A stretch of DNA of 64,000 nucleotides from Planococcus maritimus (GTDB lineage: Bacteria; Bacillota; Bacilli; Bacillales_A; Planococcaceae), in the NCBI RefSeq assembly GCF_001687625.2, contig NZ_CP016538.2, positions 1,270,501-1,334,500 of the forward strand, read 5' to 3'. The stretch's first letter is position 1, and the number at the start of each line of letters is the position of its first letter. This document shows, piece after piece, positions 1 through 64,000 of this stretch. Made by a program: the position numbers and the translations under genes. The notes under the pieces are model-generated. The model was not told the origin of the DNA. It saw only the letters and a program-made list of their open reading frames with translations, and did not search any database.

Positions 1-48
1 CTTGAGCAGGCGTTTGCGCAAATCAAATCTAATTTGCAGGAAATCTAA
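1..48 (+). CDS. C-terminal end of an unidentified protein (partial)
   Basis: An open frame enters from the left edge and ends in TAA at 46-48. It gives the last 15 residues, LEQAFAQIKSNLQEI. A strong terminator hairpin follows at once, which supports a real gene end. In related genomes this position next to ytsP can be held by other genes, and 15 residues are too few to name a family. Confidence 0.55.
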   Translation, partial: LEQAFAQIKSNLQEI

Positions 49-79
49 AAAAGATCCCGGCAGTCTGCCGGGATCTTTT
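49..79. terminator. Bidirectional terminator
   Basis: A perfect 14-bp stem (AAAAGATCCCGGCA / TGCCGGGATCTTTT) with loop GTC has A-tract and T-tract flanks. It lies between the partial plus-strand gene and the minus-strand ytsP, so it can end both. Confidence 0.9.
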
Positions 80-84
80 GGTGT

Positions 85-564
85 TTAGATATGCTTCAAT
101 AACGTGTTTGCAAACTTTTCAAGCCCGCTGCGGTCTTCTTCGGTAAATCGCGCAAGCTCCGGGCTGTCGATATCGAGTACGCCAATGGCTTCGCCGTCTT
201 TGACAAGTGGAATGACGATCTCTGAACGAGAAGCGGCATCGCAGGCAATATGGCCAGGGAAGGCATGAACATCATCGATAAGCATGGTTTCATTTTTGTC
301 GATGGCTGTACCGCATACGCCTTTGCCGACTGGAATTCGGACGCAAGCCGGCATTCCTTGGAATGGGCCGAGGACGAGCTCGCCCTCTTCCATTAAATAA
401 AAGCCGACCCAGTTGATGCGGTCGAGGAATTGGCCAAGGAGGGCAGAAGCGTTCGACAAATTAGCGATGCGGTTCGGTTCACCCGCAAGCAAAGCGTCAA
501 GTTGTTTATTGAGCAGATTGTATTGCTCTTCGCGTGTGCCGCTGTAAGAAGTTGTAGCAAACAT
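85..564 (-). CDS. ytsP: GAF-domain free methionine-(R)-sulfoxide reductase (YtsP/fRMsr)
   Basis: The 159-residue protein is a single GAF domain. It is expected to reduce free methionine-(R)-sulfoxide in the cytoplasm, using thioredoxin as electron donor. Cysteines are visible at about 74 (PACVRI), 84 (GVCG) and 108 (IACD). Their 10- and 24-residue spacing equals that of the catalytic cysteines of the E. coli enzyme, which I take as good evidence for activity rather than a mere ligand-binding GAF domain. It is divergent from ezrA and lies next to hisJ, as in B. subtilis. It is read on the reverse strand and ends against the terminator at 49-79. Confidence 0.9.
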   Translation of the reverse strand: MFATTSYSGTREEQYNLLNKQLDALLAGEPNRIANLSNASALLGQFLDRINWVGFYLMEEGELVLGPFQGMPACVRIPVGKGVCGTAIDKNETMLIDDVHAFPGHIACDAASRSEIVIPLVKDGEAIGVLDIDSPELARFTEEDRSGLEKFANTLLKHI

Positions 565-593
565 GGAATCATCTCATTTCTAATAGTTTCTAT

Positions 594-1394
594 TTAATAG
601 TGTTCAGTATAAAAGTGTTCTGCGTATTTGTGCAAGCCTTCTGTACTATGGGCATCCGAACCGAAAACAAGCGGAACGCCAAGTTCGCGTGCATAGGCGA
701 TATAAGGCTCAGGCGGGTAGAATTCCTGGCAGCCGGGTTTGGATAGCCCTGCGGAATTGACGTCGAGCTCATAGCCCTGTTTTTTGATCAGCTGTAAAAT
801 ATTTCGGATGCGTGCATCATCATCGATTTGCTCCCCGTGGACATGCTGGAATTTATGGCACAGCGTTGGGTGGCCGATGCGCTTTGGTTTGTAAGGGCCG
901 AGGTCAGCTAGAATAGAGGCTTCGACTGTATCGTAATACAAATCGTAGACTGCCTGGACAGAACCCATGTCATTTGCGAGTTGCATAAACACCTCTGCAC
1001 TGAAATCGCAACAGATAAAACGGTCCTGATAACGCAAGAAGTGGACCGAAAGAATGGCGTCTTCCAGATAAGGGCCGACTTGTTCCAATAGATGGGACGT
1101 TTGTTTTTCAAAGCCTTGGATAAAATCCACTTCCAGCCCGCTGCGAATGCGCATATTGGGGTAGTTTGGCTTTACTTCGTTGAGCGCGTTGAAATAGGCT
1201 GACATTTCATTATTATTCATGCCGCTGTCTTGTGCAGGGGTTGTATCCATAAAACCTGCAGGTAACGGGGCGTGTTCCGTGAAACTAATGTCGGTAAATC
1301 CGGATTTTTCTGCCTTGTCCACATAAGCGTGAAGCGGGTCGCTTGTACCATGAGGGCAAAACGGGGTGTGAATGTGGCCATCTCGTTTATTCAT
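594..1394 (-). CDS. hisJ: Histidinol-phosphatase, PHP family (HisJ/HisK)
   Basis: This 266-residue PHP-fold phosphoesterase should hydrolyse L-histidinol phosphate to L-histidinol in histidine biosynthesis. The N-terminal metal motif DGHIHTPFCPHG is clear. Further metal ligands appear as TEHAPLP, the glutamate in SGLEVDF, SVHFL, and the C-terminal FGSDAH. I chose the ATG at 1394 because GGTGA stands about 5 bases before it; an in-frame ATG 12 bases upstream lacks a good ribosome-binding site. No other his genes are in the window, so it stands apart from a his operon, as in Bacillus. Confidence 0.9.
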   Translation of the reverse strand: MNKRDGHIHTPFCPHGTSDPLHAYVDKAEKSGFTDISFTEHAPLPAGFMDTTPAQDSGMNNNEMSAYFNALNEVKPNYPNMRIRSGLEVDFIQGFEKQTSHLLEQVGPYLEDAILSVHFLRYQDRFICCDFSAEVFMQLANDMGSVQAVYDLYYDTVEASILADLGPYKPKRIGHPTLCHKFQHVHGEQIDDDARIRNILQLIKKQGYELDVNSAGLSKPGCQEFYPPEPYIAYARELGVPLVFGSDAHSTEGLHKYAEHFYTEHY

Positions 1395-1544
1395 AAAGTT
1401 CACCATCTTTTCAATTTGATAAAATTATTCCCTGTTTTCTTCTAATTTGGCAAACAAAAGAGTAGAATACATGTTAAAATAAAAGAATCATTAAACATAC
1501 TTATGTAACCGGTAATGTATTTGGAACAGGGGGCTAAATGACTT

Positions 1545-3239
1545 ATGATGGAGTATATCATCATTGCGGTCATCATTCTATTGGCGCTGCTTATCATCGG
1601 CATGATGTTTCGAAAAAAACACAATGCGGAAATCGAGCGTCTGGAACAACTGAAACTGCAACTAAAAAAGAAACCAATTATGGAAGAACTTACTAAAGTG
1701 AAACAATTGAACTTGAATGGCCAGACAGAAGAAATGTTTGAACGCTGGCGCAATAAATGGGACGAAATCATGGATGTCGACATCCCCAAAATAGACGCAA
1801 CACTCTATGATGCAGAAGAATCGATCAAGCGCTTTAACTTTCCGAAAGCTTCCAAGCTTGAAAAACAAGCGGAAGTGAAAATAGATGACGCTGACCAGCA
1901 AATCGCGGTCATTTTCGCGGAACTGGACGAACTGATCGGCAGCGAAGAAAAAAACCGCAGCGAAATGGATTTAATCCAAGACAAATATGTCCGTGCCCGC
2001 AAAAACCTATTGGCACATAAAGCTTCCTACGGGGCGGCTGCAGAACCTCTCGAAAAGCGTTTAGAATCATTTGTTCAGCGTTTTGAAGAGTACGATCAGC
2101 TGACGGACGAAGGCAATTATCTCAGAGCGCGTGAAATGGTCATCAATTTATCTGCAGACAGCACGCAAGCATTCATGCTTGTGGACGATATCCCGATGAT
2201 GTTAACGGAAATTGATGATAAGATTCCACAGGACTTAGCACAGTTGCGCTCAGGTAAACAAGAGATGGAAGAGCAGTCTTACTACCTAAACCATCTCGGC
2301 TTGACCGAAAAAATTGAAGAAATCGAACAAGAACTAGTTGTATTGAAAAAACAATTGGATTCCTTGGAAGTTTCCGATAGCAAAAACCAAGTCGACCAAA
2401 TTAAAGACCGAATCGATGCGATGTACGAGCTATTGGAAAAAGAAGTGGCAGCTAAGCATTATATCGACCAGCATCTCATGGATACGGAGCGCCACCTTCA
2501 AGTAGTAGCCCGCGACACACAAGAACTGGAAGAAGAAAGCCGTTATGTTCAACATAGCTATAAAATCACCGACCAGGAAGCGGCAATTCCGAAGACTTGC
2601 CTAGAAAAAGTAGAACAATTGGCAAAGCGCTTCGAATTACTGTCGACGCGCTTAGAGGAAGACCAATCTGCTTATTCGAGCCTTCAGGACGAATTGATGC
2701 ACATTCGTGAAGATTTATCCATCGTCGATTCGACGCAGATGGACTTCACTGATGCGCTGAAAAACCTAAGAGTCGAGGAAAACAAAGCCCGCATACATGT
2801 GGAAGAATTGAGGCGCCGCCTTCAAGAAACTGACCGCATGTTGCATAAAGCGAATATCCCGGGAATTCCGGAAGATATGGATGTCCGTCTCGAAGAAGCG
2901 GAAGAGCATTTGTTTGTCGCGATGCGTGCGCTTCGAGAAGTGCCCCTTAATATGAAGCTAGTCGATAATTACATGGAACAGGCAGAAACAAGCATTACCG
3001 ATGTAGAGATCAAAGCAAAAGAAATGGTTGAAAATGTCTTGCTTGTAGAACGTATCATTCAATACGGAAACCGTTACCGGAAGACGAATCCCCAGCTTCA
3101 CGCCCATCTATTGGAAGCCGAAGAGTCATTCCGCCAAATGCGCTATACGAAGGCTTTGGAAGAAGCGGCGACAGCCGTGGAAAATTTTGAACCTGGCTCG
3201 ATGAAACGCATTGAAGTTCTCGTAAAAGATCAAGACTAA
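1545..3239 (+). CDS. ezrA: Septation ring formation regulator EzrA
   Basis: A 564-residue protein with one N-terminal membrane segment (about residues 4-21) and then almost continuous coiled coil, the architecture of EzrA. EzrA binds FtsZ and the membrane at the division site and restrains Z-ring assembly away from midcell. The C-terminal region carries QYGNRYR (residue ~505), matching the conserved QNR patch needed for midcell targeting in B. subtilis. A GGGGG element lies about 12 bases before the start; two ATGs are adjacent and the first is taken. It is monocistronic, with a terminator just downstream. Confidence 0.95.
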   Translation: MMEYIIIAVIILLALLIIGMMFRKKHNAEIERLEQLKLQLKKKPIMEELTKVKQLNLNGQTEEMFERWRNKWDEIMDVDIPKIDATLYDAEESIKRFNFPKASKLEKQAEVKIDDADQQIAVIFAELDELIGSEEKNRSEMDLIQDKYVRARKNLLAHKASYGAAAEPLEKRLESFVQRFEEYDQLTDEGNYLRAREMVINLSADSTQAFMLVDDIPMMLTEIDDKIPQDLAQLRSGKQEMEEQSYYLNHLGLTEKIEEIEQELVVLKKQLDSLEVSDSKNQVDQIKDRIDAMYELLEKEVAAKHYIDQHLMDTERHLQVVARDTQELEEESRYVQHSYKITDQEAAIPKTCLEKVEQLAKRFELLSTRLEEDQSAYSSLQDELMHIREDLSIVDSTQMDFTDALKNLRVEENKARIHVEELRRRLQETDRMLHKANIPGIPEDMDVRLEEAEEHLFVAMRALREVPLNMKLVDNYMEQAETSITDVEIKAKEMVENVLLVERIIQYGNRYRKTNPQLHAHLLEAEESFRQMRYTKALEEAATAVENFEPGSMKRIEVLVKDQD

Positions 3240-3249
3240 GATAATAACG

Positions 3250-3283
3250 AAACCACCAGCAGATGAGCTGGTGGTTTTCTTTT
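3250..3283 (+). terminator. ezrA terminator
   Basis: The stem AACCACCAG / CTGGTGGTT is followed by TTCTTTT, 10 bases after the ezrA stop. The nifZ ribosome-binding site follows immediately. Confidence 0.85.
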
Positions 3284-3296
3284 CGGAGGGATAGCA

Positions 3297-4409
3297 ATGA
3301 TATATTTGGATAATAGTGCAACGACCGAACCGGACCCGCAGGTGCTAGAAACTTTTGTAAAGGCAAGCAACCGTTATTTTGCGAATCCGGCATCGCTGCA
3401 CCGCTTAGGAAATGAAGCGGAAGATCTACTTGAATCCGCACGCAGCCAGATTAAAGGCTTACTTGGCTATGAGCAAATCGTTTTTACATCAGGCGGGACT
3501 GAAGCGAATAACTTGGCGATCCGCGGGGTGGCTTACGCCAATCAGGAAAAAGGACGCCACATCATCTCCTGCAAAACCGAACATCCATCGGTTTTGGAAC
3601 CGTTGAAGCAACTGGCACAAGAAGGCTTTGACATCACTTTGCTTTCTGTGAATCGGTCGGGAGCAATTGATCTAGAAGAGCTGCGGGAGGCACTTCGCGA
3701 CGAAACAATTCTCGTAAGCCTCATGCAAGTCAATAACGAAGTCGGCACGATTCATCCACTGGCTGAAATTCGCAGCATCGTGAAACATCACCGGGCGTTG
3801 TTTCACGTCGATGCTGTGCAAGGTGCCGGCAAATTGCCGCTCGGTAAAGAGGAGCAGCCAGATTTACTGACAATCTCTGCCCATAAATTGCACGGCTTGA
3901 AAAATAGCGGTCTATTGGCTATAAACAAAGCGGCAATCGAACCCATCCTCTTTGGAGGCGGACAAGAAAATGGGCTTCGCAGCGGCACCGTGTCGGTTCC
4001 GAACGCCGCTGCGATGGCAAAAGCATTGCGCCTTGCCAGACCAATAGCGGATCATCTAGAATGGAATGCGGAATTGCGCTCTTTTTTTGCCGGATACCAA
4101 GATATTTATATTGTCAGCCCGGATGGCGCGGCACCGCATATTTTGGCTTTGGCCATAAAGAATGTACGAGGTGAGACCTTGGTCGGCGCTTTGGGGCAAG
4201 AAGGCGTCATCGTCTCGACTTCGAGTGCCTGTTCTTCTAAGAATAAACAAGCAAGCCATGTGATCGAAGCGATCGGGTTGCCGCGCGAATATCGCGACGG
4301 CACAATTCGCATCAGCTTCGGTGCCAATACGACACAAGAAGACATTACCGAACTGAAAAAACGTTTCCATAAAGCGCATCAATTGATCAAAGGAGTCGAA
4401 TCATCATGA
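3297..4409 (+). CDS. nifZ: Cysteine desulfurase (NifZ/IscS-like, ThiI partner)
   Basis: A PLP-dependent class-V aminotransferase-fold enzyme of 370 residues. It takes sulfur from L-cysteine as a persulfide. The PLP lysine lies in SAHKLHG, the PLP-binding stretch is TSGGTEANNLAI, and the persulfide cysteine is in STSSACSS (residue ~314). It overlaps thiI by 4 bases (ATGA). In Bacillus the equivalent pair NifZ-ThiI makes 4-thiouridine in tRNA, NifZ supplying sulfur directly because ThiI lacks a rhodanese domain. The same division of labour is inferred here. The RBS is CGGAGGG 7 bases before ATG. Confidence 0.93.
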   Translation: MIYLDNSATTEPDPQVLETFVKASNRYFANPASLHRLGNEAEDLLESARSQIKGLLGYEQIVFTSGGTEANNLAIRGVAYANQEKGRHIISCKTEHPSVLEPLKQLAQEGFDITLLSVNRSGAIDLEELREALRDETILVSLMQVNNEVGTIHPLAEIRSIVKHHRALFHVDAVQGAGKLPLGKEEQPDLLTISAHKLHGLKNSGLLAINKAAIEPILFGGGQENGLRSGTVSVPNAAAMAKALRLARPIADHLEWNAELRSFFAGYQDIYIVSPDGAAPHILALAIKNVRGETLVGALGQEGVIVSTSSACSSKNKQASHVIEAIGLPREYRDGTIRISFGANTTQEDITELKKRFHKAHQLIKGVESS

Positions 4410-5608
4410 AAACCAATCAAATTCTCATCCGCTATGGTGAGCTGTCAACAAAGGGACGCAACCGGCAAGCCTTTATTTCGCGGCTCCGAAACAACATTCA
4501 AACATTATTCGCCGGCATCCCGACATTGCGCATTAAAGCTGAGCGTGACCGCATGTTCTTATTCTGTGATGATGAACAAGGCATGGAGGACATCTTAAAA
4601 CGGCTGCCTTATGTGTTTGGCATCCAGTCATTCAGCCCAGTCACGCAGACTAGCCTGGAACTGGACGAGATGAAGCGTACCGCGTTATCGATTGTCAGCA
4701 AAATGGACACTCAAGACAAAAGCTTTAAAGTGTCTGTTAAACGGCCCTTTAAAGAATTTCCTTATGAAAAGCCAGAAATCATGCGGACCATCGGCGGCTA
4801 TGTGCTCGGCAATACGCCGGAATTGACCGTCGCGATGAAAAAGCCCGACATCGATTTGCATGTCGAAATCCGTCAAGATGCCGCCTATATGATGGCCGAA
4901 ACAATTAAAGGCGCAGCAGGTTTGCCGATTGGCGCGGGAGGCAGAGGATTATTGATGCTGTCTGGCGGTATCGACAGCCCAGTTGCGGGATATCATATGT
5001 TAAAACGGGGCGTTAGACTTGAGTTGATTCATTTCTTCAGTCCGCCCTTCACAACCGAGCGCGCAAAAGAAAAAGTGCTCGACTTGGCGGAGAAATTGAG
5101 CGGCTTTGGCTCGCCTGTCACCTTGCACATCATTCCATTCACTGAAATCCAGCAGGAAGTCCATAAGCAAGTTCCGGATAATATGACGATGACGTCGACG
5201 CGCCGGATGATGATGCGCATAGCGGATGCTGTGCGAGCGAAGACCGATGCGAAAGCTATTATCACCGGTGAAAGCCTCGGCCAAGTGGCGAGCCAGACAT
5301 TAGAAAGTCTGCAGGCAATCAATGCCGTGACCAATACGCCGATTTTGCGCCCATTGATCGCGCAAGATAAACTCGAAATCATCGAAACGGCACAAGCGAT
5401 CGGTACTTACGATATTTCCATCCGGCCATATGAGGATTGTTGCACGATTTTCACGCCGGCCAATCCGAAAACGAAACCGAAAACAGACAAAGTGGAGCAT
5501 TACGAAAGCTTTGTATCATTCGATGATATGATCGACCAAGCGGTAGCAGAGCGTGAGATTATTGAATTTCCGAGAAAGAAAGAACAGCGATTTGAAGATT
5601 TGCTATAA
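4406..5608 (+). CDS. thiI: tRNA 4-thiouridine synthetase ThiI (no rhodanese domain)
   Basis: A 400-residue protein with a ferredoxin-like/THUMP region (about 1-170) and a PP-loop ATP pyrophosphatase domain containing LSGGIDSPVAGY. It adenylates U8 of tRNA and inserts sulfur there. It ends without the C-terminal rhodanese domain found in E. coli ThiI, which is the usual Firmicute form. The overlapping upstream cysteine desulfurase is the expected sulfur donor. The start is fixed by the ATGA overlap and by AAAGGAG upstream. Confidence 0.95.
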   Translation: MKTNQILIRYGELSTKGRNRQAFISRLRNNIQTLFAGIPTLRIKAERDRMFLFCDDEQGMEDILKRLPYVFGIQSFSPVTQTSLELDEMKRTALSIVSKMDTQDKSFKVSVKRPFKEFPYEKPEIMRTIGGYVLGNTPELTVAMKKPDIDLHVEIRQDAAYMMAETIKGAAGLPIGAGGRGLLMLSGGIDSPVAGYHMLKRGVRLELIHFFSPPFTTERAKEKVLDLAEKLSGFGSPVTLHIIPFTEIQQEVHKQVPDNMTMTSTRRMMMRIADAVRAKTDAKAIITGESLGQVASQTLESLQAINAVTNTPILRPLIAQDKLEIIETAQAIGTYDISIRPYEDCCTIFTPANPKTKPKTDKVEHYESFVSFDDMIDQAVAEREIIEFPRKKEQRFEDLL

Positions 5609-5620
5609 GTTTAAATTGAC

Positions 5621-5664
5621 TAGCCCGGTCAGGAACTCAAACCAAGTTTCTGGCGGGGCTTTTG
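5621..5664 (+). terminator. thiI terminator (imperfect)
   Basis: TAGCCCGGTCAGGAACT pairs imperfectly with AGTTTCTGGCGGGGCT and is followed by TTTGTG. It lies about 12 bases after the thiI stop. Confidence 0.65.
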
Positions 5665-5760
5665 TGATGAAGTTATTCGCTATTGCATGAGAACAATAAT
5701 GTGTAATTTGCTGTTCAATGAAGCTGACAGAATTCAATAAAATTCTCTTTTATAATTATT

Positions 5761-5788
5761 TTGAATAATTAAATAGTTGTTGTATAAT
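5761..5788 (+). promoter_or_regulatory. Sigma-A-type promoter for the acyl-CoA ligase
   Basis: TTGAAT, a 16-base spacer and TATAAT in an AT-rich stretch, 44 bases before the start codon at 5832. Confidence 0.6.
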
Positions 5789-5831
5789 GATACAAGAATA
5801 ATAATAGTTCATGGGCAAAGGGGAGATTGGG

Positions 5832-7406
5832 ATGAAACGCGAGCAATTATTAGCACCTGAAAACTATAACTTGGTAGAAGAGTTCGAACGATTTGCCGGC
5901 GGAGATGGACGCAAGGCAATTATTTGGGAAAATGACAAAGGGGAAAAGAAAGACCTTACATACGATGAATTGATCAAACAAGCGAATCAGGCAGCGAATA
6001 GCTTCGAAGCGGCAGGACTTCAAAAAGGGGATGTTGTGCTAGTCATGGTGCCACGGCTCATCGAAGCCTATATTGTTTATGTCGGGGCATTGAAAGCAGG
6101 GCTGGTGGTGATTCCAAGTTCTGAGATGTTGCGAGCGAAAGATATTTCTTACCGTTTGAATCATAGCGAAGCAAAAGCGGTCATCGCTTATGAGCCGTTT
6201 TTAAGTCAATTTGAAGGCGTGGATGAAATGGATGCATTGACGAATTTTGTCATCGGCCAAGGACCGGATTCGTGGCTTTCGTTGACGGATGAAATGGCAG
6301 CGGCTTCCGATCATTACGAAGCGGCGCAAACCAAAAACGACGATATGGCATTTCTGTCGTACACGTCTGGGACAACTGGCAATCCGAAAGGCGTTGTCCA
6401 CAGCCATGGCTGGGCATATGCGCATCTACGAACTTCTGCAGAGCATTGGCTCGGTGCGGAACAAGGCGATTTGGTTTGGGCAACAGCAAGTCCAGGTTGG
6501 CAAAAATGGATTTGGAGCCCGTTTCTTGCAACGCTCGGAAGCGGCGCGACGGCGTTTGTCTACAATGGCAAGTTTGATCCGGCCGTTTACCTGGAATTGC
6601 TTGAACAGCGTAAGATTAATGTATTGTGCTGCACGCCGACCGAATACCGGTTGATGGCAAAACAGAAAGATTTAGCGAAATACGATCTAAGTTCGCTTCA
6701 TAGTGCGGTATCAGCAGGTGAGCCTTTAAATGCGGAAGTGATCGATGTCTTCAAAAGGCATTTTGAGTTAGATGTTCGCGACGGCTATGGGCAGACCGAA
6801 AATACATTGCTTGTCGGTACCATGAAAGGGATGGAGGGCCGCACGGGCTCAATGGGCAAACCGACACCAGGCAACCGGGTGGACATTATCAATGATAACG
6901 GAGAGCCTTGTAAAGTAGGAGAAGTCGGCGACATCGCCGTACACATCGAGACGCCAGCACTCTTTAAGGAATATTTCAAAGATGCGGAGCGTACTCAAAT
7001 GCAATTCCGTGGCGATTACTATGTCACAGGCGATAAGGCATCAAAAGACGACGACGGGTTCTTCTGGTTTGAAGGACGAGGCGACGATATCATCATTTCC
7101 TCTGGCTATACGATCGGGCCATTCGAAGTGGAAGATGCGCTCGTCAAACATCCAGCCGTGCAGGAATGCGCCGTCGTTGGTTCACCGGATGAAATCCGCG
7201 GAACGATCGTCAAAGCTTTTGTGGTTTTAACTGAAGGCTACGAAATCGGCGACGAGCTGATTAAAGAACTGCAGCAACACGTCAAGGAATTGACAGCGCC
7301 ATATAAATATCCACGAGCTATCGAGTTTCGCTCGGAGTTACCGAAAACCGCATCAGGAAAGATCCGCCGTGTTGAACTTCGACAAGCGGAAATCGCAAAA
7401 AAATAA
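5832..7406 (+). CDS. Acyl-CoA synthetase, AMP-binding (acetyl/medium-branched chain type)
   Basis: A 524-residue adenylate-forming enzyme. The ATP motif YTSGTTGNPKG, the core YGQTE, the hinge region GRGDDIIISSGY and the C-terminal catalytic lysine in PKTASGKIRR are all present. It activates a carboxylic acid to an acyl-AMP and then an acyl-CoA. Length and sequence resemble the MbcS/YtcI group (methylbutyryl- or propionyl-type CoA synthetases) and acetyl-CoA synthetase-like ligases; the substrate cannot be fixed from sequence. The start at 5832 is preferred because GGGGAGATT precedes it; an upstream ATG at 5811 falls before the RBS. It is monocistronic. Confidence 0.85.
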   Translation: MKREQLLAPENYNLVEEFERFAGGDGRKAIIWENDKGEKKDLTYDELIKQANQAANSFEAAGLQKGDVVLVMVPRLIEAYIVYVGALKAGLVVIPSSEMLRAKDISYRLNHSEAKAVIAYEPFLSQFEGVDEMDALTNFVIGQGPDSWLSLTDEMAAASDHYEAAQTKNDDMAFLSYTSGTTGNPKGVVHSHGWAYAHLRTSAEHWLGAEQGDLVWATASPGWQKWIWSPFLATLGSGATAFVYNGKFDPAVYLELLEQRKINVLCCTPTEYRLMAKQKDLAKYDLSSLHSAVSAGEPLNAEVIDVFKRHFELDVRDGYGQTENTLLVGTMKGMEGRTGSMGKPTPGNRVDIINDNGEPCKVGEVGDIAVHIETPALFKEYFKDAERTQMQFRGDYYVTGDKASKDDDGFFWFEGRGDDIIISSGYTIGPFEVEDALVKHPAVQECAVVGSPDEIRGTIVKAFVVLTEGYEIGDELIKELQQHVKELTAPYKYPRAIEFRSELPKTASGKIRRVELRQAEIAKK

Positions 7407-7416
7407 TATTTTCTTC

Positions 7417-7446
7417 AAAAGCCCCCGCTCATACCGGGGGCTTTTG
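7417..7446 (+). terminator. Acyl-CoA ligase terminator
   Basis: AAAAGCCCCCG / CGGGGGCTTTT stem with loop CTCATAC, 10 bases after the stop codon. Confidence 0.9.
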
Positions 7447-7451
7447 CTGTA

Positions 7452-7480
7452 TTTACTTTCCAATATGGCAGGCATATAAT
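7452..7480 (+). promoter_or_regulatory. Sigma-A-type promoter for rarD-like gene
   Basis: TTTACT, a 17-base spacer and TATAAT lie immediately after the terminator of the preceding gene and 36 bases before the first ATG of the EamA transporter. Confidence 0.6.
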
Positions 7481-7515
7481 GGGTCTATTATTTCGTGAAT
7501 AAAAATACTTGAAGA

Positions 7516-8466
7516 ATGGTGCGCGATGCGAAGATGACTGAAGAGAAAAAAGGAACCTTGCTGACGATACTAACTTATACGATTTGGGGATTTCTCCCGA
7601 TATTTTGGAAACAAGTCGACCATGTGCCCGCCGATGAGTTGTTGGCCGGGCGTATTTTTTGGGCGTTTTGGCTGACACTCGGCTTTATCGTCCTGACAGG
7701 GGGCGGCAGGCAGTTTATGGATGACGTCAAGTCATTGTGGAAATCGAAGAAAACTTTTTTTCTGCTGATGCTGGCTTCGTTTCTCATTTCGGCAAACTGG
7801 TTTTTCTATATTTACGCGGTGACCAACGACCGAATTGTTGAAACCAGCCTCGGTTATTACATTAATCCATTGATTTCCGTTTTGCTCGGTTCGTTCTTTT
7901 TAAAAGAGAAGCTATCGCCTGCTGTTAAAATCGCATTTGTCCTTGCGGCGATCGGCGTATCGGTCATTACGATTTCGTATGGCACGTTGCCTTGGCTAGC
8001 ACTGGGCATGGCGTTCAGTTTTGCCTTTTACGGATTGATCAAAAAGACCATCCGTTTAAATGCACTGAGGGGACTCGCAATCGAAACGATGTTCGTCTTG
8101 CCGTTTGCGACCGCTTATTACGTCTATTTGTTTTCGATCGACCGCGCAGCATTTCTTCATAGCGGTGTCTCGACCGATTTACTCGTTATTCTTAGTGGAT
8201 TGTTGACGGCTGTGCCGCTGCTATTATTCGCCATGGGCGCGCCGTTGATTCCGTTATACATGATTGGCTTTTTGCAATACATCGCTCCAAGCTTGATGCT
8301 ATTGATCGGCGTCTTTCTCTATGGGGAAGCGTTTGGCCTAGTGTCGATTATTTCCTTCTCCTTTATCTGGAGTGCTTTGATCTTGTTCACGGGCTCGAAA
8401 ATCATGGAGGCGAGGCGAACGAAAAGAAATCGCCGCTTAGTTGGCGCTGAATTTAGCGGAAAGTGA
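7516..8466 (+). CDS. rarD: EamA/RarD family transporter
   Basis: A 316-residue membrane protein with about ten hydrophobic segments, two EamA repeats and an opening of the RarD type (KKGTLLTILTYTIWGFLPIFWK). Family members are drug/metabolite exporters; the substrate is unknown. Neither the ATG at 7516 nor an in-frame ATG at 7534 has a convincing Shine-Dalgarno. The later start (MTEEKKG) fits the usual RarD N-terminus better. The last codons overlap the -35 of the sigma-W-type promoter of sppA. Confidence 0.85.
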   Translation: MVRDAKMTEEKKGTLLTILTYTIWGFLPIFWKQVDHVPADELLAGRIFWAFWLTLGFIVLTGGGRQFMDDVKSLWKSKKTFFLLMLASFLISANWFFYIYAVTNDRIVETSLGYYINPLISVLLGSFFLKEKLSPAVKIAFVLAAIGVSVITISYGTLPWLALGMAFSFAFYGLIKKTIRLNALRGLAIETMFVLPFATAYYVYLFSIDRAAFLHSGVSTDLLVILSGLLTAVPLLLFAMGAPLIPLYMIGFLQYIAPSLMLLIGVFLYGEAFGLVSIISFSFIWSALILFTGSKIMEARRTKRNRRLVGAEFSGK

Positions 8467-8489
8467 AACATTTTGAGGTCTATACCGTA
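8464..8489 (+). promoter_or_regulatory. Sigma-W-type promoter of sppA-yteJ
   Basis: TGAAAC, exactly 16 bases, then CGTA matches the B. subtilis sigma-W consensus without a mismatch. It lies 36 bases before sppA, which belongs to the sigma-W regulon in B. subtilis. The TGA of TGAAAC is the stop codon of the preceding gene. Confidence 0.85.
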
Positions 8490-8524
8490 TAGTTAACTGG
8501 AATACTTAAGGAGGGAATAGAAAC

Positions 8525-9538
8525 ATGATGAATAAAAAACGATGGATTGCCTTGCTTGCCGCTGCCATTTTGCTTGCGATATCACTCGTCATTAACTCGG
8601 CATTCACAATACTGCAGTCAGATTTTACTTCGGGATTTGACGATTGGACGGGGACCGAACAGACAGCCTTGAGCGAACACGTAGTAGAGTCAGGCAACGG
8701 ATCTAATCGAATTGCCGTATTAAATGTGGACGGGGCGATTCAAGATACTGGAGAGGCGTCTCTATTTTCCGCTGCAGGTTACAACCATGATTTGTTCATG
8801 GAACAACTACAGGCTATTAAAGAAGACAGCAGCGTCAAAGGTGTTGTCTTGAAAGTCAATTCTCCGGGCGGAGGAGTCGTTGAATCGGCACAGATCCATG
8901 ACAAGATTAAAGAGATTCAAGATGAGACCGGAAAACCGCTTTACGTATCGATGGGGGCAATCGCTGCTTCTGGAGGTTACTATATTGCGGCGCCTGCTGA
9001 AAAGATTTTCGTCAGCGAAGAAACTTTGACAGGCTCGATTGGCGTTATTATGCAAAGCGTCAATTACGGTGAATTGGCAGAGCGCTATGGCGTGGATTTC
9101 GTCACCATCAAATCGGGTCCATATAAAGACATCATGAGCCCGACACGCGAAATGACGGATGACGAGCGTGCGCTCTTGCAAGAGATGCTCGATAGTTCCT
9201 ATGAAGAGTTCGTCGATGTAATCGAAGAAGGACGCGACATGACCGAAGCGGAAGTTAAAGAATACGCAGACGGCCGCATTATGAATGGCCGCCAAGCAGT
9301 CGAAGCGAACCTTGCGGATGATTTCGGCTTTGAAGAAGATGTCATCCAGGCGATGCAGGATGACTTTGATTTAGCGGGCGGCGAAGTGTTCGAATACGGT
9401 GCTAGCGAGGACTGGTCATCACTGTTTGCAATGAAAGCCGGTTCATTCTTTGGCATGGACATGGAAACCAAGTTCATCTCGGATATGCTGTCCCAAAACA
9501 GCGGACCGCGCATGATGTATCTATACGGTGAAAATTAA
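8525..9538 (+). CDS. sppA: Signal peptide peptidase SppA
   Basis: A 337-residue membrane-anchored serine protease with an N-terminal membrane segment (about residues 7-27) and a ClpP-fold domain facing outward. The nucleophile is the serine in AIAASGGYY and the general base is the lysine in KSGPYKDIMSP, the Ser-Lys dyad of Gram-positive SppA. It degrades leftover signal peptides and, in B. subtilis, contributes to resistance to lantibiotics and lysozyme. AAGGAGGG precedes the ATG. It is followed 14 bases later by an RDD membrane protein as in B. subtilis (sppA-yteJ), and a sigma-W-type promoter lies upstream. Confidence 0.95.
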   Translation: MMNKKRWIALLAAAILLAISLVINSAFTILQSDFTSGFDDWTGTEQTALSEHVVESGNGSNRIAVLNVDGAIQDTGEASLFSAAGYNHDLFMEQLQAIKEDSSVKGVVLKVNSPGGGVVESAQIHDKIKEIQDETGKPLYVSMGAIAASGGYYIAAPAEKIFVSEETLTGSIGVIMQSVNYGELAERYGVDFVTIKSGPYKDIMSPTREMTDDERALLQEMLDSSYEEFVDVIEEGRDMTEAEVKEYADGRIMNGRQAVEANLADDFGFEEDVIQAMQDDFDLAGGEVFEYGASEDWSSLFAMKAGSFFGMDMETKFISDMLSQNSGPRMMYLYGEN

Positions 9539-9552
9539 GGAGGTGGAGAAGC

Positions 9553-10122
9553 ATGACTGATCACGTCACGAACGAATCGGCAGAACGGGCGGCTGCAACT
9601 CCGCCGGCCCGGCCGGAAAATGATCAAATTCTATTTTATGAACGTAAGCCGGCAGGGTTTTGGATGCGCTTTTGGGCGTATTTAATCGATCTTCTAGCCA
9701 TCTCGGCGGTGTCTTCTATTCTGATACGGCCACTGTTTGCGCTATTCGGATGGGAAACGGCTGAAACTGTGTGGTATGCGCCATATGCGATTTTGACCGC
9801 GTTTGTTTTTTATGGTTATTTTGTGTTGATGACTAAGTTTTTTGCACAGACACTCGGGAAGATGGTATTTGGCCTGCGCGTCGTTTCGTTGAAAACGGAG
9901 CGTTTATCTTGGTCGACCTTATTGTTTCGCGAATGGATCGGCCGCTTTATTTCGGTAACGATTTTGCCTTTGTATTGGATCGTCGGATTCACTGCTTTAA
10001 AGCAAGGTGTCCATGATTTCATTGCAGATACGACGGTTGTCCACGAGGACGCTTACCGCAAACAGCAAATGGCGAGAAAGCGGCTGGAAGGGTCTCGGTT
10101 GCAAGAAAGCGAAAGCATTTAG
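9553..10122 (+). CDS. yteJ: RDD family membrane protein (YteJ)
   Basis: A 189-residue protein with an RDD domain: FWMRFWAYLIDLLAI carries the Arg and Asp-type positions, followed by two further hydrophobic segments and QTLGKMVFGLRVV. In B. subtilis YteJ is co-expressed with SppA and is reported to modulate its activity. The 14-base gap to sppA and the strong GGAGG imply one transcript here as well. The exact function is not visible in the sequence. Confidence 0.85.
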   Translation: MTDHVTNESAERAAATPPARPENDQILFYERKPAGFWMRFWAYLIDLLAISAVSSILIRPLFALFGWETAETVWYAPYAILTAFVFYGYFVLMTKFFAQTLGKMVFGLRVVSLKTERLSWSTLLFREWIGRFISVTILPLYWIVGFTALKQGVHDFIADTTVVHEDAYRKQQMARKRLEGSRLQESESI

Positions 10123-10158
10123 TATGATAAAGGTAATCTGAAAGGGAGGCGTTGCAAT

Positions 10159-10665
10159 TTGGTACAAATCACATTCAAGCAAAACCCTGTAACATTGCCA
10201 GGCAATGAAGTGAAAGTAGGCGATCAGGCACCGGACTTCACGGCGTTATCGAACAGCCTGGAACCGAAGTCTTTGGAGGATTTCAAAGGCAAAGTGCTAT
10301 TGGTTAGTGTCGTGCCATCACTTGATACAGGAGTATGTTCCGATCAGACAAAACGCTTCAGCGATGAAGCGGCATCACTAGGTCAAGACGTCGAAGTGTT
10401 GACGGTTTCTTGTGACTTGCCATTCGCACAGAAGCGCTGGACCGAAATTAACGGTGTAGACTCCATCACAACATTGTCCGATCATCGCGACTTGTCGTTT
10501 GGTGAAGCGTACGGCTTGACGATGCAAGAACTGCGCTTGTTGGCACGTTCCATTTTTGTAGTCGACAAAGACGGCAAAGTGGCATACGTGGAATATGTGT
10601 CAGAAGGTACCGATCACCCTGATTACGACAAAGCACTTGAAGCAGTTAAGAAACTGACAAACTAA
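10159..10665 (+). CDS. tpx: Thiol peroxidase Tpx, canonical resolving Cys replaced
   Basis: A 168-residue atypical 2-Cys peroxiredoxin that reduces peroxides in the cytoplasm. It begins at TTG, set by GGGAGGCG upstream. The peroxidatic cysteine is C60 in PSLDTGVC. In E. coli and B. subtilis Tpx the resolving cysteine lies 34-35 residues later, after PFAQ(K/S)R(W/F). Here that position is Thr95 (AQKRWTEI). A cysteine occurs instead at residue 85 (TVSCDLPF). Either C85 resolves the sulfenate or the enzyme works by a one-cysteine route; both are inference. A terminator follows. Confidence 0.93.
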   Translation: MVQITFKQNPVTLPGNEVKVGDQAPDFTALSNSLEPKSLEDFKGKVLLVSVVPSLDTGVCSDQTKRFSDEAASLGQDVEVLTVSCDLPFAQKRWTEINGVDSITTLSDHRDLSFGEAYGLTMQELRLLARSIFVVDKDGKVAYVEYVSEGTDHPDYDKALEAVKKLTN

Positions 10666-10671
10666 TACCAA

Positions 10672-10698
10672 GAAACCCACTCTTGCCGAGTGGGTTTC
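10672..10698 (+). terminator. tpx terminator
   Basis: Perfect 11-bp stem GAAACCCACTC / GAGTGGGTTTC with loop TTGCC, just after the tpx stop. The T-tract is weak (CTTATT). Confidence 0.75.
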
Positions 10699-10718
10699 CT
10701 TATTGAGGACGGAGATTT

Positions 10719-11639
10719 ATGAATTCATCTATGGAAAGTATTTTTACGGCGATTGACAATGAAACGGTGTCGATCCAAAAACAGGAAGAAACTTCCTATT
10801 TAGAAAGTTTGCTCACGACGACTGAGCGCTGGCTGGATGGGCAATTGAGCATCGCAGAAGATGCATCAAAAGAAGATATGCGAAAAGCGCTGCAATTGTC
10901 GATATTAAAAGGCATGAAAGAGCATGTTCAGCCCCATCACCAAATGACGCCGGATGCACTCGGTTTATTAATCGGCTACCTGGTGGAGCTATTTGTCAAA
11001 GAACAGCAAGCGACTGTTCTGGACCCCGCAGCCGGAACGGGTAATTTATTGTTTACTGTGATGAATTATTTGGACGGCCGCATGAGCGGGACTGCTGTCG
11101 AACTCGATGATTTGTTAATCCGACTGGCTTCGAATATCGGCAATTTGATCGAGCAGCCAGTGACGTTTTATTTGCAAGATGCCCTGCAACCGCTATTGAT
11201 CGACCCGGTCGATTGCGTCGTTTCTGACTTGCCGGTCGGTTATTATCCGGACGAAGCAACTGCCTCAAATTATGAGTTGAAAGCGGAAGAAGGCATGTCC
11301 TATGCCCATCATTTGTTCATCGAGCAATCGTTGAAGCATACAAAAGCAGGCGGCTATTTGTTCTTTGTCATCCCAAGAAATATTTTCGAATCACCAATGG
11401 CGGGACAATTGCACAGCTTCCTGAAACATCAAGCGCATATCCAGGCGGTCATGGAACTGCCGGAGAACATCTTTAAAAACGCTCAGCATGCTAAGGCAGT
11501 GTTGGTTTTGCAGAAAAAACAAGATGGCTTGAAAGCACCGAAAGAAGTGCTCCTTGCCCGCGTCCCAAATATGTCGAAGCCCGAAACGATGGCGAAATTC
11601 TTTACACAAGTCAATGGATGGTTCAAAGAAAATAAATAA
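10719..11639 (+). CDS. ytxK: Class I SAM-dependent methyltransferase, YtxK type
   Basis: A 306-residue protein of the N6-adenine methylase-like fold. Motif I is DPAAGTGNLLF and the catalytic motif position reads SDLPVGYYP, which is the DPPY-like site with D-L-P-V in place of N-P-P-Y. The sequence resembles B. subtilis YtxK, whose substrate is not established. It sits between tpx and a usp gene, the order known from Bacillus. GGACGGAG lies before the ATG. No restriction subunit is nearby, so I do not read it as part of a restriction-modification system. Confidence 0.8.
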   Translation: MNSSMESIFTAIDNETVSIQKQEETSYLESLLTTTERWLDGQLSIAEDASKEDMRKALQLSILKGMKEHVQPHHQMTPDALGLLIGYLVELFVKEQQATVLDPAAGTGNLLFTVMNYLDGRMSGTAVELDDLLIRLASNIGNLIEQPVTFYLQDALQPLLIDPVDCVVSDLPVGYYPDEATASNYELKAEEGMSYAHHLFIEQSLKHTKAGGYLFFVIPRNIFESPMAGQLHSFLKHQAHIQAVMELPENIFKNAQHAKAVLVLQKKQDGLKAPKEVLLARVPNMSKPETMAKFFTQVNGWFKENK

Positions 11640-11645
11640 AGGCAT

Positions 11646-11678
11646 AAACCGGTTCTATTCGTAGAGGGCCGGTTTTTT
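11646..11678 (+). terminator. ytxK terminator
   Basis: AAACCGG / CCGGTTT stem with a 16-base loop and six Ts, 7 bases after the stop. Confidence 0.75.
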
Positions 11679-11766
11679 CGTTCCTGGAAAAAGGCAGGAA
11701 CTTTTCAGGGGACGGCGAATAGCGTTAAGTAGACAAAAGAATGATCATCTTGAAAGGAGTGGAAGT

Positions 11767-12186
11767 ATGTATCAGAACATTCTACTGGCTGTCGACGGTT
11801 CCGAAAATTCGGCTCGTGCAGCTAAAGAGGCCGTGAAGATTGCTAGTTTGGTTGATGGAGCGGAAGTGACGGTTGTCTATGTGTCCGATTACAAAGAAGA
11901 TGCAAATGAAGTGATTCATGACGCTGCGGCGATGGAATTCGATTTGGCCAGAAAGAAAAAGATCCAGCCAGTCGCCGAGCTGCTGGATAGGGAACAAATA
12001 TTCCACCAAGTCGAAGTGTTGCATGGCATTCCAGGCCCCGCAATCGTCAAGATGACCAAGGAAAAGCAATACGATTTAGTGGTCATTGGGAGTCGTGGAT
12101 TGTCGCCGATCCGTGAAGTAATGCTTGGCAGCGTTAGCCACAAAGTCGTCAATCATGCAGAATGCCCCGTTCTTGTAGTCAGGTGA
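11767..12186 (+). CDS. Universal stress protein, UspA family
   Basis: A 139-residue single Usp domain. The ATP-binding signature G-2x-G-9x-G(S/T) is visible as GSRGLSPIREVMLGSVS, and the N-terminus has LLAVDGSENS. Usp proteins bind ATP and help survival under starvation and stress; the specific role is unknown. AAAGGAGTGG precedes the ATG. A second, more distant paralogue lies at 15569-16069. Confidence 0.88.
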   Translation: MYQNILLAVDGSENSARAAKEAVKIASLVDGAEVTVVYVSDYKEDANEVIHDAAAMEFDLARKKKIQPVAELLDREQIFHQVEVLHGIPGPAIVKMTKEKQYDLVVIGSRGLSPIREVMLGSVSHKVVNHAECPVLVVR

Positions 12187-12246
12187 TCCAGCTTGCGGTG
12201 ATTTGGTATACTAAGCATAGCGTGAATTAGGGGAGATGAGAAAAAC

Positions 12247-12576
12247 ATGGTGGAGTTGCCGAATTGCCCACAATGCGGTTGTGAGTACACGTATGAAGAT
12301 GCCGGAATGGTGGTGTGCCCAGAGTGTGCACATGAATGGAATCCGACTGAACAACTGCAAGAGGAAGCGGTGCGCGATGCGGTTGGAAACATTTTAGCGG
12401 ATGGGGACGCTGTCACGGTGATCAAAAATTTGAAAGTAAAAGGCAGTTCGAATACCTTGAAAATCGGAACGAAAGTCAAAAGCATCCGACTTGTAGACGG
12501 TGACCATAATATTGATTGCAAAATCGATGGCTTCGGTGCAATGCAGTTGAAATCGGAATTTGTGAAAAAAGCCTGA
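12247..12576 (+). CDS. yjdM: Zinc-ribbon protein of the PhnA/YjdM family
   Basis: A 109-residue protein with an N-terminal four-cysteine ribbon ([14 protein letters not shown]...CPEC) and a C-terminal PhnA domain ([17 protein letters not shown]). The family was once called alkylphosphonate utilisation protein PhnA, but it is not the phosphonoacetate hydrolase and its function is unknown. No phn genes lie nearby. GGGGAGATGAG precedes the start. Confidence 0.85.
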
Positions 12577-12589
12577 GGTCGATGCAAGC

Positions 12590-12635
12590 AAAAACCCGGT
12601 CAGTTCGCCAGAAATAGCGAACCGACCGGGTTTTA
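12590..12635. terminator. Bidirectional terminator between yjdM and queE
   Basis: AAAACCCGGTC-A-GTTCGC pairs with GCGAAC-C-GACCGGGTTTT around an 8-base loop. A-rich and T-rich ends on the two sides allow use by both convergent genes. Confidence 0.85.
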
Positions 12636-12643
12636 TACTTGAG

Positions 12644-13351
12644 TTAAACTCCGCGTTTATTTCCCCATAACAGGGTGTGCAGCTGAGGCAGTACTTTGGC
12701 GTCGTTTAGTGGAGCGGATGTTAAATGTCTGTCGATCAGCCATTGATAACGTCCAAGCAGATGCTGGACCAGCTGTTCATCGTCTGTCGTTTGTGTGTCG
12801 TCATTGCCGACTTGTAAAAAGAATGGAAATGCTGGATAGCGCAAGTGAAGCTGTTCTGCAAAAAAGAAATCAGCTTCATCAAATACGACCACTTTCAAAC
12901 TCGCTTGAGCCGCAGATAGCCTGCCAAGCATCGCATCGAGTTTGGAGTAATCCAAAATCATGCCTGAACTTGGAGGTTTCGGCGACACAGTGACATCATC
13001 GATTTCAGTGAGCCAGTCCTGCCAAATGCTGCCTTGAGTTTCGACCGCAGTTCGCCAGCCGTTTTCACGGCACAACGCGACCAGTTCTGCTATTCCTTTA
13101 TGGAGAGCTGGATTGCCACCTGAAATGGTGACGTGGGAAAAGGCATCTTTCCCGAGCTGTTTTAACTGAGTGACAATGTCATCAGGTGCCATCGCCGTAC
13201 TTTTGCCAGTACCATCCCATGTAAACTTAGAATCGCACCAGGAACAGGAATAATCGCATCCAGCTGTCCGGACGAACATCGTTTTCTGTCCCATGACCAT
13301 GCCTTCGCCTTGAATGGTCGGTCCGAAGACTTCCATAACAGGGATTTTCAT
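12644..13351 (-). CDS. queE: 7-carboxy-7-deazaguanine synthase QueE
   Basis: A 235-residue radical SAM enzyme making 7-carboxy-7-deazaguanine from carboxytetrahydropterin, the third step toward queuosine. The 4Fe-4S motif is CDYSCSWC near residue 31, and the N-terminus has FGPTIQGEG. The start overlaps the queD stop by 4 bases (ATGA); a longer in-frame extension inside queD is not needed. It is the last gene of the queC-queD-queE operon on the reverse strand. Confidence 0.95.
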   Translation of the reverse strand: MKIPVMEVFGPTIQGEGMVMGQKTMFVRTAGCDYSCSWCDSKFTWDGTGKSTAMAPDDIVTQLKQLGKDAFSHVTISGGNPALHKGIAELVALCRENGWRTAVETQGSIWQDWLTEIDDVTVSPKPPSSGMILDYSKLDAMLGRLSAAQASLKVVVFDEADFFFAEQLHLRYPAFPFFLQVGNDDTQTTDDEQLVQHLLGRYQWLIDRHLTSAPLNDAKVLPQLHTLLWGNKRGV

Positions 13352-13770
13352 GATGACACCTTCTTCGGTCGGTAGATCACATAGCTTGTCGGCGTTTCGC
13401 GGACGATGACTTGCAAGCATTCCGGTTGGTTATCCGTTTGGTTAAGCTTTTCTTGAATCAGCGTATGGATTTGTTTGGCGAGCAATTCGGTCGTAGGAAA
13501 GGTGTGGCTGAATTCCGGATGGTCATTCAATACGCTATGGTCATAGCGTTTATGCACCAGGTCTTTCAAGTGTTTAAAGTCGATCAGAAAGCCAGTGTCA
13601 TTCAATTGGTCACCGGCAATCGTTAGATTCAGATGATAGGTATGGCCGTGCATTTTAGCGCATTTCCCGGCTTCGTCGGCAGGGATATAGTGAGCCGCGG
13701 AAAAATGCATATCTTTGTTTAATTCAAAGCAATACGGATGCGAAACCGTTGGATAAAATTGCTGCATCAT
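13348..13770 (-). CDS. queD: 6-carboxytetrahydropterin synthase QueD
   Basis: A 140-residue T-fold enzyme converting dihydroneopterin triphosphate to 6-carboxy-5,6,7,8-tetrahydropterin. Zinc-binding histidines are in [10 protein letters not shown] and MHGHTYHL, and the catalytic Cys is in AGKCAKMHG. It overlaps queC by 4 bases at its start and queE by 4 at its end, so the three genes are translationally coupled. Confidence 0.95.
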
Positions 13771-14429
13771 GACTTTGCACCTGCCTTTTGAGAAAGGTAA
13801 GTCTGCAAGCCTTCGTTTCGCAGCCTACAGGATGGGCATGTGCCGCAGCCTTCTGCTGGAATGCCATGATAGCAAGTCAAGGTTTCTTTTTGTACAAAAT
13901 CGAATGCGCCGAGTTGGTCGGACAACTCCCAGACGCCTGCCTTATCTAGCCACATAAGCGGCGTGTGGATAACAAATTGCTTATCCATCGACAAATTGAG
14001 TGTGACATTCAGCGACCGGATGAAAGTATCTCGGCAATCCGGATAGCCGCTGAAATCCGTCTCGCTGACGCCCGTTATCAAATGTCGCGCACCAAATGCG
14101 TCGGCGTAAATTGCGGCAAAAGAAAGGAATAATAAATTGCGTCCCGGCACAAATGTAGATGGCAGGCCATCACTTTGTTCTTCGACTTCGATCGAGTCGC
14201 GCGTCAAAGCATTGGCGGATAATTGATTGATGAGTCCCATATCGAGTACTTGCAATGTGACGCCAAGTGTTTCTGCGATGTGTTTGGCATGTTCAATTTC
14301 CTGCACATGACGCTGGCCGTAATCAAAAGTAACGGCGAGCACTTCGCTGAATTGTTCTAACGCCCAAAATAGGCAAGTGGTGCTATCTTGTCCACCGCTG
14401 AACACTACGACGGCTTTTTCATTTTTCAT
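13767..14429 (-). CDS. queC: 7-cyano-7-deazaguanine synthase QueC
   Basis: A 220-residue PP-loop ATPase that converts CDG to preQ0. The ATP motif is [17 protein letters not shown]. The C-terminal zinc site is C-8x-CGTCPSC. It is the first gene of the operon and its Shine-Dalgarno AAGGAG is part of the tail of a preQ1-I riboswitch. QueF, which would make preQ1, is not in this window. Confidence 0.96.
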
Positions 14430-14439
14430 GTAACTACAG

Positions 14440-14476
14440 CTCCTTAGTTTTTTTGAGAGGGAGTTTGCGAACCTCT
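14440..14476 (-). promoter_or_regulatory. PreQ1-I riboswitch overlapping the queC RBS
   Basis: On the reverse strand the leader has P1 strand AGAGG, a loop beginning TTCGCAAACTC, the P1 partner CCTCT, then the A-rich tail CAAAAAAACTAAGGAG. This is the compact preQ1 class I layout seen before the B. subtilis queuosine operon. The pseudoknot tail contains the AAGGAG Shine-Dalgarno, 10 bases before the queC ATG, so ligand binding should block translation. No separate terminator was seen. Confidence 0.9.
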
Positions 14477-14587
14477 TTTATGAAACAGTTACCATAATAG
14501 CATAATTAGGCGAGTTCCTGTGTTTTTTCATGTGTAGCGAAAATGTTGTCAGGGTATACAGTGGATAAAAGGGAGGAGTGGCTGCAG

Positions 14588-15526
14588 ATGAAAGCAATAG
14601 TCATTGATCAGTACGGAGGAAAAGAGCAACTAAAAGAACGGGAAGTGGAAACGCCAGCCATTTCAGCGCATCAAGTGTTGGTAGAAGTCCACGCGACTTC
14701 AATCAATCCGATTGATTGGAAGTTGAGGGAAGGCTATTTAAAAGAAATGCTGCCATGGGAGTTCCCGATTATTCTTGGCTGGGATGTCGCTGGAGTCGTA
14801 AAAGAAGTGGGCGATGAGGTCAGACATTATCATCCAGGCGACCGGGTTTTCGCGCGTCCAGCTACAACGCGTCAAGGAACCTATGCTGAATTCGTCCCAG
14901 TTGATGAGAATTTGCTGGCGCGCATGCCTGAAAGCATGAGTTTTGAAGAAGGCGCAGCCATTCCATTAACCGGGCTGACAGCGTGGCAATGTTTAGTAGA
15001 GACCGGCCAGATTAAGAAAGGCGATAAAGTGCTCATCCATGCAGGCGCTGGCGGCGTCGGCAGCATGGCAATTCAAATTGCCAACAGCATCGGCTGCTAC
15101 GTAGCAACGACTGCAAGTGATAAAAACGATGAACTCGTCACTTCACTTGGCGCAAACCGCGTCATTGATTATCGGGAAGAGGATTTCTCGGAAGTGCTGG
15201 AGAATTTTGATTTTGTTTTGGACACAATGGGCGGCGAAACGCTCGACAAAAGCTATAGCGTCTTAAAACGGGGCGGCAAGCTGGTCAGCATAGCCGGTCA
15301 GCCAGATGAAGAAAAAGCGGGACAGTTCGGAATCGAAGCTAGTAGTTATTGGCTTGAGCCAAATGGCCAGCAACTGAAAAAATTGGGCGATCTCTTCGTT
15401 AGCGGGGAAGTAAAGCCAGAAGTTGGGCACATTTATCCGCTGACAGAACAAGGTGTACGAGATGCGCATGAGTTAAGCGAATCTCATCACGCCAGAGGCA
15501 AAATCGTTCTCAAAGTAAAAGGATGA
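14588..15526 (+). CDS. NADP-dependent alcohol dehydrogenase/quinone oxidoreductase-like protein
   Basis: A 312-residue medium-chain dehydrogenase/reductase of the zinc-independent quinone oxidoreductase type. The catalytic GroES-like domain is followed by a Rossmann fold with HAGAGGVGSMAIQIA. The catalytic zinc cysteines are absent. It probably reduces quinones or enone substrates with NADPH; the substrate is unknown. The start at 14588 follows GGGAGGAG; an earlier in-frame ATG at 14543 precedes this RBS and is less likely. Confidence 0.85.
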   Translation: MKAIVIDQYGGKEQLKEREVETPAISAHQVLVEVHATSINPIDWKLREGYLKEMLPWEFPIILGWDVAGVVKEVGDEVRHYHPGDRVFARPATTRQGTYAEFVPVDENLLARMPESMSFEEGAAIPLTGLTAWQCLVETGQIKKGDKVLIHAGAGGVGSMAIQIANSIGCYVATTASDKNDELVTSLGANRVIDYREEDFSEVLENFDFVLDTMGGETLDKSYSVLKRGGKLVSIAGQPDEEKAGQFGIEASSYWLEPNGQQLKKLGDLFVSGEVKPEVGHIYPLTEQGVRDAHELSESHHARGKIVLKVKG

Positions 15527-15528
15527 CA

Positions 15529-15566
15529 GATAAAAGCACGCAGCCATCAGGCTGCGTGCTTTTATC
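15529..15566. terminator. Bidirectional terminator
   Basis: Perfect stem of 17 bp, GATAAAAGCACGCAGCC with its complement, loop ATCA. It sits between the convergent oxidoreductase and usp genes. Confidence 0.92.
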
Positions 15567-15568
15567 TA

Positions 15569-16069
15569 TTATTCCGATTTGCCGGAACGTTCTTCTGAAT
15601 AATAATCGTCGGGTGCATCGCTTTGTGCTTCGTCTGTCCGAACAACGAGCACGTCGCATTTAGAGGAGCGAACGATATGTTCTGAAACACTGCCGATGAG
15701 GAAACGTTCAACAGCATTCAAGCCGGTAGCTCCGCAAATGATCAAATCGGCTTCGACTCTCTTAGCCAGTTCGCGGGGAATCATCGTTTTAGGCGAACCG
15801 TAATCGACCACGATATTGACGTTTTCAACACCGCCAGCTTCGGCTTCTTTTTTGTAATCGCCCAACAAATCTTCAGCGAATTTTTGGGCACGGTCCGCAA
15901 TTGAACGGTCGTATGCCTCAATGGCAGCAAATGAACGCGTATCGATTACATTTACCAGGTTTAAGGTTGCGTGGTTTCTGGTGGCGATGCCGATGGACTT
16001 TTTAAACGCCCATTCCGCTTCTTTCGATCCGTCGACAGCTACCAGAATTTGACTATACTTTAATGTCAT
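15569..16069 (-). CDS. Universal stress protein, UspA family
   Basis: A 166-residue Usp domain protein with LVAVDGSKEAEWAF at the N-terminus and the ATP motif GATGLNAVERFLIGSVS. The C-terminal tail is acidic and hydrophilic (SDAPDDYYSEE). The start at 16069 is set by AAAGGAGG 8 bases upstream; an ORF extension to 16117 lacks an RBS. It is divergent from ald and, as in several Firmicutes, may be part of a stationary-phase response; that is inference. Confidence 0.85.
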   Translation of the reverse strand: MTLKYSQILVAVDGSKEAEWAFKKSIGIATRNHATLNLVNVIDTRSFAAIEAYDRSIADRAQKFAEDLLGDYKKEAEAGGVENVNIVVDYGSPKTMIPRELAKRVEADLIICGATGLNAVERFLIGSVSEHIVRSSKCDVLVVRTDEAQSDAPDDYYSEERSGKSE

Positions 16070-16203
16070 CTCTACATTCCTCCTTTGTCTATAATATACC
16101 TTTCGAGACATAGGCAATTTGTTCCTCCTTTAAGAAGGATAATTATCGAAATTATTTGCCAACTATTTTTCTTTAAATATACTGGTATATCATTCGTCTC
16201 ATT

Positions 16204-16217
16204 TGTAAGCGCTTATA
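16204..16217. promoter_or_regulatory. Candidate cre (CcpA) site upstream of ald
   Basis: TGTAAGCGCTTATA fits the cre consensus TGWAANCGNTNWCA with one mismatch and is a near-palindrome. It lies 152 bases before ald and 135 bases before the divergent usp gene. Apart from it, the 300-base gap 16070-16368 holds AT-rich sequence and no gene that I can support. Confidence 0.5.
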
Positions 16218-16368
16218 TCTTGTCTGTTTGCCATTCAAAAATTATCATTTAAAAAGATAATTTAATGGAGCAATATGAAATGGAATCTGTTAGAATGGAT
16301 GTGGTTTCAAATGCTTTTAGTTTCATCTATTTTATTATTCCAGACACAATATATTGGAGGGTTTTGTA

Positions 16369-17484
16369 ATGCGCATTGGGGTACCTACTGAAGTGAAGAA
16401 CAATGAAAACCGTGTGGCAATGACACCAGCAGGAGTAGTGAACTTGGCACTTTTCGGCCATGAAGTTTTCATCCAATCTGGCGCAGGGCTCGGATCAGGT
16501 TTTACGGACACTGATTACGAAGCGGCAGGCGCTGTCATTGTTGCCGATGCTGATCAAGCTTGGGCGCAGGACATGGTCATGAAAGTGAAAGAGCCGGTAG
16601 CGAGCGAGTACAAGCATTTCCGTGAAGGCCAAGTCCTCTTCACTTATTTGCACTTGGCTCCGGAAGTAGAATTGACGAATGCATTGATCGAATCGAAAGT
16701 GACCGGTGTCGCATATGAGACGGTTCAGCTTCCAAACAATTCCTTGCCGCTTCTGACGCCAATGAGTGAAGTAGCAGGCCGCATGTCAACGCAGATCGGT
16801 GCGCAGTTCCTTGAGAAAATCCATGGTGGCGGCGGCATCTTGCTCGGTGGCATCCCAGGCGTTTCCCGAGGGAAAGTAACGGTGGTCGGCGGAGGTGTCG
16901 CCGGTACGAACGCTGCTAAAGTGGCTATCGGAATGGGCGCTGACGTAACCATCCTCGATTTGAATCCAGAGCGCTTACGCCAATTGGATGACTTGTTCGG
17001 CAAAGATGTGCAAACATTGATCTCGAACCCGTTGAATATCGCCCAATCCGTCGAAAAATCGGATCTGGTCATCGGTGCTGTATTGATTCCAGGAGCGAAA
17101 GCACCGAAATTGATCACGGAAGACATGATCAAATCGATGAAGCCGGGTTCTGTCGTGGTCGATATTGCCATCGATCAAGGCGGTATTTTCGAAACAAGCG
17201 ACCGCATCACGACACACGATGCACCGACATACGTAAAGCATGATGTTGTTCACTATGCGGTAGCGAACATGCCAGGCGCTGTTCCGCGCACATCGACGAT
17301 CGGCTTGACGAATGTAACGGTCCCATACGCAGTGCAAATCGCCAATAAAGGACTCAAGCAAGCAGTTCTTGATAACGAAGCATTGAAAAAAGGCGTTAAT
17401 ACAATGGACGGCTATGTTACGTACAAAGCGGTAGCTGACGATCAAGGCCTCGAATACAAAGCGATTGACGAATTGCTGCTATAA
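16369..17484 (+). CDS. ald: Alanine dehydrogenase
   Basis: A 371-residue NAD-dependent enzyme interconverting L-alanine and pyruvate plus ammonia. It has the N-terminal [20 protein letters not shown] motif with the pyruvate-binding Arg and Lys, the catalytic histidine in TYLHLAPE, and the Rossmann motif [13 protein letters not shown]. The start at 16369 is chosen because TTGGAGGG lies 8 bases before it. A long bidirectional terminator follows. In Bacillus it serves alanine catabolism. Confidence 0.96.
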
Positions 17485-17486
17485 GC

Positions 17487-17544
17487 AAAAAAAGAGCGGT
17501 CCCGCGAAAATCCATCTGATGGATTTTCGGGGCTGCTCTTTTTT
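17487..17544. terminator. Bidirectional terminator between ald and pepQ
   Basis: A long hairpin: AAAGAGC-GGTCCCGCGAAAATCCA pairs with its near-complement around TCTGA, with A- and T-tracts on either side. Confidence 0.9.
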
Positions 17545-17546
17545 CC

Positions 17547-18644
17547 TTACCGGTTGATGATCGTCAGTTCTTTCGGGAATTTGGTCAGTACTTCGTAGCC
17601 GTTTTCAGTGACGACCAAATCGTCTTCGATGCGCACGCCGACTTGGTCAGTGACATAAATGCCGGGTTCGATCGTAAACACCATGCCCGCTTCGAGCGGC
17701 ATGTCGTTACTGCCGTGGATTGATGGGAATTCATGGACAGAAATCCCAAGTCCGTGGCCGAGGCGATGTGTGAAATAGTCGCCGTACCCTGCATCTTCAA
17801 TGGTTTTGCGGGCGATCCCGTCGAGCTCAGCCGCTGTGACGCCAGGACGCACGGCGTCAAGTGCTGCTTGTTCTGAACGTTTGACGATATCGTATACTTT
17901 TTTCGCTTGCTCACTCGGTTCACCAAAAGCGAGCGTACGGGTGATGTCCGAGCAATAGCCCTCATAGATAACGCCGAGGTCCATCAATACGAGGTCGCCG
18001 AGTTCAATTTTGCGTTGCCCAGTTTTACCGTGTGGAGATGCGGCTTTAGGGCCCGTCAGCACGGTCGTGTCAAATGACATATGAGTGATGCCGCGCTTTT
18101 TCAAGGCCGTCTCGATTTCCGTCATCAACTCGATTTCTTTCATGCCTTCTTGCATGACGTCCGCTGCTACTTCAATGGCATAATCCGCAAGCGATGCAGC
18201 GTGACGCAAAATGTCGAGTTCGGCGGCGTCTTTGATAACGCGCATGGCGTTCATCTGTCCGTCGATGGAATGAATCTCGGGCGACTGAAAGAAGTGGTTG
18301 ACGGCGTCGTAGCGCTCAACGATCATGTGCGCTTTCTCGATGGCGATGCGTTTCATCGGCTGGTTTCGGGTGGCGGCTGTGTCATACAAAACTTGCATGG
18401 CATCTTGTGTATCGGCGTGTCCCGAGATCTCACCGGTCCAACCAGCCGCTTTCGCATCACTGGCTTCCATTGCCGGGCAGATCAAAAACGGTTCTGCATC
18501 GGCAAATACCATAACGGCGAGCAACCGCTCTTTTGGATCGCTGTTAAAACCCGTCAAATAGAAAACGTTATGCGGATCGGTGATGAGCGCCGCATCAAGT
18601 TGTTGCTGTTTCAAAAACCTCTGTAAATTCGTTAATTTGGTCAT
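17547..18644 (-). CDS. pepQ: Xaa-Pro dipeptidase, M24B family
   Basis: A 365-residue metallopeptidase with an N-terminal creatinase-like domain (about 1-130) and a pita-bread catalytic domain. The five metal ligands are in [34 protein letters not shown] and RIEDD. It cleaves dipeptides with C-terminal proline. It is similar to B. subtilis YkvY/YqhT-type peptidases. It is transcribed divergently from ytkL, 90 bases away. Confidence 0.92.
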
Positions 18645-18734
18645 CTGTATTCCTCCCCTTCATGTGTAGCATATCAAAATTCAGGGTATAAAACAGCAGA
18701 AAGCCAAGAGTCAAAACTCTATTGGAGGGATAAC

Positions 18735-19415
18735 ATGAAAATTTCATTTCACGGACATTCAGTGGTGAAAATCCACACCGGCGGCAAAACAATTCTCATC
18801 GATCCATTCATTAACGGAAACGAATTGACCGACCTGATTGCAAATGAAGAAAAGCCAGATGCGATCCTGTTGACGCATGCGCATAACGACCATGTGGGTG
18901 ACACTGTGGCAATCGCAAAATCCTGCGGGGCTGTCGTTGTAGCACCCGTCGAGCTGGCGAATTATTTAAGTGGGCAAGGCTTGGATGCGGTCGGCATGAA
19001 CCTCGGCGGTGCTAAAGAGTTCGAATTCGGGAAGGTGAAATATACAAAAGCGTTCCACAGCTCGTCTTATACGACAGATGAGGGGGAAGTCATTTACGGT
19101 GGTATGCCAGCCGGAATTCTTTTTGAAGCGGAAGGCAAGACCGTCTATCACGCAGGGGATACAGAAGTTTTCGGAGATATGGAAATCATCGGCAAGCGAC
19201 ATTCAATCGATTTGGCGTTTGTGCCAATCGGCGATTTCTTTACGATGGGGCCGGAAGATGCGGCTTATGCGGTAGAACTGCTACATCCGAAGACCGTAGT
19301 GCCAATTCACTACAACACCTTCCCACCGATCAAACAAGATCCGGAACAATTCAAGCAAGTAGTCAAGCAGGCGGAAGTTCAAATAATGGAACCTGGAGAC
19401 AGCATCGAATTATAA
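18735..19415 (+). CDS. ytkL: Metallo-beta-lactamase-fold hydrolase, UPF0173 (YtkL)
   Basis: A 226-residue MBL-fold protein. The metal motif HAHNDH, the later histidines in HSSSY and YHAGDTEVF, and the C-terminal PIHYNT are present. The family (UPF0173) has no proven substrate. TTGGAGGG precedes the ATG. It lies upstream of ytoI, from which a terminator separates it, an order shared with B. subtilis. Confidence 0.9.
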
Positions 19416-19433
19416 GCAACAACACTGTATGCA

Positions 19434-19474
19434 AACGGGCAAAAGGGAGAAGTATTCCTTTTGTCCGTTTTTTT
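19434..19474 (+). terminator. ytkL terminator
   Basis: ACGGGCAAAAGG / CCTTTTGTCCGT stem with a GT wobble, loop GAGAAGTATT, then seven Ts. Confidence 0.85.
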
Positions 19475-19582
19475 GTTGATGGGGAGGCGAAAGTCGTTCG
19501 AGCTGCTCTTGCCGAGTTGTCGACTTCCCTTTGGATTATGATAAACTAGGGAGTAGAGGATAGCAGAAAGAATGGTGAAACC

Positions 19583-20890
19583 ATGGCAACGAAACACGAA
19601 CAGATTTTGGACTATATCGAGACTTTGGCTGTAGGAGAGAAAATCTCCGTTCGCCGGATTGCCAAAGAGCTTCAAGTTTCAGAAGGCACCGCTTACCGGG
19701 CCATTAAAGAAGCGGAAAACAAGCGGTTGGTGTCAACGATTGAACGGGTTGGCACCATTCGCATCGAGCGCAAGAAAAAAGAGAACATCGAGCGGTTGAC
19801 TTATGCGGAAATTGTCAAAGTCGTCGATGGCCAAGTGCTCGGGGGACGGGCAGGACTCCATAAATCGCTCAATAAATTCGTCATCGGTGCGATGCAGCTT
19901 GAAGACATGATGCGCTATACGGAAGCGGGCAATTTGCTGATTGTCGGCAATCGCTACAAAGCTCACGAGTATGCCTTGCAAGCAGGAGCTGCTGTACTTG
20001 TCACCGGAGGCTTTGACGCCTCGGACCAAGTGAAGAAGCTCGCCGACGAACTGGAACTGCCAGTAATCTCCACCAGTTACGATACATTTACTGTGGCGAC
20101 AATGATTAACCGGGCAATTTACGATCAATTAATTAAAAAAGAGATTTTGCTCATTGAAGATATCTTAATCCCGCTTGAAAACACGCATTTTCTGCACGTC
20201 AAGGATCCAATCAGCCGCTATAATGAATTAAATAACGAAACGACGCATGGTGGATTTCCGGTCGTCGACAGCAACGGCCGGCTGGTCGGCATCGTCACTT
20301 CGCGTGACGTCATCGGTGCATCTGATACGGAAGCAATCGACAAAGTGATGACCAAAGATCCAATTACTGTTTCACTGCAGACGAGTGTCGCAGCAGCAGG
20401 CCACCGGATGATTTGGGAAGGCATCGACTTGCTGCCGATTACAGACGACCATCACAATTTGATGGGCATCATCAGTCGACAAGATGTGTTGAAAGCGATT
20501 CAAACAGCCCAGCGCCAGCCACAACAAGGCGAAACGATCGATGATATTATCAAAAGCCAATTAAACCTGGTACAAGAAGACAAACTCAGTTTGGAATTTC
20601 GTGTCACGCCTCAAATGACCAATGCGTACGGCTCTTTGTCTTATGGGGCTTATACGATGGTGCTGACAGAAGCAGCGGCGACAGCACTCAAGACGAAAAA
20701 CCGTAAAGACAGCGTGCTAGAAAACATGACAGTTTATTTCCTAAAGCCTGTGCAATTGGACGCCGCATTGATCATCCGGCCGACAATTTTGGACATTAGC
20801 CGTAAGTCAGCAAAAGTTGATGTGGAAGTATTTTACGATCAGCAAGTAATCGGCAAATCGATGTTGACATTCCAATTGCTCGACCGTTAA
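19583..20890 (+). CDS. ytoI: DRTGG/CBS/thioesterase regulator-like protein (YtoI)
   Basis: A 435-residue multidomain protein: an N-terminal winged-helix segment (about 1-65, SVRRIAKELQVSEGTAYRAI), a DRTGG domain (about 70-185), a pair of CBS domains (about 190-310, with FPVVDSNGRLVGIVTSRDV and LLPITDDHHNLMGIISRQD) and a C-terminal hot-dog thioesterase-like domain (about 320-435). CBS pairs usually bind adenine nucleotides. The combination suggests a nucleotide-sensing regulator, but its targets are unknown. The ATG is weakly preceded by GGTGAAACC. Confidence 0.88.
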   Translation: MATKHEQILDYIETLAVGEKISVRRIAKELQVSEGTAYRAIKEAENKRLVSTIERVGTIRIERKKKENIERLTYAEIVKVVDGQVLGGRAGLHKSLNKFVIGAMQLEDMMRYTEAGNLLIVGNRYKAHEYALQAGAAVLVTGGFDASDQVKKLADELELPVISTSYDTFTVATMINRAIYDQLIKKEILLIEDILIPLENTHFLHVKDPISRYNELNNETTHGGFPVVDSNGRLVGIVTSRDVIGASDTEAIDKVMTKDPITVSLQTSVAAAGHRMIWEGIDLLPITDDHHNLMGIISRQDVLKAIQTAQRQPQQGETIDDIIKSQLNLVQEDKLSLEFRVTPQMTNAYGSLSYGAYTMVLTEAAATALKTKNRKDSVLENMTVYFLKPVQLDAALIIRPTILDISRKSAKVDVEVFYDQQVIGKSMLTFQLLDR

Positions 20891-20928
20891 AGATTGCTGT
20901 CTTCATACAGAAGAAGTGAAAAACGCCA

Positions 20929-20962
20929 AAAAAAAACCTCTCCACATGGGAGGGGCTGTTTT
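20929..20962. terminator. Terminator between ytoI and ytpI
   Basis: Eight As, CCTCTCC / GGGAGGGG around ACAT, then CTGTTTT. It is shared by the two convergent genes. Confidence 0.75.
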
Positions 20963-21260
20963 ATGGATTCAAGCGGGTTTCTTCGTCTAGAAATGCTTGG
21001 TAATGGCGGTTTGCCTTGTAATTATGAACAATCAGCACCAAGCCCAGGACGATGAAAATCCCTGCGATGATATAAGTGACAGCAGTTTGGAAGATAAACA
21101 GCTGGTTGACGCCGAAAAAGGCAATAAAGCTGCCGAGCGCAATTTGGGCGCGGCTAGCATACCAGTTTTTACGCACCGGCAGACGTGTGCGGATTTGTTT
21201 CGTTTTATAATAAAGATAAAATGCAGCTGAAACGATAATCAAAAATATAAATATAAGCAT
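20961..21260 (-). CDS. ytpI: YtpI family small membrane protein
   Basis: A 99-residue protein with three hydrophobic segments: residues 1-17 (MLIFIFLIIVSAAFYLY), about 38-55 and about 58-78. It matches YtpI, a membrane protein of unknown function located next to nrnA (ytqI) in B. subtilis. The ATG at 21260 follows AGGAGGTTCCCC. The longer frame to 21446 runs into the divergent nrnA and has no RBS. Confidence 0.85.
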   Translation of the reverse strand: MLIFIFLIIVSAAFYLYYKTKQIRTRLPVRKNWYASRAQIALGSFIAFFGVNQLFIFQTAVTYIIAGIFIVLGLVLIVHNYKANRHYQAFLDEETRLNP

Positions 21261-21353
21261 GGGGAACCTCCTGTTATGCAAATCTATTTCCATTGTAATG
21301 GGGATGATCTGAAAATGCGAATGGATTTCCCTGCCTACTGGAGGATTAAAGCA

Positions 21354-22294
21354 ATGTATAGTCAAATCATCGACACAATTAAACAATTCGATACCATCAT
21401 CATTCACCGCCATGTACGACCTGACCCCGATGCATACGGTTCCCAAATCGGCTTAAAATACATAATCAGCCACAACTACCCAAACAAGCGCGTGCTTGCG
21501 GCGGGAGAACATGATTACACAATGGATTTCCTTGATTTTCCCGATACGGTTGAAGACGCAGATTTTGAAGGGGCTTTGGTCATCGTTACAGACACGGCCA
21601 ATACAGACCGCATCGATGAGCAGCGCTATCTAAAAGGAGCGAAGTTGGTGAAAATCGACCATCACCCGAATGATGATAATTATGGGGATATTTGTTATGT
21701 CGATACTAAAGCCAGCTCTTCTTCTGAAATGATTTACGAATTGTTTGCATGTGGGCAAGCGGAAGAAAACTGGACCATGCCCGATAAAGGGGCAAGACTG
21801 CTCTATGCTGGGATTATTGGCGATACCGGGCGTTTCTTGTTTCCGAGTACCACCCAAAAAACATTCGACGTGGCTGGCGAGTTGATTAAATTTGATTTCG
21901 ACCGCAATGAGCTCCATAACGGCATGTACGAAATGGATCGCAAATTGCTTCATTTGCAGGGGTATATGTATCAAAATTTCCAAATGAATGAGAATGGTGC
22001 AGCTTTTGTGAAAATCACACGAGATATTTTGGCGAAATTCGAAGTAACGGCAACCGATACCTCATTATTGGTCGGCTCCCTCGGCAATGTGAAAGGCATC
22101 AGAGCTTGGGTTATCCTAATAGAAGAAGATGCTGAAATTCGCGTTCGGCTGCGTTCTAAAGGACCCGTCATCAATACGCTTGCAAAAGAATTTGGGGGCG
22201 GGGCCATCCGATGGCCTCTGGCGCCGTCGCATATTCCTGGGAGGAAGCTGACCGTGTCATTGGGCGCCTGGAGGAAATTTGCGCGAAGGCATAA
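21354..22294 (+). CDS. nrnA: NrnA oligoribonuclease/pAp phosphatase with an apparent 1-nt deletion
   Basis: A DHH-DHHA1 phosphoesterase that degrades nanoRNA and 3'-phosphoadenosine 5'-phosphate. Motifs HRHVRPDPDAYGSQ, VTDTANTDR and KIDHHPND are intact. Near the C-terminus the frame reads LAKEFGGGAIRWP, where the family has EFGGGGHPMASG. Adding one G in the G-run at 22200-22203 restores GGGGHPMASGAVAYSWEE and a normal end at TAA 22292-22294. As written, the frame stops at 22308-22310 with an unrelated tail. The start at 21354 follows GGAGG. Either a sequencing error or a real frameshift. Confidence 0.85.
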
Positions 22295-22311
22295 GGAAAG
22301 AAGGTGTTGAA

Positions 22312-25300
22312 ATGGTCTATCCGCATATCGTGACGGCGGCTGATCCGCTCCAAAGCACGATTCGCCTTGAAGAATTATTCGGAGTTCTCATAGAACAAGG
22401 CGCTGGAGCGGCAGCTCTGGTCAATTCTAAATTATATGGCGTTCTTCCTTTTTGGGACGCATGCAAAAAGGCCGGCATCCACGGGGTGCTCGGCCTTTCC
22501 GTGCCTGTTGATTTTGATGGTGCCGCGCTGCCTGTTGTGCTTTATGCACAGAACAACACCGGTTACCATATGTTATTAAAACTAAGCAGTGCTTTAGCCA
22601 CACGAGATGTGGAAGCAATCCCGCAAAAATGGCTAGTTGCATATCAGGAAGGTTTATTCTGTGTGATTCCCGATCATGCCATGTGGGTGTTGACAGATCG
22701 TAGTGAAGCGTTCGGCATTCTGTCGCGTTTATTTGGGGAGCGCTTGATTGCTAGTATCGAGCGGCCTGGTGGCATGATCAAAGAAACCGAAAGCGCATTT
22801 ATCGACAGCTGTTCATCATTTGGGCTCCAATTCATGGCGAGCCATGAATGCCGTTATATAAAAGAGCAAGATGCTTTCGCTTATGAAGTAGCAAGTGCAA
22901 TCGGCGACGGCTTTAAGCTTAGCGATCCCGAACGGGGGAAACCTGAGCATTCATCGGCTTTTGTGCCAACGAAAAGCCAATGGGCGGAATGGTTTTCAGA
23001 CCATCCAGAATGGTTGGAGCAAAGCCGTACGTTGCTTATGAGCTGCCGTGTCACCATCTCCTTGAATCGACAATTGCTGCCAAAATATCCGGTAAAAGAA
23101 GGTAGCGATAAACACGATGTCATCCGTTCACTTTGTTTGAATGGCTTACAAGAACGTGTCGGGGAATTGCAACAAACTTATTCGGATAGACTCGATTACG
23201 AACTGGGCGTCATTTCGTCCATGGGCTATATCGATTACTTTCTCATCGTGTCCGACTTTATGGCCTTTGCCAGAAAAAAAGGCATCTTGACCGGGCCGGG
23301 CCGTGGATCTTCTGCCGGTTCACTCGTGGCCTTTGCACTGCGCATTACGGACGTAGACCCGCTTGCACACGGCTTGTTATTCGAACGGTTCCTGAATCCA
23401 GAGCGTGTCACTTTGCCGGATATCGATATTGATTTCGCAGATCACCGCCGCCATGAAGTCGTCGAATATGTTGCGAAAAAATATGGCGCCTTGCAAACGG
23501 CACAAATCATTACTTTCGGAACATTGTCAGCAAAAGCGGTTGCGAGAGATACAGCAAGGGTATTTGGGTTTGAGGCTGAAGAACTTGAGAAAATTTCAAA
23601 ACTTATCCCGAGTCGACCAGGCATCACTTTGCGCGAAGCACTTCGCGAATCGAAAGCTCTAGAAGAATGGATTATCGGCAATGAAACCCGTGAACGTTGG
23701 TTCAAAACTGCGCTCCGGCTGGAAGGCCTTCCCCGCAATTCTTCTATTCATGCCGCAGGCGTCATTTTGAGCCCGGGCCCGTTAGTGGATTACGTACCAA
23801 TTGAAAAAGGCAATGACGATATATTCATCACCCAATGGCCTATGCAGGAACTTGAAGCGATCGGCTTATTGAAAATGGATTTTCTTGGGCTGCGCAATTT
23901 AACCATTTTGGAAAACATGGCGCATATGCTAAAACGCGACCGAAACATGACAATAGATTACCGAAACTTGCCGTTCGACGATCAAGCAAGCTTTAGCCTA
24001 CTGGCAAAAGGCGATACAGCGGGCATTTTTCAGTTAGAATCACCGGGCATGCGGCGAGCTTTGATGCTCATTAAACCGAATGCATTTGGTGATATTGTCG
24101 CGGTTAATGCCTTGTACCGCCCAGGCCCGATGGAATTTATCCCGCTTTATGCGCGGCGCAAGCACGCAGAAGAGGCGGTCACCTATATTCATCCCGTACT
24201 AGAGCCGATTTTATCGGAAACATATGGCGTCATCGTCTATCAGGAGCAAATCATGAAAATTGCTGCTGACATGGCGGGCTTTAGTCTAGGCGAAGCCGAT
24301 CTATTGCGCCGAGCTGTCAGCAAAAAAAGTCGCCAAATACTTGATGAAGAGCGTGAGCATTTTGTTGGCGGTGCTACGGAGAAAGGCTATACCGCTAAAG
24401 AAGCAGGGGATGTTTATGACTTGATTGTGCGGTTTGCCGATTATGGCTTTCCGAAAAGCCATGCAGTCGCCTATAGCATGATTTCTTATCAACTGGCGTA
24501 TATGAAAGCCCATTACCCTGTGCAGTTTTATGCTGCCCTATTATCGAACAGCCAAGGCAATAATGAGAAAACGGCTCAATTCATGCGGGAAATGAAAGAT
24601 CGTGGAATTGCCCTTGCCGCGCCTTGTATACGAAACAGCCGCTATGGATTTTCATCGGAGGGCCAACAAGTTCGTGCAGGATTGAGCACTGTAAAAGGCG
24701 TTCCTGGCACAGCAGTGAAAGCCATTCTGGCAGCTAGAAAAAATGGCCCCTTTGAAAGCCTCTTTAATATTGCTGAACGCATATCAGCCGTGCATTTCAC
24801 TCGCAAAGCGCTTGAGCCATTGATCAAAGCGGGCGCATTGGATGAGCTTGGCAAAGATCGTGCTGTGCTGCTCGCATCTCTAGACAGCGCAATCAAGCAT
24901 GCAGAACTGGTTAAGCCCAATGAAGAACCTGGTTTGTTCGATGAAATGGGATCTAGCTTTATGAAACCGAAATACACAAAAGCTGAACCAATGCCCGACG
25001 GACTCAAGCTCGACTTTGAAAAAGAAGCACTTGGATTTTATTTGAGTACCCATCCTGTGGAACGTGAAAAAGAACAGCGAAATAAAACGTATACAGCGCT
25101 CAACGACATGCCGAAGAAAAAGGACCGCGAGCGTGTAGAAGTGCTGGGACTGGTAGAAGATGTGCGCCGCATCCGTACAAAAAAAGGCGATGCAATGGCT
25201 TTTGTAACCTTACAGGACGAAACCGGCGTCGCATCGGTTACGCTGTTCCCAAAAGAGTATGCACAGTACAACGAAATGCTGGATAAGGATGCCTTGCTAG

Positions 25301-25365
25301 AAATCCAAGGAACAGCTGAAACCCGCCAAGGCAAGACGACCATCATCTGCAAAAACATCGTATGA
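22312..25365 (+). CDS. dnaE: DNA polymerase III alpha subunit DnaE
   Basis: A 1017-residue C-family replicative polymerase, the lagging-strand primer-extending enzyme in Firmicutes. The palm carries GPGRGSSAGSLVAF and the catalytic PDIDIDF, with the third acidic site in NALYRPGPMEF nearby. Helix-hairpin-helix and an OB-fold (VLGLVEDVRRIRTKKGD) follow, and the protein ends just after the OB-fold. The N-terminal PHP domain lacks the usual HxHS-type motif (it reads PHIVTAADPLQS), so it is degenerate. The protein is about 100 residues shorter than B. subtilis DnaE. GAAGGTG precedes the ATG. Confidence 0.96.
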   Translation: MVYPHIVTAADPLQSTIRLEELFGVLIEQGAGAAALVNSKLYGVLPFWDACKKAGIHGVLGLSVPVDFDGAALPVVLYAQNNTGYHMLLKLSSALATRDVEAIPQKWLVAYQEGLFCVIPDHAMWVLTDRSEAFGILSRLFGERLIASIERPGGMIKETESAFIDSCSSFGLQFMASHECRYIKEQDAFAYEVASAIGDGFKLSDPERGKPEHSSAFVPTKSQWAEWFSDHPEWLEQSRTLLMSCRVTISLNRQLLPKYPVKEGSDKHDVIRSLCLNGLQERVGELQQTYSDRLDYELGVISSMGYIDYFLIVSDFMAFARKKGILTGPGRGSSAGSLVAFALRITDVDPLAHGLLFERFLNPERVTLPDIDIDFADHRRHEVVEYVAKKYGALQTAQIITFGTLSAKAVARDTARVFGFEAEELEKISKLIPSRPGITLREALRESKALEEWIIGNETRERWFKTALRLEGLPRNSSIHAAGVILSPGPLVDYVPIEKGNDDIFITQWPMQELEAIGLLKMDFLGLRNLTILENMAHMLKRDRNMTIDYRNLPFDDQASFSLLAKGDTAGIFQLESPGMRRALMLIKPNAFGDIVAVNALYRPGPMEFIPLYARRKHAEEAVTYIHPVLEPILSETYGVIVYQEQIMKIAADMAGFSLGEADLLRRAVSKKSRQILDEEREHFVGGATEKGYTAKEAGDVYDLIVRFADYGFPKSHAVAYSMISYQLAYMKAHYPVQFYAALLSNSQGNNEKTAQFMREMKDRGIALAAPCIRNSRYGFSSEGQQVRAGLSTVKGVPGTAVKAILAARKNGPFESLFNIAERISAVHFTRKALEPLIKAGALDELGKDRAVLLASLDSAIKHAELVKPNEEPGLFDEMGSSFMKPKYTKAEPMPDGLKLDFEKEALGFYLSTHPVEREKEQRNKTYTALNDMPKKKDRERVEVLGLVEDVRRIRTKKGDAMAFVTLQDETGVASVTLFPKEYAQYNEMLDKDALLEIQGTAETRQGKTTIICKNIV

Positions 25366-25406
25366 AGGTACGGAATAAATCACATTCGTATAAAATAATC
25401 GACATT

Positions 25407-25429
25407 GGACTGCATTTCTTAAAAAGAAA
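25407..25429 (+). repeat. Left direct repeat (duplicated dnaE terminator half)
   Basis: A 23-base sequence starting GGACTGCATTTCTT is repeated exactly at 25674-25696. The bases that follow here (GGTAGTCT) are a diverged form of those following the right copy (TGCAGTTT), so the original duplication was probably about 31 bases and the hairpin on this side has decayed. Confidence 0.85.
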
Positions 25430-25437
25430 GGTAGTCT

Positions 25438-25673
25438 CAGAGTGTTGAAGAAGTCTATTATCCTCAATTAATGAAAAGAGCGGGAGACTATTCGACAATG
25501 AAAAATCAACGAACTCTCTAAGTATTTGAAGAAGTGTTAGCTCGACTCCAGTGGTAAAGCGAGACGACCGAGACCCCGCAAGACGCGAAGCGGCTGAGGA
25601 GGCTTGGGCGCGAGCCCACGGAGTCGTGCGATAAGCTTCGGAAAATACGACTTTTCACCTTTCTCGACAACCT
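25438..25673. mobile_element. MITE-like element, family A copy 1
   Basis: A 236-bp sequence without a transposase ORF. It shares with 54720-54958 the left end (CAGAGTGTTGAAGAAGTC...), an 83-bp identical core starting at GCTCGACTCCAG, and the right end TTTCTCGACAAC. The two ends form a poor inverted repeat (GTTGAAGAAG against GTTGTCGAGAAA). The core can fold: TGGGC-GCGA-GCCCA is a hairpin with a GNRA-type loop, and CCGC...GCGG a second stem. It lies between direct repeats of a terminator hairpin. Probably mobilised in trans; the mobilising transposase is not in the window. Confidence 0.75.
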
Positions 25674-25711
25674 GGACTGCATTTCTTAAAAAGAAATGCA
25701 GTTTTTTCTTT
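25674..25711 (+). terminator. Right direct repeat carrying the intact terminator
   Basis: ACTGCATTTCTT / AAGAAATGCAGT is a perfect 12-bp stem with loop AAA followed by TTTTTTCTTT. Its first 23 bases duplicate 25407-25429. It presumably was the original dnaE terminator before the element inserted. Confidence 0.85.
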
Positions 25712-25748
25712 ACGGCAGCGGAAATTTTTTGTAAGGTATAGAAGGATT

Positions 25749-25763
25749 AGTGGTCAGACCACT
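25749..25763. promoter_or_regulatory. FadR-type GntR operator
   Basis: A perfect palindrome AGTGGTC-A-GACCACT lies 30 bases before the regulator gene. TGGTCNGACCA is the core bound by FadR-subfamily GntR regulators (TNGTNNNACNA rule), so this is a good candidate autoregulatory site. Confidence 0.75.
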
Positions 25764-25793
25764 TTCAAAAAAATGGAAACAAAAGGAGTTTTC

Positions 25794-26426
25794 ATGACTC
25801 AACCAAAGCGTTATTTAAATATTGTAAGTGAAATGCGGGATATGATTCGGGAACAGAATATTCGTCCGGGTGACCGGATTCCATCAGAACGGGAGCTGGC
25901 TGAAAAGTTGGCAGTCGGCCGTTCGACGATCCGCGAAGCGCTCCGAAGCTTGGAATTGCTCGGGCTTATCGAAACGCGTCGCGGGGAAGGGACATTTTTG
26001 ACTGACCCTGGGAAACATCGCCTCGTTGAATTGCTGGCGACTTTCATCTTGCAAGATACAAAAACTCTAGAAGATATACGCGAAACGATGTGCATTCACG
26101 AAACTGCGGCAATCCAGGCTATTTGTTCAAGTGAAGCTTGGAAACTACCGGTCTGGGAGAGTTTGCGTGAGCGGCTCGACGGGCATGAATTTATCAGGGA
26201 AGATTTCGTCCGCGAGTTAATGGTATTGTCCGGCAACCGGTTATCGCTGAAAATTTGGTTCTTATTAAAGCAGTACGGGGGCAATCCTTACGACGGCGAA
26301 GCAAGCCTTGAAGAAAAAGCCTTATTGAAGAACATCCTGCTGGCCATTGAACAACAGGATGGCCCAACAGCCATCCGCGAATTCAAAACTTGGAGCAGCG
26401 TCTTAATTAAAGGAGAGAATGCATAA
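25794..26426 (+). CDS. GntR-family (FadR subgroup) transcriptional regulator
   Basis: A 210-residue regulator with an N-terminal winged helix ([42 protein letters not shown]) and a shorter C-terminal all-helical FCD-like effector domain. The RBS AAAGGAG is 8 bases from the ATG. Its stop overlaps the accD start by one base, so it is translationally coupled to accDA. In B. subtilis this place is held by the malic enzyme gene ytsJ. I infer a regulator of acetyl-CoA carboxylase or a linked acid/fatty-acid pathway; the effector is unknown. Confidence 0.85.
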
Positions 26427-27298
26427 TGGCAATGATAAGAGATATATTCAAGCGAAAACGAGATGAAAAAGAAGCGACAATTCCGTCCAAAGCGGCTAAA
26501 GACGTGCCTGAAGGCTTGATGACCAAATGTCCGAACTGCAAACACATCACTTTAACAAAAGAATTGGAGAATTTGGGAAAAGTATGCCCGAAATGCGATC
26601 ATCATTTTAAAATGACAGCACGCGAACGGATTGTTCATCTATTGGACGAAGCGAGTTTTGAATCAGTAGACGATCATTTGAAATCTGAGAACCCGTTAAA
26701 TTTCCCAGGATACAGTGAAAAAGTTCAAGCTGACTGCGAAAAAACTGGTTTAAACGAAGCGGTGCTAACAGGAACAGGGGCGATTAAAGGACAACAAGTA
26801 GTCGTGGCTGTTATGGATTCACATTTTCGCATGGGCTCGATGGGCTCGGTAGTAGGCGAAAAAATCACGCGTGCTGTGGAATTGGCCACCAAGTTAAAAG
26901 TGCCATTTTTAATCTTTACAGCGAGTGGCGGGGCACGCATGCAAGAAGGCGTATTGTCGCTTATGCAAATGGCAAAAACAAGTGTTGCACTTAAACGCCA
27001 TTCGAACGAGGGCTTGTTGTTCGTGTCGATTTTGACGCATCCGACAACTGGCGGCGTGTCCGCGAGTTTTGCATCTGTCGGCGACATCAATTTGGCGGAA
27101 CCAAAGGCATTGATCGGCTTTGCCGGACGCCGCGTCATCGAACAAACGGTCCGTGAAAAATTGCCGGAAGACTTCCAAACGGCAGAATTTTTACTGGCTC
27201 ATGGACAGCTGGATGCGGTCGTACATCGGTCGAAAATGCGTGAGACATTATCGACGATTGTGCAACTGCACGTGAAAGGAGCTGAATCCAATGTCTAA
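26426..27298 (+). CDS. accD: Acetyl-CoA carboxylase carboxyltransferase subunit beta
   Basis: A 290-residue subunit with an N-terminal C4 zinc ribbon (CPNC...CPKC, about 32-55) and a crotonase-fold carboxyltransferase domain ([12 protein letters not shown]). With AccA it transfers CO2 from biotin to acetyl-CoA, giving malonyl-CoA for fatty acid synthesis. It starts inside the stop of the GntR gene (TAATG) and overlaps accA by 8 bases. The biotin carboxylase and carrier genes are elsewhere. Confidence 0.96.
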
Positions 27299-28256
27299 AA
27301 AGAAAATGAAGACAATGGCGTTTGAAGAACCTTTAATTGAGTTGAGAAAAAAGATTTCTGAACTGAAGGAATATACAAAAACAGCAGATGTTGATCTCAG
27401 TTCAGAAATTACTTCTCTAGAAGAGCGGTTTGCAAAACTCGAGGAAGAAATATATGAAAACATGAAGCCTTGGGATCGTGTTCAAGTGGCGCGCCACCCG
27501 GAACGTCCGACGACTTTGGATTACTTGCCACTTGTTTTCAATGATTTCATCGAGCTGCACGGAGATCGAGTTTATGGAGACGATGAGGCAATCATCGGCG
27601 GTATCGGCAGCTTTGAAGGGCAAGCGGTAACCATCATCGGTCATCAGCGCGGCAAGGACACGAAAGAAAATGTCCGCCGCAATTTCGGGATGCCGCATCC
27701 AGAAGGCTACCGGAAAGCGCTGCGCTTGATGAAACAAGCAGAAAAATTTGGACGCCCAGTCATTTGCCTGATTGATACAAAAGGCGCATACCCAGGCAGG
27801 GCCGCTGAAGAGCGCGGACAAAGCGAAGCGATTGCCCGCAACTTAGTCGAAATGGCAGGTCTCGAAGTGCCAGTGCTGTCAATCGTTATCGGCGAAGGCG
27901 GCAGCGGCGGGGCATTAGCGCTTGGTGTCGGCAACCAGATTTTGATGCTTGAGAATTCGACGTTCTCGGTCATTTCACCGGAAGGGGCAGCGTCGATTTT
28001 GTGGAAAGATTCGGCACTTGCGAAAACGGCGGCGGAAGCGATGAAAATAACTGCACCTGATCTATTAAATATGGGCATTATCGAGCACATGATTCCGGAA
28101 GTGCGCGGTGGGGCGCATCACGATACGACTCGACAAGCACAGTTAATCAGTGGCGCTATCCGTCACTCCTTGAAGGAACTAGGAAGTTTAAGTCCTCAAC
28201 AATTGATTGAACAACGCTACGAAAAATTCCGGGCGATCGGAGTTTTCACTGAATAA
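27291..28256 (+). CDS. accA: Acetyl-CoA carboxylase carboxyltransferase subunit alpha
   Basis: A 321-residue crotonase-fold partner of Acc[21 protein letters not shown] and [14 protein letters not shown] are the characteristic active-site stretches. It begins 8 bases before the accD stop, ensuring stoichiometric synthesis, and ends before a terminator that separates it from pfkA. Confidence 0.96.
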
Positions 28257-28262
28257 TACTCA

Positions 28263-28287
28263 GGCCGCGTAATGCGGTCTTTTTATT
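28263..28287 (+). terminator. accA terminator
   Basis: GGCCGC / GCGGTC stem (GT closing) around GTAAT followed by TTTTTATTTTT. Confidence 0.75.
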
Positions 28288-28366
28288 TTTCATTATTTAT
28301 CAAAAAACGCCCGCAGAGCAGAAGTTGTGGACTGACAGCACACGCCCTGCGTGGTAAGGTGGATAA

Positions 28367-29356
<990 letters not shown>

Positions 29357-29378
29357 ATAGTTAAATGGAGTGAGTCTA

Positions 29379-31139
29379 TTGAGAAAAACGAAAATCGTCT
29401 GCACAATCGGTCCGGCAAGTGAATCACCGGAAGTATTAGAACAATTGATGAAGGCGGGCATGAACGTTGCGCGCTTGAACTTCTCGCACGGGGACCACGA
29501 GGAGCATGCCTTACGCATTAAGCGTATTCGCGAAGCTTCTGAAAAAACCGGCATTACAGTAGGTATTCTCTTAGATACCAAAGGTCCGGAGATCAGAACA
29601 CACAAAATGGAAAATGATTCCATTGAACTTGATACCAATCAAGAAATCACGATTTCCATGACAGAAGTGTTGGGCACGAAAGAAATGTTTTCAATCACAT
29701 ACGATAAGTTAATTGAAGATGTCCACGAAGGCTCTACAATTCTGTTGGATGATGGCTTGATTGAATTGCGCGTAACAAGCATTGATAAAAAGCAAGGGCA
29801 AATTCATACAATCGTTGAAAACGCCGGCACGTTGAAAACGAAAAAAGGCGTTAACGTTCCAGGAGTTTCGGTGCAATTACCGGGAATTACGGAAAAAGAC
29901 GCAGCTGATTTATTGTTCGGCATCGAGCAGGATGTCGATTTTGTCGCTGCATCTTTTGTCCGCAGACGTTCAGATGTAATGGAAATCCGCAGTTTATTGG
30001 AAAAGAATGGCGGATCACATATCCAAATCATTCCGAAAATCGAAAACCAGGAAGGCGTCGATAACTTGGATGAAATCCTTGTCGTTTCAGACGGCCTGAT
30101 GGTGGCGCGTGGAGACCTTGGGGTAGAAATCCCTGCGGAAGAAGTGCCAATCGTTCAAAAATCGATGATCAATAAATGCAATAGCGCAGGAAAGCCGGTT
30201 ATCACAGCGACACAGATGCTGGACTCGATGCAACGCAATCCGCGTCCGACACGCGCAGAAGCAAGTGATGTGGCAAATGCCATCTTTGACGGCACCGATG
30301 CCATCATGTTGTCAGGCGAAACCGCAGCAGGGCTTTATCCGGTCGAGTCAGTTGAGACAATGCACCGTATTGCTGAGACGACAGAAGCTGCGCTAAACCA
30401 TAAGCAAATCGTTTCCAACCGCCGCAAAGAAAAAGAATCGAACATGACAGAAGCGATTGGTCAAGCGGTCGCTTATACAGCTCTTAATCTGCGTGTTCAA
30501 GCAATTCTGGCGCCGACTGAAAGTGGCCATACGGCAAAAATGATTTCCAAATACCGCCCGGGTTCTCCGGTTATAGCAGTTACATCAACGACTCGTACTG
30601 CGCGCAAATTGACCTTGATCTGGGGCGTTCAGCCGATTGTCGGAACACGCGTTGAATCAACAGATCAAATGCTTGAAGTAGCAGTGGAAGAAGCGCTTAA
30701 GCATGGCTTGATCAAACATGGCGACCTAGTCATCATTACAGCTGGAGTACCAGTCGGTGAAGCTGGGACAACCAATTTGATGAAGTTGCGTGTAATTGGT
30801 GATATCTTGGCTAAAGGCCAAGGCATCGGCAAAAATGTTGGTTTTGGTGAAGCGGTCGTCGTTCGCAACGCTGAAGAAGCTTTGGCGGTCGACACAGAAG
30901 GCAAAATCATTGTCACTTACGGTACTGATCGCGATATGATGGATGCCATCAATAATTGTGCAGGAATTGTGACAGAAGAAGGCGGTTTAACAAGCCACGC
31001 AGCAGTTGTTGGCTTGAGCCTTGGAATTCCAGTTATCGTCGGCGTTAAAGAGGCGATGACAAAAGTGGAGTCTGGACAGGAAATCACGATTGATGCAGAT
31101 GCAGGTGTCATTTACCACGGGCACGCAAGCGTTCTGTAA
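29379..31139 (+). CDS. pyk: Pyruvate kinase with C-terminal PEP-utiliser domain
   Basis: A 586-residue enzyme making pyruvate and ATP from phosphoenolpyruvate. The TIM barrel has MIDPs-type sites such as [17 protein letters not shown] and [12 protein letters not shown]-terminal extension (about 475-586, with [17 protein letters not shown]) is the extra PEP-utiliser-like domain typical of Bacillales Pyk. The TTG at 29379 ([11 protein letters not shown]) is chosen because TGGAGTGAG stands 7 bases upstream; a GTG 9 bases earlier lies within that RBS. Confidence 0.96.
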
Positions 31140-31163
31140 CGAAAATTTGGAGGTCGATTGACT

Positions 31164-31550
31164 ATGATGAAGTGGATCTTTTTAGCATTAATAATCGTAC
31201 CGACTCTTGAGCTTGCGATTTTAATCTGGGCAGGCGGGCAGATTGGTTTCTTCTGGACACTGGCCTTGATTTTGGCGACTGGTTTGCTCGGGGCTTACTT
31301 GGCAAAACGCCAAGGCTTAAAAGCGATCCGCGACATCCAATCGAGCATGAACCAAATGCAGCCTCCGGGAGACCGCTTGATTGGTGCAGCCTTTATCCTA
31401 GTCGGCGGTACATTGCTGCTGACACCTGGATTTATTTCGGATGCCGTCGGATTTAGTTTATTGTTCACCCCGACACAAAAGCTATACAAGCCCTTGGTTT
31501 ATCGGATGCTACAGAAAAAGATGAAAAATACCCGGATTATCGTTGGATAA
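31164..31550 (+). CDS. fxsA: FxsA family membrane protein
   Basis: A 128-residue protein with three or four hydrophobic segments and the FxsA opening (MMKWIFLALIIVPTLELAILI). E. coli FxsA, when overproduced, blocks F exclusion of phage T7; the Bacillus homologue YtzA has no known role. The RBS TGGAGG is 9 bases before the ATG; a TTG at 31158 is an alternative. It is 24 bases after pyk, as in B. subtilis. Confidence 0.88.
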   Translation: MMKWIFLALIIVPTLELAILIWAGGQIGFFWTLALILATGLLGAYLAKRQGLKAIRDIQSSMNQMQPPGDRLIGAAFILVGGTLLLTPGFISDAVGFSLLFTPTQKLYKPLVYRMLQKKMKNTRIIVG

Positions 31551-31606
31551 TACCGGGTTCATTCATCAAAAAAGCAAGAGGTTTTAAATTTTACCAATCG
31601 TTTTCA

Positions 31607-31635
31607 TTCACAAATTCTACAAAGTTGATTATAAT
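31607..31635 (+). promoter_or_regulatory. Sigma-A-type promoter of citZ
   Basis: TTCACA, 17 bases, TATAAT, 102 bases before the citZ start. The intervening leader has no obvious terminator. Confidence 0.65.
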
Positions 31636-31737
31636 GACTAGGTAAGTCCATTTACGGAAAAGTGCATGAAAGCAGATGGCTCATTATTCTGTTTTTTTTT
31701 TGGAATGATGAAGTAGATTCTAGAAGGAGAGATTTAC

Positions 31738-32853
31738 ATGACATCATCAAAAGGTTTAGAAGGTGTAGTCGCAACTCAATCGGCGATCAGTTCGATCATC
31801 GACGATACCCTTACATACGTCGGCTACAATATCGACGATCTGGCGGACAACGCCAGCTTCGAAGAAGTGATCTACCTGCTTTGGCATCAACGTTTGCCTA
31901 AAGCAAACGAACTCGCAGAGCTCAAGCAACAGCTTGCTGACAACATGGCGGTGCCGCAAGCGGTACTCGACCACTTCAAGACATACGACATTAAAAACGT
32001 TCACCCGATGGCGGCACTTCGCACAGCGGTTTCTATGCTTGGCCTCTTCGACGAAGAAGCGGAAGTAATGGAAGATGCAGCGAACTACCGCAAAGCGATC
32101 AAAATCCAGGCGAAGATCTCGACGCTTGTGACGGCATTCGGCCGCATTCGCGCCGGCAAAGAACCGATCCAGCCGAAAACGGATTACAGCTTTGCAGCAA
32201 ACTTCCTGTACATGTTGTCTGGCGAAGAGCCAAAAGACATCGAAGTCGAAGCGTTCAACAAAGCGCTCGTACTTCATGCTGACCACGAATTGAACGCTTC
32301 AACGTTCACAGCGCGTGTTGCAGTCGCAACATTGTCTGACGTCTATTCAGGCGTAACGGCAGCAATTGGTGCTTTGAAAGGCCCACTTCACGGCGGCGCT
32401 AACGAGCAAGTGATGAAGATGTTGACAGAAATCGGTTCTGTCGATAATGTTGAGCCGGTCATCAACGAAAAACTGGCGAACAAAGAAAAAATCATGGGCT
32501 TTGGCCACCGTGTATACCAACAAGGCGACCCACGTGCGAAGCATTTGCGCGAAATGTCGAAAAAGCTCACTGAGCTTCGCGGCGAATCGAAATGGTACGA
32601 CATGTCCGTGAAAATCGAAGAAATGGTGACAAGCGCCAAACCGCTTCCACCAAACGTCGATTTCTATTCGGCTTCGGTTTATCATTCCTTGAACATCGAG
32701 CATGATTTGTTCACGCCGATCTTCGCAGTGTCCCGTGCATCGGGCTGGCTCGCGCATATCTTGGAGCAATACTCGAACAACCGCTTGATCCGTCCGCGTG
32801 CGGAATACATCGGGCCTGGCATGCAAACTTACGTGCCAGTTGAAGAACGTTAA
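31738..32853 (+). CDS. citZ: Citrate synthase II
   Basis: A 371-residue citrate synthase condensing oxaloacetate and acetyl-CoA. Active-site histidines are in LHADHELNAS, LHGGANEQV and FGHRVYQQGDPRA. AAGGAGAG precedes the ATG. It heads the citZ-icd-mdh cluster, as in B. subtilis, with 78 bases to icd. Confidence 0.96.
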   Translation: MTSSKGLEGVVATQSAISSIIDDTLTYVGYNIDDLADNASFEEVIYLLWHQRLPKANELAELKQQLADNMAVPQAVLDHFKTYDIKNVHPMAALRTAVSMLGLFDEEAEVMEDAANYRKAIKIQAKISTLVTAFGRIRAGKEPIQPKTDYSFAANFLYMLSGEEPKDIEVEAFNKALVLHADHELNASTFTARVAVATLSDVYSGVTAAIGALKGPLHGGANEQVMKMLTEIGSVDNVEPVINEKLANKEKIMGFGHRVYQQGDPRAKHLREMSKKLTELRGESKWYDMSVKIEEMVTSAKPLPPNVDFYSASVYHSLNIEHDLFTPIFAVSRASGWLAHILEQYSNNRLIRPRAEYIGPGMQTYVPVEER

Positions 32854-32931
32854 TTTAGGCAAAACAATAAAATTTGATGGGGCTGACACATAGTGCAGCC
32901 CTATGACTTTGAACACAGGAGGAATTTTAAA

Positions 32932-34200
32932 ATGGCTAACGGTGAAAAAATTACAACAAATAACGGCGTATTAAACGTCCCTAACAATGCAGTCATTCCA
33001 TACATTATCGGTGACGGAACTGGACCTGACATCTGGAACGCAGCTTCACGCGTACTTGAAGAGTCGGTAAACAAAGCTTATAACGGCGAAAAATCAATCG
33101 TTTGGAAAGAAGTTTTAGCTGGTCAAAAAGCATTCGACGAAACTGGCGAATGGCTTCCGGAAGAAACGCTTAACGTTATTCGCGAATACTTGATCGCTAT
33201 CAAAGGACCACTTACTACGCCAATCGGCGGCGGTATCCGTTCATTGAACGTGGCACTTCGCCAAGAGCTAGATCTTTACACTTGCTTGCGCCCAGTACGT
33301 TATTTCGAAGGCGTGCCTTCACCGGTTAAACGCCCTGAAGATACAGACATGGTCATCTTCCGTGAAAACACTGAAGATATTTATGCGGGTATCGAATATG
33401 CTAACGGCAGCGACGAAGTGAAAAAATTGATCTCATTCCTTACAGACGAAATGGGCGTTAAAAACATCCGCTTCCCTGAATCATCAGGTATCGGTATCAA
33501 ACCAATTTCTGAAGAAGGCACTAAACGCTTAGTACGCGCTGCAATCAACTACGCGTTGACTGAAGGCCGCGACTCTGTGACACTTGTTCACAAAGGGAAC
33601 ATCATGAAGTTCACTGAAGGAGCTTTCAAAAACTGGGGCTATGAAGTGGCTGAGCAAGAGTTCGGCGACAAAGTCTTCACATGGAACGAATACGATGCAA
33701 TCAAAGACGAAAAAGGAACAGATGCTGCGAACAAAGCGCAAGAAGATGCTTTGGCTTCAGGCAAAATCCTTGTTAAAGATTCCATCGCTGATATCTTCCT
33801 TCAGCAAATCCTTACACGCCCGAGCGAGTTCGATGTTGTAGCAACAATGAACTTGAACGGCGACTATATTTCTGATGCACTTGCTGCACAAGTCGGCGGA
33901 ATCGGAATCGCGCCAGGCGCGAACATCAACTACGACACAGGGCATGCAATCTTTGAGGCGACTCACGGAACGGCTCCAAAATATGCTGGCCTTGATAAAG
34001 TAAACCCATCTTCTGTTATCCTTTCAGGCGTCTTGATGCTTGAGCACCTTGGCTGGACAGAAGCAGCTAAATTGATTTCCCAGTCTATGGAAAAAACTAT
34101 CGCGTCTAAAGTTGTCACTTATGACTTCGCCCGCCTAATGGACGGAGCGACAGAAGTGAAAACATCTGAATTCGCTGATGAACTAATTAAAAACATGTAA
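32932..34200 (+). CDS. icd: NADP-dependent isocitrate dehydrogenase
   Basis: A 422-residue enzyme oxidising isocitrate to 2-oxoglutarate. The substrate loop [13 protein letters not shown] includes the serine phosphorylated in E. coli, and [11 protein letters not shown] and [16 protein letters not shown] are typical. The ATG at 32932 follows ACAGGAGG. Upstream in-frame codons to 32893 lie before the RBS. Confidence 0.96.
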
Positions 34201-34204
34201 AATG

Positions 34205-34233
34205 AAAGAGGAGGCTTTTGCCTCCTCTTTGTT
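34205..34233 (+). terminator. Hairpin between icd and mdh
   Basis: AAAGAGGAGGC / GCCTCCTCTTT is an 11-bp perfect stem with loop TTTT. The T-tract is short and broken (GTTGT). It may partly end transcription between icd and mdh or protect the icd 3' end. Confidence 0.65.
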
Positions 34234-34262
34234 GTATCATCCGATGGAAAGGGGAGTTTTGC

Positions 34263-35201
34263 ATGACATTCAAACGGAAAAAGATTTCGGTAATCGGTTC
34301 TGGATTCACAGGCGCGACGACAGCATTCCTGCTCGCGCAAAAGGAATTGGGGGATGTGGTCATAGTCGATATTCCCGCAATGGAAGACCCGGCCAAAGGG
34401 AAAGCGCTGGATATGGCAGAAGCAGCGCCTGTCTTAAACTTTGACGCCCATATTACCGGCACTTCGGATTACGGGGACACGAAAGGCTCCGACCTCGTGA
34501 TCATCACTGCCGGCGTGGCGCGAAAACCCGGCATGAGCCGGGACGATTTAGTGCAGACCAACCAGAAAGTTATGAAGTCCGTCACCAAAGAAATTGTCGA
34601 GCATTCGCCAGAAGCGACTATAGTTGTGCTGACGAACCCGGTAGATGCAATGACATACACTGTTTTCAAGGAATCTGGATTCCCGAAAGAACGCGTTATC
34701 GGACAGTCAGGTGTACTGGATTCCGCACGCTTCCGAAGCTTTGTTGCGCAAGAACTCAATCTTTCTGTTAAAGACATCACAGGCTTTGTGTTGGGTGGGC
34801 ACGGGGATGATATGGTGCCGCTCGTTCGTTATTCTTCCGCTGGAGGTGTGCCGCTCGAAACCCTTATCTCGAAAGAGCGCTTGGGCCAAATTGTTGAACG
34901 TACGCGAAAAGGCGGCGCGGAAATTGTCAATTTACTAGGGAACGGCTCGGCTTATTATGCCCCTGCCGCTTCTTTAGTTGAAATGGCGGAAGCGATTCTA
35001 CTCGACCAAAAACGAGTCTTGCCATCGATCGCTTATTTGCAAGGCGAATATGGCATGGACGGAATCTATCTAGGTGTACCGGCTGTGCTCGGTGCATCTG
35101 GAATTGAAAAGATTATTGAAATCGAGTTGAATGAAGAAGAAAAACGGGCGCTAGACAAGTCTGCTGCTTCAGTGAAAGCAGTCATGGACGTATTGGCGTA
35201 A
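34263..35201 (+). CDS. mdh: Malate dehydrogenase (LDH-like type)
   Basis: A 312-residue NAD-dependent malate dehydrogenase. The Rossmann motif is [14 protein letters not shown]; the catalytic His is in GGHGDDMVP and the substrate arginines are in [11 protein letters not shown]. The start follows AAAGGGGAG. It completes the citZ-icd-mdh set and is followed by a terminator. Confidence 0.96.
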
Positions 35202-35208
35202 TCTCAGA

Positions 35209-35240
35209 GCCAGGCAGAACAAGCTGCCTGGCTTTTTTTA
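35209..35240 (+). terminator. mdh terminator
   Basis: AGCCAGGCAG / CTGCCTGGCT stem around AACAAG with seven Ts. Confidence 0.92.
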
Positions 35241-35295
35241 TACATAAAATTAACTCAGTGAAAACTTTATTCATTTGCTGCCACAGCAAGTGAGC

Positions 35296-35325
35296 TTGCA
35301 CTTGTGCTCATGAAATTGATACTAT
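35296..35325 (+). promoter_or_regulatory. Possible sigma-A promoter of the maoC-phoPR unit
   Basis: TTGCAC, 18 bases, TACTAT, with the transcript starting close to 35332. The only gap between the mdh terminator and the MaoC gene is here. Confidence 0.45.
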
Positions 35326-35358
35326 AAGGATATGAACCACTTAGGGGAGGGAACGCCC

Positions 35359-35835
35359 GTGTTACTCGGGAAAAAACGTAAATTAGGCAGAAAGATTGAA
35401 GATATCACAGTTGGCGAGAAATTGAAGTTGACGGAAAAGATTGAAGACAAGGATTTGCTCTTGTACCTCGGTCTTACAAATGACGGTAACCCGTTATATA
35501 TCCAGCACGATTTTGCTTCAACTACTAGTTTTGAAAAGCCAGTGGTGCCAAACATCATGCTGACGGGTATCGTCACATCCGCAGTATCCAAATATATGCC
35601 AGGACCAGGTTCGTATATTTGTGAACAGCAATTGGTCTTCAAAAAACCGGTCTACCATTATGCCACGGTCGATTTTCTCTTGGAAGTCGTGGACGTGGAT
35701 GTAAGAGCTAATCTGGCAACAATTCGCGTAGAAGGCACGGATGAAGAAGGTGCGATTTGCATTGAAGGAAAAATCGTGGCGCAGCCGCCGAAGACATCAA
35801 GTAAATTGACGACGCAGGCGATGGAGAATTTCTAA
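35359..35835 (+). CDS. MaoC/hot-dog family dehydratase-like protein
   Basis: A 158-residue hot-dog protein. The segment LTNDGNPLYIQHDFASTTSFEKPVVPNIML corresponds to the (R)-hydratase/MaoC signature, with Asp and His at the catalytic positions. It may hydrate an enoyl thioester; the substrate is unknown. The GTG start at 35359 follows GGGGAGGG by 8 bases; an in-frame ATG at 35332 lies before it. It is 45 bases from phoP and in the same direction, a position with no counterpart in B. subtilis. Confidence 0.75.
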   Translation: MLLGKKRKLGRKIEDITVGEKLKLTEKIEDKDLLLYLGLTNDGNPLYIQHDFASTTSFEKPVVPNIMLTGIVTSAVSKYMPGPGSYICEQQLVFKKPVYHYATVDFLLEVVDVDVRANLATIRVEGTDEEGAICIEGKIVAQPPKTSSKLTTQAMENF

Positions 35836-35880
35836 AGCGATTTGGAATGGGGGTTCCAAATTGAGTGTGGAGGATGTAAA

Positions 35881-36588
35881 ATGCCGAAGAAACTTTTGAT
35901 TATTGAAGACGAACATTCGATTGCGACACTGTTATCTTATAATTTGGTGCAAGCTGGGTACGAAACAATCATAGCGAATGATGGGAAACAGGGCTATGAC
36001 CTTGCGATGAGCGAAAAGCCTGATTTGATTGTTCTCGATTTGATGTTGCCATCGATGGATGGTGTGGAAGTATGCAAATCGCTGCGCCAGCAGAAAGTGA
36101 ACACGCCAATTATTATGTTAACGGCAAAAGGGGATGAATTCGATAAAGTTCTCGGCCTAGAGCTTGGTGCGGATGATTACATGACGAAGCCATTTAGCCC
36201 GCGGGAAGTGGTGGCTCGCATCAAGGCGGTACTGCGCAGGGCAGAAACCAGCCCTGTCATTCAGCAGGAAGGGGCTGCCGCATACGTATTTGGCAAATTG
36301 CAGATTTTCCCGGAACGCTTTGAAGTGTTTTTGGATGACAAGCAATTGGAGTTTACACCAAAAGAATTCGAACTGCTTGTCTATTTGGTGGAAAATAAAA
36401 ATAGAGTATTGACTCGCGATCAATTATTGAGTGCGGTCTGGAAATACGATTTTGCTGGAGATACGCGAATTGTCGATGTCCATGTCAGCCATTTACGAGA
36501 GAAAATAGAAGTTAATACACGCAAACCGATATTTATTAAAACGATTCGGGGATTGGGATATAAATTCGAGGAGCCGAAAAGTCCATGA
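35881..36588 (+). CDS. phoP: Response regulator PhoP (OmpR family)
   Basis: A 235-residue response regulator with receiver (phospho-acceptor Asp in VLDLMLPSMDG, residue ~53) and winged-helix DNA-binding domain (ELLVYLVENKNRVLTRDQLL...). It controls the response to phosphate limitation in Bacillus. The start follows GGAGG; the longer frame to 35842 is not needed. It overlaps phoR by 4 bases. Location between mdh and polA matches B. subtilis phoPR. Confidence 0.92.
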   Translation: MPKKLLIIEDEHSIATLLSYNLVQAGYETIIANDGKQGYDLAMSEKPDLIVLDLMLPSMDGVEVCKSLRQQKVNTPIIMLTAKGDEFDKVLGLELGADDYMTKPFSPREVVARIKAVLRRAETSPVIQQEGAAAYVFGKLQIFPERFEVFLDDKQLEFTPKEFELLVYLVENKNRVLTRDQLLSAVWKYDFAGDTRIVDVHVSHLREKIEVNTRKPIFIKTIRGLGYKFEEPKSP

Positions 36589-37985
36589 CCTTTCGTCGCC
36601 GCTTGTTGCTTTCCCTACTGCTTTGGATCGGTACGCTGCTTGTCGGTCTTTATTTGATTGTTCTTCAGTTTCTTCCTTTGTATGCGGTGGAAGGAAACAA
36701 GTCTGCTGTCTGGGTGGCGATGGGACTGGTTTTCCTTATTGGCTTTGGCGCATCAGCAGTTATTGGAAATCGCATTATTCGTCTGCAAGTGGAACCGATA
36801 GAGAATGCGACAGCAACCGCAGTAGAATTGGTAAAAGGAAATTATCGTGCGCGGGCCTATGAATCCGATGCCCAGGGCAGCCTGGAACTGAACAAAACGA
36901 TCAACGTACTGGCCCGTAATTTGCAGGAAGTCTCTACTGTTCGCCAAATGGAGCAGGAGCGATTGAAAACACTCATTGAGAATATGGGAAGTGCACTGGT
37001 CATGATTGACCGTCAAGGGACGATCTCATTGGTCAACCGGGCGTTTCTGGAAGAAACAGCTTTGAGCAGTGAAACGGTTCTTGGCAGTTTGTACCGAGAA
37101 ATTAATATCGCACCGGAGTTGAAATCATTCATTGAAACCGTATTTATGACGGAGAATCGATCACGCGACCAAATCGAGTTTGCCGACGGGCTGAAAATGA
37201 AAAATCTGGATGTATACGGTGCGCCGGTCATCGGTGAGCATGAGCGATGGCTCGGTGTGGTCATCGTCTTTCACGATATTACCGAGTTGAAAAAGTTGGA
37301 GCAAGTGCGCAAAGATTTTGTGGCGAATGTCTCCCATGAGTTGCGCACCCCTGTTACATCGATTAAAGGTTTTTCTGAAACCTTACTAGACGGGGCTTAT
37401 CAGGATAAGGAAACCTTATTATCTTTTTTGGAGATCATCCAGACAGAAAGTAATCGTTTGGAAATGCTAATCAATGATTTGCTGAACCTGTCGAATATGG
37501 AACGTTCTGCCTTTCATATTGAACTCGAGCCGACGGATATGAAAGCAGTTATCGAACGTGCAATCGAAACGGTGCATCCGAAACTTGCAGAAAAGAATAT
37601 CGGCCTTGAGCTAAACCTGAAACCGACCATGGTCAAGGGAGATGGCAACCGCCTCATTCAAGTGATCGTCAATTTATTGATCAATGCCGCCACCTATTCA
37701 CAGGAAAACACCTTGGTGTCATTAAAGCTCTATAGTGAAGGAAATATGGCCGTCGTGGAAGTGGTGGATCAGGGAATCGGGATCGAAGCTTCTGAAATTG
37801 GCCGATTGTTTGAGCGTTTCTACCGGGTTGACCGTGCCCGCAGCCGAAATTCGGGTGGTACGGGATTAGGGCTGTCGATTGTTAAACATATCATTGAAGC
37901 GCATCATGGCAATGTCGAAGTAACAAGCGAAGTCGGCATAGGGACGACTTTTACCGTTTATTTGCCGCTTGCGGAAGAATTTTAG
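36585..37985 (+). CDS. phoR: Sensor histidine kinase PhoR (short extracellular loop)
   Basis: A 466-residue kinase. Two membrane segments (about 8-27 and 40-60) are separated by only about 12 residues, so the large extracytoplasmic domain of B. subtilis PhoR (579 residues) is missing. Then come HAMP (about 62-115), a cytoplasmic PAS (about 125-230), HisKA with the phospho-acceptor in FVANVSHELRTP, and HATPase with GQGIGI-type DQGIGIE and GTGLGLSIVK. Sensing must therefore be intramembrane, through PAS, or through partner proteins such as a Pst/PhoU complex; that is inference. Confidence 0.9.
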   Translation: MTFRRRLLLSLLLWIGTLLVGLYLIVLQFLPLYAVEGNKSAVWVAMGLVFLIGFGASAVIGNRIIRLQVEPIENATATAVELVKGNYRARAYESDAQGSLELNKTINVLARNLQEVSTVRQMEQERLKTLIENMGSALVMIDRQGTISLVNRAFLEETALSSETVLGSLYREINIAPELKSFIETVFMTENRSRDQIEFADGLKMKNLDVYGAPVIGEHERWLGVVIVFHDITELKKLEQVRKDFVANVSHELRTPVTSIKGFSETLLDGAYQDKETLLSFLEIIQTESNRLEMLINDLLNLSNMERSAFHIELEPTDMKAVIERAIETVHPKLAEKNIGLELNLKPTMVKGDGNRLIQVIVNLLINAATYSQENTLVSLKLYSEGNMAVVEVVDQGIGIEASEIGRLFERFYRVDRARSRNSGGTGLGLSIVKHIIEAHHGNVEVTSEVGIGTTFTVYLPLAEEF

Positions 37986-37994
37986 GAGGAACAT

Positions 37995-39215
37995 ATGGAA
38001 ACCAATCACCCATTTTTGCCGATCATTGTCGGCACTGATATGAATGCTTATAATATGGCGATTTCATTTCATGAAGCATACGGAATTAAGCCGATCTTGA
38101 TCGGAAAAGAGCCTTTATCCTTTACGGAGATGAGCTCGATTACGGAAACAATCGAATTTGATAAAAAATTGTCTGAGCCGGAGCATTTCGCTGATATTTT
38201 AATCGGCATGGCTGACAAATACAGAGCGCCCGGCAAAACTTTGCTGCTGGTCGGCACGAACGATTTGTACGTGCGTTTGATTATTGAAAACGCTAAAGTG
38301 CTGCGTGAGCATTATGTCTTTAATTACCCGACTGAAGATTTAATGAACCAATTGCAGATGAAAGCGAATTTCTACGCATTATGCAAAGAGCATGGCATTG
38401 ATACGCCGACTACTTATTTTTACGACTGCAGCAAAGACGTGCCATTCGACGACAGCGATATGATGTATCCGGTTGTTGTTAAACCGAGCAATGGCATCGA
38501 ATACAGCCGCAACAAATTCGAAGGGCAGGAAAAAGTCTATAAAGTGGACAGCCCGAAAGAATTATTCGAAGTCGTTCAAAAAATCAAAGCAAGCGGCTAC
38601 CGTGATGAATTGATCATTCAGGATTTTATCCCTGGCGACGATACATACATGTGGGATTCCGTCATTTATGCCAATGCGAAAGGCCAAACGCAATTGGTGA
38701 CGTATGCACAAGTTGTCTTGCAGGAGCACACCGTCACAGCTATCGGCAATTACACGGCACTCATCACGCGCTTTGACAAAGAAATGATGGAAAAACTCCA
38801 GCATTTTCTCGAAGCGGTCGGTTATACAGGATTCGCTAATTTCGATTTGAAATACGATTCGCGCGATAAGAAGTTTAAAGTCTTTGAAGTGAATATTCGT
38901 CAAGGGCGGTCTAGTTATTATGTGACAGCGCTTGGCCACAATATGGCAAAGTACTTAGTCGATGATTTGATCTACAAAATAGAGAAGCCGATTACGTATT
39001 TGAACGAAGATTTCTTGTTCACGGTTGTTCCAAAAGTGGTGTTGCGCAATTTCGTTCAAAATCAGGCGGTCCAAAAAGACATTAAGCGCCTGATTAAGGA
39101 AAAGAAATACGGCAATCCGCTATTTTATAAAAAAGATACTCATATGAAACGCAAACTGTATCTGTTTGCGCGCCAAGTGAATTATTATAAAAAATATAAA
39201 AATAATCAATGGTAA
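37995..39215 (+). CDS. ATP-grasp carboxylate-amine ligase, candidate peptidoglycan crossbridge ligase
   Basis: A 406-residue ATP-grasp protein. The ATP lysine lies in YPVVVKPSNGIEYSRNKF, the hinge is ELIIQDFIPGDDTYMW, and Mg ligands lie in KVFEVNIRQGRSS. This resembles D-aspartate ligase (Asl of Enterococcus) and related carboxylate-amine ligases. Planococcus species have an L-Lys-D-Glu type peptidoglycan, which needs a ligase adding an acidic D-amino acid to lysine; this gene is a plausible candidate. That role is inference. AGGAGG precedes the ATG, 9 bases after phoR, so it may be co-transcribed. No counterpart at this place in B. subtilis. Confidence 0.7.
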   Translation: METNHPFLPIIVGTDMNAYNMAISFHEAYGIKPILIGKEPLSFTEMSSITETIEFDKKLSEPEHFADILIGMADKYRAPGKTLLLVGTNDLYVRLIIENAKVLREHYVFNYPTEDLMNQLQMKANFYALCKEHGIDTPTTYFYDCSKDVPFDDSDMMYPVVVKPSNGIEYSRNKFEGQEKVYKVDSPKELFEVVQKIKASGYRDELIIQDFIPGDDTYMWDSVIYANAKGQTQLVTYAQVVLQEHTVTAIGNYTALITRFDKEMMEKLQHFLEAVGYTGFANFDLKYDSRDKKFKVFEVNIRQGRSSYYVTALGHNMAKYLVDDLIYKIEKPITYLNEDFLFTVVPKVVLRNFVQNQAVQKDIKRLIKEKKYGNPLFYKKDTHMKRKLYLFARQVNYYKKYKNNQW

Positions 39216-39290
39216 GTTTACAAAGGCTTAACACTAGCTTCATAATGGGGTGCTATTCTTTAATAGAACCCCCTTCAACCGCATGACTTG

Positions 39291-39319
39291 AAAAAGAGCC
39301 CCTCCCCGGGCTCTTTTTC
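39291..39319. terminator. Terminator upstream of hflK
   Basis: AAAAAGAGCCC / GGGCTCTTTTT with loop CTCCCC. It ends the preceding phoPR-ligase transcript; hflK starts 68 bases later. Confidence 0.88.
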
Positions 39320-39386
39320 TATTTTCATGAAACTATTTCACAATCATTCCGTATACATAATTATAAAGAAAAAAGGGGGAAACAAC

Positions 39387-40358
39387 ATGACTACGAAACG
39401 AGTGCTATCGATTATCGGGCTGTCGGTCGTCGGCATACTTCTATTGGTCGCGGTCTTTACATCCTGGTATACAGTCGATGAGTCTGAACAAGCGGTCATC
39501 ATTACATTCGGCGAGGCGGGAGAGCCGGTAACTGAATCAGGGCTCCACTTCAAGATGCCTTGGCCGATCCAAAAAGCGGAAGTGATGTCAAAAGAAACTT
39601 ACAGCCTTCAATTTGGTTATGACCAAAATGCAGAAGGGGAAATTACTACATACGACAAAGAAACTAAAATGATCACGGGAGATGAGAACATCGTCTTGAC
39701 GGATCTGGTCGTACAGTGGAAGATCACCGACCCAAAAAAATTCCTGTTCAATGCAGAAGATCCCCGGGAAATGCTTCACGATGCCACATCCGCCTCGATC
39801 CGTTCGATTATCGGCAGTTCGTTGATTGACGATGCGCTGACTTCAGGTAAAGCAGAAATCGAAGCGGAAACACGCGACCTCTTGTCTTCACTCATTGAAG
39901 AATACGATATCGGCATTTCTGTCTTAGCAGTGAAATTGCAGGATGTTGAATTGCCAAACGAAGAAGTCCGCGCAGCATTTACGAACGTAACAGATGCCCG
40001 TGAGACGATGAACACAAAAATCAACGAAGCGAATAAATACGAAAACCAGAAACGCAACGAAGCTTTAGGTGAGAAATCGGCCATCAATTCCCGTGCGGAA
40101 GCACAAAAAGTGGAACGCGTCGAGCAAGCAACAGGGGACGTTGCGGTATTCGATAAACTGTACGCCGAGTACGAAGGCAACCCCGAAGTAACGAAACAGC
40201 GCTTGATTATGGAAACTTTGGAATCAGTCCTGCCGGATGCCAAACTTTATATTATGAATGATGATGAAGGAACAATGAAATATTTGCCGCTCGGTGAAAT
40301 GCAGACCGTCGTACCGCCGGCAGCTGAAGAAGAAACAGAAGAAGGAGGCGGCAACTGA
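39387..40358 (+). CDS. hflK: FtsH protease modulator HflK
   Basis: A 323-residue SPFH/prohibitin-domain protein with one N-terminal membrane segment (about residues 6-26), then the SPFH domain with YTVDESEQAVIITFGEA and a long charged helix. HflK and HflC form a membrane cage around FtsH. The start follows AAAAAGGGGGAAA. The stop overlaps the hflC start by one base. It is not at this locus in B. subtilis; it occurs in other Bacillales. Confidence 0.88.
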   Translation: MTTKRVLSIIGLSVVGILLLVAVFTSWYTVDESEQAVIITFGEAGEPVTESGLHFKMPWPIQKAEVMSKETYSLQFGYDQNAEGEITTYDKETKMITGDENIVLTDLVVQWKITDPKKFLFNAEDPREMLHDATSASIRSIIGSSLIDDALTSGKAEIEAETRDLLSSLIEEYDIGISVLAVKLQDVELPNEEVRAAFTNVTDARETMNTKINEANKYENQKRNEALGEKSAINSRAEAQKVERVEQATGDVAVFDKLYAEYEGNPEVTKQRLIMETLESVLPDAKLYIMNDDEGTMKYLPLGEMQTVVPPAAEEETEEGGGN

Positions 40359-41338
40359 TGGATCCAAAACAACCATTTGGAAACTCCAACACGACAGATA
40401 TTTTCGGCAATAAAAACCGTGCCAAAAACCCGAGAGAACCTAGAGAGCCAATCAATTTCCGTAAACACTGGAAAACCATTGTCATCTCGGCAATCGTCTT
40501 TTTCACCTTGTTGATAGTGCTGACCAATATTTATGTCGTGAAAGAAAATGAATACCGCGTCGTTCGCCAGTTTGGCGAAGTCGTTAAAGTTCAAGAAGAT
40601 CCCGGCATCAAAATGAAAGTTCCGTTCATTCAAAGCGTGACGACCATTCCGAAGTATCAGATGACTTATGATGTGACGGAAGCAGAAATCAATACGAGAG
40701 ACAAAAAGCGAATTCTCATCGATAACTATGCGGTTTGGCATGTGACCGACCCCTTAAGCATGATTTCAAATGCCGGCACGATCATCAACGCTGAATCGCG
40801 CATGGAAGAGTTTATCTATTCTGTCGTGCGCACGGAGCTTGGCCAATTGAATTACGATGAAATCATTAACGATGAAAACTCATCGCGTGGCAGCTTGAAT
40901 GACACGGTGACGACACGAGTCAATGAATTATTGGAAACAGACCAATACGGCATCGAAGTTGTAGATGTCCGCATGAAACGTACCGATTTGCCTGCGGAAA
41001 ACGAACAGGCGGTATTTACGCGCATGATCTCAGAACGCGATTCAACTGCGCAGGATTACCTGTCGCAAGGCGACGCACGCAAGCGTGAAATCGAAGCTCA
41101 AGCCGACCGTGAAGCGCAGGAGGTCATTGCGACAGCGAAGAAAGAGGCGGCCTTGATTCAAGCAGATGGGGAAGCGGAAGCCGCACAGATTTACAATGAA
41201 TCGTTCTCGAAAGATCCTGAGTTTTATGAGTTATACCGTTCACTCGAATCGTATTCGAAAACGGTCGGTGAAGATACGGTCATCATCATGCCGTCAGATT
41301 CGCCTTACGCAAGATTGTTATCCGGAAATCTTGAATAG
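40358..41338 (+). CDS. hflC: FtsH protease modulator HflC
   Basis: A 326-residue SPFH protein, partner of HflK. A cytoplasmic N-terminus of about 40 polar residues (DPKQPFGNSNT...) is followed by a membrane segment (about 46-66) and an SPFH domain with VKENEYRVVRQFGE. The ending SDSPYARLLSGN is characteristic of the family. It begins in the hflK stop (TGATGG). FtsH itself is not in the window. Confidence 0.88.
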   Translation: MDPKQPFGNSNTTDIFGNKNRAKNPREPREPINFRKHWKTIVISAIVFFTLLIVLTNIYVVKENEYRVVRQFGEVVKVQEDPGIKMKVPFIQSVTTIPKYQMTYDVTEAEINTRDKKRILIDNYAVWHVTDPLSMISNAGTIINAESRMEEFIYSVVRTELGQLNYDEIINDENSSRGSLNDTVTTRVNELLETDQYGIEVVDVRMKRTDLPAENEQAVFTRMISERDSTAQDYLSQGDARKREIEAQADREAQEVIATAKKEAALIQADGEAEAAQIYNESFSKDPEFYELYRSLESYSKTVGEDTVIIMPSDSPYARLLSGNLE

Positions 41339-41344
41339 CTAGTG

Positions 41345-41405
41345 AGCCGTCATTTCTCTTCTATTTGCCTGCGTGGTAAAATAAAGGGAATGACGGCTTT
41401 TTTTA
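41345..41405 (+). terminator. Hairpin with long loop after hflC
   Basis: AGCCGTCATT / AATGACGGCT, 38-base loop, seven Ts. It ends 17 bases before the polA start and lies so close that a promoter for polA would have to be within its loop or upstream. Confidence 0.7.
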
Positions 41406-41422
41406 TGGAAAGGGGTAATTTT

Positions 41423-44041
41423 ATGTCAAAGAAAATCTTATTGCTCGACGGCAACAGCTTGGCATACCGCGCTTTTTTCGCGCTGCCACTACTGACTAAT
41501 GACAACGGTGTACATACGAATGCAGTTTACGGATTCACGACAATGCTGCAGAAGCTATTGGAGGAAGAAAAGCCGACACATATGATGGTGGCGTTCGACG
41601 CCGGGAAAACGACTTTCCGCAACGAAGCCTATTCAGAATATAAAGGCGGGCGGCAAAAGACTCCGCCGGAACTGTCCGAGCAGTTTCCCTATTTGCGCCA
41701 GCTGCTTTCCGCATACCAAATCAAACAATACGAACTCAATAATTACGAGGCGGACGATATTATCGGCACGCTGAGCCTGCAGGCTGAACAAGCAGGTGAC
41801 CAAGTCGTTGTCGTATCAGGAGACAAGGATTTAACCCAGCTTGCCTCTGATTCGACCGTTGTCTATATCACCCGTAAAGGCATCACCGATATCGAGAAAT
41901 ACACCGTGGAACATATCCAAGAGAAATACGGCCTGAGCCCGCTGCAGATCATTGATATGAAAGGTTTGATGGGTGATTCCTCCGATAATATTCCGGGAGT
42001 TCCTGGCGTCGGTGAAAAGACAGCTTTGAAGCTGCTCGCAAAACATGGCTCAGTAGAAGGCGTGTACGAAGCGATAGAAGAACAAAAGGGCAAGATGAAG
42101 GAAAAGCTTGTGGAAAACGAAGAGCTTGCGCATTTGTCCAAAAAACTAGCCACGATCGAACGACAAGCGCCGGTCGAAGTGTCGATCGGCGAACTCGATT
42201 ACACAGGACCCGACCAAGACGAATTGGTGCGTATCTGGAATGAACTTGGGTTTAAATCTTTATTGGAAAAACTAGATTATACGGCGGAGGAAACCGAGAA
42301 GAAAGAACTGCATTTCGAAGTGCTTGAAAGGGTCGATAAGAGCTTGCTTGAAGACGGCATGGCGGTCCATTTAGAGCTATATGATGAGCACTATCACAGC
42401 TGCGATTTACTGGGCGTCTCTTTGGCATCTGAAACAGCAACATATGTTATCCCGATGGAAGTGGCGGAGCAATCCGACGAATTCAAAACTTGGCTAGAAG
42501 ATCCATCCGCGGCTAAGTATATGTCGGATTCAAAAGCGGCCACTGCGGCGTTTCTTAGAAAGGGCATAAAAATCGATGGAGTGGACTTCGACTTGATGCT
42601 CGGGGCTTATATCGTCAATCCGTCACTAAAGTATACCGACCTTTCGGATATCGTCCGGGAATACGGTTATTCGGACGTGTCGACTAACGAGCAAGTCTAC
42701 GGCAAAGGCGCAAAGAAAAAAGTTCCTGAAGCTGAGGATTTGAATGAGCATATGGCTAGAAAAGCGAGAGCCATTTTCAACGTGCGGCCTGTGGTTGTTG
42801 ACAAATTAGAAGAAAACGAGCAATTTGACTTGTATGATAAATTGGAGCTGCCACTTGCGAAAGTGCTCGGCCAAATGGAATCGCTTGGCGTCAAAGTGGA
42901 TCGTGAACAATTGGCAGACATGGGGGTAGAATTGAAACGTAAACTCGGCATGATCGAGCAAGAGATTTACGCACTTGCCGGACAGGAATTTAATATCAAT
43001 TCACCGAAGCAACTAGGAGTTATCCTATTCGAGCAGCTTGGCTTACCAGCGATCAAAAAGACCAAAACCGGCTATTCGACGGCTGCAGATGTGCTCGAAA
43101 AATTGGAAGGCAAGCACGAAATCATTCATCACATTCTTATGTATCGACAGCTTGGAAAATTATTGTCAACGTATATCGAAGGGTTACTGAAAGAGATTCA
43201 CGAGGATGGCAAAGTTCATACGCGTTTCCAGCAAGCCTTAACGACGACTGGCAGGCTCAGTTCCACAAACCCGAACTTGCAGAACATCCCGGTACGCCTT
43301 GATGAAGGCCGCAAAATCCGCAAAGCCTTCGTCCCATCACAACCGGGGTGGGTCATGGTTGCGGCAGATTATTCACAGATTGAATTGCGTGTGCTCGCCC
43401 ATATGTCGAAAGACGAAAGTTTGATTGAAGCATTCCAATCAGATATGGATATTCATACCAAAACGGCTAGCGACGTGTTCAATGTAGCGCTTGAAGACGT
43501 GACTTCGGATATGCGCCGCGCTGCCAAAGCGGTCAACTTTGGCATTGTCTACGGAATTAGTGACTACGGCTTGTCGCAAAACTTGAACATCACGCGAAAA
43601 GAAGCGGCTGAATTTATCGAACAGTATTTGGCCAGTTTTCCAGGAGTCCAAGGCTATATGACATCAATCGTCGAACAAGCGAAAAAAGACGGATTCGTCA
43701 CGACCTTGATGAACCGCCGCCGCTATTTACCGGACATCAATAGCTCGAATTTCAATTTGCGCAGCTTTGCGGAACGGACGGCGATGAATACGCCGATTCA
43801 AGGAAGTGCAGCCGATGTCATTAAACAAGCAATGATTGAGATGGATACGGCACTTGAACGTGAAGGGCTTCAATCGAAAATGATTCTGCAAGTGCACGAT
43901 GAGTTAATCTTTGAAGCACCTGCAGAAGAATTGGAGAAGTTGATGGCATTGGTTCCAGAAGTAATGGAGTCAGCGGTTAAGCTCAACGTGCCTCTGAAAG
44001 TGGATATTGCCACAGGAGATACTTGGTACGATACGAAATAA
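41423..44041 (+). CDS. polA: DNA polymerase I
   Basis: An 872-residue family A polymerase. It has a 5'-3' exonuclease domain (about 1-290, with LLLDGNSLAYRAFFAL and NYEADDIIG), a degenerate 3'-5' exonuclease-like domain (about 300-460, where VHLELYDEHYH replaces the DxE motif) and a polymerase domain with motif A VAADYSQIELR, motif B RRAAKAVNFGIVYG and motif C LQVHDELIFEAP. Proofreading is therefore probably lacking, as in other Bacillus Pol I. The ATG at 41423 follows AAAGGGG. polA-mutM-coaE form one cluster. Confidence 0.97.
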   Translation: MSKKILLLDGNSLAYRAFFALPLLTNDNGVHTNAVYGFTTMLQKLLEEEKPTHMMVAFDAGKTTFRNEAYSEYKGGRQKTPPELSEQFPYLRQLLSAYQIKQYELNNYEADDIIGTLSLQAEQAGDQVVVVSGDKDLTQLASDSTVVYITRKGITDIEKYTVEHIQEKYGLSPLQIIDMKGLMGDSSDNIPGVPGVGEKTALKLLAKHGSVEGVYEAIEEQKGKMKEKLVENEELAHLSKKLATIERQAPVEVSIGELDYTGPDQDELVRIWNELGFKSLLEKLDYTAEETEKKELHFEVLERVDKSLLEDGMAVHLELYDEHYHSCDLLGVSLASETATYVIPMEVAEQSDEFKTWLEDPSAAKYMSDSKAATAAFLRKGIKIDGVDFDLMLGAYIVNPSLKYTDLSDIVREYGYSDVSTNEQVYGKGAKKKVPEAEDLNEHMARKARAIFNVRPVVVDKLEENEQFDLYDKLELPLAKVLGQMESLGVKVDREQLADMGVELKRKLGMIEQEIYALAGQEFNINSPKQLGVILFEQLGLPAIKKTKTGYSTAADVLEKLEGKHEIIHHILMYRQLGKLLSTYIEGLLKEIHEDGKVHTRFQQALTTTGRLSSTNPNLQNIPVRLDEGRKIRKAFVPSQPGWVMVAADYSQIELRVLAHMSKDESLIEAFQSDMDIHTKTASDVFNVALEDVTSDMRRAAKAVNFGIVYGISDYGLSQNLNITRKEAAEFIEQYLASFPGVQGYMTSIVEQAKKDGFVTTLMNRRRYLPDINSSNFNLRSFAERTAMNTPIQGSAADVIKQAMIEMDTALEREGLQSKMILQVHDELIFEAPAEELEKLMALVPEVMESAVKLNVPLKVDIATGDTWYDTK

Positions 44042-44054
44042 GGAGGAATGTAAG

Positions 44055-44924
44055 ATGCCGGAACTTCCGGAAGTAGAAGGGGTGGTCCGGCAAATCCGCC
44101 CCGTATCGATCGGCAAACGCATCGTCTCTGTTGATGTGTCCGAGACGATCCGAAAATCGAAACACTTGGGAAAAGAAGCAATCTTAAAGCGAATCGGAGC
44201 AGATAGCTTTCAAGAACGCTTAACTGGTGCCCAAATACTCGCTGTCGAACGACGAAGCAAATATATTTATATGACCTTGAAAAGTGAGCAGGAATTTTTG
44301 CTCGTTAATCATCTGGGCATGTCGGGGGCATGGTTTTTCGTCGATAGCCTGCTGTCCATTCCAGAAGACAAGTTCAGGCGACACGTTCATGTAGTACTGA
44401 CGCTTGATGACGGCAATTTACTGGCATTCTCAGACATCCGGAGATTTGGGGAAATGCGTGTGCTGGAAACAGAAGCGGATTTCCCTCCCTTATTGTTGAT
44501 GGCGCCTGAACCTTTTGTCGATGAAGCACTAGAGTGGTTTTTGCAGCAGGCGGAAAGTCCGAAGTTCCGCAACAAGCCAATCAAAGAAGTCATCATGGAC
44601 GGTACGGTCATCTCAGGATGCGGAAATATCTACGCAACAGAAGCGTTGTTTCGGATGAGAATTCACCCGAAACGCGCAGCGAGTCGGATCAGCCGTAAGC
44701 GGAAAGTCGAACTATTCCAAGCAATAGCCACGATTTTACTTGAAAGTATCGATGCAGGCGGCAGCACAATTTCCGATTACCGCAACATCAACGGCGAATC
44801 GGGCAGCATGCAGAATCGCTTTGGAATGTATGGCAAAAAAGCGTGCTCATTTTGTGGAACAGAAACAAAAACAGTGAAAATTGCAGGGCGGGCCTCTGTC
44901 TATTGCCCGTCTTGCCAGAAATGA
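44055..44924 (+). CDS. mutM: Formamidopyrimidine-DNA glycosylase
   Basis: A 289-residue DNA repair enzyme removing 8-oxoguanine. The catalytic N-terminal Pro is in MPELPEVEGV, the lysine in RRSKYIY, and the C-terminal zinc finger is CSFC...CPSC. The start at 44055 follows AAGGAGG and gives the obligatory proline at position 2. It is 13 bases after polA. Confidence 0.97.
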   Translation: MPELPEVEGVVRQIRPVSIGKRIVSVDVSETIRKSKHLGKEAILKRIGADSFQERLTGAQILAVERRSKYIYMTLKSEQEFLLVNHLGMSGAWFFVDSLLSIPEDKFRRHVHVVLTLDDGNLLAFSDIRRFGEMRVLETEADFPPLLLMAPEPFVDEALEWFLQQAESPKFRNKPIKEVIMDGTVISGCGNIYATEALFRMRIHPKRAASRISRKRKVELFQAIATILLESIDAGGSTISDYRNINGESGSMQNRFGMYGKKACSFCGTETKTVKIAGRASVYCPSCQK

Positions 44925-44933
44925 GGAAAGCAA

Positions 44934-45530
44934 ATGATTATTGGATTGACCGGCAGCATCGCGAGCGGTAAAAGCACCGTCTCGCAAATGCTCCAAGAAC
45001 TGGGGTATCCGGTTGTAGACGCGGATTTGGTCGCCAGACAAGTTGTCGAACCGGGAACTCAAACATTAAAGAGCATCGAAGAAGTATTTGGCCCAGAAGT
45101 CATCCGAGCTGATGGTTCAATGGACCGCGAGCGAGTGGGCGCGATTATTTTCAACGATCCGGCTAGCCGAAAAAAATTAAATGACATTATCCACCCGGCT
45201 ATACGCCGGGAAATGCTCAGACAACGGCAGGTTTTTCTTGAGGCGGGAAATGAAACCGTTATCATGGACATTCCGCTGCTATTTGAAAGCAAATTACAGC
45301 ATATGGTCGATAAAATATTGGTCGTCAGCGTTTCGGAACAAGAGCAATTAAAACGGTTGATGGAACGCAATGGCTTGACCGAGCAAGAAGCAAAAGCGCG
45401 CATCGCTTCCCAATTACCGATGAGTGTCAAAGAAGAAGGAGCAGATGAAGTGCTCGACAACAACGGATCAATCGCCGACACTAAACGCCAATTAATGCGC
45501 ATATTAGATAGGTGGCAGACAATATTATAA
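44934..45530 (+). CDS. coaE: Dephospho-CoA kinase
   Basis: A 198-residue P-loop kinase catalysing the last step of coenzyme A synthesis. Walker A is GLTGSIASGKST. DIPLLFES is the typical CoaE motif. It follows mutM by 9 bases and belongs to the polA operon. The B. subtilis neighbour ytaF, a sporulation gene, is absent here. Confidence 0.95.
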   Translation: MIIGLTGSIASGKSTVSQMLQELGYPVVDADLVARQVVEPGTQTLKSIEEVFGPEVIRADGSMDRERVGAIIFNDPASRKKLNDIIHPAIRREMLRQRQVFLEAGNETVIMDIPLLFESKLQHMVDKILVVSVSEQEQLKRLMERNGLTEQEAKARIASQLPMSVKEEGADEVLDNNGSIADTKRQLMRILDRWQTIL

Positions 45531-45576
45531 AAAAGTATGCGCTTTCTTTTGTTTCCAGGTTCTCTAAAATGAATAA

Positions 45577-45587
45577 TGTGTTATACT
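45577..45587 (+). promoter_or_regulatory. CcpN operator overlapping the gapB promoter -10
   Basis: TGTGTTATACT fits the B. subtilis CcpN consensus TRTGHYATAYW at every position. It includes TATACT, the probable -10, and lies 53 bases before gapB. CcpN represses gapB and pckA in glycolytic conditions in B. subtilis. The ccpN gene is not in this window. Confidence 0.75.
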
Positions 45588-45639
45588 ATATAACGAATTG
45601 AAAATATAAGTATGACTTATTTAATTGGGGGACAAATAC

Positions 45640-46659
45640 ATGACAGTTTCGATTGCAATTAACGGGTTTGGCCGCATCGGCCGTATGGTTTTCAGACAAG
45701 CAGTGTTAATGGATGACGTGACAATTTCGGCGGTCAATGCCAGTTATCCGGCAGAAACACTTGCCCATTTGATTAAGTATGACACAAACCATGGTACTTT
45801 CTCTGGTGATGTAAGAGCAGAAGGGAATGTGTTAGTTGTAAATGGTAAGCGCATACAATTGGTCAGTGAACGCGATCCGTTGAAACTTCCATGGGGAGAA
45901 ATGGGCGTCGATATTGTCATTGAAGCGACCGGCAAGTTCAACTCACGTGACCAAGCTGCGCTTCATTTGGATGCAGGGGCGAAAAAAGTCATCTTGACTG
46001 CACCTGGTAAAAATGAAGACATCACAATTGTCATGGGTGTTAATGATGACAAATTGGATGTGGAAAAACATCACATCATCTCGAATGCCAGTTGTACAAC
46101 CAATTGCTTGGCACCTGTCGCTAAAGTGCTGAATGATGCGTTCGGCATTGAAAATGGTTTGATGACAACTGTTCATGCGTACACGAATGACCAAAAAAAC
46201 CTCGACAACCCGCACAAGGATCTGCGTCGCGCCCGTGCATGTGCACAATCGATTATCCCGACCTCAACGGGGGCTGCCAAAGCCTTATCTTTGGTTTTGC
46301 CTGAACTCGAAGGCAAATTACATGGTTTAGCGCTTCGTGTGCCGACACCTAACGTGTCCCTTGTGGACCTCGTGGTTGATGTCCAGCAGGATGTGACGAT
46401 TGAAGACGTCAATCGTGCATTCACGGAAGCGTCAGAAGGCGCACTTTCGGGCATTCTTGATTTGACGATGGAACCGCTTGTATCGATCGACTTCAACACC
46501 AACCCGAGTTCTGCAATCGTCGATGGTTTGACGACCATTGTTATGGGAGACCGTAAAGTGAAAGTGCTTGCATGGTACGACAACGAATGGGGCTATTCTG
46601 CCCGCGTTGTCGACTTGATGAAAAAAGTAGCCAATTCTATGGCGGTCACTTCAAAATAA
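45640..46659 (+). CDS. gapB: Glyceraldehyde-3-phosphate dehydrogenase, gluconeogenic type
   Basis: A 339-residue dehydrogenase. The catalytic cysteine lies in NASCTTNCLAP. NAD(P) binding is by INGFGRIGRMVFRQ. The position before speD and the CcpN box mark it as the gluconeogenic GapB (NADP-preferring) rather than GapA; this is context-based. The start follows TTGGGGG. A terminator and a 310-base leader separate it from speD. Confidence 0.92.
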   Translation: MTVSIAINGFGRIGRMVFRQAVLMDDVTISAVNASYPAETLAHLIKYDTNHGTFSGDVRAEGNVLVVNGKRIQLVSERDPLKLPWGEMGVDIVIEATGKFNSRDQAALHLDAGAKKVILTAPGKNEDITIVMGVNDDKLDVEKHHIISNASCTTNCLAPVAKVLNDAFGIENGLMTTVHAYTNDQKNLDNPHKDLRRARACAQSIIPTSTGAAKALSLVLPELEGKLHGLALRVPTPNVSLVDLVVDVQQDVTIEDVNRAFTEASEGALSGILDLTMEPLVSIDFNTNPSSAIVDGLTTIVMGDRKVKVLAWYDNEWGYSARVVDLMKKVANSMAVTSK

Positions 46660-46662
46660 TGC

Positions 46663-46709
46663 AAAAAGATTCCGCTTTTCTTCTTATTAGAAAAGCGGAA
46701 TCTTTTTTT
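46663..46709 (+). terminator. gapB terminator
   Basis: AAAAGATTCCGCTTTTCT pairs with its complement around TCTTAT, followed by seven Ts. The next 150 bases (46710-46880) show no gene or motif that I can support. Confidence 0.92.
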
Positions 46710-46892
46710 CATTATTACGAAAAAAAATGCCCGCTGGCGCATTTATTTATTGCAATTCGAAAACATTCATCATATACTATGAATCGTAGCCAAAAATGGC
46801 TGCCACTTCTCAATTTCTATTTACTTGAAGAGCAAGGAATTAGGAGCGTATATTATTATTCTTATGGCTGCTTAAAGGGTTAGGACCTCTCT

Positions 46893-46970
46893 GGACTAAC
46901 TTTCCCCCGTGGTAGTCAACTTTGAATATTTTGCGCAAAAACAAAATGTTATCAAAGGGGGAAACGAACC
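46893..46970 (+). promoter_or_regulatory. speD leader with anti-Shine-Dalgarno and alternative hairpins
   Basis: TTTCCCCC (46901-46908) is perfectly complementary to the speD Shine-Dalgarno region GGGGGAAA (46957-46964). Between them CTTTGA/TCAAAG and ATTTTG/CAAAAT make an inner hairpin that would bring the two together. GACTA/TAGTC flank the anti-SD and could instead hold it in a loop. This is the form of a translational switch. I recognise no known riboswitch class. Confidence 0.45.
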
Positions 46971-47354
46971 ATGGAAACTATGGGACGTCACGTAATCGCA
47001 GAACTTTGGCAGTGTGATTTTGACAAATTAAACGATATGGACTATATCGAAAAGACTTTTGTTGATGCAGCACTCAAATCAGGTGCGGAAATCCGCGAAG
47101 TCGCTTTTCATAAATTTGCACCACAGGGTGTCAGCGGCGTAGTCATCATTTCGGAATCACACCTGACTATCCACAGCTTCCCGGAACACGGATATGCAAG
47201 TGTAGATGTCTATACTTGTGGAGATCTCGATCCGACCATTGCAGCAGATTACATCGCGCAAGCTTTGAACTCAAAACAGAGCGAAGTAACGGAAGTGCCA
47301 CGCGGCATGGGACCAGTCGGCGCCGGAGCGACAAAAGTATCACTGACGGTGTAA
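46971..47354 (+). CDS. speD: S-adenosylmethionine decarboxylase proenzyme
   Basis: A 127-residue short-form SpeD. It is self-cleaved at the serine in [14 protein letters not shown], producing the pyruvoyl cofactor. It makes decarboxylated AdoMet for spermidine. The strong AAAGGGGGAAA before ATG may be sequestered by the leader. The order gapB-speD matches B. subtilis. SpeE and SpeA are not in the window. Confidence 0.95.
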
Positions 47355-47378
47355 TGGACCGCTAATAAGGCAAAACAC

Positions 47379-47407
47379 AAGCAGAGGAGAAATTCCTCTG
47401 CTTTTTC
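47379..47407 (+). terminator. speD terminator
   Basis: AGCAGAGGA / TCCTCTGCT with loop GAAAT and TTTTTCT. Confidence 0.88.
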
Positions 47408-47475
47408 TAATGTATAGAGAATATTTTTGTTATACTGTTACTACTAGAAAGAGAATTATCGGGGAGATGTCTACC

Positions 47476-47952
47476 ATGAAATGTCCAGCTTGCCAGCATA
47501 ACGGCACCCGCGTTGTAGATTCGCGGCCAATAGATGAAATGAAATCAATCCGTAGGCGCCGTGAATGCGAAGCGTGCGGTTACCGCTTCACCACATTTGA
47601 GAAAGTGGAGGAAATGCCGCTGATCGTTGTAAAGAAAGATGGCTCCCGTGAAGAGTTCAGCCGCGAAAAAGTATTGCGCGGTTTAATCCGTGCTTGTGAA
47701 AAACGCCCTGTCTCCCTCGATGTGCTTGAAGGCGTCGTTTTCGATATCGAAAAAGAACTTCGCCGGAGCGGCAACCCTGAAGTGAAATCAGAAGAAGTTG
47801 GAGAATTGGTCATGAACCGTTTAGCGGACATCGACGAAGTCGCCTATGTCCGCTTCGCTTCGGTCTATCGCCAGTTTAAAGACATCACAGTCTTCATCGA
47901 CGAGCTGAAGGATCTGCTTGACCGCAATCCTGGCGACAAGGACAGCAAATAA
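47476..47952 (+). CDS. nrdR: Transcriptional regulator NrdR
   Basis: A 158-residue repressor of ribonucleotide reductase genes. The N-terminal zinc ribbon ([11 protein letters not shown]...CEACGYRF) is followed by an ATP-cone (about 47-137) that senses ATP/dATP. The start at 47476 begins exactly at MKCPAC and follows CGGGGAG. It heads the nrdR-dnaB-dnaI operon, as in B. subtilis. Confidence 0.96.
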
Positions 47953-47964
47953 GGCGGTGACGAA

Positions 47965-49341
47965 ATGACGATATACAAAGAACTGCAGGCCGCTGACTTA
48001 TACCGAATTCGCATGCCGTACCCGTTTTCCAATTATGACCGTCAATTGTTAACACTGCTCTATCAGCCAATGATCGGTTCGGAGGCAATCTCACTTTATT
48101 TGACGTTGTGGGCGGATGGAGAAATGCACACCGCCGATTCCACACATTACAATCTGATGAATACGCTTGGGAAACCAGCCAAGGTGATTTTTGAATCGCG
48201 TATTCAGCTTGAAGCTATCGGTTTGTTAAAAACTTACCGAAAAGACGGAGATGACCGCTCCTTTATTTATGAGCTATGCCCACCGCTCGATCCCAAAACT
48301 TTTTTTGCAGATCCGCTCCTGTCGATGTTCCTGTTCAGTAAAATAGGGGAATCTTCTTATCGCCGTGTTCGCGACCGATTTGTCATTCAAGCACCGATTG
48401 CCGAAGGATACGAAGAAGTATCTAGGACCTTCACGGATATTTTTCAACCCGTGCATGCAAAGTCTGGCTATCCTGCAGATCAAAAAGAGTTAGAGGCACG
48501 AACAGATGGGGAATACGAAATGGAGCAGGATTTCGATTTCGCACTGCTGCGCCAAGGCTTATCCGAACAACTCGTGCCAAAGCGTGTATTAACGCCTGGC
48601 ATCCGTCATTTTATCGCCAAATTGTCTTTCCTTTATGGGTTCGGGCCCTTGGAAATGCAAAAAGTGGTGTTGTTGGCGATTGAAGATGACTACCGGATTG
48701 ATGAGGACGGGCTGCGTAAAGCCGCTTCGGACTATTATAAAATGACCGTAACGACGACTGCACCGAAACTTGAGCCAATCAAAAAGGCAGAGCCAAAAGT
48801 GCAGGAGCAAAAGCTGGACTCGCAACAAGCGCCGATCAATAAAGAAGACGAATTGATTGCTTATTTGGAATCGGCATCGCCGCTCCAAGTGTTGCGCGAT
48901 ATTGCGAATGGCAAAGAGCCGCTGCCGGCCGATGTGCAATTGGCGAACCAGCTCGTGACACAGCATGGCATGGAGCCGGCTGTCGTCAATGTATTGCTTC
49001 AATACGTCTTATTGCGGACAGATATGAAACTGACAAAAGCGTATGTAGAAAAAATTGCATCGCATTGGCTCAGAAAAAATGTCACGACAGCTAAACAGGC
49101 GATGGAATTTGCACGCATCGAGCATACGCAGTACATGAAATGGAAAAACGAATCAGGCGCCACGCCTAAGAAATCGGCATCTTCCGGCCGGAAACCGATC
49201 CGCGAAGAAAAGCTGCCTGAATGGTTCAATAAGAAAGACGAAGTGGAAACGCCGTCTCAAGGAACATCAAGCGAACAACTCGAACAGGAAAAACAAAAAT
49301 TGCTGGCGAAGCTTGCGTTGAAGAAAAGGAAGGGTGATTAG
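47965..49341 (+). CDS. dnaB: Replication initiation and membrane attachment protein DnaB
   Basis: A 458-residue helicase-loading protein of Firmicutes (not the E. coli DnaB helicase). N-terminal winged-helix-like region (about 1-180), a DDBH1/DDBH2-type region around 300-400 (QVLRDIANGKEPLPAD) and a charged C-terminus. With DnaD and DnaI it loads the DnaC helicase at oriC and at restart sites. It follows nrdR by 12 bases with GGCGGTGA as the RBS and abuts dnaI. Confidence 0.94.
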   Translation: MTIYKELQAADLYRIRMPYPFSNYDRQLLTLLYQPMIGSEAISLYLTLWADGEMHTADSTHYNLMNTLGKPAKVIFESRIQLEAIGLLKTYRKDGDDRSFIYELCPPLDPKTFFADPLLSMFLFSKIGESSYRRVRDRFVIQAPIAEGYEEVSRTFTDIFQPVHAKSGYPADQKELEARTDGEYEMEQDFDFALLRQGLSEQLVPKRVLTPGIRHFIAKLSFLYGFGPLEMQKVVLLAIEDDYRIDEDGLRKAASDYYKMTVTTTAPKLEPIKKAEPKVQEQKLDSQQAPINKEDELIAYLESASPLQVLRDIANGKEPLPADVQLANQLVTQHGMEPAVVNVLLQYVLLRTDMKLTKAYVEKIASHWLRKNVTTAKQAMEFARIEHTQYMKWKNESGATPKKSASSGRKPIREEKLPEWFNKKDEVETPSQGTSSEQLEQEKQKLLAKLALKKRKGD

Positions 49342-50280
49342 ATGGAACCGATTCGTGAAACGATGAAGCGAGTGGTCAATGCGCCCTCATTTTCCGAGCG
49401 CTATGATGCGATGAAAAAAGAAGTGCTGGAACATCCAGGGGTCCTTAAATTCCTTAAAGAACACGAAGAGGAAATTGACGGCCCGACAGTGGAAAAAGGC
49501 ATGGGCAAGCTTTACGAGTATATTGACCAGTCGCATGACTGCAATAAATGCCCTAATCTTGGTGGCTGCATCAATCATTTAAAAGGATTCGAACCAAACC
49601 TCGTATTGGAACGCGGCAATATTGGCATCTCGTACACCAAATGCCGCTTAAAAACTGCAGAAGACAACAAACGCCATGCATCCTCTTTGATCCACAGCAT
49701 GTATATGCCAAAAGAAGTCATGGCGGCGCGAATTGAAAACTTTGAGCTGGACGACCGGCGTCTGCCTGCTTTCCGAGCAGTCGATGAATTTCTGGAAAAA
49801 TCGACAGGCCCTGATTCGCTGCCGGAAAAAGGCTTATACCTGTACGGGAAATTCGGTACCGGAAAATCATATTTGCTAAGTGCTGTCGCGAATGAACTGG
49901 CGGAAATCAATGTCAAAACGGTTCTCGTATTCGTGCCGGAATTTATGCGCGAGATGAAGCAAGCAATCGGTGACCATACCTTGCAGGAGAAAATCGAATA
50001 CGTTAAAAAAGCCGATGTGCTGATGCTTGATGACATCGGAGCTGAGGCAATGTCGAGCTGGACACGTGACGAAGTGCTTGGCACGATTCTGCATTATCGG
50101 ATGGCGGAGAGATTGCCGACATTCATGAGCTCAAACTTCAGCTATTCAGAACTCGCGCACCATTTAACGTACTCACAGCGTGGCGAGAAAGAAGACTTGA
50201 AAGCAGCGCGCATCATGGAGCGTATCGAGACATTGACCGTCCCGGTAAAACTAGAAGGCGAAAACCGTCGCAACAAATAA
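49342..50280 (+). CDS. dnaI: Primosomal protein DnaI (helicase loader)
   Basis: A 312-residue AAA+ ATPase. The N-terminal helicase-binding domain contains a zinc site (CNKCPNLGGC...TKC), the C-terminal domain Walker A GKFGTGKSYLL and Walker B VLMLDDIGAE. It loads the replicative helicase. It starts immediately after the dnaB stop (TAG ATG) with GGGTGA as RBS. Confidence 0.96.
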   Translation: MEPIRETMKRVVNAPSFSERYDAMKKEVLEHPGVLKFLKEHEEEIDGPTVEKGMGKLYEYIDQSHDCNKCPNLGGCINHLKGFEPNLVLERGNIGISYTKCRLKTAEDNKRHASSLIHSMYMPKEVMAARIENFELDDRRLPAFRAVDEFLEKSTGPDSLPEKGLYLYGKFGTGKSYLLSAVANELAEINVKTVLVFVPEFMREMKQAIGDHTLQEKIEYVKKADVLMLDDIGAEAMSSWTRDEVLGTILHYRMAERLPTFMSSNFSYSELAHHLTYSQRGEKEDLKAARIMERIETLTVPVKLEGENRRNK

Positions 50281-50289
50281 TAGAAACTA

Positions 50290-50318
50290 TTGCCTTTTGA
50301 TTTTTTTCATCGTATAGT
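50290..50318 (+). promoter_or_regulatory. Sigma-A-type promoter of thrS leader
   Basis: TTGCCT, 17 bases, TATAGT, 10 bases after the dnaI stop and about 25 bases before the T-box stem I. Confidence 0.6.
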
Positions 50319-50344
50319 AAGAAACATCAATATTGATTTACATG

Positions 50345-50586
50345 CATTGACAAGGACATGAGCCTTTTCGCGCGGCACACAGAGAGGGAAGACACGGCTG
50401 AAAGCTTCCCGGCACAGCGATTTGGTTTACCCCCTTCGAGCAGCGCCTGCGAACTCTAGTAGCAGGTGACGGTACCGGCCTGTTAGCCGATGCAGAGCTT
50501 CATTTCGCGCGCGAAAAACTTACGCGGAAGAGAAGAAGGGTGGAACCACGAACAGAGCTTCGTCCCTTTTGGGATGGGGCTTTTTG
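50345..50586 (+). promoter_or_regulatory. T-box leader of thrS with terminator
   Basis: The leader has AG-bulge-type CAGAGAGGGAAGACA, a distal loop region GGCTGAAAGC, the T-box sequence AAGGGTGGAACCACG (50537-50550) and a terminator with AGCTTCGTCCC / GGATGGGGCT followed by Ts (50554-50585). An ACC at 50474-50476 is a possible threonine specifier codon; this is tentative. Uncharged tRNA-Thr would favour the antiterminator and expression of thrS. Confidence 0.9.
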
Positions 50587-50609
50587 TGTGGAAAAAAAGA
50601 AAAGCGAAG

Positions 50610-50783
50610 GCAGCCGAAAGCAGAAGCTAAGCTAAGAACGCGACGTCCTGTCGCAACGCTTAGCTGACCCACATCCTGTGGGCCTCAGACAGGCTTAAGA
50701 CGCATTGGCGAAGCGGCGCTTTATGCCGCACAGCCAGGGTGGCTTGAGATCCCGAGGAGCTAAGTGCTGAAGCTAGACACCAA
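50610..50783. repeat. Structured repeat family B, copy 1 (in thrS leader)
   Basis: GAAAAGCGAAG opens and GCTAGACA closes a 174-bp segment that aligns with 53799-53920 through GACAGGC(T/A)TAAGACG, GCGCTTT(A/T)TGCCGCACAG and CCCGAG(G/A)A. This copy has an extra arm with small hairpins GCGAC-GTCCT-GTCGC and CCCACA-TCC-TGTGGG, plus an outer AGCTAAG / CTTAGCT stem. A third similar one, CGAACCA-GACCCTG-TGGTTCG, follows at 50798-50818. It lies between the T-box terminator and the thrS RBS, so it is transcribed into the thrS mRNA. Confidence 0.7.
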
Positions 50784-50855
50784 GAAAACCGGAAGCGGCG
50801 AACCAGACCCTGTGGTTCGGCCCATCCACCCAAACCATTTAAAGGAGAGATTCAC

Positions 50856-52784
50856 ATGGCAGACATGATTCACTTAACATTCCCAGACGGCGCAGTAAAA
50901 GAGTTCGCCAAAGGAACATCCACTGAAGAAATTGCACAATCGATCAGCCCGGGTCTTCGCAAAAAAGCAGTAGCAGGAAAGCTTTCCGGCCAGTTGGTTG
51001 ATTTGAAAGCTCCTCTTGAAGAAAACGGCGACATTGCAATCATCACACCAGAATCCGAGGAAGCGTTGGAAGTACTTCGCCACAGCTCTGCGCATTTGAT
51101 GGCACAAGCAGTCAAGCGCCTGTATCCGGATGCCAAACTTGGTGTGGGGCCGGTTATTGAAAATGGCTTTTACTATGATATTGATACAGAGTCAGCCATC
51201 ACAGCCGAAGACTTGCCAGTCATCGAAAAAGAAATGAAGAAAATCATCAACGAAAACTTGGACATTGTCCGTGTAGAAGTGTCCAGAAATGAAGCGCAGC
51301 AACGTTTTGAAGCAATCAGCGATCCTTATAAATTAGAGTTGCTTGAAGCGATTCCAGAAGATGAGCAAGTGTCGATCTACGAACAAGGCGAATTCTTCGA
51401 CTTGTGCCGCGGCATACATGTCCCGTCCACTGGCAAACTGAAAGAATTTAAATTATTGAGTGTTGCTGGTGCATACTGGCGCGGCAATAGCGACAATAAA
51501 ATGCTGCAGCGCATTTACGGCACTGCATTCTTCAAGAAAGAAGAATTGAAAGCACATCTTGACATGCTCGAGGAAGCGAAAGAGCGCGACCACCGTAAAA
51601 TCGGCAAAGAACTCAATTTGTTCATGAACTCCCAAAAAGTTGGACAAGGCTTGCCGATGTGGCTGCCAAAAGGCGCAACAATCCGCCGCATCATCGAACG
51701 CTATATCGTCGATAAAGAAGAACGCATGGGCTATGACCATGTGTATACGCCAGTGATGGGCAGTGTCGAATTGTACAAGACAAGCGGCCACTGGGACCAT
51801 TATCAGGAAAATATGTTCCCAGTTATGCAGATGGACAATGAAGATCTAGTCCTGCGCCCAATGAACTGCCCGCACCATATGATGATCTATAAACAAGGCA
51901 TCCATTCTTATCGTCAATTGCCGATCCGCATCGCGGAACTGGGGCTTATGCATCGCTACGAGATGTCAGGTGCTTTGTCTGGACTTCAGCGCGTGCGCGG
52001 CATGACATTGAACGACGCTCACTTGTTTGTGCGCCCAGACCAAATCAAAGAAGAATTCAAACGCGTCGTCAATCTTGTTATCGAAGTTTATAAAGATTTC
52101 GATTTGAAGGATTATTCGTTCCGCGTGTCGTATCGCGACCCGGCCGATAAAGAGAAATATTACGATGATGATGCGATGTGGGACCGTGCACAATCGATGT
52201 TGAAAGAAGCGATGGACGAGCTTGGCCTTGATTACTTCGAAGCAGAAGGCGAAGCGGCGTTTTACGGACCGAAACTTGATGTCCAAGTAAAAACTGCGCT
52301 CGGCAAAGAAGAGACATTGTCGACTGTTCAACTTGATTTCTTGTTGCCGGAAAAATTCGATTTAACGTATATTGGCGAAGACGGCAAGCAGCATCGCCCG
52401 GTCGTCATTCACCGCGGCGTCGTCTCGACAATGGAACGTTTTGTCGCATTCTTGATAGAAGAATACAAAGGTGCATTCCCAACATGGCTCGCACCGGTCC
52501 AAGTGGAGATCATCCCGGTGTCGCTCGATGTCCACAGCGAATACGCAAAAGAGCTTCAAGAGAAAATGCAGCAGCATAAACTTCGCGTCGATATCGATGA
52601 GCGGGACGAAAAACTCGGCTACAAGATCCGCGAAGCGCAAATGCAGAAAGTTCCATATATGCTCGTTATTGGCGACAAGGAACTGGAAAGCGGATCCGTT
52701 AATGTCCGTAAATACGGCGAGCAGAACTCGGAGAGCATGCCATTTGAGGACTTCGTCAAACTCGTGCAATCCGAACTTCGCTAA
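50856..52784 (+). CDS. thrS: Threonyl-tRNA synthetase
   Basis: A 642-residue class II synthetase. N-terminal TGS domain (about 5-65), the editing domain with [17 protein letters not shown], and the catalytic core with motif 2 [10 protein letters not shown] (zinc cysteine) and motif 3 region; the C-terminal anticodon-binding domain follows [19 protein letters not shown] precedes the ATG. Expression is set by the T-box leader. Confidence 0.97.
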
Positions 52785-52789
52785 AAGGC

Positions 52790-52818
52790 TTGACAGTAAA
52801 AAGACTGCGTGCTATTCT
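52790..52818 (+). promoter_or_regulatory. Strong sigma-A promoter of infC-rpmI-rplT
   Basis: TTGACA, exactly 17 bases, TATTCT. The -35 lies 5 bases after the thrS stop codon. Confidence 0.85.
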
Positions 52819-52824
52819 TATTTA

Positions 52825-52976
52825 GGTTATTGAATACTTATATGTGCAAGCAGGAGCGCCCGCTTCTCACCTGATCGACCGATTGTTGGCAGGTAGACAC
52901 GATTTTGACTTTTACACGCTTAGCGTGCTGTCATATTACGGCGGGCGAACTCCTCGGGGTTCGCCCGCTTTTTGTT
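52825..52976 (+). promoter_or_regulatory. L20-type leader and attenuator terminator
   Basis: The transcript leader before infC is about 220 bases. It ends in a strong terminator, GCGGGCGAAC / GTTCGCCCGC with five Ts (52941-52973). In B. subtilis the infC leader is bound by ribosomal protein L20 (RplT), causing termination. Context and the terminator place are the same here; I infer an L20 leader but did not map the binding site. Confidence 0.75.
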
Positions 52977-53047
52977 TGTACCTGTAAACCGGATCGACCG
53001 GTTCACACATTTAAGCTATTCGCGACACTACCCGGAGGTGGATCATT

Positions 53048-53566
53048 ATTAGCAGAGACAACAATGTAAACGAAGGCATTCGTGCACGTGAATTACGAGT
53101 TATTGACCAAAATGGTGAACAGCTCGGTATTAAATCACGCAACGAGGCGCTCGAGATTGCAACCCGTGCCAACCTGGACCTAGTGCTTGTGGCTCCTCAA
53201 GCTAAGCCACCGGTCGCACGGATCATGGACCACGGCAAGTTCAAGTTTGAACAGCAGAAAAAAGAGCGCGAAATTCGTAAAAACCAAAAAATCATCAATG
53301 TGAAAGAGGTTCGTTTGAGCCCAGGCATCGATGATCACGACTTTAACACGAAGCTCCGCAATGCCATCAAATTCCTTGAAAAAGGCGACAAAGTGAAAGC
53401 TTCAATCCGTTTCAAAGGCCGTGCAATTACGCACAAAGAAATCGGACAACGCGTCCTTGAGCGCTTCGCAGAAGAGTGCAAGGAAGTCGCAACGATTGAA
53501 CAGCGCCCGAAAATGGAAGGCCGCAGCATGTTCTTGATGCTGAACCCGGTTAACGAGAAGGAATAA
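53048..53566 (+). CDS. infC: Translation initiation factor IF-3 (ATT start)
   Basis: A 172-residue IF3. The frame is open upstream of the first conventional start (GTG at 53183), back to ATT at 53048, and gives the conserved N-terminus [29 protein letters not shown] lies 7 bases before this ATT. An ATT/AUU start is a known feature of infC, used for autoregulation because IF3 rejects non-standard starts. The C-terminal domain has the [19 protein letters not shown] motif. Another ATT sits 3 bases upstream. Confidence 0.92.
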
Positions 53567-53594
53567 TAGCATAATTGTTTAGGAGGAACCCGAA

Positions 53595-53795
53595 ATGCCG
53601 AAAATGAAAAGCCACAGTGGAGCGTCTAAACGCTTCAAGAAAACTGGAACTGGTAAAGTAAAACGCAACCGTTCCCACACAAGCCACTTGTTCGCAAACA
53701 AGTCTACTAAGCAAAAACGTAAGCTCCGTAAGGGCTCATTGGTTTCTGCAGGCGACTTGAAACGCATCAAATCATTGATCTACAACATGAAATAA
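53595..53795 (+). CDS. rpmI: 50S ribosomal protein L35
   Basis: A 66-residue, very basic protein, with the L35 opening [26 protein letters not shown] precedes the ATG. It is the middle gene of infC-rpmI-rplT. A repeat sequence separates it from rplT. Confidence 0.97.
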
Positions 53796-53798
53796 GAA

Positions 53799-53920
53799 CG
53801 AAAAGCGAAAACGGCCGGTTAGATTCGACAGGCATAAGACGAAGAGGCAAAGCAGCGCTTTTGCCGCACAGTCGCTTTGGCTTATGACCCCGAGAATCTA
53901 GGCGCTGCAGTCTAGACAAC
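53799..53920. repeat. Structured repeat family B, copy 2 (between rpmI and rplT)
   Basis: About 122 bp, from GAAAAGCGAAAAC to GTCTAGACA. Inverted pieces nest: TAGATTC/GAATCTA outermost, CATAAG/CTTATG next, and GGCAAAG...CTTTTGCC inner. It aligns with 50610-50783. It sits in the 178-base rpmI-rplT gap, where the gap in B. subtilis is short, so it must be read through in the ribosomal protein mRNA. Confidence 0.75.
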
Positions 53921-53973
53921 ACCAACAACTACAAAAATCGAATTTTTCATATTCAAGCAGGAGGTAATTCAAT

Positions 53974-54330
53974 ATGCCACGCGTAAAAGGCGGAACAGTG
54001 ACGCGCAAGCGTCGTAAAAGAGTATTAAAATTAGCTAAAGGTTATTACGGTTCTAAACACTTACTATTTAAAGTAGCGAACCAACAAGTCATGAAGTCAG
54101 GTAACTATGCTTACCGTGACCGTCGCAACAAAAAACGTGATTTCCGCAAATTGTGGATCACACGTATCAACGCAGCAGCTCGTTTGAATGATATTTCTTA
54201 CAGCCGCTTGATGCACGGATTGAAACTTGCCGGTATCGACATCAACCGCAAAATGCTAGCTGAAATTGCTGTATCTGATGCAGCTGCTTTCACAGCTTTG
54301 GTTGACCAAGCGAAAAAAGCTTCTAACTAA
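53974..54330 (+). CDS. rplT: 50S ribosomal protein L20
   Basis: A 118-residue basic protein with [19 protein letters not shown] and the [20 protein letters not shown] block. It binds 23S rRNA early in assembly and, in B. subtilis, represses its own operon. CAGGAGGT precedes the ATG. A terminator follows. Confidence 0.97.
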
Positions 54331-54361
54331 TTCACGCTGGGCCTTGCGCCTGGTTCGATAG

Positions 54362-54394
54362 AAAAAAGGTCGGCTTCTTAGCTGGCCTTTTTTT
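54362..54394 (+). terminator. rplT terminator
   Basis: AAAAAAGGTC-G-GCTTCTTAGC-TGGCCTTTTTTT hairpin with a small imperfect stem, then T-run. Confidence 0.8.
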
Positions 54395-54420
54395 ATTGAT
54401 AGCACTCAGGAGGGGAAAGT

Positions 54421-54684
54421 ATGATCACTTTGGCAGCTTATTTCGCGGCTATGTCGAGTTTTGCCTTTATCATGATGTGGGCCGATAAACGCCAAGCACA
54501 GTCGCGTGGTCCACGTATTCCTGAAAAACGTTTATGGTTGGTTGCGGTAATTGGCGGCGGCATCGGTGCATACGCAGGGATGATGCTATTCCGCCACAAG
54601 ACCAAGCACACGAATTTCCGCGTTGGGTTTTTTATCCTTGCCCTGATACAGGCTAGCTTGCTCGTGTGGCTCGCGGTAGCATAA
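54421..54684 (+). CDS. ysdA: DUF1294 membrane protein YsdA
   Basis: An 87-residue protein with three hydrophobic segments and the DUF1294 pattern MWADKRQAQ...RIPEKRLWLVAVIGGGIGAY. Function unknown. It follows rplT as in B. subtilis. AGGAGGGG precedes the ATG. A terminator duplicated by element A2 lies directly after its stop. Confidence 0.88.
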   Translation: MITLAAYFAAMSSFAFIMMWADKRQAQSRGPRIPEKRLWLVAVIGGGIGAYAGMMLFRHKTKHTNFRVGFFILALIQASLLVWLAVA

Positions 54685-54719
54685 GAAAAGAGGGAGAAGC
54701 TCAGGCTTCTCCCTCTTTT
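54685..54719. terminator. ysdA terminator, left direct repeat of element A2
   Basis: A 35-base palindromic terminator (AAAAGAGGGAGAAGC / GCTTCTCCCTCTTTT around TCAG-type loop) begins at the stop of ysdA. The same 35 bases occur at 54959-54993. Confidence 0.9.
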
Positions 54720-54958
54720 CAGAGTGTTGAAGAAGTCTATGGTTCGCTCTCAACTATCAAAAAAAGTGTCTTTTTCTGTTTTCAACAGTCAATGACTTCT
54801 CTAAGTATTTGGAGAAGCGTTCGCTCGACTCCAGTGGTAAAGCGAGACGACCGAGACCCCGCAAGACGCGAAGCGGCTGAGGAGGCTTGGGCGCGAGCCC
54901 ACGGAAAGCGAGCGATGAGCTTCGGAAAATACGGGTTCTTAGCTTTCTCGACAACATG
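54720..54958. mobile_element. MITE-like element, family A copy 2
   Basis: A 239-bp relative of 25438-25673. Shared parts are CAGAGTGTTGAAGAAGTCTAT at the left end, CTCTAAGTATTTG, an 83-bp identical core and TTTCTCGACAAC at the right end; a block of about 60 bp near the left end is diverged. No transposase or convincing ORF; the plus-strand open frame crossing it (54666-55025) runs over repeats and hairpins and is not supported. It is bracketed by exact 35-bp terminator duplications. Confidence 0.8.
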
Positions 54959-54993
54959 GAAAAGAGGGAGAAGCTCAGGCTTCTCCCTCTTTT
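54959..54993. terminator. Right direct repeat of element A2, ysdB terminator
   Basis: An exact 35-base copy of 54685-54719. The last six codons and stop of the minus-strand ysdB lie in it, so the ancestral site was a single terminator shared by the convergent ysdA and ysdB. Confidence 0.9.
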
Positions 54994-55367
54994 TTCATCA
55001 ATTGTTCAATTGGGCTTTTCCATGAAATGTCTGCATCTGGATAATTCATGCGGATTTCCTTCTCCAAGAATTGAAAATCCTCTTTAGAGAAGCCAATAAG
55101 CTTGTCAGGCGATTCGGTCCAGACAAAAATCGAGACGACGTCAAATGCTTCTTTTGTGGTCCCTAAATATTTCTCTCCTTCGAAAAGAACACCTCGCAAA
55201 GCAATGAAAAAATTCTTGCGAACGTTCTTGACGTCGTCATGGAAATAATAAGTGCCGGATTCAAGCGCTGCGTCAAGCTTACGCTTCGGGTCGAAAATGA
55301 ATTTGAGGAGACGGTAGAACATGTAAATGATCAAGGCGATGATGATCAAACGGATCAAAAATGCCAT
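54975..55367 (-). CDS. ysdB: Sigma-W pathway protein YsdB
   Basis: A 130-residue protein with one N-terminal membrane segment (about residues 3-25, FLIRLIIIALIIYMFYRLLKF) and a soluble domain. It resembles B. subtilis YsdB, a sigma-W-controlled protein of unknown function. A perfect sigma-W-type promoter is found on its upstream side. In B. subtilis ysdB lies in the same neighbourhood (ysdA-ysdB-ysdC). Confidence 0.85.
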   Translation of the reverse strand: MAFLIRLIIIALIIYMFYRLLKFIFDPKRKLDAALESGTYYFHDDVKNVRKNFFIALRGVLFEGEKYLGTTKEAFDVVSIFVWTESPDKLIGFSKEDFQFLEKEIRMNYPDADISWKSPIEQLMKKEGEA

Positions 55368-55403
55368 CGGATTGCCCCCTTATCAAGATAGTCTTGTGTA
55401 TAA

Positions 55404-55429
55404 TACGTAACAGAAGCTTGGAAGTTTCA
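55404..55429 (-). promoter_or_regulatory. Sigma-W-type promoter of ysdB
   Basis: On the reverse strand TGAAAC, 16 bases, CGTA, 37 bases before ysdB. It equals the sppA promoter in spacing and core motifs. Confidence 0.85.
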
Positions 55430-55456
55430 CTAATTTCAAGGAAAAGGAGAAAGTCT

Positions 55457-55942
55457 ATGAACCTTCAAAAATTATTTCACATGCAACAAGAGCTCGACCG
55501 ATACATCCAGTCAAACCGCAACGTAGAGGAATCGGTTTTTCGCAAGAAAGTGCTGGCCCTTCAAGTGGAATTATCAGAGCTAGCAAATGAAACAAGATGT
55601 TTCAAGTTTTGGAGCACAAAAGGACCGTCCGATAAAAGCACCTTGCTCGAGGAATATGTCGATTGCATTCATTTTCTCTTGTCGCTTGGCATCGAGAAAG
55701 GCTTTGATTCTTTGGAAGAATGGCCAGCTCCGCTGAAAGAACAAGATGTAACGGAACTGTTCCTGTTAGCGCATCAAGAGGTAAGTGGCTTTGCCGAACA
55801 AACGACAAATAAAGATTATGTAAACCTTTGGCGAACTTTCGGCGCACTGGCAGAGGCGCTCGGGTTTAGTTATGAAGAAGTGCTGGGAGCTTATCTTGAT
55901 AAAAACGAAACGAATTATAAACGCCAACAACAAGGGTATTAA
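55457..55942 (+). CDS. dUTP diphosphatase, dimeric (all-alpha NTP pyrophosphatase)
   Basis: A 161-residue all-helical dUTPase of the MazG-like/dUTPase_2 family. VELSELANETRCFKFW gives the EXXE pair and LLEEYVDCIHFLL the second metal-binding motif (EXXD). It hydrolyses dUTP to dUMP, keeping uracil out of DNA. The ATG at 55457 follows AAAAGGAGA; a longer frame to 55361 overlaps the ysdB 5' region and has no RBS. Confidence 0.88.
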   Translation: MNLQKLFHMQQELDRYIQSNRNVEESVFRKKVLALQVELSELANETRCFKFWSTKGPSDKSTLLEEYVDCIHFLLSLGIEKGFDSLEEWPAPLKEQDVTELFLLAHQEVSGFAEQTTNKDYVNLWRTFGALAEALGFSYEEVLGAYLDKNETNYKRQQQGY

Positions 55943-56013
55943 ATGAATCTTTTGATAACGTAACCGCTTTCCTATATACTGAAAAAGCAATGACTATTTA
56001 GGAGGTCGAAATA

Positions 56014-57102
56014 ATGTCGAAATTAGATGATACTCAACAAATGTTGAAAGAACTTACGGATGCGAATGGCATTCCCGGCAACGAACGCCAATCCCGCGAG
56101 GTCATGAAGAAATACATAGAACCGTTTGCGGACAGCATCGAAACGGACAACCTTGGCAGCTTGATCGCCAAAAAAGAAGGGCTCGCTGATGGGCCGAAAA
56201 TTATGGTCGCTGGTCACTTGGACGAAGTTGGCTTCATGATTTCACAGATCGATGACAAAGGGTTTTTGAAATTCCAAACAGTCGGCGGCTGGTGGAACCA
56301 GGTTATGCTGGCACAACGTGTCACCATTACGACAAGAAGCGGCAAGGAAGTGACAGGCGTCATTGGTTCGAAACCGCCACATATCCTATCACCAGAAGCA
56401 CGTAAAAAGCCGGTGGAAATCAAAGATATGTTCATCGACATCGGCGCATCTTCACGCGAAGAAGCAAAAGAGTGGGGCGTCACCCCGGGTGATATGGTCA
56501 CGCCATATTTCGAATTCACGGTCATGAACAACGAGAAATTACTCATGGCGAAAGCTTGGGACAACCGCATTGGCTGCGCGATTGCCATTGACGTATTGAA
56601 AGGCTTGAAAGGCGTCGACCACCCGAACGTCGTATACGGCGTTGGAACGGTTCAAGAAGAAGTAGGTTTACGCGGCGCGAAAACGGCGACATCGTTCATC
56701 CAGCCGGATATCGGGTTTGCAGTGGATGTCGGGATCGCAGGAGATACGCCAGGCGTTACTTCTAAAGAATCCAACAGCAAAATGGGCGACGGCCCGCAAA
56801 TCCTGTTGTTCGATGCCTCGATGGTATCTCACCGCGGCTTGCGTGAGTTGGTTGTCGATACAGCGGAAGCGTCAGGTATCCCGTACCAGTTTGAAACAAT
56901 TGCTGGCGGCGGAACAGATGCCGGCTCGATCCATTTGACTGCAAACGGCGTACCTGCCTTGTCAATCGGTGTTGCAACACGTTACATTCATTCGCATGCA
57001 GGCATCCTGCACCGCGACGATTACGAAAATGCAGTCAAATTGATCATTGAAGTGATCAAGAAACTCGACCGCGACACAGTAACAAAAATTACATTCGACT
57101 GA
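56014..57102 (+). CDS. ysdC: M42 family metallopeptidase (YsdC)
   Basis: A 362-residue di-metal aminopeptidase of the M42 (glutamyl aminopeptidase/endoglucanase-like) family. Metal and catalytic residues lie in [30 protein letters not shown] and [13 protein letters not shown], with the final His in YIHSHAGIL. Substrate not defined. GGAGGTCG precedes the ATG. It is closed by a terminator. Confidence 0.93.
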
Positions 57103-57108
57103 TTAATG

Positions 57109-57140
57109 AAGCCCCTCCAATTTTGTGGAGGGGTTTTTTA
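57109..57140 (+). terminator. ysdC terminator
   Basis: CCCCTCCA / TGGAGGGG with loop ATTTTG followed by six Ts. Confidence 0.9.
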
Positions 57141-57164
57141 TTGGGTAAAGCCGAAGCGAAATGG

Positions 57165-57290
57165 GCAAAAAAGCGTTTGTATTTCGCAAACAAAATAAGC
57201 CGATTGGCAAACAGCCAGAGAAATACCACAAAAAAATCAAAGGTTTTTGCAAACAACGGTAACTATTCCACAAACAAAATGATCGGAAAA
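57165..57290 (+). repeat. Six-unit array of degenerate 21-bp repeats (array 1)
   Basis: CAAA recurs with a period of exactly 21 bases at 57165, 57186, 57207, 57228, 57249 and 57270. The consensus with array 2 is RCAAAHAA-N8-ATTYC. An open frame (57123-57356) reads the units as heptads such as YFANKIS, but there is no good RBS. It ends 76 bases before the NERD gene. It is not a CRISPR: units have no identical repeat and no spacers of constant length. Confidence 0.85.
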
Positions 57291-57366
57291 GTCCATAAGC
57301 GCCAATTGGTGGTGAAGGAGGCCTCGCGGAATGCTATACTTCAACTATCATATTAGGAGGTGTTCA

Positions 57367-58329
57367 ATGGGTAAAAAAGAACTAGCATTATTATCTGAAA
57401 TAGAGTCGCTGGAGAGACTGTTGTATCGATTGCCTGACAATCATTCAAGCCGGGAATTTATCCAAGTTGAAATTTTCAAAGCGGTTGCCGGAAAAAGAGG
57501 CGAAGAGAGGCTGTTCCGGAAGATGATTGAATTTGAGATAGAGGAGCAGTACCGGTTTTTAAAAAATATTTGCTTGTCGAGAGGGCAATGGAAAGTCCAA
57601 ATGGACGGATTGTTACTGACGGAGCGCGGGGCGATCGTCATCGAATCGAAAAATATTAGCGGCCAACTTTATTTTGATGATGACACCGGTGAATTTTCAA
57701 GAACCAATACAGAATGCGTAAAAACGATAATGGAGGACCCGACAATCCAATTGAACAAGCATATTCGTTTCTTGACCTTGTTTTTCAAACAGCAGAATAT
57801 CGATTTGCCCATTTCAGGAATTGTCGTGTTTACATCTAAACAATGTGAATTTTTGGCAAAGCCCAAGAAACACCACATCTGCAAAACCTATCAATTGGTC
57901 GATTATTTGTTCGACATCCTTCAGGAATTCCCCCTAAAAAGCAAACCTCAAGATTTATCGGAAATTCAGAAACTCCTCGAGCAATCTCGTACCCCTTATA
58001 AGAGAAAACCATTGTGTCAATTATATTCAATAGAAGAAACCGAGCTGTTTACGGGCATCTTGTGCACAAGCTGTAAAAGTCTTAACATGATGCGAAAACA
58101 TAAGAAAGGATGGTTGTGTGCCGACTGCCAAGCGGTAGATCTGCTCGCTTTTCAACATACAGTCCAGGAATATTTTTCGCTGATTAATACACAGCTTAGC
58201 AATAGGCAACTCCGGAAATTCTGCAAGCTCGAATCGCCTTATGTTACTTCCCGTCTGTTGAAAGCATATGATTTAGAGACTGCTGGTGCTTTGCGCAACC
58301 GGACATACTTTTTAAAGAAAAATGACTAG
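57367..58329 (+). CDS. NERD-domain (nuclease-related) protein with C-terminal zinc ribbon
   Basis: A 320-residue protein. The NERD domain (about 35-150) has GEERL, then the D...ESK arrangement of PD-(D/E)XK nucleases in QMDGLLLTERGAIVIESKN. The C-terminal half has a four-Cys ribbon, CTSC...CADC (about 235-260), and a basic tail. NERD proteins are presumed DNA-processing enzymes; the substrate is unknown. TAGGAGGTG precedes the ATG at 57367. It is absent at this locus in B. subtilis and is flanked on both sides by 21-bp repeat arrays. A terminator follows its stop. Confidence 0.82.
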   Translation: MGKKELALLSEIESLERLLYRLPDNHSSREFIQVEIFKAVAGKRGEERLFRKMIEFEIEEQYRFLKNICLSRGQWKVQMDGLLLTERGAIVIESKNISGQLYFDDDTGEFSRTNTECVKTIMEDPTIQLNKHIRFLTLFFKQQNIDLPISGIVVFTSKQCEFLAKPKKHHICKTYQLVDYLFDILQEFPLKSKPQDLSEIQKLLEQSRTPYKRKPLCQLYSIEETELFTGILCTSCKSLNMMRKHKKGWLCADCQAVDLLAFQHTVQEYFSLINTQLSNRQLRKFCKLESPYVTSRLLKAYDLETAGALRNRTYFLKKND

Positions 58330-58357
58330 CTTTTCGCGAACTGCGGAAAGCTTTTTT
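58328..58357 (+). terminator. NERD gene terminator
   Basis: AGCTTTTCGC pairs with GCGGAAAGCT around GAACT; six Ts follow. It overlaps the stop codon. Confidence 0.82.
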
Positions 58358-58366
58358 GGGGGGGTT

Positions 58367-58492
58367 GCAAATAAATCGATGTATTCCGCAAAAAAAGAAT
58401 CGTATTCCACAAATAACTTAACGAATTTCGCAAATAACTTAATACATTCGGCAAACAATCATCCCTATTCCGCAAACAAGTCGAAACTCCTC
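58367..58492 (+). repeat. Six-unit array of degenerate 21-bp repeats (array 2)
   Basis: Units start at 58367, 58388, 58409, 58430, 58451 and 58472, again exactly 21 bases apart, in the same orientation as array 1. CAAA is invariant in all twelve units of the two arrays; the first base is G in nine and A in three. The frame 58322-58498 is open and would give heptads such as YSANKSK, but with a weak RBS; coding is doubtful. Confidence 0.85.
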
Positions 58493-58594
58493 AATTAAAA
58501 AGTTGCTTCTACATCAGTTTCACTTGATATAATGTTAAGTTTAATGTACATTATGTAATGTAAAGATAACATTTTTGAAGAAAGGATGAAGCGG

Positions 58595-58795
58595 ATGCTG
58601 AGGAACCGGGTGAAAGAGCTGCGGGCTCGCTATGGCTTTACACAGAGCGAGCTGGGCAAAAAAGTGGATGTGACAAGGCAAACCATTGCGTTTATCGAGA
58701 AAGGTGAATTTTCACCGTCGATCACCTTAGCATTAAAGCTCGCACAAGCCTTGCAGGTAGAAGTAGGCGACTTATTTTGGCTGGAGGAGGAGTAA
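58595..58795 (+). CDS. Small XRE-family HTH regulator
   Basis: A 66-residue single helix-turn-helix protein (RVKELRARYGFTQSELGKKVDVTRQTIAFIEKGEFSPS) of the YgzD/YozG-like type. The frame from ATG at 58595 follows AAAGGATGA; an ATG 9 bases upstream lies within that RBS. The stop is 2 bases before the next gene, so it is co-transcribed with a membrane protein. It probably regulates this unit. Confidence 0.85.
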   Translation: MLRNRVKELRARYGFTQSELGKKVDVTRQTIAFIEKGEFSPSITLALKLAQALQVEVGDLFWLEEE

Positions 58796-58797
58796 AG

Positions 58798-59292
58798 ATG
58801 AAACAGGATTTTCGCATGACGTACCCGCTTTGGAATATGGCATTTATCTTGATATTGGCAGTGATGGCTGTCGGGTTCACTTCAAGCTTCGTCAATGTCA
58901 CAAAGACGGATTCGAGCTTGAGCATCGAAGCACAAGCGTTTGAAGGATTTGTCCTGTTTGCGGCATTGATCGCGTATTTGGTATTGATCACGATTTATTT
59001 GATTGCCTTAGGGTCGTATAACCGAAAAAATCCACAAAGGAAAATTTCAGCGTTCTCAATCCGGCCTCCAGAATACATGGAACAAGACGAAGGCATGACC
59101 TTTATCACGAGAAAAGCGGTCCAAAAAGTATATACGTTCATCACGTGGTCCTTGCCGTTTTTAGCAGTGATTGTCATGCTGGCGCCTGTTCCCAAACTGT
59201 TAATCATCTGGGGAATCCTCGCTATCGCATTCGGGCAAAACCTGATTTATTATTTGGAAATGCGCCGTCAGTTGAAAGGAGCGACTGAATGA
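58798..59292 (+). CDS. Four-helix membrane protein of unknown function
   Basis: A 164-residue protein with four hydrophobic segments (about 11-30, 49-70, 108-126, 129-147). I recognise no family with certainty; such proteins often follow small XRE regulators in Firmicutes. GGAGGAGGAG precedes the ATG. It overlaps the following gene by 4 bases. Confidence 0.7.
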   Translation: MKQDFRMTYPLWNMAFILILAVMAVGFTSSFVNVTKTDSSLSIEAQAFEGFVLFAALIAYLVLITIYLIALGSYNRKNPQRKISAFSIRPPEYMEQDEGMTFITRKAVQKVYTFITWSLPFLAVIVMLAPVPKLLIIWGILAIAFGQNLIYYLEMRRQLKGATE

Positions 59293-59732
59293 TTTACGAA
59301 TATGCTTTAATTTTTTTGGGGGCAGCGATTCCTTGGTTCGAAATTGCGCTTGTCATCCCCCTCGGTATTATTTGGGGATTGTCACCTGTTTGGGTTATGA
59401 TCACAGCGTTTGTTGGCAATATGCTGACAGTCATGATGCTCATTGTCGGATTTGATAAATTCCGTATTTGGTACGATAAACGCCAGCAAGCGAAAGGCAA
59501 GGAACCGTCGAAGAAAAACGAACGCGCAGTGCGCATCTGGAATAAATACGGGCTTCCGGGTCTGTCGCTATTAGGTCCAATTTTGATCGGTACGCACATC
59601 GCAGCGTTTATCGGGATGACACTAGGTGCGACAAAGCGCAATACGACCATCTGGATGATCATCAGCATAGGAGTCTGGACGCTCGCCTTTGGTATTTTAA
59701 CGGCACTGGGCTTTGATTTCTTCACTGTCTAA
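59289..59732 (+). CDS. Small multidrug export family protein
   Basis: A 147-residue membrane protein of the COG2426 family, with GAAIPWFEIALVIPLGI and GLSLLGPILIGTHIAAFIG. The family was named small multidrug export protein without strong biochemistry. Its start ATGA overlaps the preceding stop. AAAGGAG is the RBS. Confidence 0.82.
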   Translation: MIYEYALIFLGAAIPWFEIALVIPLGIIWGLSPVWVMITAFVGNMLTVMMLIVGFDKFRIWYDKRQQAKGKEPSKKNERAVRIWNKYGLPGLSLLGPILIGTHIAAFIGMTLGATKRNTTIWMIISIGVWTLAFGILTALGFDFFTV

Positions 59733-59784
59733 AACTGGCCTATGCTATACTGAAGCTATTCTTTGAAAAAGTGGTGAACGGATT

Positions 59785-60558
59785 ATGAAACGAATTGAAT
59801 CATTGCAGAACTCGCTCGTAAAACATTGGAAGAAACTGAGCACGACCCGCAAAGAGCGTGATAAATTTGGGGAATTCTTAGTTGAAGGATTTCATTTAAC
59901 AGAAGAAGCACTGAATAAGAAAGCCGATATCAAAGGCTTGATCGTCCGGGAAGGCACCGATATTCCGGATGCTTGGGACATTGAAGGCTTGGAATTATAC
60001 GTGGTAACGGCGCAAATCGCAAAAGAAATTGCAGAAACCGAGCATACGCAAGGCATTTTTGCCCATTGCACGCAGCCAGAATATGATGAGGCCATGCAAA
60101 AACAATGGGAGACGCTGCTTTTGATCGACGCTGTGCAAGACCCGGGCAATGTTGGGACGATGGTCCGCACCGCAGCAGCAGCTGGAATTGATGCAGTCGT
60201 TCTTGGAAAAGGTTCGGCGGATGCGTACAATCCGAAAACGGTTCGCTCGGCACAAGGCGCGCATTTCCAAGTACCGATCGTCAAAGGCGATTTGTTCGAA
60301 TGGGTGGACGGCTTGAAAGACCGCGCGATTCCGGTTTACGGCACTGCGCTTTACCAATCAGTGCCAATGTACGAAGCGGAGTCGAAAGAACGCTTTGCCC
60401 TCATCGTTGGCAATGAAGGCAGCGGCGTCGAGCCGCAGTTACTTGAGCAGACCGACCAAAACTTAATGGTGCCGCTTTACGGCCCTGCTGAATCGTTGAA
60501 TGTGGCCGTAGCGACTGGCATTTTATTGTACAGCCTTGTTCCGAAAACTGGTGTTTGA
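59785..60558 (+). CDS. ysgA: TrmH/SpoU-family RNA 2'-O-methyltransferase (YsgA)
   Basis: A 257-residue SPOUT methyltransferase. N-terminal substrate-binding domain (LVEGFHLTEEAL), then the knotted domain with motifs DPGNVGTMVRTAAAAG, LIVGNEGSGVEP and PLYGPAESLNVAVATGILLY. It modifies a ribose in rRNA or tRNA; the target is not fixed. It lies upstream of pheST, as in B. subtilis. The pheS promoter overlaps its stop. Confidence 0.92.
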   Translation: MKRIESLQNSLVKHWKKLSTTRKERDKFGEFLVEGFHLTEEALNKKADIKGLIVREGTDIPDAWDIEGLELYVVTAQIAKEIAETEHTQGIFAHCTQPEYDEAMQKQWETLLLIDAVQDPGNVGTMVRTAAAAGIDAVVLGKGSADAYNPKTVRSAQGAHFQVPIVKGDLFEWVDGLKDRAIPVYGTALYQSVPMYEAESKERFALIVGNEGSGVEPQLLEQTDQNLMVPLYGPAESLNVAVATGILLYSLVPKTGV

Positions 60559-60583
60559 TTAACAGGCGAAAGTTCATTATAAT
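60555..60583 (+). promoter_or_regulatory. Sigma-A promoter of pheST
   Basis: TTGATT, 17 bases, TATAAT. The -35 overlaps the ysgA stop codon. Confidence 0.8.
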
Positions 60584-60596
60584 AGAAGAGAAATAA

Positions 60597-60842
60597 ACAA
60601 GCGTTGACCGGGAAAAGTACGTGGTCCCCCTGCATCCAAGGAAGTTCGCCCTCGACTGAAAGCGCGAATATGCAGGAACTCCGGAAGTTCACCCCGCGAG
60701 CTGCCTGACGGGGACCGGCCGAGTGCCGTAAAGTCTGGCCGGTGATGAGCCGTTATTCAATCGAGTGATCGCCAATGCGCGATAACTAGGGTGGTACCGC
60801 GAATCAATGCCTCGTCCCTTTTTGGGGGCGGGGCTTTTTTAT
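60597..60842 (+). promoter_or_regulatory. T-box leader of pheST with terminator
   Basis: The leader has the T-box AGGGTGGTACCGCG (60788-60801) and a terminator GCCTCGTCCC / GGGGCGGGGC with six Ts. A TTC at 60688-60690 is the likely Phe specifier codon, before the stem III region. It would respond to uncharged tRNA-Phe. Confidence 0.92.
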
Positions 60843-60860
60843 GTTCAAGGAGGAGAGAAA

Positions 60861-61898
60861 ATGGAAGCAAGATTGCAGGAGTTAAAAAATGAAGCGTTGG
60901 ACAAGATCCAATCAGCACAAACGGTCAAGGAATTGACGGATGTGCGTGTCGCGTATTTAGGGAAAAAAGGGCCGATTACCGATGTCTTGAAAGGCATGGG
61001 CAAATTGCCGGCAGAAGAACGGCCGAAAATGGGCGCACTTGCAAACGAGGTGCGTGCAGAAGTAACAGAATCTCTCGATGCGCGCATGGTTATCTTAGAA
61101 GAGCAGGCCATCAATGAAAAGCTGAAGAGCGAAACGATTGATATTTCTTTGCCAGGCCGTCCGGCAAAATCAGGAAATCCACATCCATTAACACGTGTTG
61201 TCGAAGAAATCGAAGACTTATTTCTTTCAATGGGCTATGAAATTGCGGAAGGCCCAGAAGTCGAAAAGGATTATTATAATTTCGAAGCGCTCAACTTGCC
61301 AAAAGGGCATCCAGCGCGAGACATGCAAGATTCTTTCTATATAACGGAAGATATTCTACTGCGTACGCATACGTCACCGGTACAAGCACGCACGATGGAA
61401 GCGAAAGGCGGAGAGCCAATTAAGATCATCTGCCCGGGCAAAGTGTACCGCCGCGATAACGACGACGCGACGCATTCACATCAGTTCACGCAAATCGAAG
61501 GGCTCGTTGTTGGAGAAGACATCCGCATGAGCGATTTGAAAGGGACCTTGTCGGTTTTCGCTAAGAAAATGTTCGGCGATGACCGCGAAATCCGCCTGCG
61601 TCCGAGCTTCTTCCCGTTCACGGAACCTTCCGTTGAAATGGACATCTCCTGCTTTAAATGCGGCGGTGACGGATGTAATGTCTGCAAAAAAACCGGCTGG
61701 ATCGAAATTCTCGGCGCGGGCATGGTACATCCGAACGTTCTGGAAATGGCCGGCTATGATTCGAAGCGCCTGACAGGATTCGCGTTCGGCATGGGGCCAG
61801 AACGCATTGCGATGCTGAAATACGGCATCGAAGACATCCGCCATTTCTACACGAACGACGTGCGTTTCTTAACGCAATTTCAACGGACGGAACTTTAA
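60861..61898 (+). CDS. pheS: Phenylalanyl-tRNA synthetase alpha subunit
   Basis: A 345-residue class II catalytic subunit. N-terminal coiled coil (about 1-90), then the core with [19 protein letters not shown], motif 2 region [17 protein letters not shown] and motif 3 [18 protein letters not shown]. The start follows CAAGGAGGAG; an earlier frame to 60807 overlaps the T-box terminator. pheT follows after 12 bases. Confidence 0.97.
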
Positions 61899-61910
61899 GG
61901 AGGAACTTTC

Positions 61911-64000
61911 ATGTTAGTATCGACAAAATGGTTAAAAGAATATGTAAATACACAAGAATTGCCGCCGGCAGAACTCGGAGAGAAAATCACCCGGGCAGGC
62001 ATCGAAGTCGACGCAGTGCTCGACCGTTCAGAAGGCTTGGCGAATTTAGTCGTTGGTTACGTGACGGACTGCGTGAAGCATCCAGAAGCGGATAAACTAT
62101 CGATTTGCCAAGTGGATGTCGGAGGCGGGGAAATCGACCAGATCATCTGCGGCGCACCGAATATCGCTAAAGGCCAGTCGGTTATCGTAGCGCGTCCGGG
62201 CGCAAAACTTCCAGGCGGCATGAAGATCAAGAAAGCGAAGTTGCGTGGTGAAGTGTCGAACGGCATGATTTGTTCACTTCAGGAACTCGGCATCGAATCG
62301 AAATTGGTTCCGAAAAACTACGCAGAAGGCATTTATGTTTTACCGGAACAAGTGGCACCGGGTACGGATGTATTGTCCTATCTCGACTTGGATGACACGG
62401 TCCTTGAACTTGGCCTCACACCGAACCGCGCGGATGCGATGAGCATGCTTGGCGTGGCTTATGAAGTGGGCGCGATTTTGGAAGAGGACGTACGGTTGCC
62501 TGAAATCGACTACCCAGAAGCGGCGGATCGTGCAGAAAGCATGCTATCGCTCGAAGTGGATGCGCCTGAAGCGAATCCGCTTTATGTCGCGAAAGTAGTA
62601 CGTAATATTAAAGTGAAAGAATCGCCGCTATGGTTGCAGCAACGTTTAATGGCAGCTGGCGTCCGTCCGCATAATAATGTCGTCGACGTGACGAATTATG
62701 TGTTGATGGAATATGGCCAGCCGCTTCACGCCTTCGATTATGATTCACTGGGCTCTGGAAATATTACTGTTCGCCAGGCAAAAGAAGGCGAAAAAATCAC
62801 CACGCTGGACGATACGGAACGTACGTTATCCGCGCATCAATTGGTTATCACCAACGGTACGGATCCTGTTGCACTTGCGGGTGTCATGGGCGGCGCCAAT
62901 TCTGAAGTGAGCGAAGAGACGACAACAGTTGTCATCGAATCTGCTTATTTCGCTGCCGATTCCGTTCGCCGCACATCGAAAGACCATAATTTGAGAAGCG
63001 ATGCAAGCTCGCGTTTCGAAAAAGGTGTCGATCCGAACCGCGTGATCCCAGCTGCAGAACGTGCCGCGCAATTGCTGGCACAACTTGCAGAAGGCGAAGT
63101 GCTCGCAGGCTCGCTCATCTTTGACCAGCTCGATAAACAAGAGCGTACGGTCCAAGTCTCTCCTGACTTTATCAATAGCCGTCTCGGCATGAAAATTCGC
63201 TTGGAAGATATGCTCGATATCCTTAGCCGTTTGAAATTCAACACGGAAGCGGCAAATAACCAATTGATCATCGATGTACCGACTCGCCGCCAGGATATCC
63301 AAATCGAAGAAGACATCGTGGAAGAAATAGCGCGTCTTTACGGATACGACGAAATTCCGGCAACCTTGCCGCGTACCGATGCGACTTCCGGCGGCTTGAG
63401 CCCTTACCAGGCGAAACGCCGCATCGCACGACATTTTCTAGAAGGCGCTGGTTTGTTGCAAGCGACCACATATTCCTTGACCTCAGAATCCGCAGCGACG
63501 CAGTTTGCGCTTGAGCCGACAGAAACGACACGCCTGTTAATGCCGATGAGTGAAGAGCGCAGCACCCTGCGCCAAAGTTTACTGCCTCATTTGCTTGAGT
63601 CGCTTTCATACAATACAGCACGCCGTACCGATTCGGTCGCTTTGTATGAAACGGGATCGGTGTTCTTAAAAGGGCAGGACGAATTGCTCGATGAACAAGA
63701 GCATTTGGCGATTGTCATGACAGGACTTTGGGTTGATCATAGCTGGCAGGGCGAAAAGAAAGTGGTCGACTTTTTCGTAGCCAAAGGCATCGTAGAAGGC
63801 TTAGCTGAAAAATTGGGTCTTGAAGTGTCATTCGAACGTGGCGAAATGGATGGCTTGCATCCGGGCAGAACTGCCTTCATTCTACTTGATGGCAAGCGCA
63901 TTGGCGTCATTGGCGCATTGCACCCATCTGAGCAGAAAAAGCGTGATTTAAAAGAAACCATTGTCGTGGAATTGAATTTGGCGACTTTGCTGACGCGTGA
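61911..64000 (+). CDS. pheT: Phenylalanyl-tRNA synthetase beta subunit (partial, runs off the end)
   Basis: An open frame of 696 codons from ATG 61911, with no stop to the window edge; the full protein is about 800 residues, so about 100 are missing. It has an N-terminal EMAP-type tRNA-binding domain (about 40-150, VVGYVTDCVKHPEADKLSICQVDVG), B3/B4 editing region (about 210-400) and B5. AAGGAGGA precedes the ATG. It forms an (alpha-beta)2 enzyme with PheS. Confidence 0.96.
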   Translation, partial: MLVSTKWLKEYVNTQELPPAELGEKITRAGIEVDAVLDRSEGLANLVVGYVTDCVKHPEADKLSICQVDVGGGEIDQIICGAPNIAKGQSVIVARPGAKLPGGMKIKKAKLRGEVSNGMICSLQELGIESKLVPKNYAEGIYVLPEQVAPGTDVLSYLDLDDTVLELGLTPNRADAMSMLGVAYEVGAILEEDVRLPEIDYPEAADRAESMLSLEVDAPEANPLYVAKVVRNIKVKESPLWLQQRLMAAGVRPHNNVVDVTNYVLMEYGQPLHAFDYDSLGSGNITVRQAKEGEKITTLDDTERTLSAHQLVITNGTDPVALAGVMGGANSEVSEETTTVVIESAYFAADSVRRTSKDHNLRSDASSRFEKGVDPNRVIPAAERAAQLLAQLAEGEVLAGSLIFDQLDKQERTVQVSPDFINSRLGMKIRLEDMLDILSRLKFNTEAANNQLIIDVPTRRQDIQIEEDIVEEIARLYGYDEIPATLPRTDATSGGLSPYQAKRRIARHFLEGAGLLQATTYSLTSESAATQFALEPTETTRLLMPMSEERSTLRQSLLPHLLESLSYNTARRTDSVALYETGSVFLKGQDELLDEQEHLAIVMTGLWVDHSWQGEKKVVDFFVAKGIVEGLAEKLGLEVSFERGEMDGLHPGRTAFILLDGKRIGVIGALHPSEQKKRDLKETIVVELNLATLLTR

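Follow-up and report, generated by a model that had tools for sequence, protein, structure and literature searches.

The arrays of phased direct repeats that bracket a NERD-domain gene in Planococcus maritimus belong to a larger set of NERD loci in Bacilli, and comparison among these loci shows that the core of an array follows the recognition helix of the protein encoded beside it. The locus was found in a window of 64,000 nucleotides, by which we mean the whole stretch of DNA that was analysed, and the source replicon is a 3.28-Mb chromosome in a single contig. Gene and arrays probably form one module, in which a C-terminal winged helix would bind its own phased array and bring a nuclease domain there. 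To our knowledge, the NERD domain is common and has few assigned functions. One large NERD branch would have a probable DNA target beside the gene, in dozens of versions, and its function is therefore directly testable. The same loci offer a natural data set for the recognition code of winged helices, in which target and reader co-evolve. If it is true that the arrays spread or restrain the nuclease, they would represent a new kind of selfish or conflict element, carried by ordinary chromosomes of Bacilli.

The NERD gene lies between an M42 peptidase gene on one side and a small XRE gene on the other (Table 1). The preliminary description reported two six-unit arrays in one orientation bracketing the gene, with CAAA at exact 21-bp steps in 12 of 12 units, and we confirm both statements (CAAA at 57166...57271 and 58368...58473). 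Both arrays are oriented like the gene, whose start codon is the ATG at 57367, preceded by AGGAGGTG. Array 1 starts 20 bp after the T run of the M42 terminator, which is absent from the matches of the terminator pattern scan, and array 2 starts ~10 bp behind the stem of the NERD terminator. Runs of six CAAA spaced by exactly 21 bp occur twice in the window, runs of at least four at this period are seen in none of its 200 mononucleotide shuffles, and comparable runs at periods of 18, 19, 20, 22, 23 and 24 bp were not found in it. TRF picks up part of array 2 only, and the single match of an Rfam scan (E 0.98) was disregarded.

Table 1. Positions of features at the NERD locus, numbered within the window
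Feature	Positions	Strand	Basis or description
Intrinsic terminator of upstream M42 peptidase gene	57112..57139	+	CCCCTCCA-ATTTTG-TGGAGGGG-T6; read directly from sequence
Array 1	57160..57285	+	six 21-bp units, some degenerate; core ATTCCRCAAAYAA + 8
NERD - zinc ribbon - winged-helix gene, 320 aa	57367..58329	+	PF08378; AlphaFold2 model
PD-(D/E)XK nuclease domain, residues 40-190	57484..57936	+	model and alignment
Zinc ribbon C233, C236, C251, C254	58051..58134	+	cysteines invariant in 35/35 homologs
Winged helix	58135..58326	+	secondary-structure order of model
Intrinsic terminator of NERD gene	58328..58357	+	pattern scan; stem 58328-58352 plus T run
Array 2	58362..58487	+	six 21-bp units; orientation as array 1

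Across 326 units from 68 arrays of at least three units each (exact duplicates dropped, orthologs retained), the consensus is a core A-T-t-C-c-G-C-A-A-A-Y-A-A-a followed by seven near-random bases. Complementarity within or between spacers shows no excess in the same 326 units, and hairpins formed from adjacent spacers were rejected as a candidate because they gave no signal.

In a Pfam scan, the protein encoded between the arrays matches NERD only (PF08378; E 7e-16, 59.1 bits against a gathering cut-off of 22.1), and the nearest named NERD protein, from P. maritimus, is 95% identical. In an AlphaFold2 model with a mean pLDDT of 92, a PD-(D/E)XK nuclease domain is followed by a zinc ribbon and, at the C-terminus, by a winged helix. 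The conserved PD-(D/E)XK catalytic residues are present (D80, E93 and K95, the same in all 35 homologs aligned), and the protein is likely to be a nuclease. Secondary-structure elements of the winged helix follow the order H261-272, E276-278, H279-286, H291-299, E303-306 and E313-316, and the recognition helix was taken as residues about 287-300. Searched with either the whole model or its C-terminal part, Foldseek returned no match below E 0.001; weak matches of the C-terminal part include TubR, BigR, PagR and RbkR (E 0.2-0.3). Of the two alignments built from 36 loci, A2 leaves out L130 and L145, and A3 leaves out L115, L117, L130, L138 and L145 (L and G numbers are our own labels for loci and genomes).

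Arrays go with the C-terminal zinc ribbon and winged helix and not with NERD as such, as a comparison of 30 loci shows. They are the matches listed when 20 genomes, drawn from nine genera, were searched with PF08378. Arrays adjoin 16 of 17 intact genes that have the C-terminal domain and 1 of 13 called without it (p 2e-6). Two loci in the latter group, L274 with an array and L264 with none, are broken members whose C-terminal domain lies in a neighbouring frame, and the corrected count is therefore 17/19 with the domain versus 0/11 without. No such piece was found in the frames neighbouring the other 11 genes called without the domain. One locus, L263, has the C-terminal domain and no array.

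A NERD protein at least 58% identical to that of the window is encoded by 21 of 46 genomes of the genus. Arrays are present on both sides in all 20 complete loci, and the upstream array also in the 21st, L068, which is cut by a contig end, so the bracket is kept in close relatives wherever the locus is complete. Only two and three units are recognisable in the arrays of L082. A third array is found in L078, L080 and L081, in the last two accompanied by a copy of the NERD terminator hairpin. A strict two-unit pattern matches 26 of the 46 genus genomes and 3 of 215 other family genomes, and the reversed control pattern has no match in the same genomes. The proposed co-occurrence of arrays and NERD genes is borne out in that the strict motif is found in 21/21 genomes with the close ortholog versus 5/25 without it (Fisher p 1e-8, uncorrected for phylogeny). 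Arrays without NERD, which the preliminary description had named as a reason to doubt the link, do exist (two loci in this genome and 5/25 congeners lacking a close ortholog), but the association with NERD persists. For type A the motif thus occurs, by a pattern that overlooks worn arrays such as those of L161 and L173, in 5 of 25 genomes despite the absence of the matching NERD type, and for type B it does so in 10 of 40. Five of the 46 genomes (G097, G106, G113, G119 and G120) encode no NERD member, and searches of these five for both array types gave no match.

Within the arrays of close orthologs, the proportion of differing CAAA.AA sites is 0.057 for array 1 (nine loci) and 0.024 for array 2 (seven loci), that of spacer sites is 0.227 and 0.180, respectively, and that of NERD third codon positions is 0.173 (eight loci). 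These proportions indicate that selection holds the array cores and that spacers change about as fast as third codon positions.

Genomes of the genus contain up to 11 NERD homologs each. Paralogs under 58% identity that we examined mostly have no CAAA-type array and have arrays of their own type. A motif-free search, requiring an 11-base seed to recur at 19-22 bp, detected chains of at least three units in a flank at 79 of 82 NERD loci (close orthologs included), with arrays in both flanks at 37 and in one at 42. Three loci gave no such chain, and for L065 and L070 among them the type-A matrix does detect arrays. The set excludes L068 (contig end), duplicates and L112, and it holds 81 distinct loci, because L146 and L229, which are equally long, seem to represent one contig; L145, whose frame is broken, was excluded from motif statistics. 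In 100 shuffled flanks, chains never exceed two units, and in real DNA chains of at least three units occur in 0/75 window tiles and 2/58 other-locus tiles, one being a low-complexity repeat and the other resembling a further array. As a caution, ATGTTA boxes in the XRE promoter at the M42 locus also form three-unit chains in several relatives; among the listed seeds of the 82 loci there is no such box.

Upstream and downstream arrays of one NERD gene share core and orientation, and the core differs between paralogs. Where orientations are comparable, they are the same at 33 loci and opposite at 0. The upstream core is best matched by its own downstream flank in 28 of 38 loci (12/13 close orthologs and 16/25 others, failing in 10/38), when compared with the downstream flanks of 41-60 loci under 60% identical. 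Median distances are 152 bp from the end of the upstream array to the start codon and 52 bp from the stop codon to the downstream array. Among 524 spacings, 374 are 21 bp, 144 are 20 bp, five are 19 bp and one is 22 bp, with a mean near two turns of DNA. Arrays of 30, 37 and 39 units adjoin NERD homologs in other genera (L242, L261 and L304), and L061, in a genome of another genus (G233), has four CAAA-type arrays within about 1.2 kb. A full-length profile at E 1e-30 or better matches 233 of 261 family genomes in 16 of 19 genera, and in an even draw of the class it matches 23 of 151 genomes, 11 of them outside the family. In seven other Bacilli families, arrays are found at 13 of 15 NERD loci, some from genomes that overlap with those examined earlier.

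Similarity between array cores correlates with similarity of the recognition helix (Mantel rho 0.378) and of the nuclease (0.306) among 57 representatives, in tests that remove phylogeny only partly. For upstream arrays (41 representatives), helix given nuclease retains a rho of 0.370 (p 0.001), and nuclease given helix has 0.065 (p 0.126). The corresponding values for downstream arrays are 0.281 and 0.233 (p 0.001). Linkage may explain part of the correlation, because the downstream array adjoins the winged-helix codons; the upstream array adjoins the nuclease end of the gene, where the core remains predictable from the helix. Among pairs with nuclease identity of at least 65%, median core similarity is 0.94 when helices agree (n=24) and 0.77 otherwise (n=114; p 1.5e-8, the pairs being non-independent).

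Two pairs of loci resemble natural swap experiments. The proteins of L136 and L133 have an identity of 90% over their whole length, 97% within the nuclease and 64% in the helix (SPFVAS versus SRSVAT), and their cores, GAACGCAAATAAA and GAACGCGCATAAA, differ at two neighbouring bases. In L138 and L085, residues 40-165 are 96% identical, the winged helix is 33% identical and the core is changed. Arrays are known only downstream in both pairs, and one recombination tract could swap winged helix and downstream array together, without function. The upstream-array test and another pair, L131/L134, in which both flanks differ, speak against this account. There are exceptions to the rule, among them L080 and L081, each of which shares the core of L074 with a different helix. 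Read from a table, with no fitted model, several helix types have preferred cores. S-x-Y helices pair with a GCAA core, and the same pairing is seen in another genus, where overall identity is about 34%; SPA helices pair with ACTGYAAA (two loci). SRS/SRA helices are found mostly with GTGCRTA or CGCGCATA, with L108, L111 and L113 as exceptions, and RHxxKR helices mostly with TCATAG, from which L109 differs. The earlier suggestion that the repeats may be a binding array linked to the nuclease is supported by the conserved bracket, by the array types peculiar to paralogs and by cores that follow the helix.

Solo arrays are found in this genome at two further loci of the same motif, both without NERD; only one NERD gene is present in the genome. 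The array at 614.7-614.9 kb has nine units, with one spacing of 19 bp, and that at 2471.3-2471.4 kb has five units. An intergenic repeat, GGGTGAAGCGAAGC...GCTCAACCC, lies near both (L032:7500-8150, or 614.5-615.15 kb, and L033 near 2471.6 kb), and by eye similar stretches are seen in the array-less M42 loci L150 and L152. The L032 array lies beside a DUF4385 gene, its neighbouring units have similar spacers, and its length varies in G096 and G114; this array and its counterparts look as if they had grown by unit duplication. In L040, two type-A arrays in one orientation (1500-1617 and 2496-2654) bracket NUDIX and HIT genes instead of NERD.

The intergenic site downstream of the M42 gene was read in 24 further genomes that lack a close ortholog, leaving out G085, which has no true M42 ortholog among its matches. 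Eight have neither NERD nor any array beyond the XRE boxes, five have a solo CAAA-type array of two to five units, some of them worn, and no NERD, ten have arrays of another core, followed in seven by a different NERD gene, and one (L165) is cut by a contig end. From genome to genome, one intergenic site therefore carries arrays of different types, solo arrays or nothing at all. In no genome examined did we find a fresh insertion together with its clean empty site. The solo array L161 has been considered as a recombination product of arrays 1 and 2, which is half supported, its left half being clearly array 1. Among 30 rows of solo arrays elsewhere, the number of units is five to seven in 20, and 21 are free of any overlapping ORF of 110 aa. 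With ORFs of at least 110 aa called mechanically, 12 of the 23 solo arrays that are flanked on both sides lie between convergent ORFs.

The preliminary description also named the XRE protein as a possible partner, which is unlikely, given that the XRE gene, by eye, follows M42 in relatives without NERD or arrays, such as L153. Its promoter region (window about 58515-58560) contains ATGTTA-type boxes at 21-bp spacing, and three such boxes in a row are found in L150, L152, L161, L167, L172 and L173. The boxes are a second phased direct repeat at the locus, independent of NERD.

The nearest known arrangement is the REPtron, in which cognate repeats lie on either side of a chromosomal RAYT (TnpA-REP) gene, every type of gene having a repeat of its own, repeats are also dispersed intergenically, several types occur per genome and inheritance is mostly vertical (PMC6006769). 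NERD genes resemble REPtrons in these respects, with a cognate repeat that flanks the gene and is also dispersed, but they differ in the nature of both enzyme and repeats. The REPtron enzyme is of the HUH-Y1 type, which was not found here, where a PD-(D/E)XK domain is joined to a winged helix. Unlike hairpin REPs, the repeats described here are phased direct repeats with a non-palindromic core, in arrays of about six units that often occur at both ends of the gene.

Other known systems share single features with these loci. Plasmid iterons and TubR-tubC centromeres are direct repeats read by winged-helix proteins, and TubR is among the weak fold matches. Unlike a plasmid iteron origin, however, the locus is chromosomal, its arrays bracket the gene, and no Rep domain was found in the seven proteins scanned at and near the locus. 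Restriction enzymes with swappable target-recognition domains keep the nuclease core while specificity domain and site change, much as L138 and L085 keep the nuclease core and change winged helix and array core. In contrast to restriction sites, the sites here are clustered beside the gene and not scattered singly, and the seven proteins include no DNA methyltransferase. In CRISPR arrays, which come with cas genes, repeats are about 21-40 bp long and the unique spacers longer, whereas these units have a 14-bp core and a 7-bp spacer, and no cas gene was found among the same seven proteins. Within the NERD family itself (PF08378), to which the protein belongs, the 11 members examined that have no zinc ribbon and winged helix lack arrays. 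Our literature search, which most subscription papers lay outside, found no description of such a nuclease/array system. A paper on YprA helicases (PMC12458937) reportedly contains both NERD and direct repeats, and the staphylococcal NERD protein SmdA is said to be the subject of one paper (PMC9040797). The covariation of helix and site points to an undescribed partnership of nuclease and site.

In the module that we propose, each array unit would bind one winged helix, and binding of the cognate array by this domain is very probable. Because the two-turn period sets proteins on one face of the DNA, binding may be cooperative, and the bound proteins could bridge arrays 1 and 2. Binding would place the PD-(D/E)XK nuclease at the array and at the array borders. 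Whether the nuclease acts at the arrays is a nearly even call, on which we lean slightly to the negative. Sites might be kept, and occasionally copied, lost or recombined, via the activity of the protein and be inherited with the chromosome. Arrays and gene would then behave as a RAYT/REP unit, with one gene per site type. It is possible, and somewhat doubtful, that such a life cycle of array upkeep and spread is the main reason for the existence of the module. Tentatively, the loci could be examples of one class of element, present in the chromosomes of several Bacilli families, in which a PD-(D/E)XK nuclease is propagated and kept by the phased arrays of its own reader. Specificity would change rapidly and in a modular way, reader and arrays together, giving a readable protein-DNA code, and the class would be a counterpart of REPtrons evolved from unrelated parts.

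Autoregulation alone seems unlikely to account for these loci. The arrays would be operators through which the protein loops or represses its own gene, solo arrays would be further regulon sites or relics, and the nuclease would work elsewhere. Winged helices are common regulators, the arrays are close to the gene at the median distances given above, and the weak Foldseek matches are consistent with such a role. Phased operators are also at hand in the genus, as the XRE promoter has three boxes at 21-bp spacing in several relatives. Sites beyond the gene's own terminator are nevertheless odd for an operator, as are arrays of 30-39 units, and a promoter is not expected at the solo arrays between convergent ORFs. 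We also think it quite improbable that the arrays restrain or direct a harmful nuclease, as self-mark, decoy or addiction, in which case the specificity swaps might reflect an arms race or avoided cross-talk between paralogs. PADLOC profiles give 0 matches at E up to 1, and NCBIfam gives only a sub-threshold match to MAD6 (18.9 bits against 460). Moreover, 5 of 46 genus genomes do without any member, arrays exist without the gene, and no close relative was found on mobile elements: plasmids, phages and viral contigs have no match to the window protein (tblastn, E 1e-5), to the type-A pattern or to the alignment.

There is little to recommend the idea that another host factor, such as a nucleoid, replication or partition protein, binds the arrays and that NERD genes share its favoured intergenic sites. 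Solo arrays without NERD fit this idea, and the cores bear what we take to be a loose resemblance to other bacterial boxes, DnaA-like or Spo0A-like boxes having been considered. However, the two arrays at one gene share a core unlike those of other paralogs, NERD genes without the C-terminal domain carry no arrays (0/11), and the core tracks the NERD helix even in the upstream array. To neutral minisatellites or a degenerate heptapeptide-coding sequence we give almost no credence, in view of conserved cores beside spacers that drift near the third-codon rate. As first described, 21 bp corresponds to seven codons, and we confirm that each of the two arrays in the window has a frame without stops; the heptad frame nevertheless has stops in array 1 at 6 of 9 orthologous loci and in array 2 at 6 of 8 (own locus counted), so the proposed heptapeptide origin does not hold. 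Heptapeptide coding is also ruled out by the 144 of 524 spacings of 20 bp in homologous arrays.

Of 116 arrays, 31 have a conserved hairpin, CGCTTTTCGCNNGCGAAAAGC (at most 4 mismatches), no more than 90 bp downstream; these arrays have several different cores, and their loci include L073-L084, L099 and L129-L141. Elsewhere, 15 copies occur in 129,615 bp of flanks. It is absent from the window (at most 3 mismatches) and, as a longer pattern with 1 mismatch, from this genome. G081, a genome with 11 NERD paralogs, contains 30 copies.
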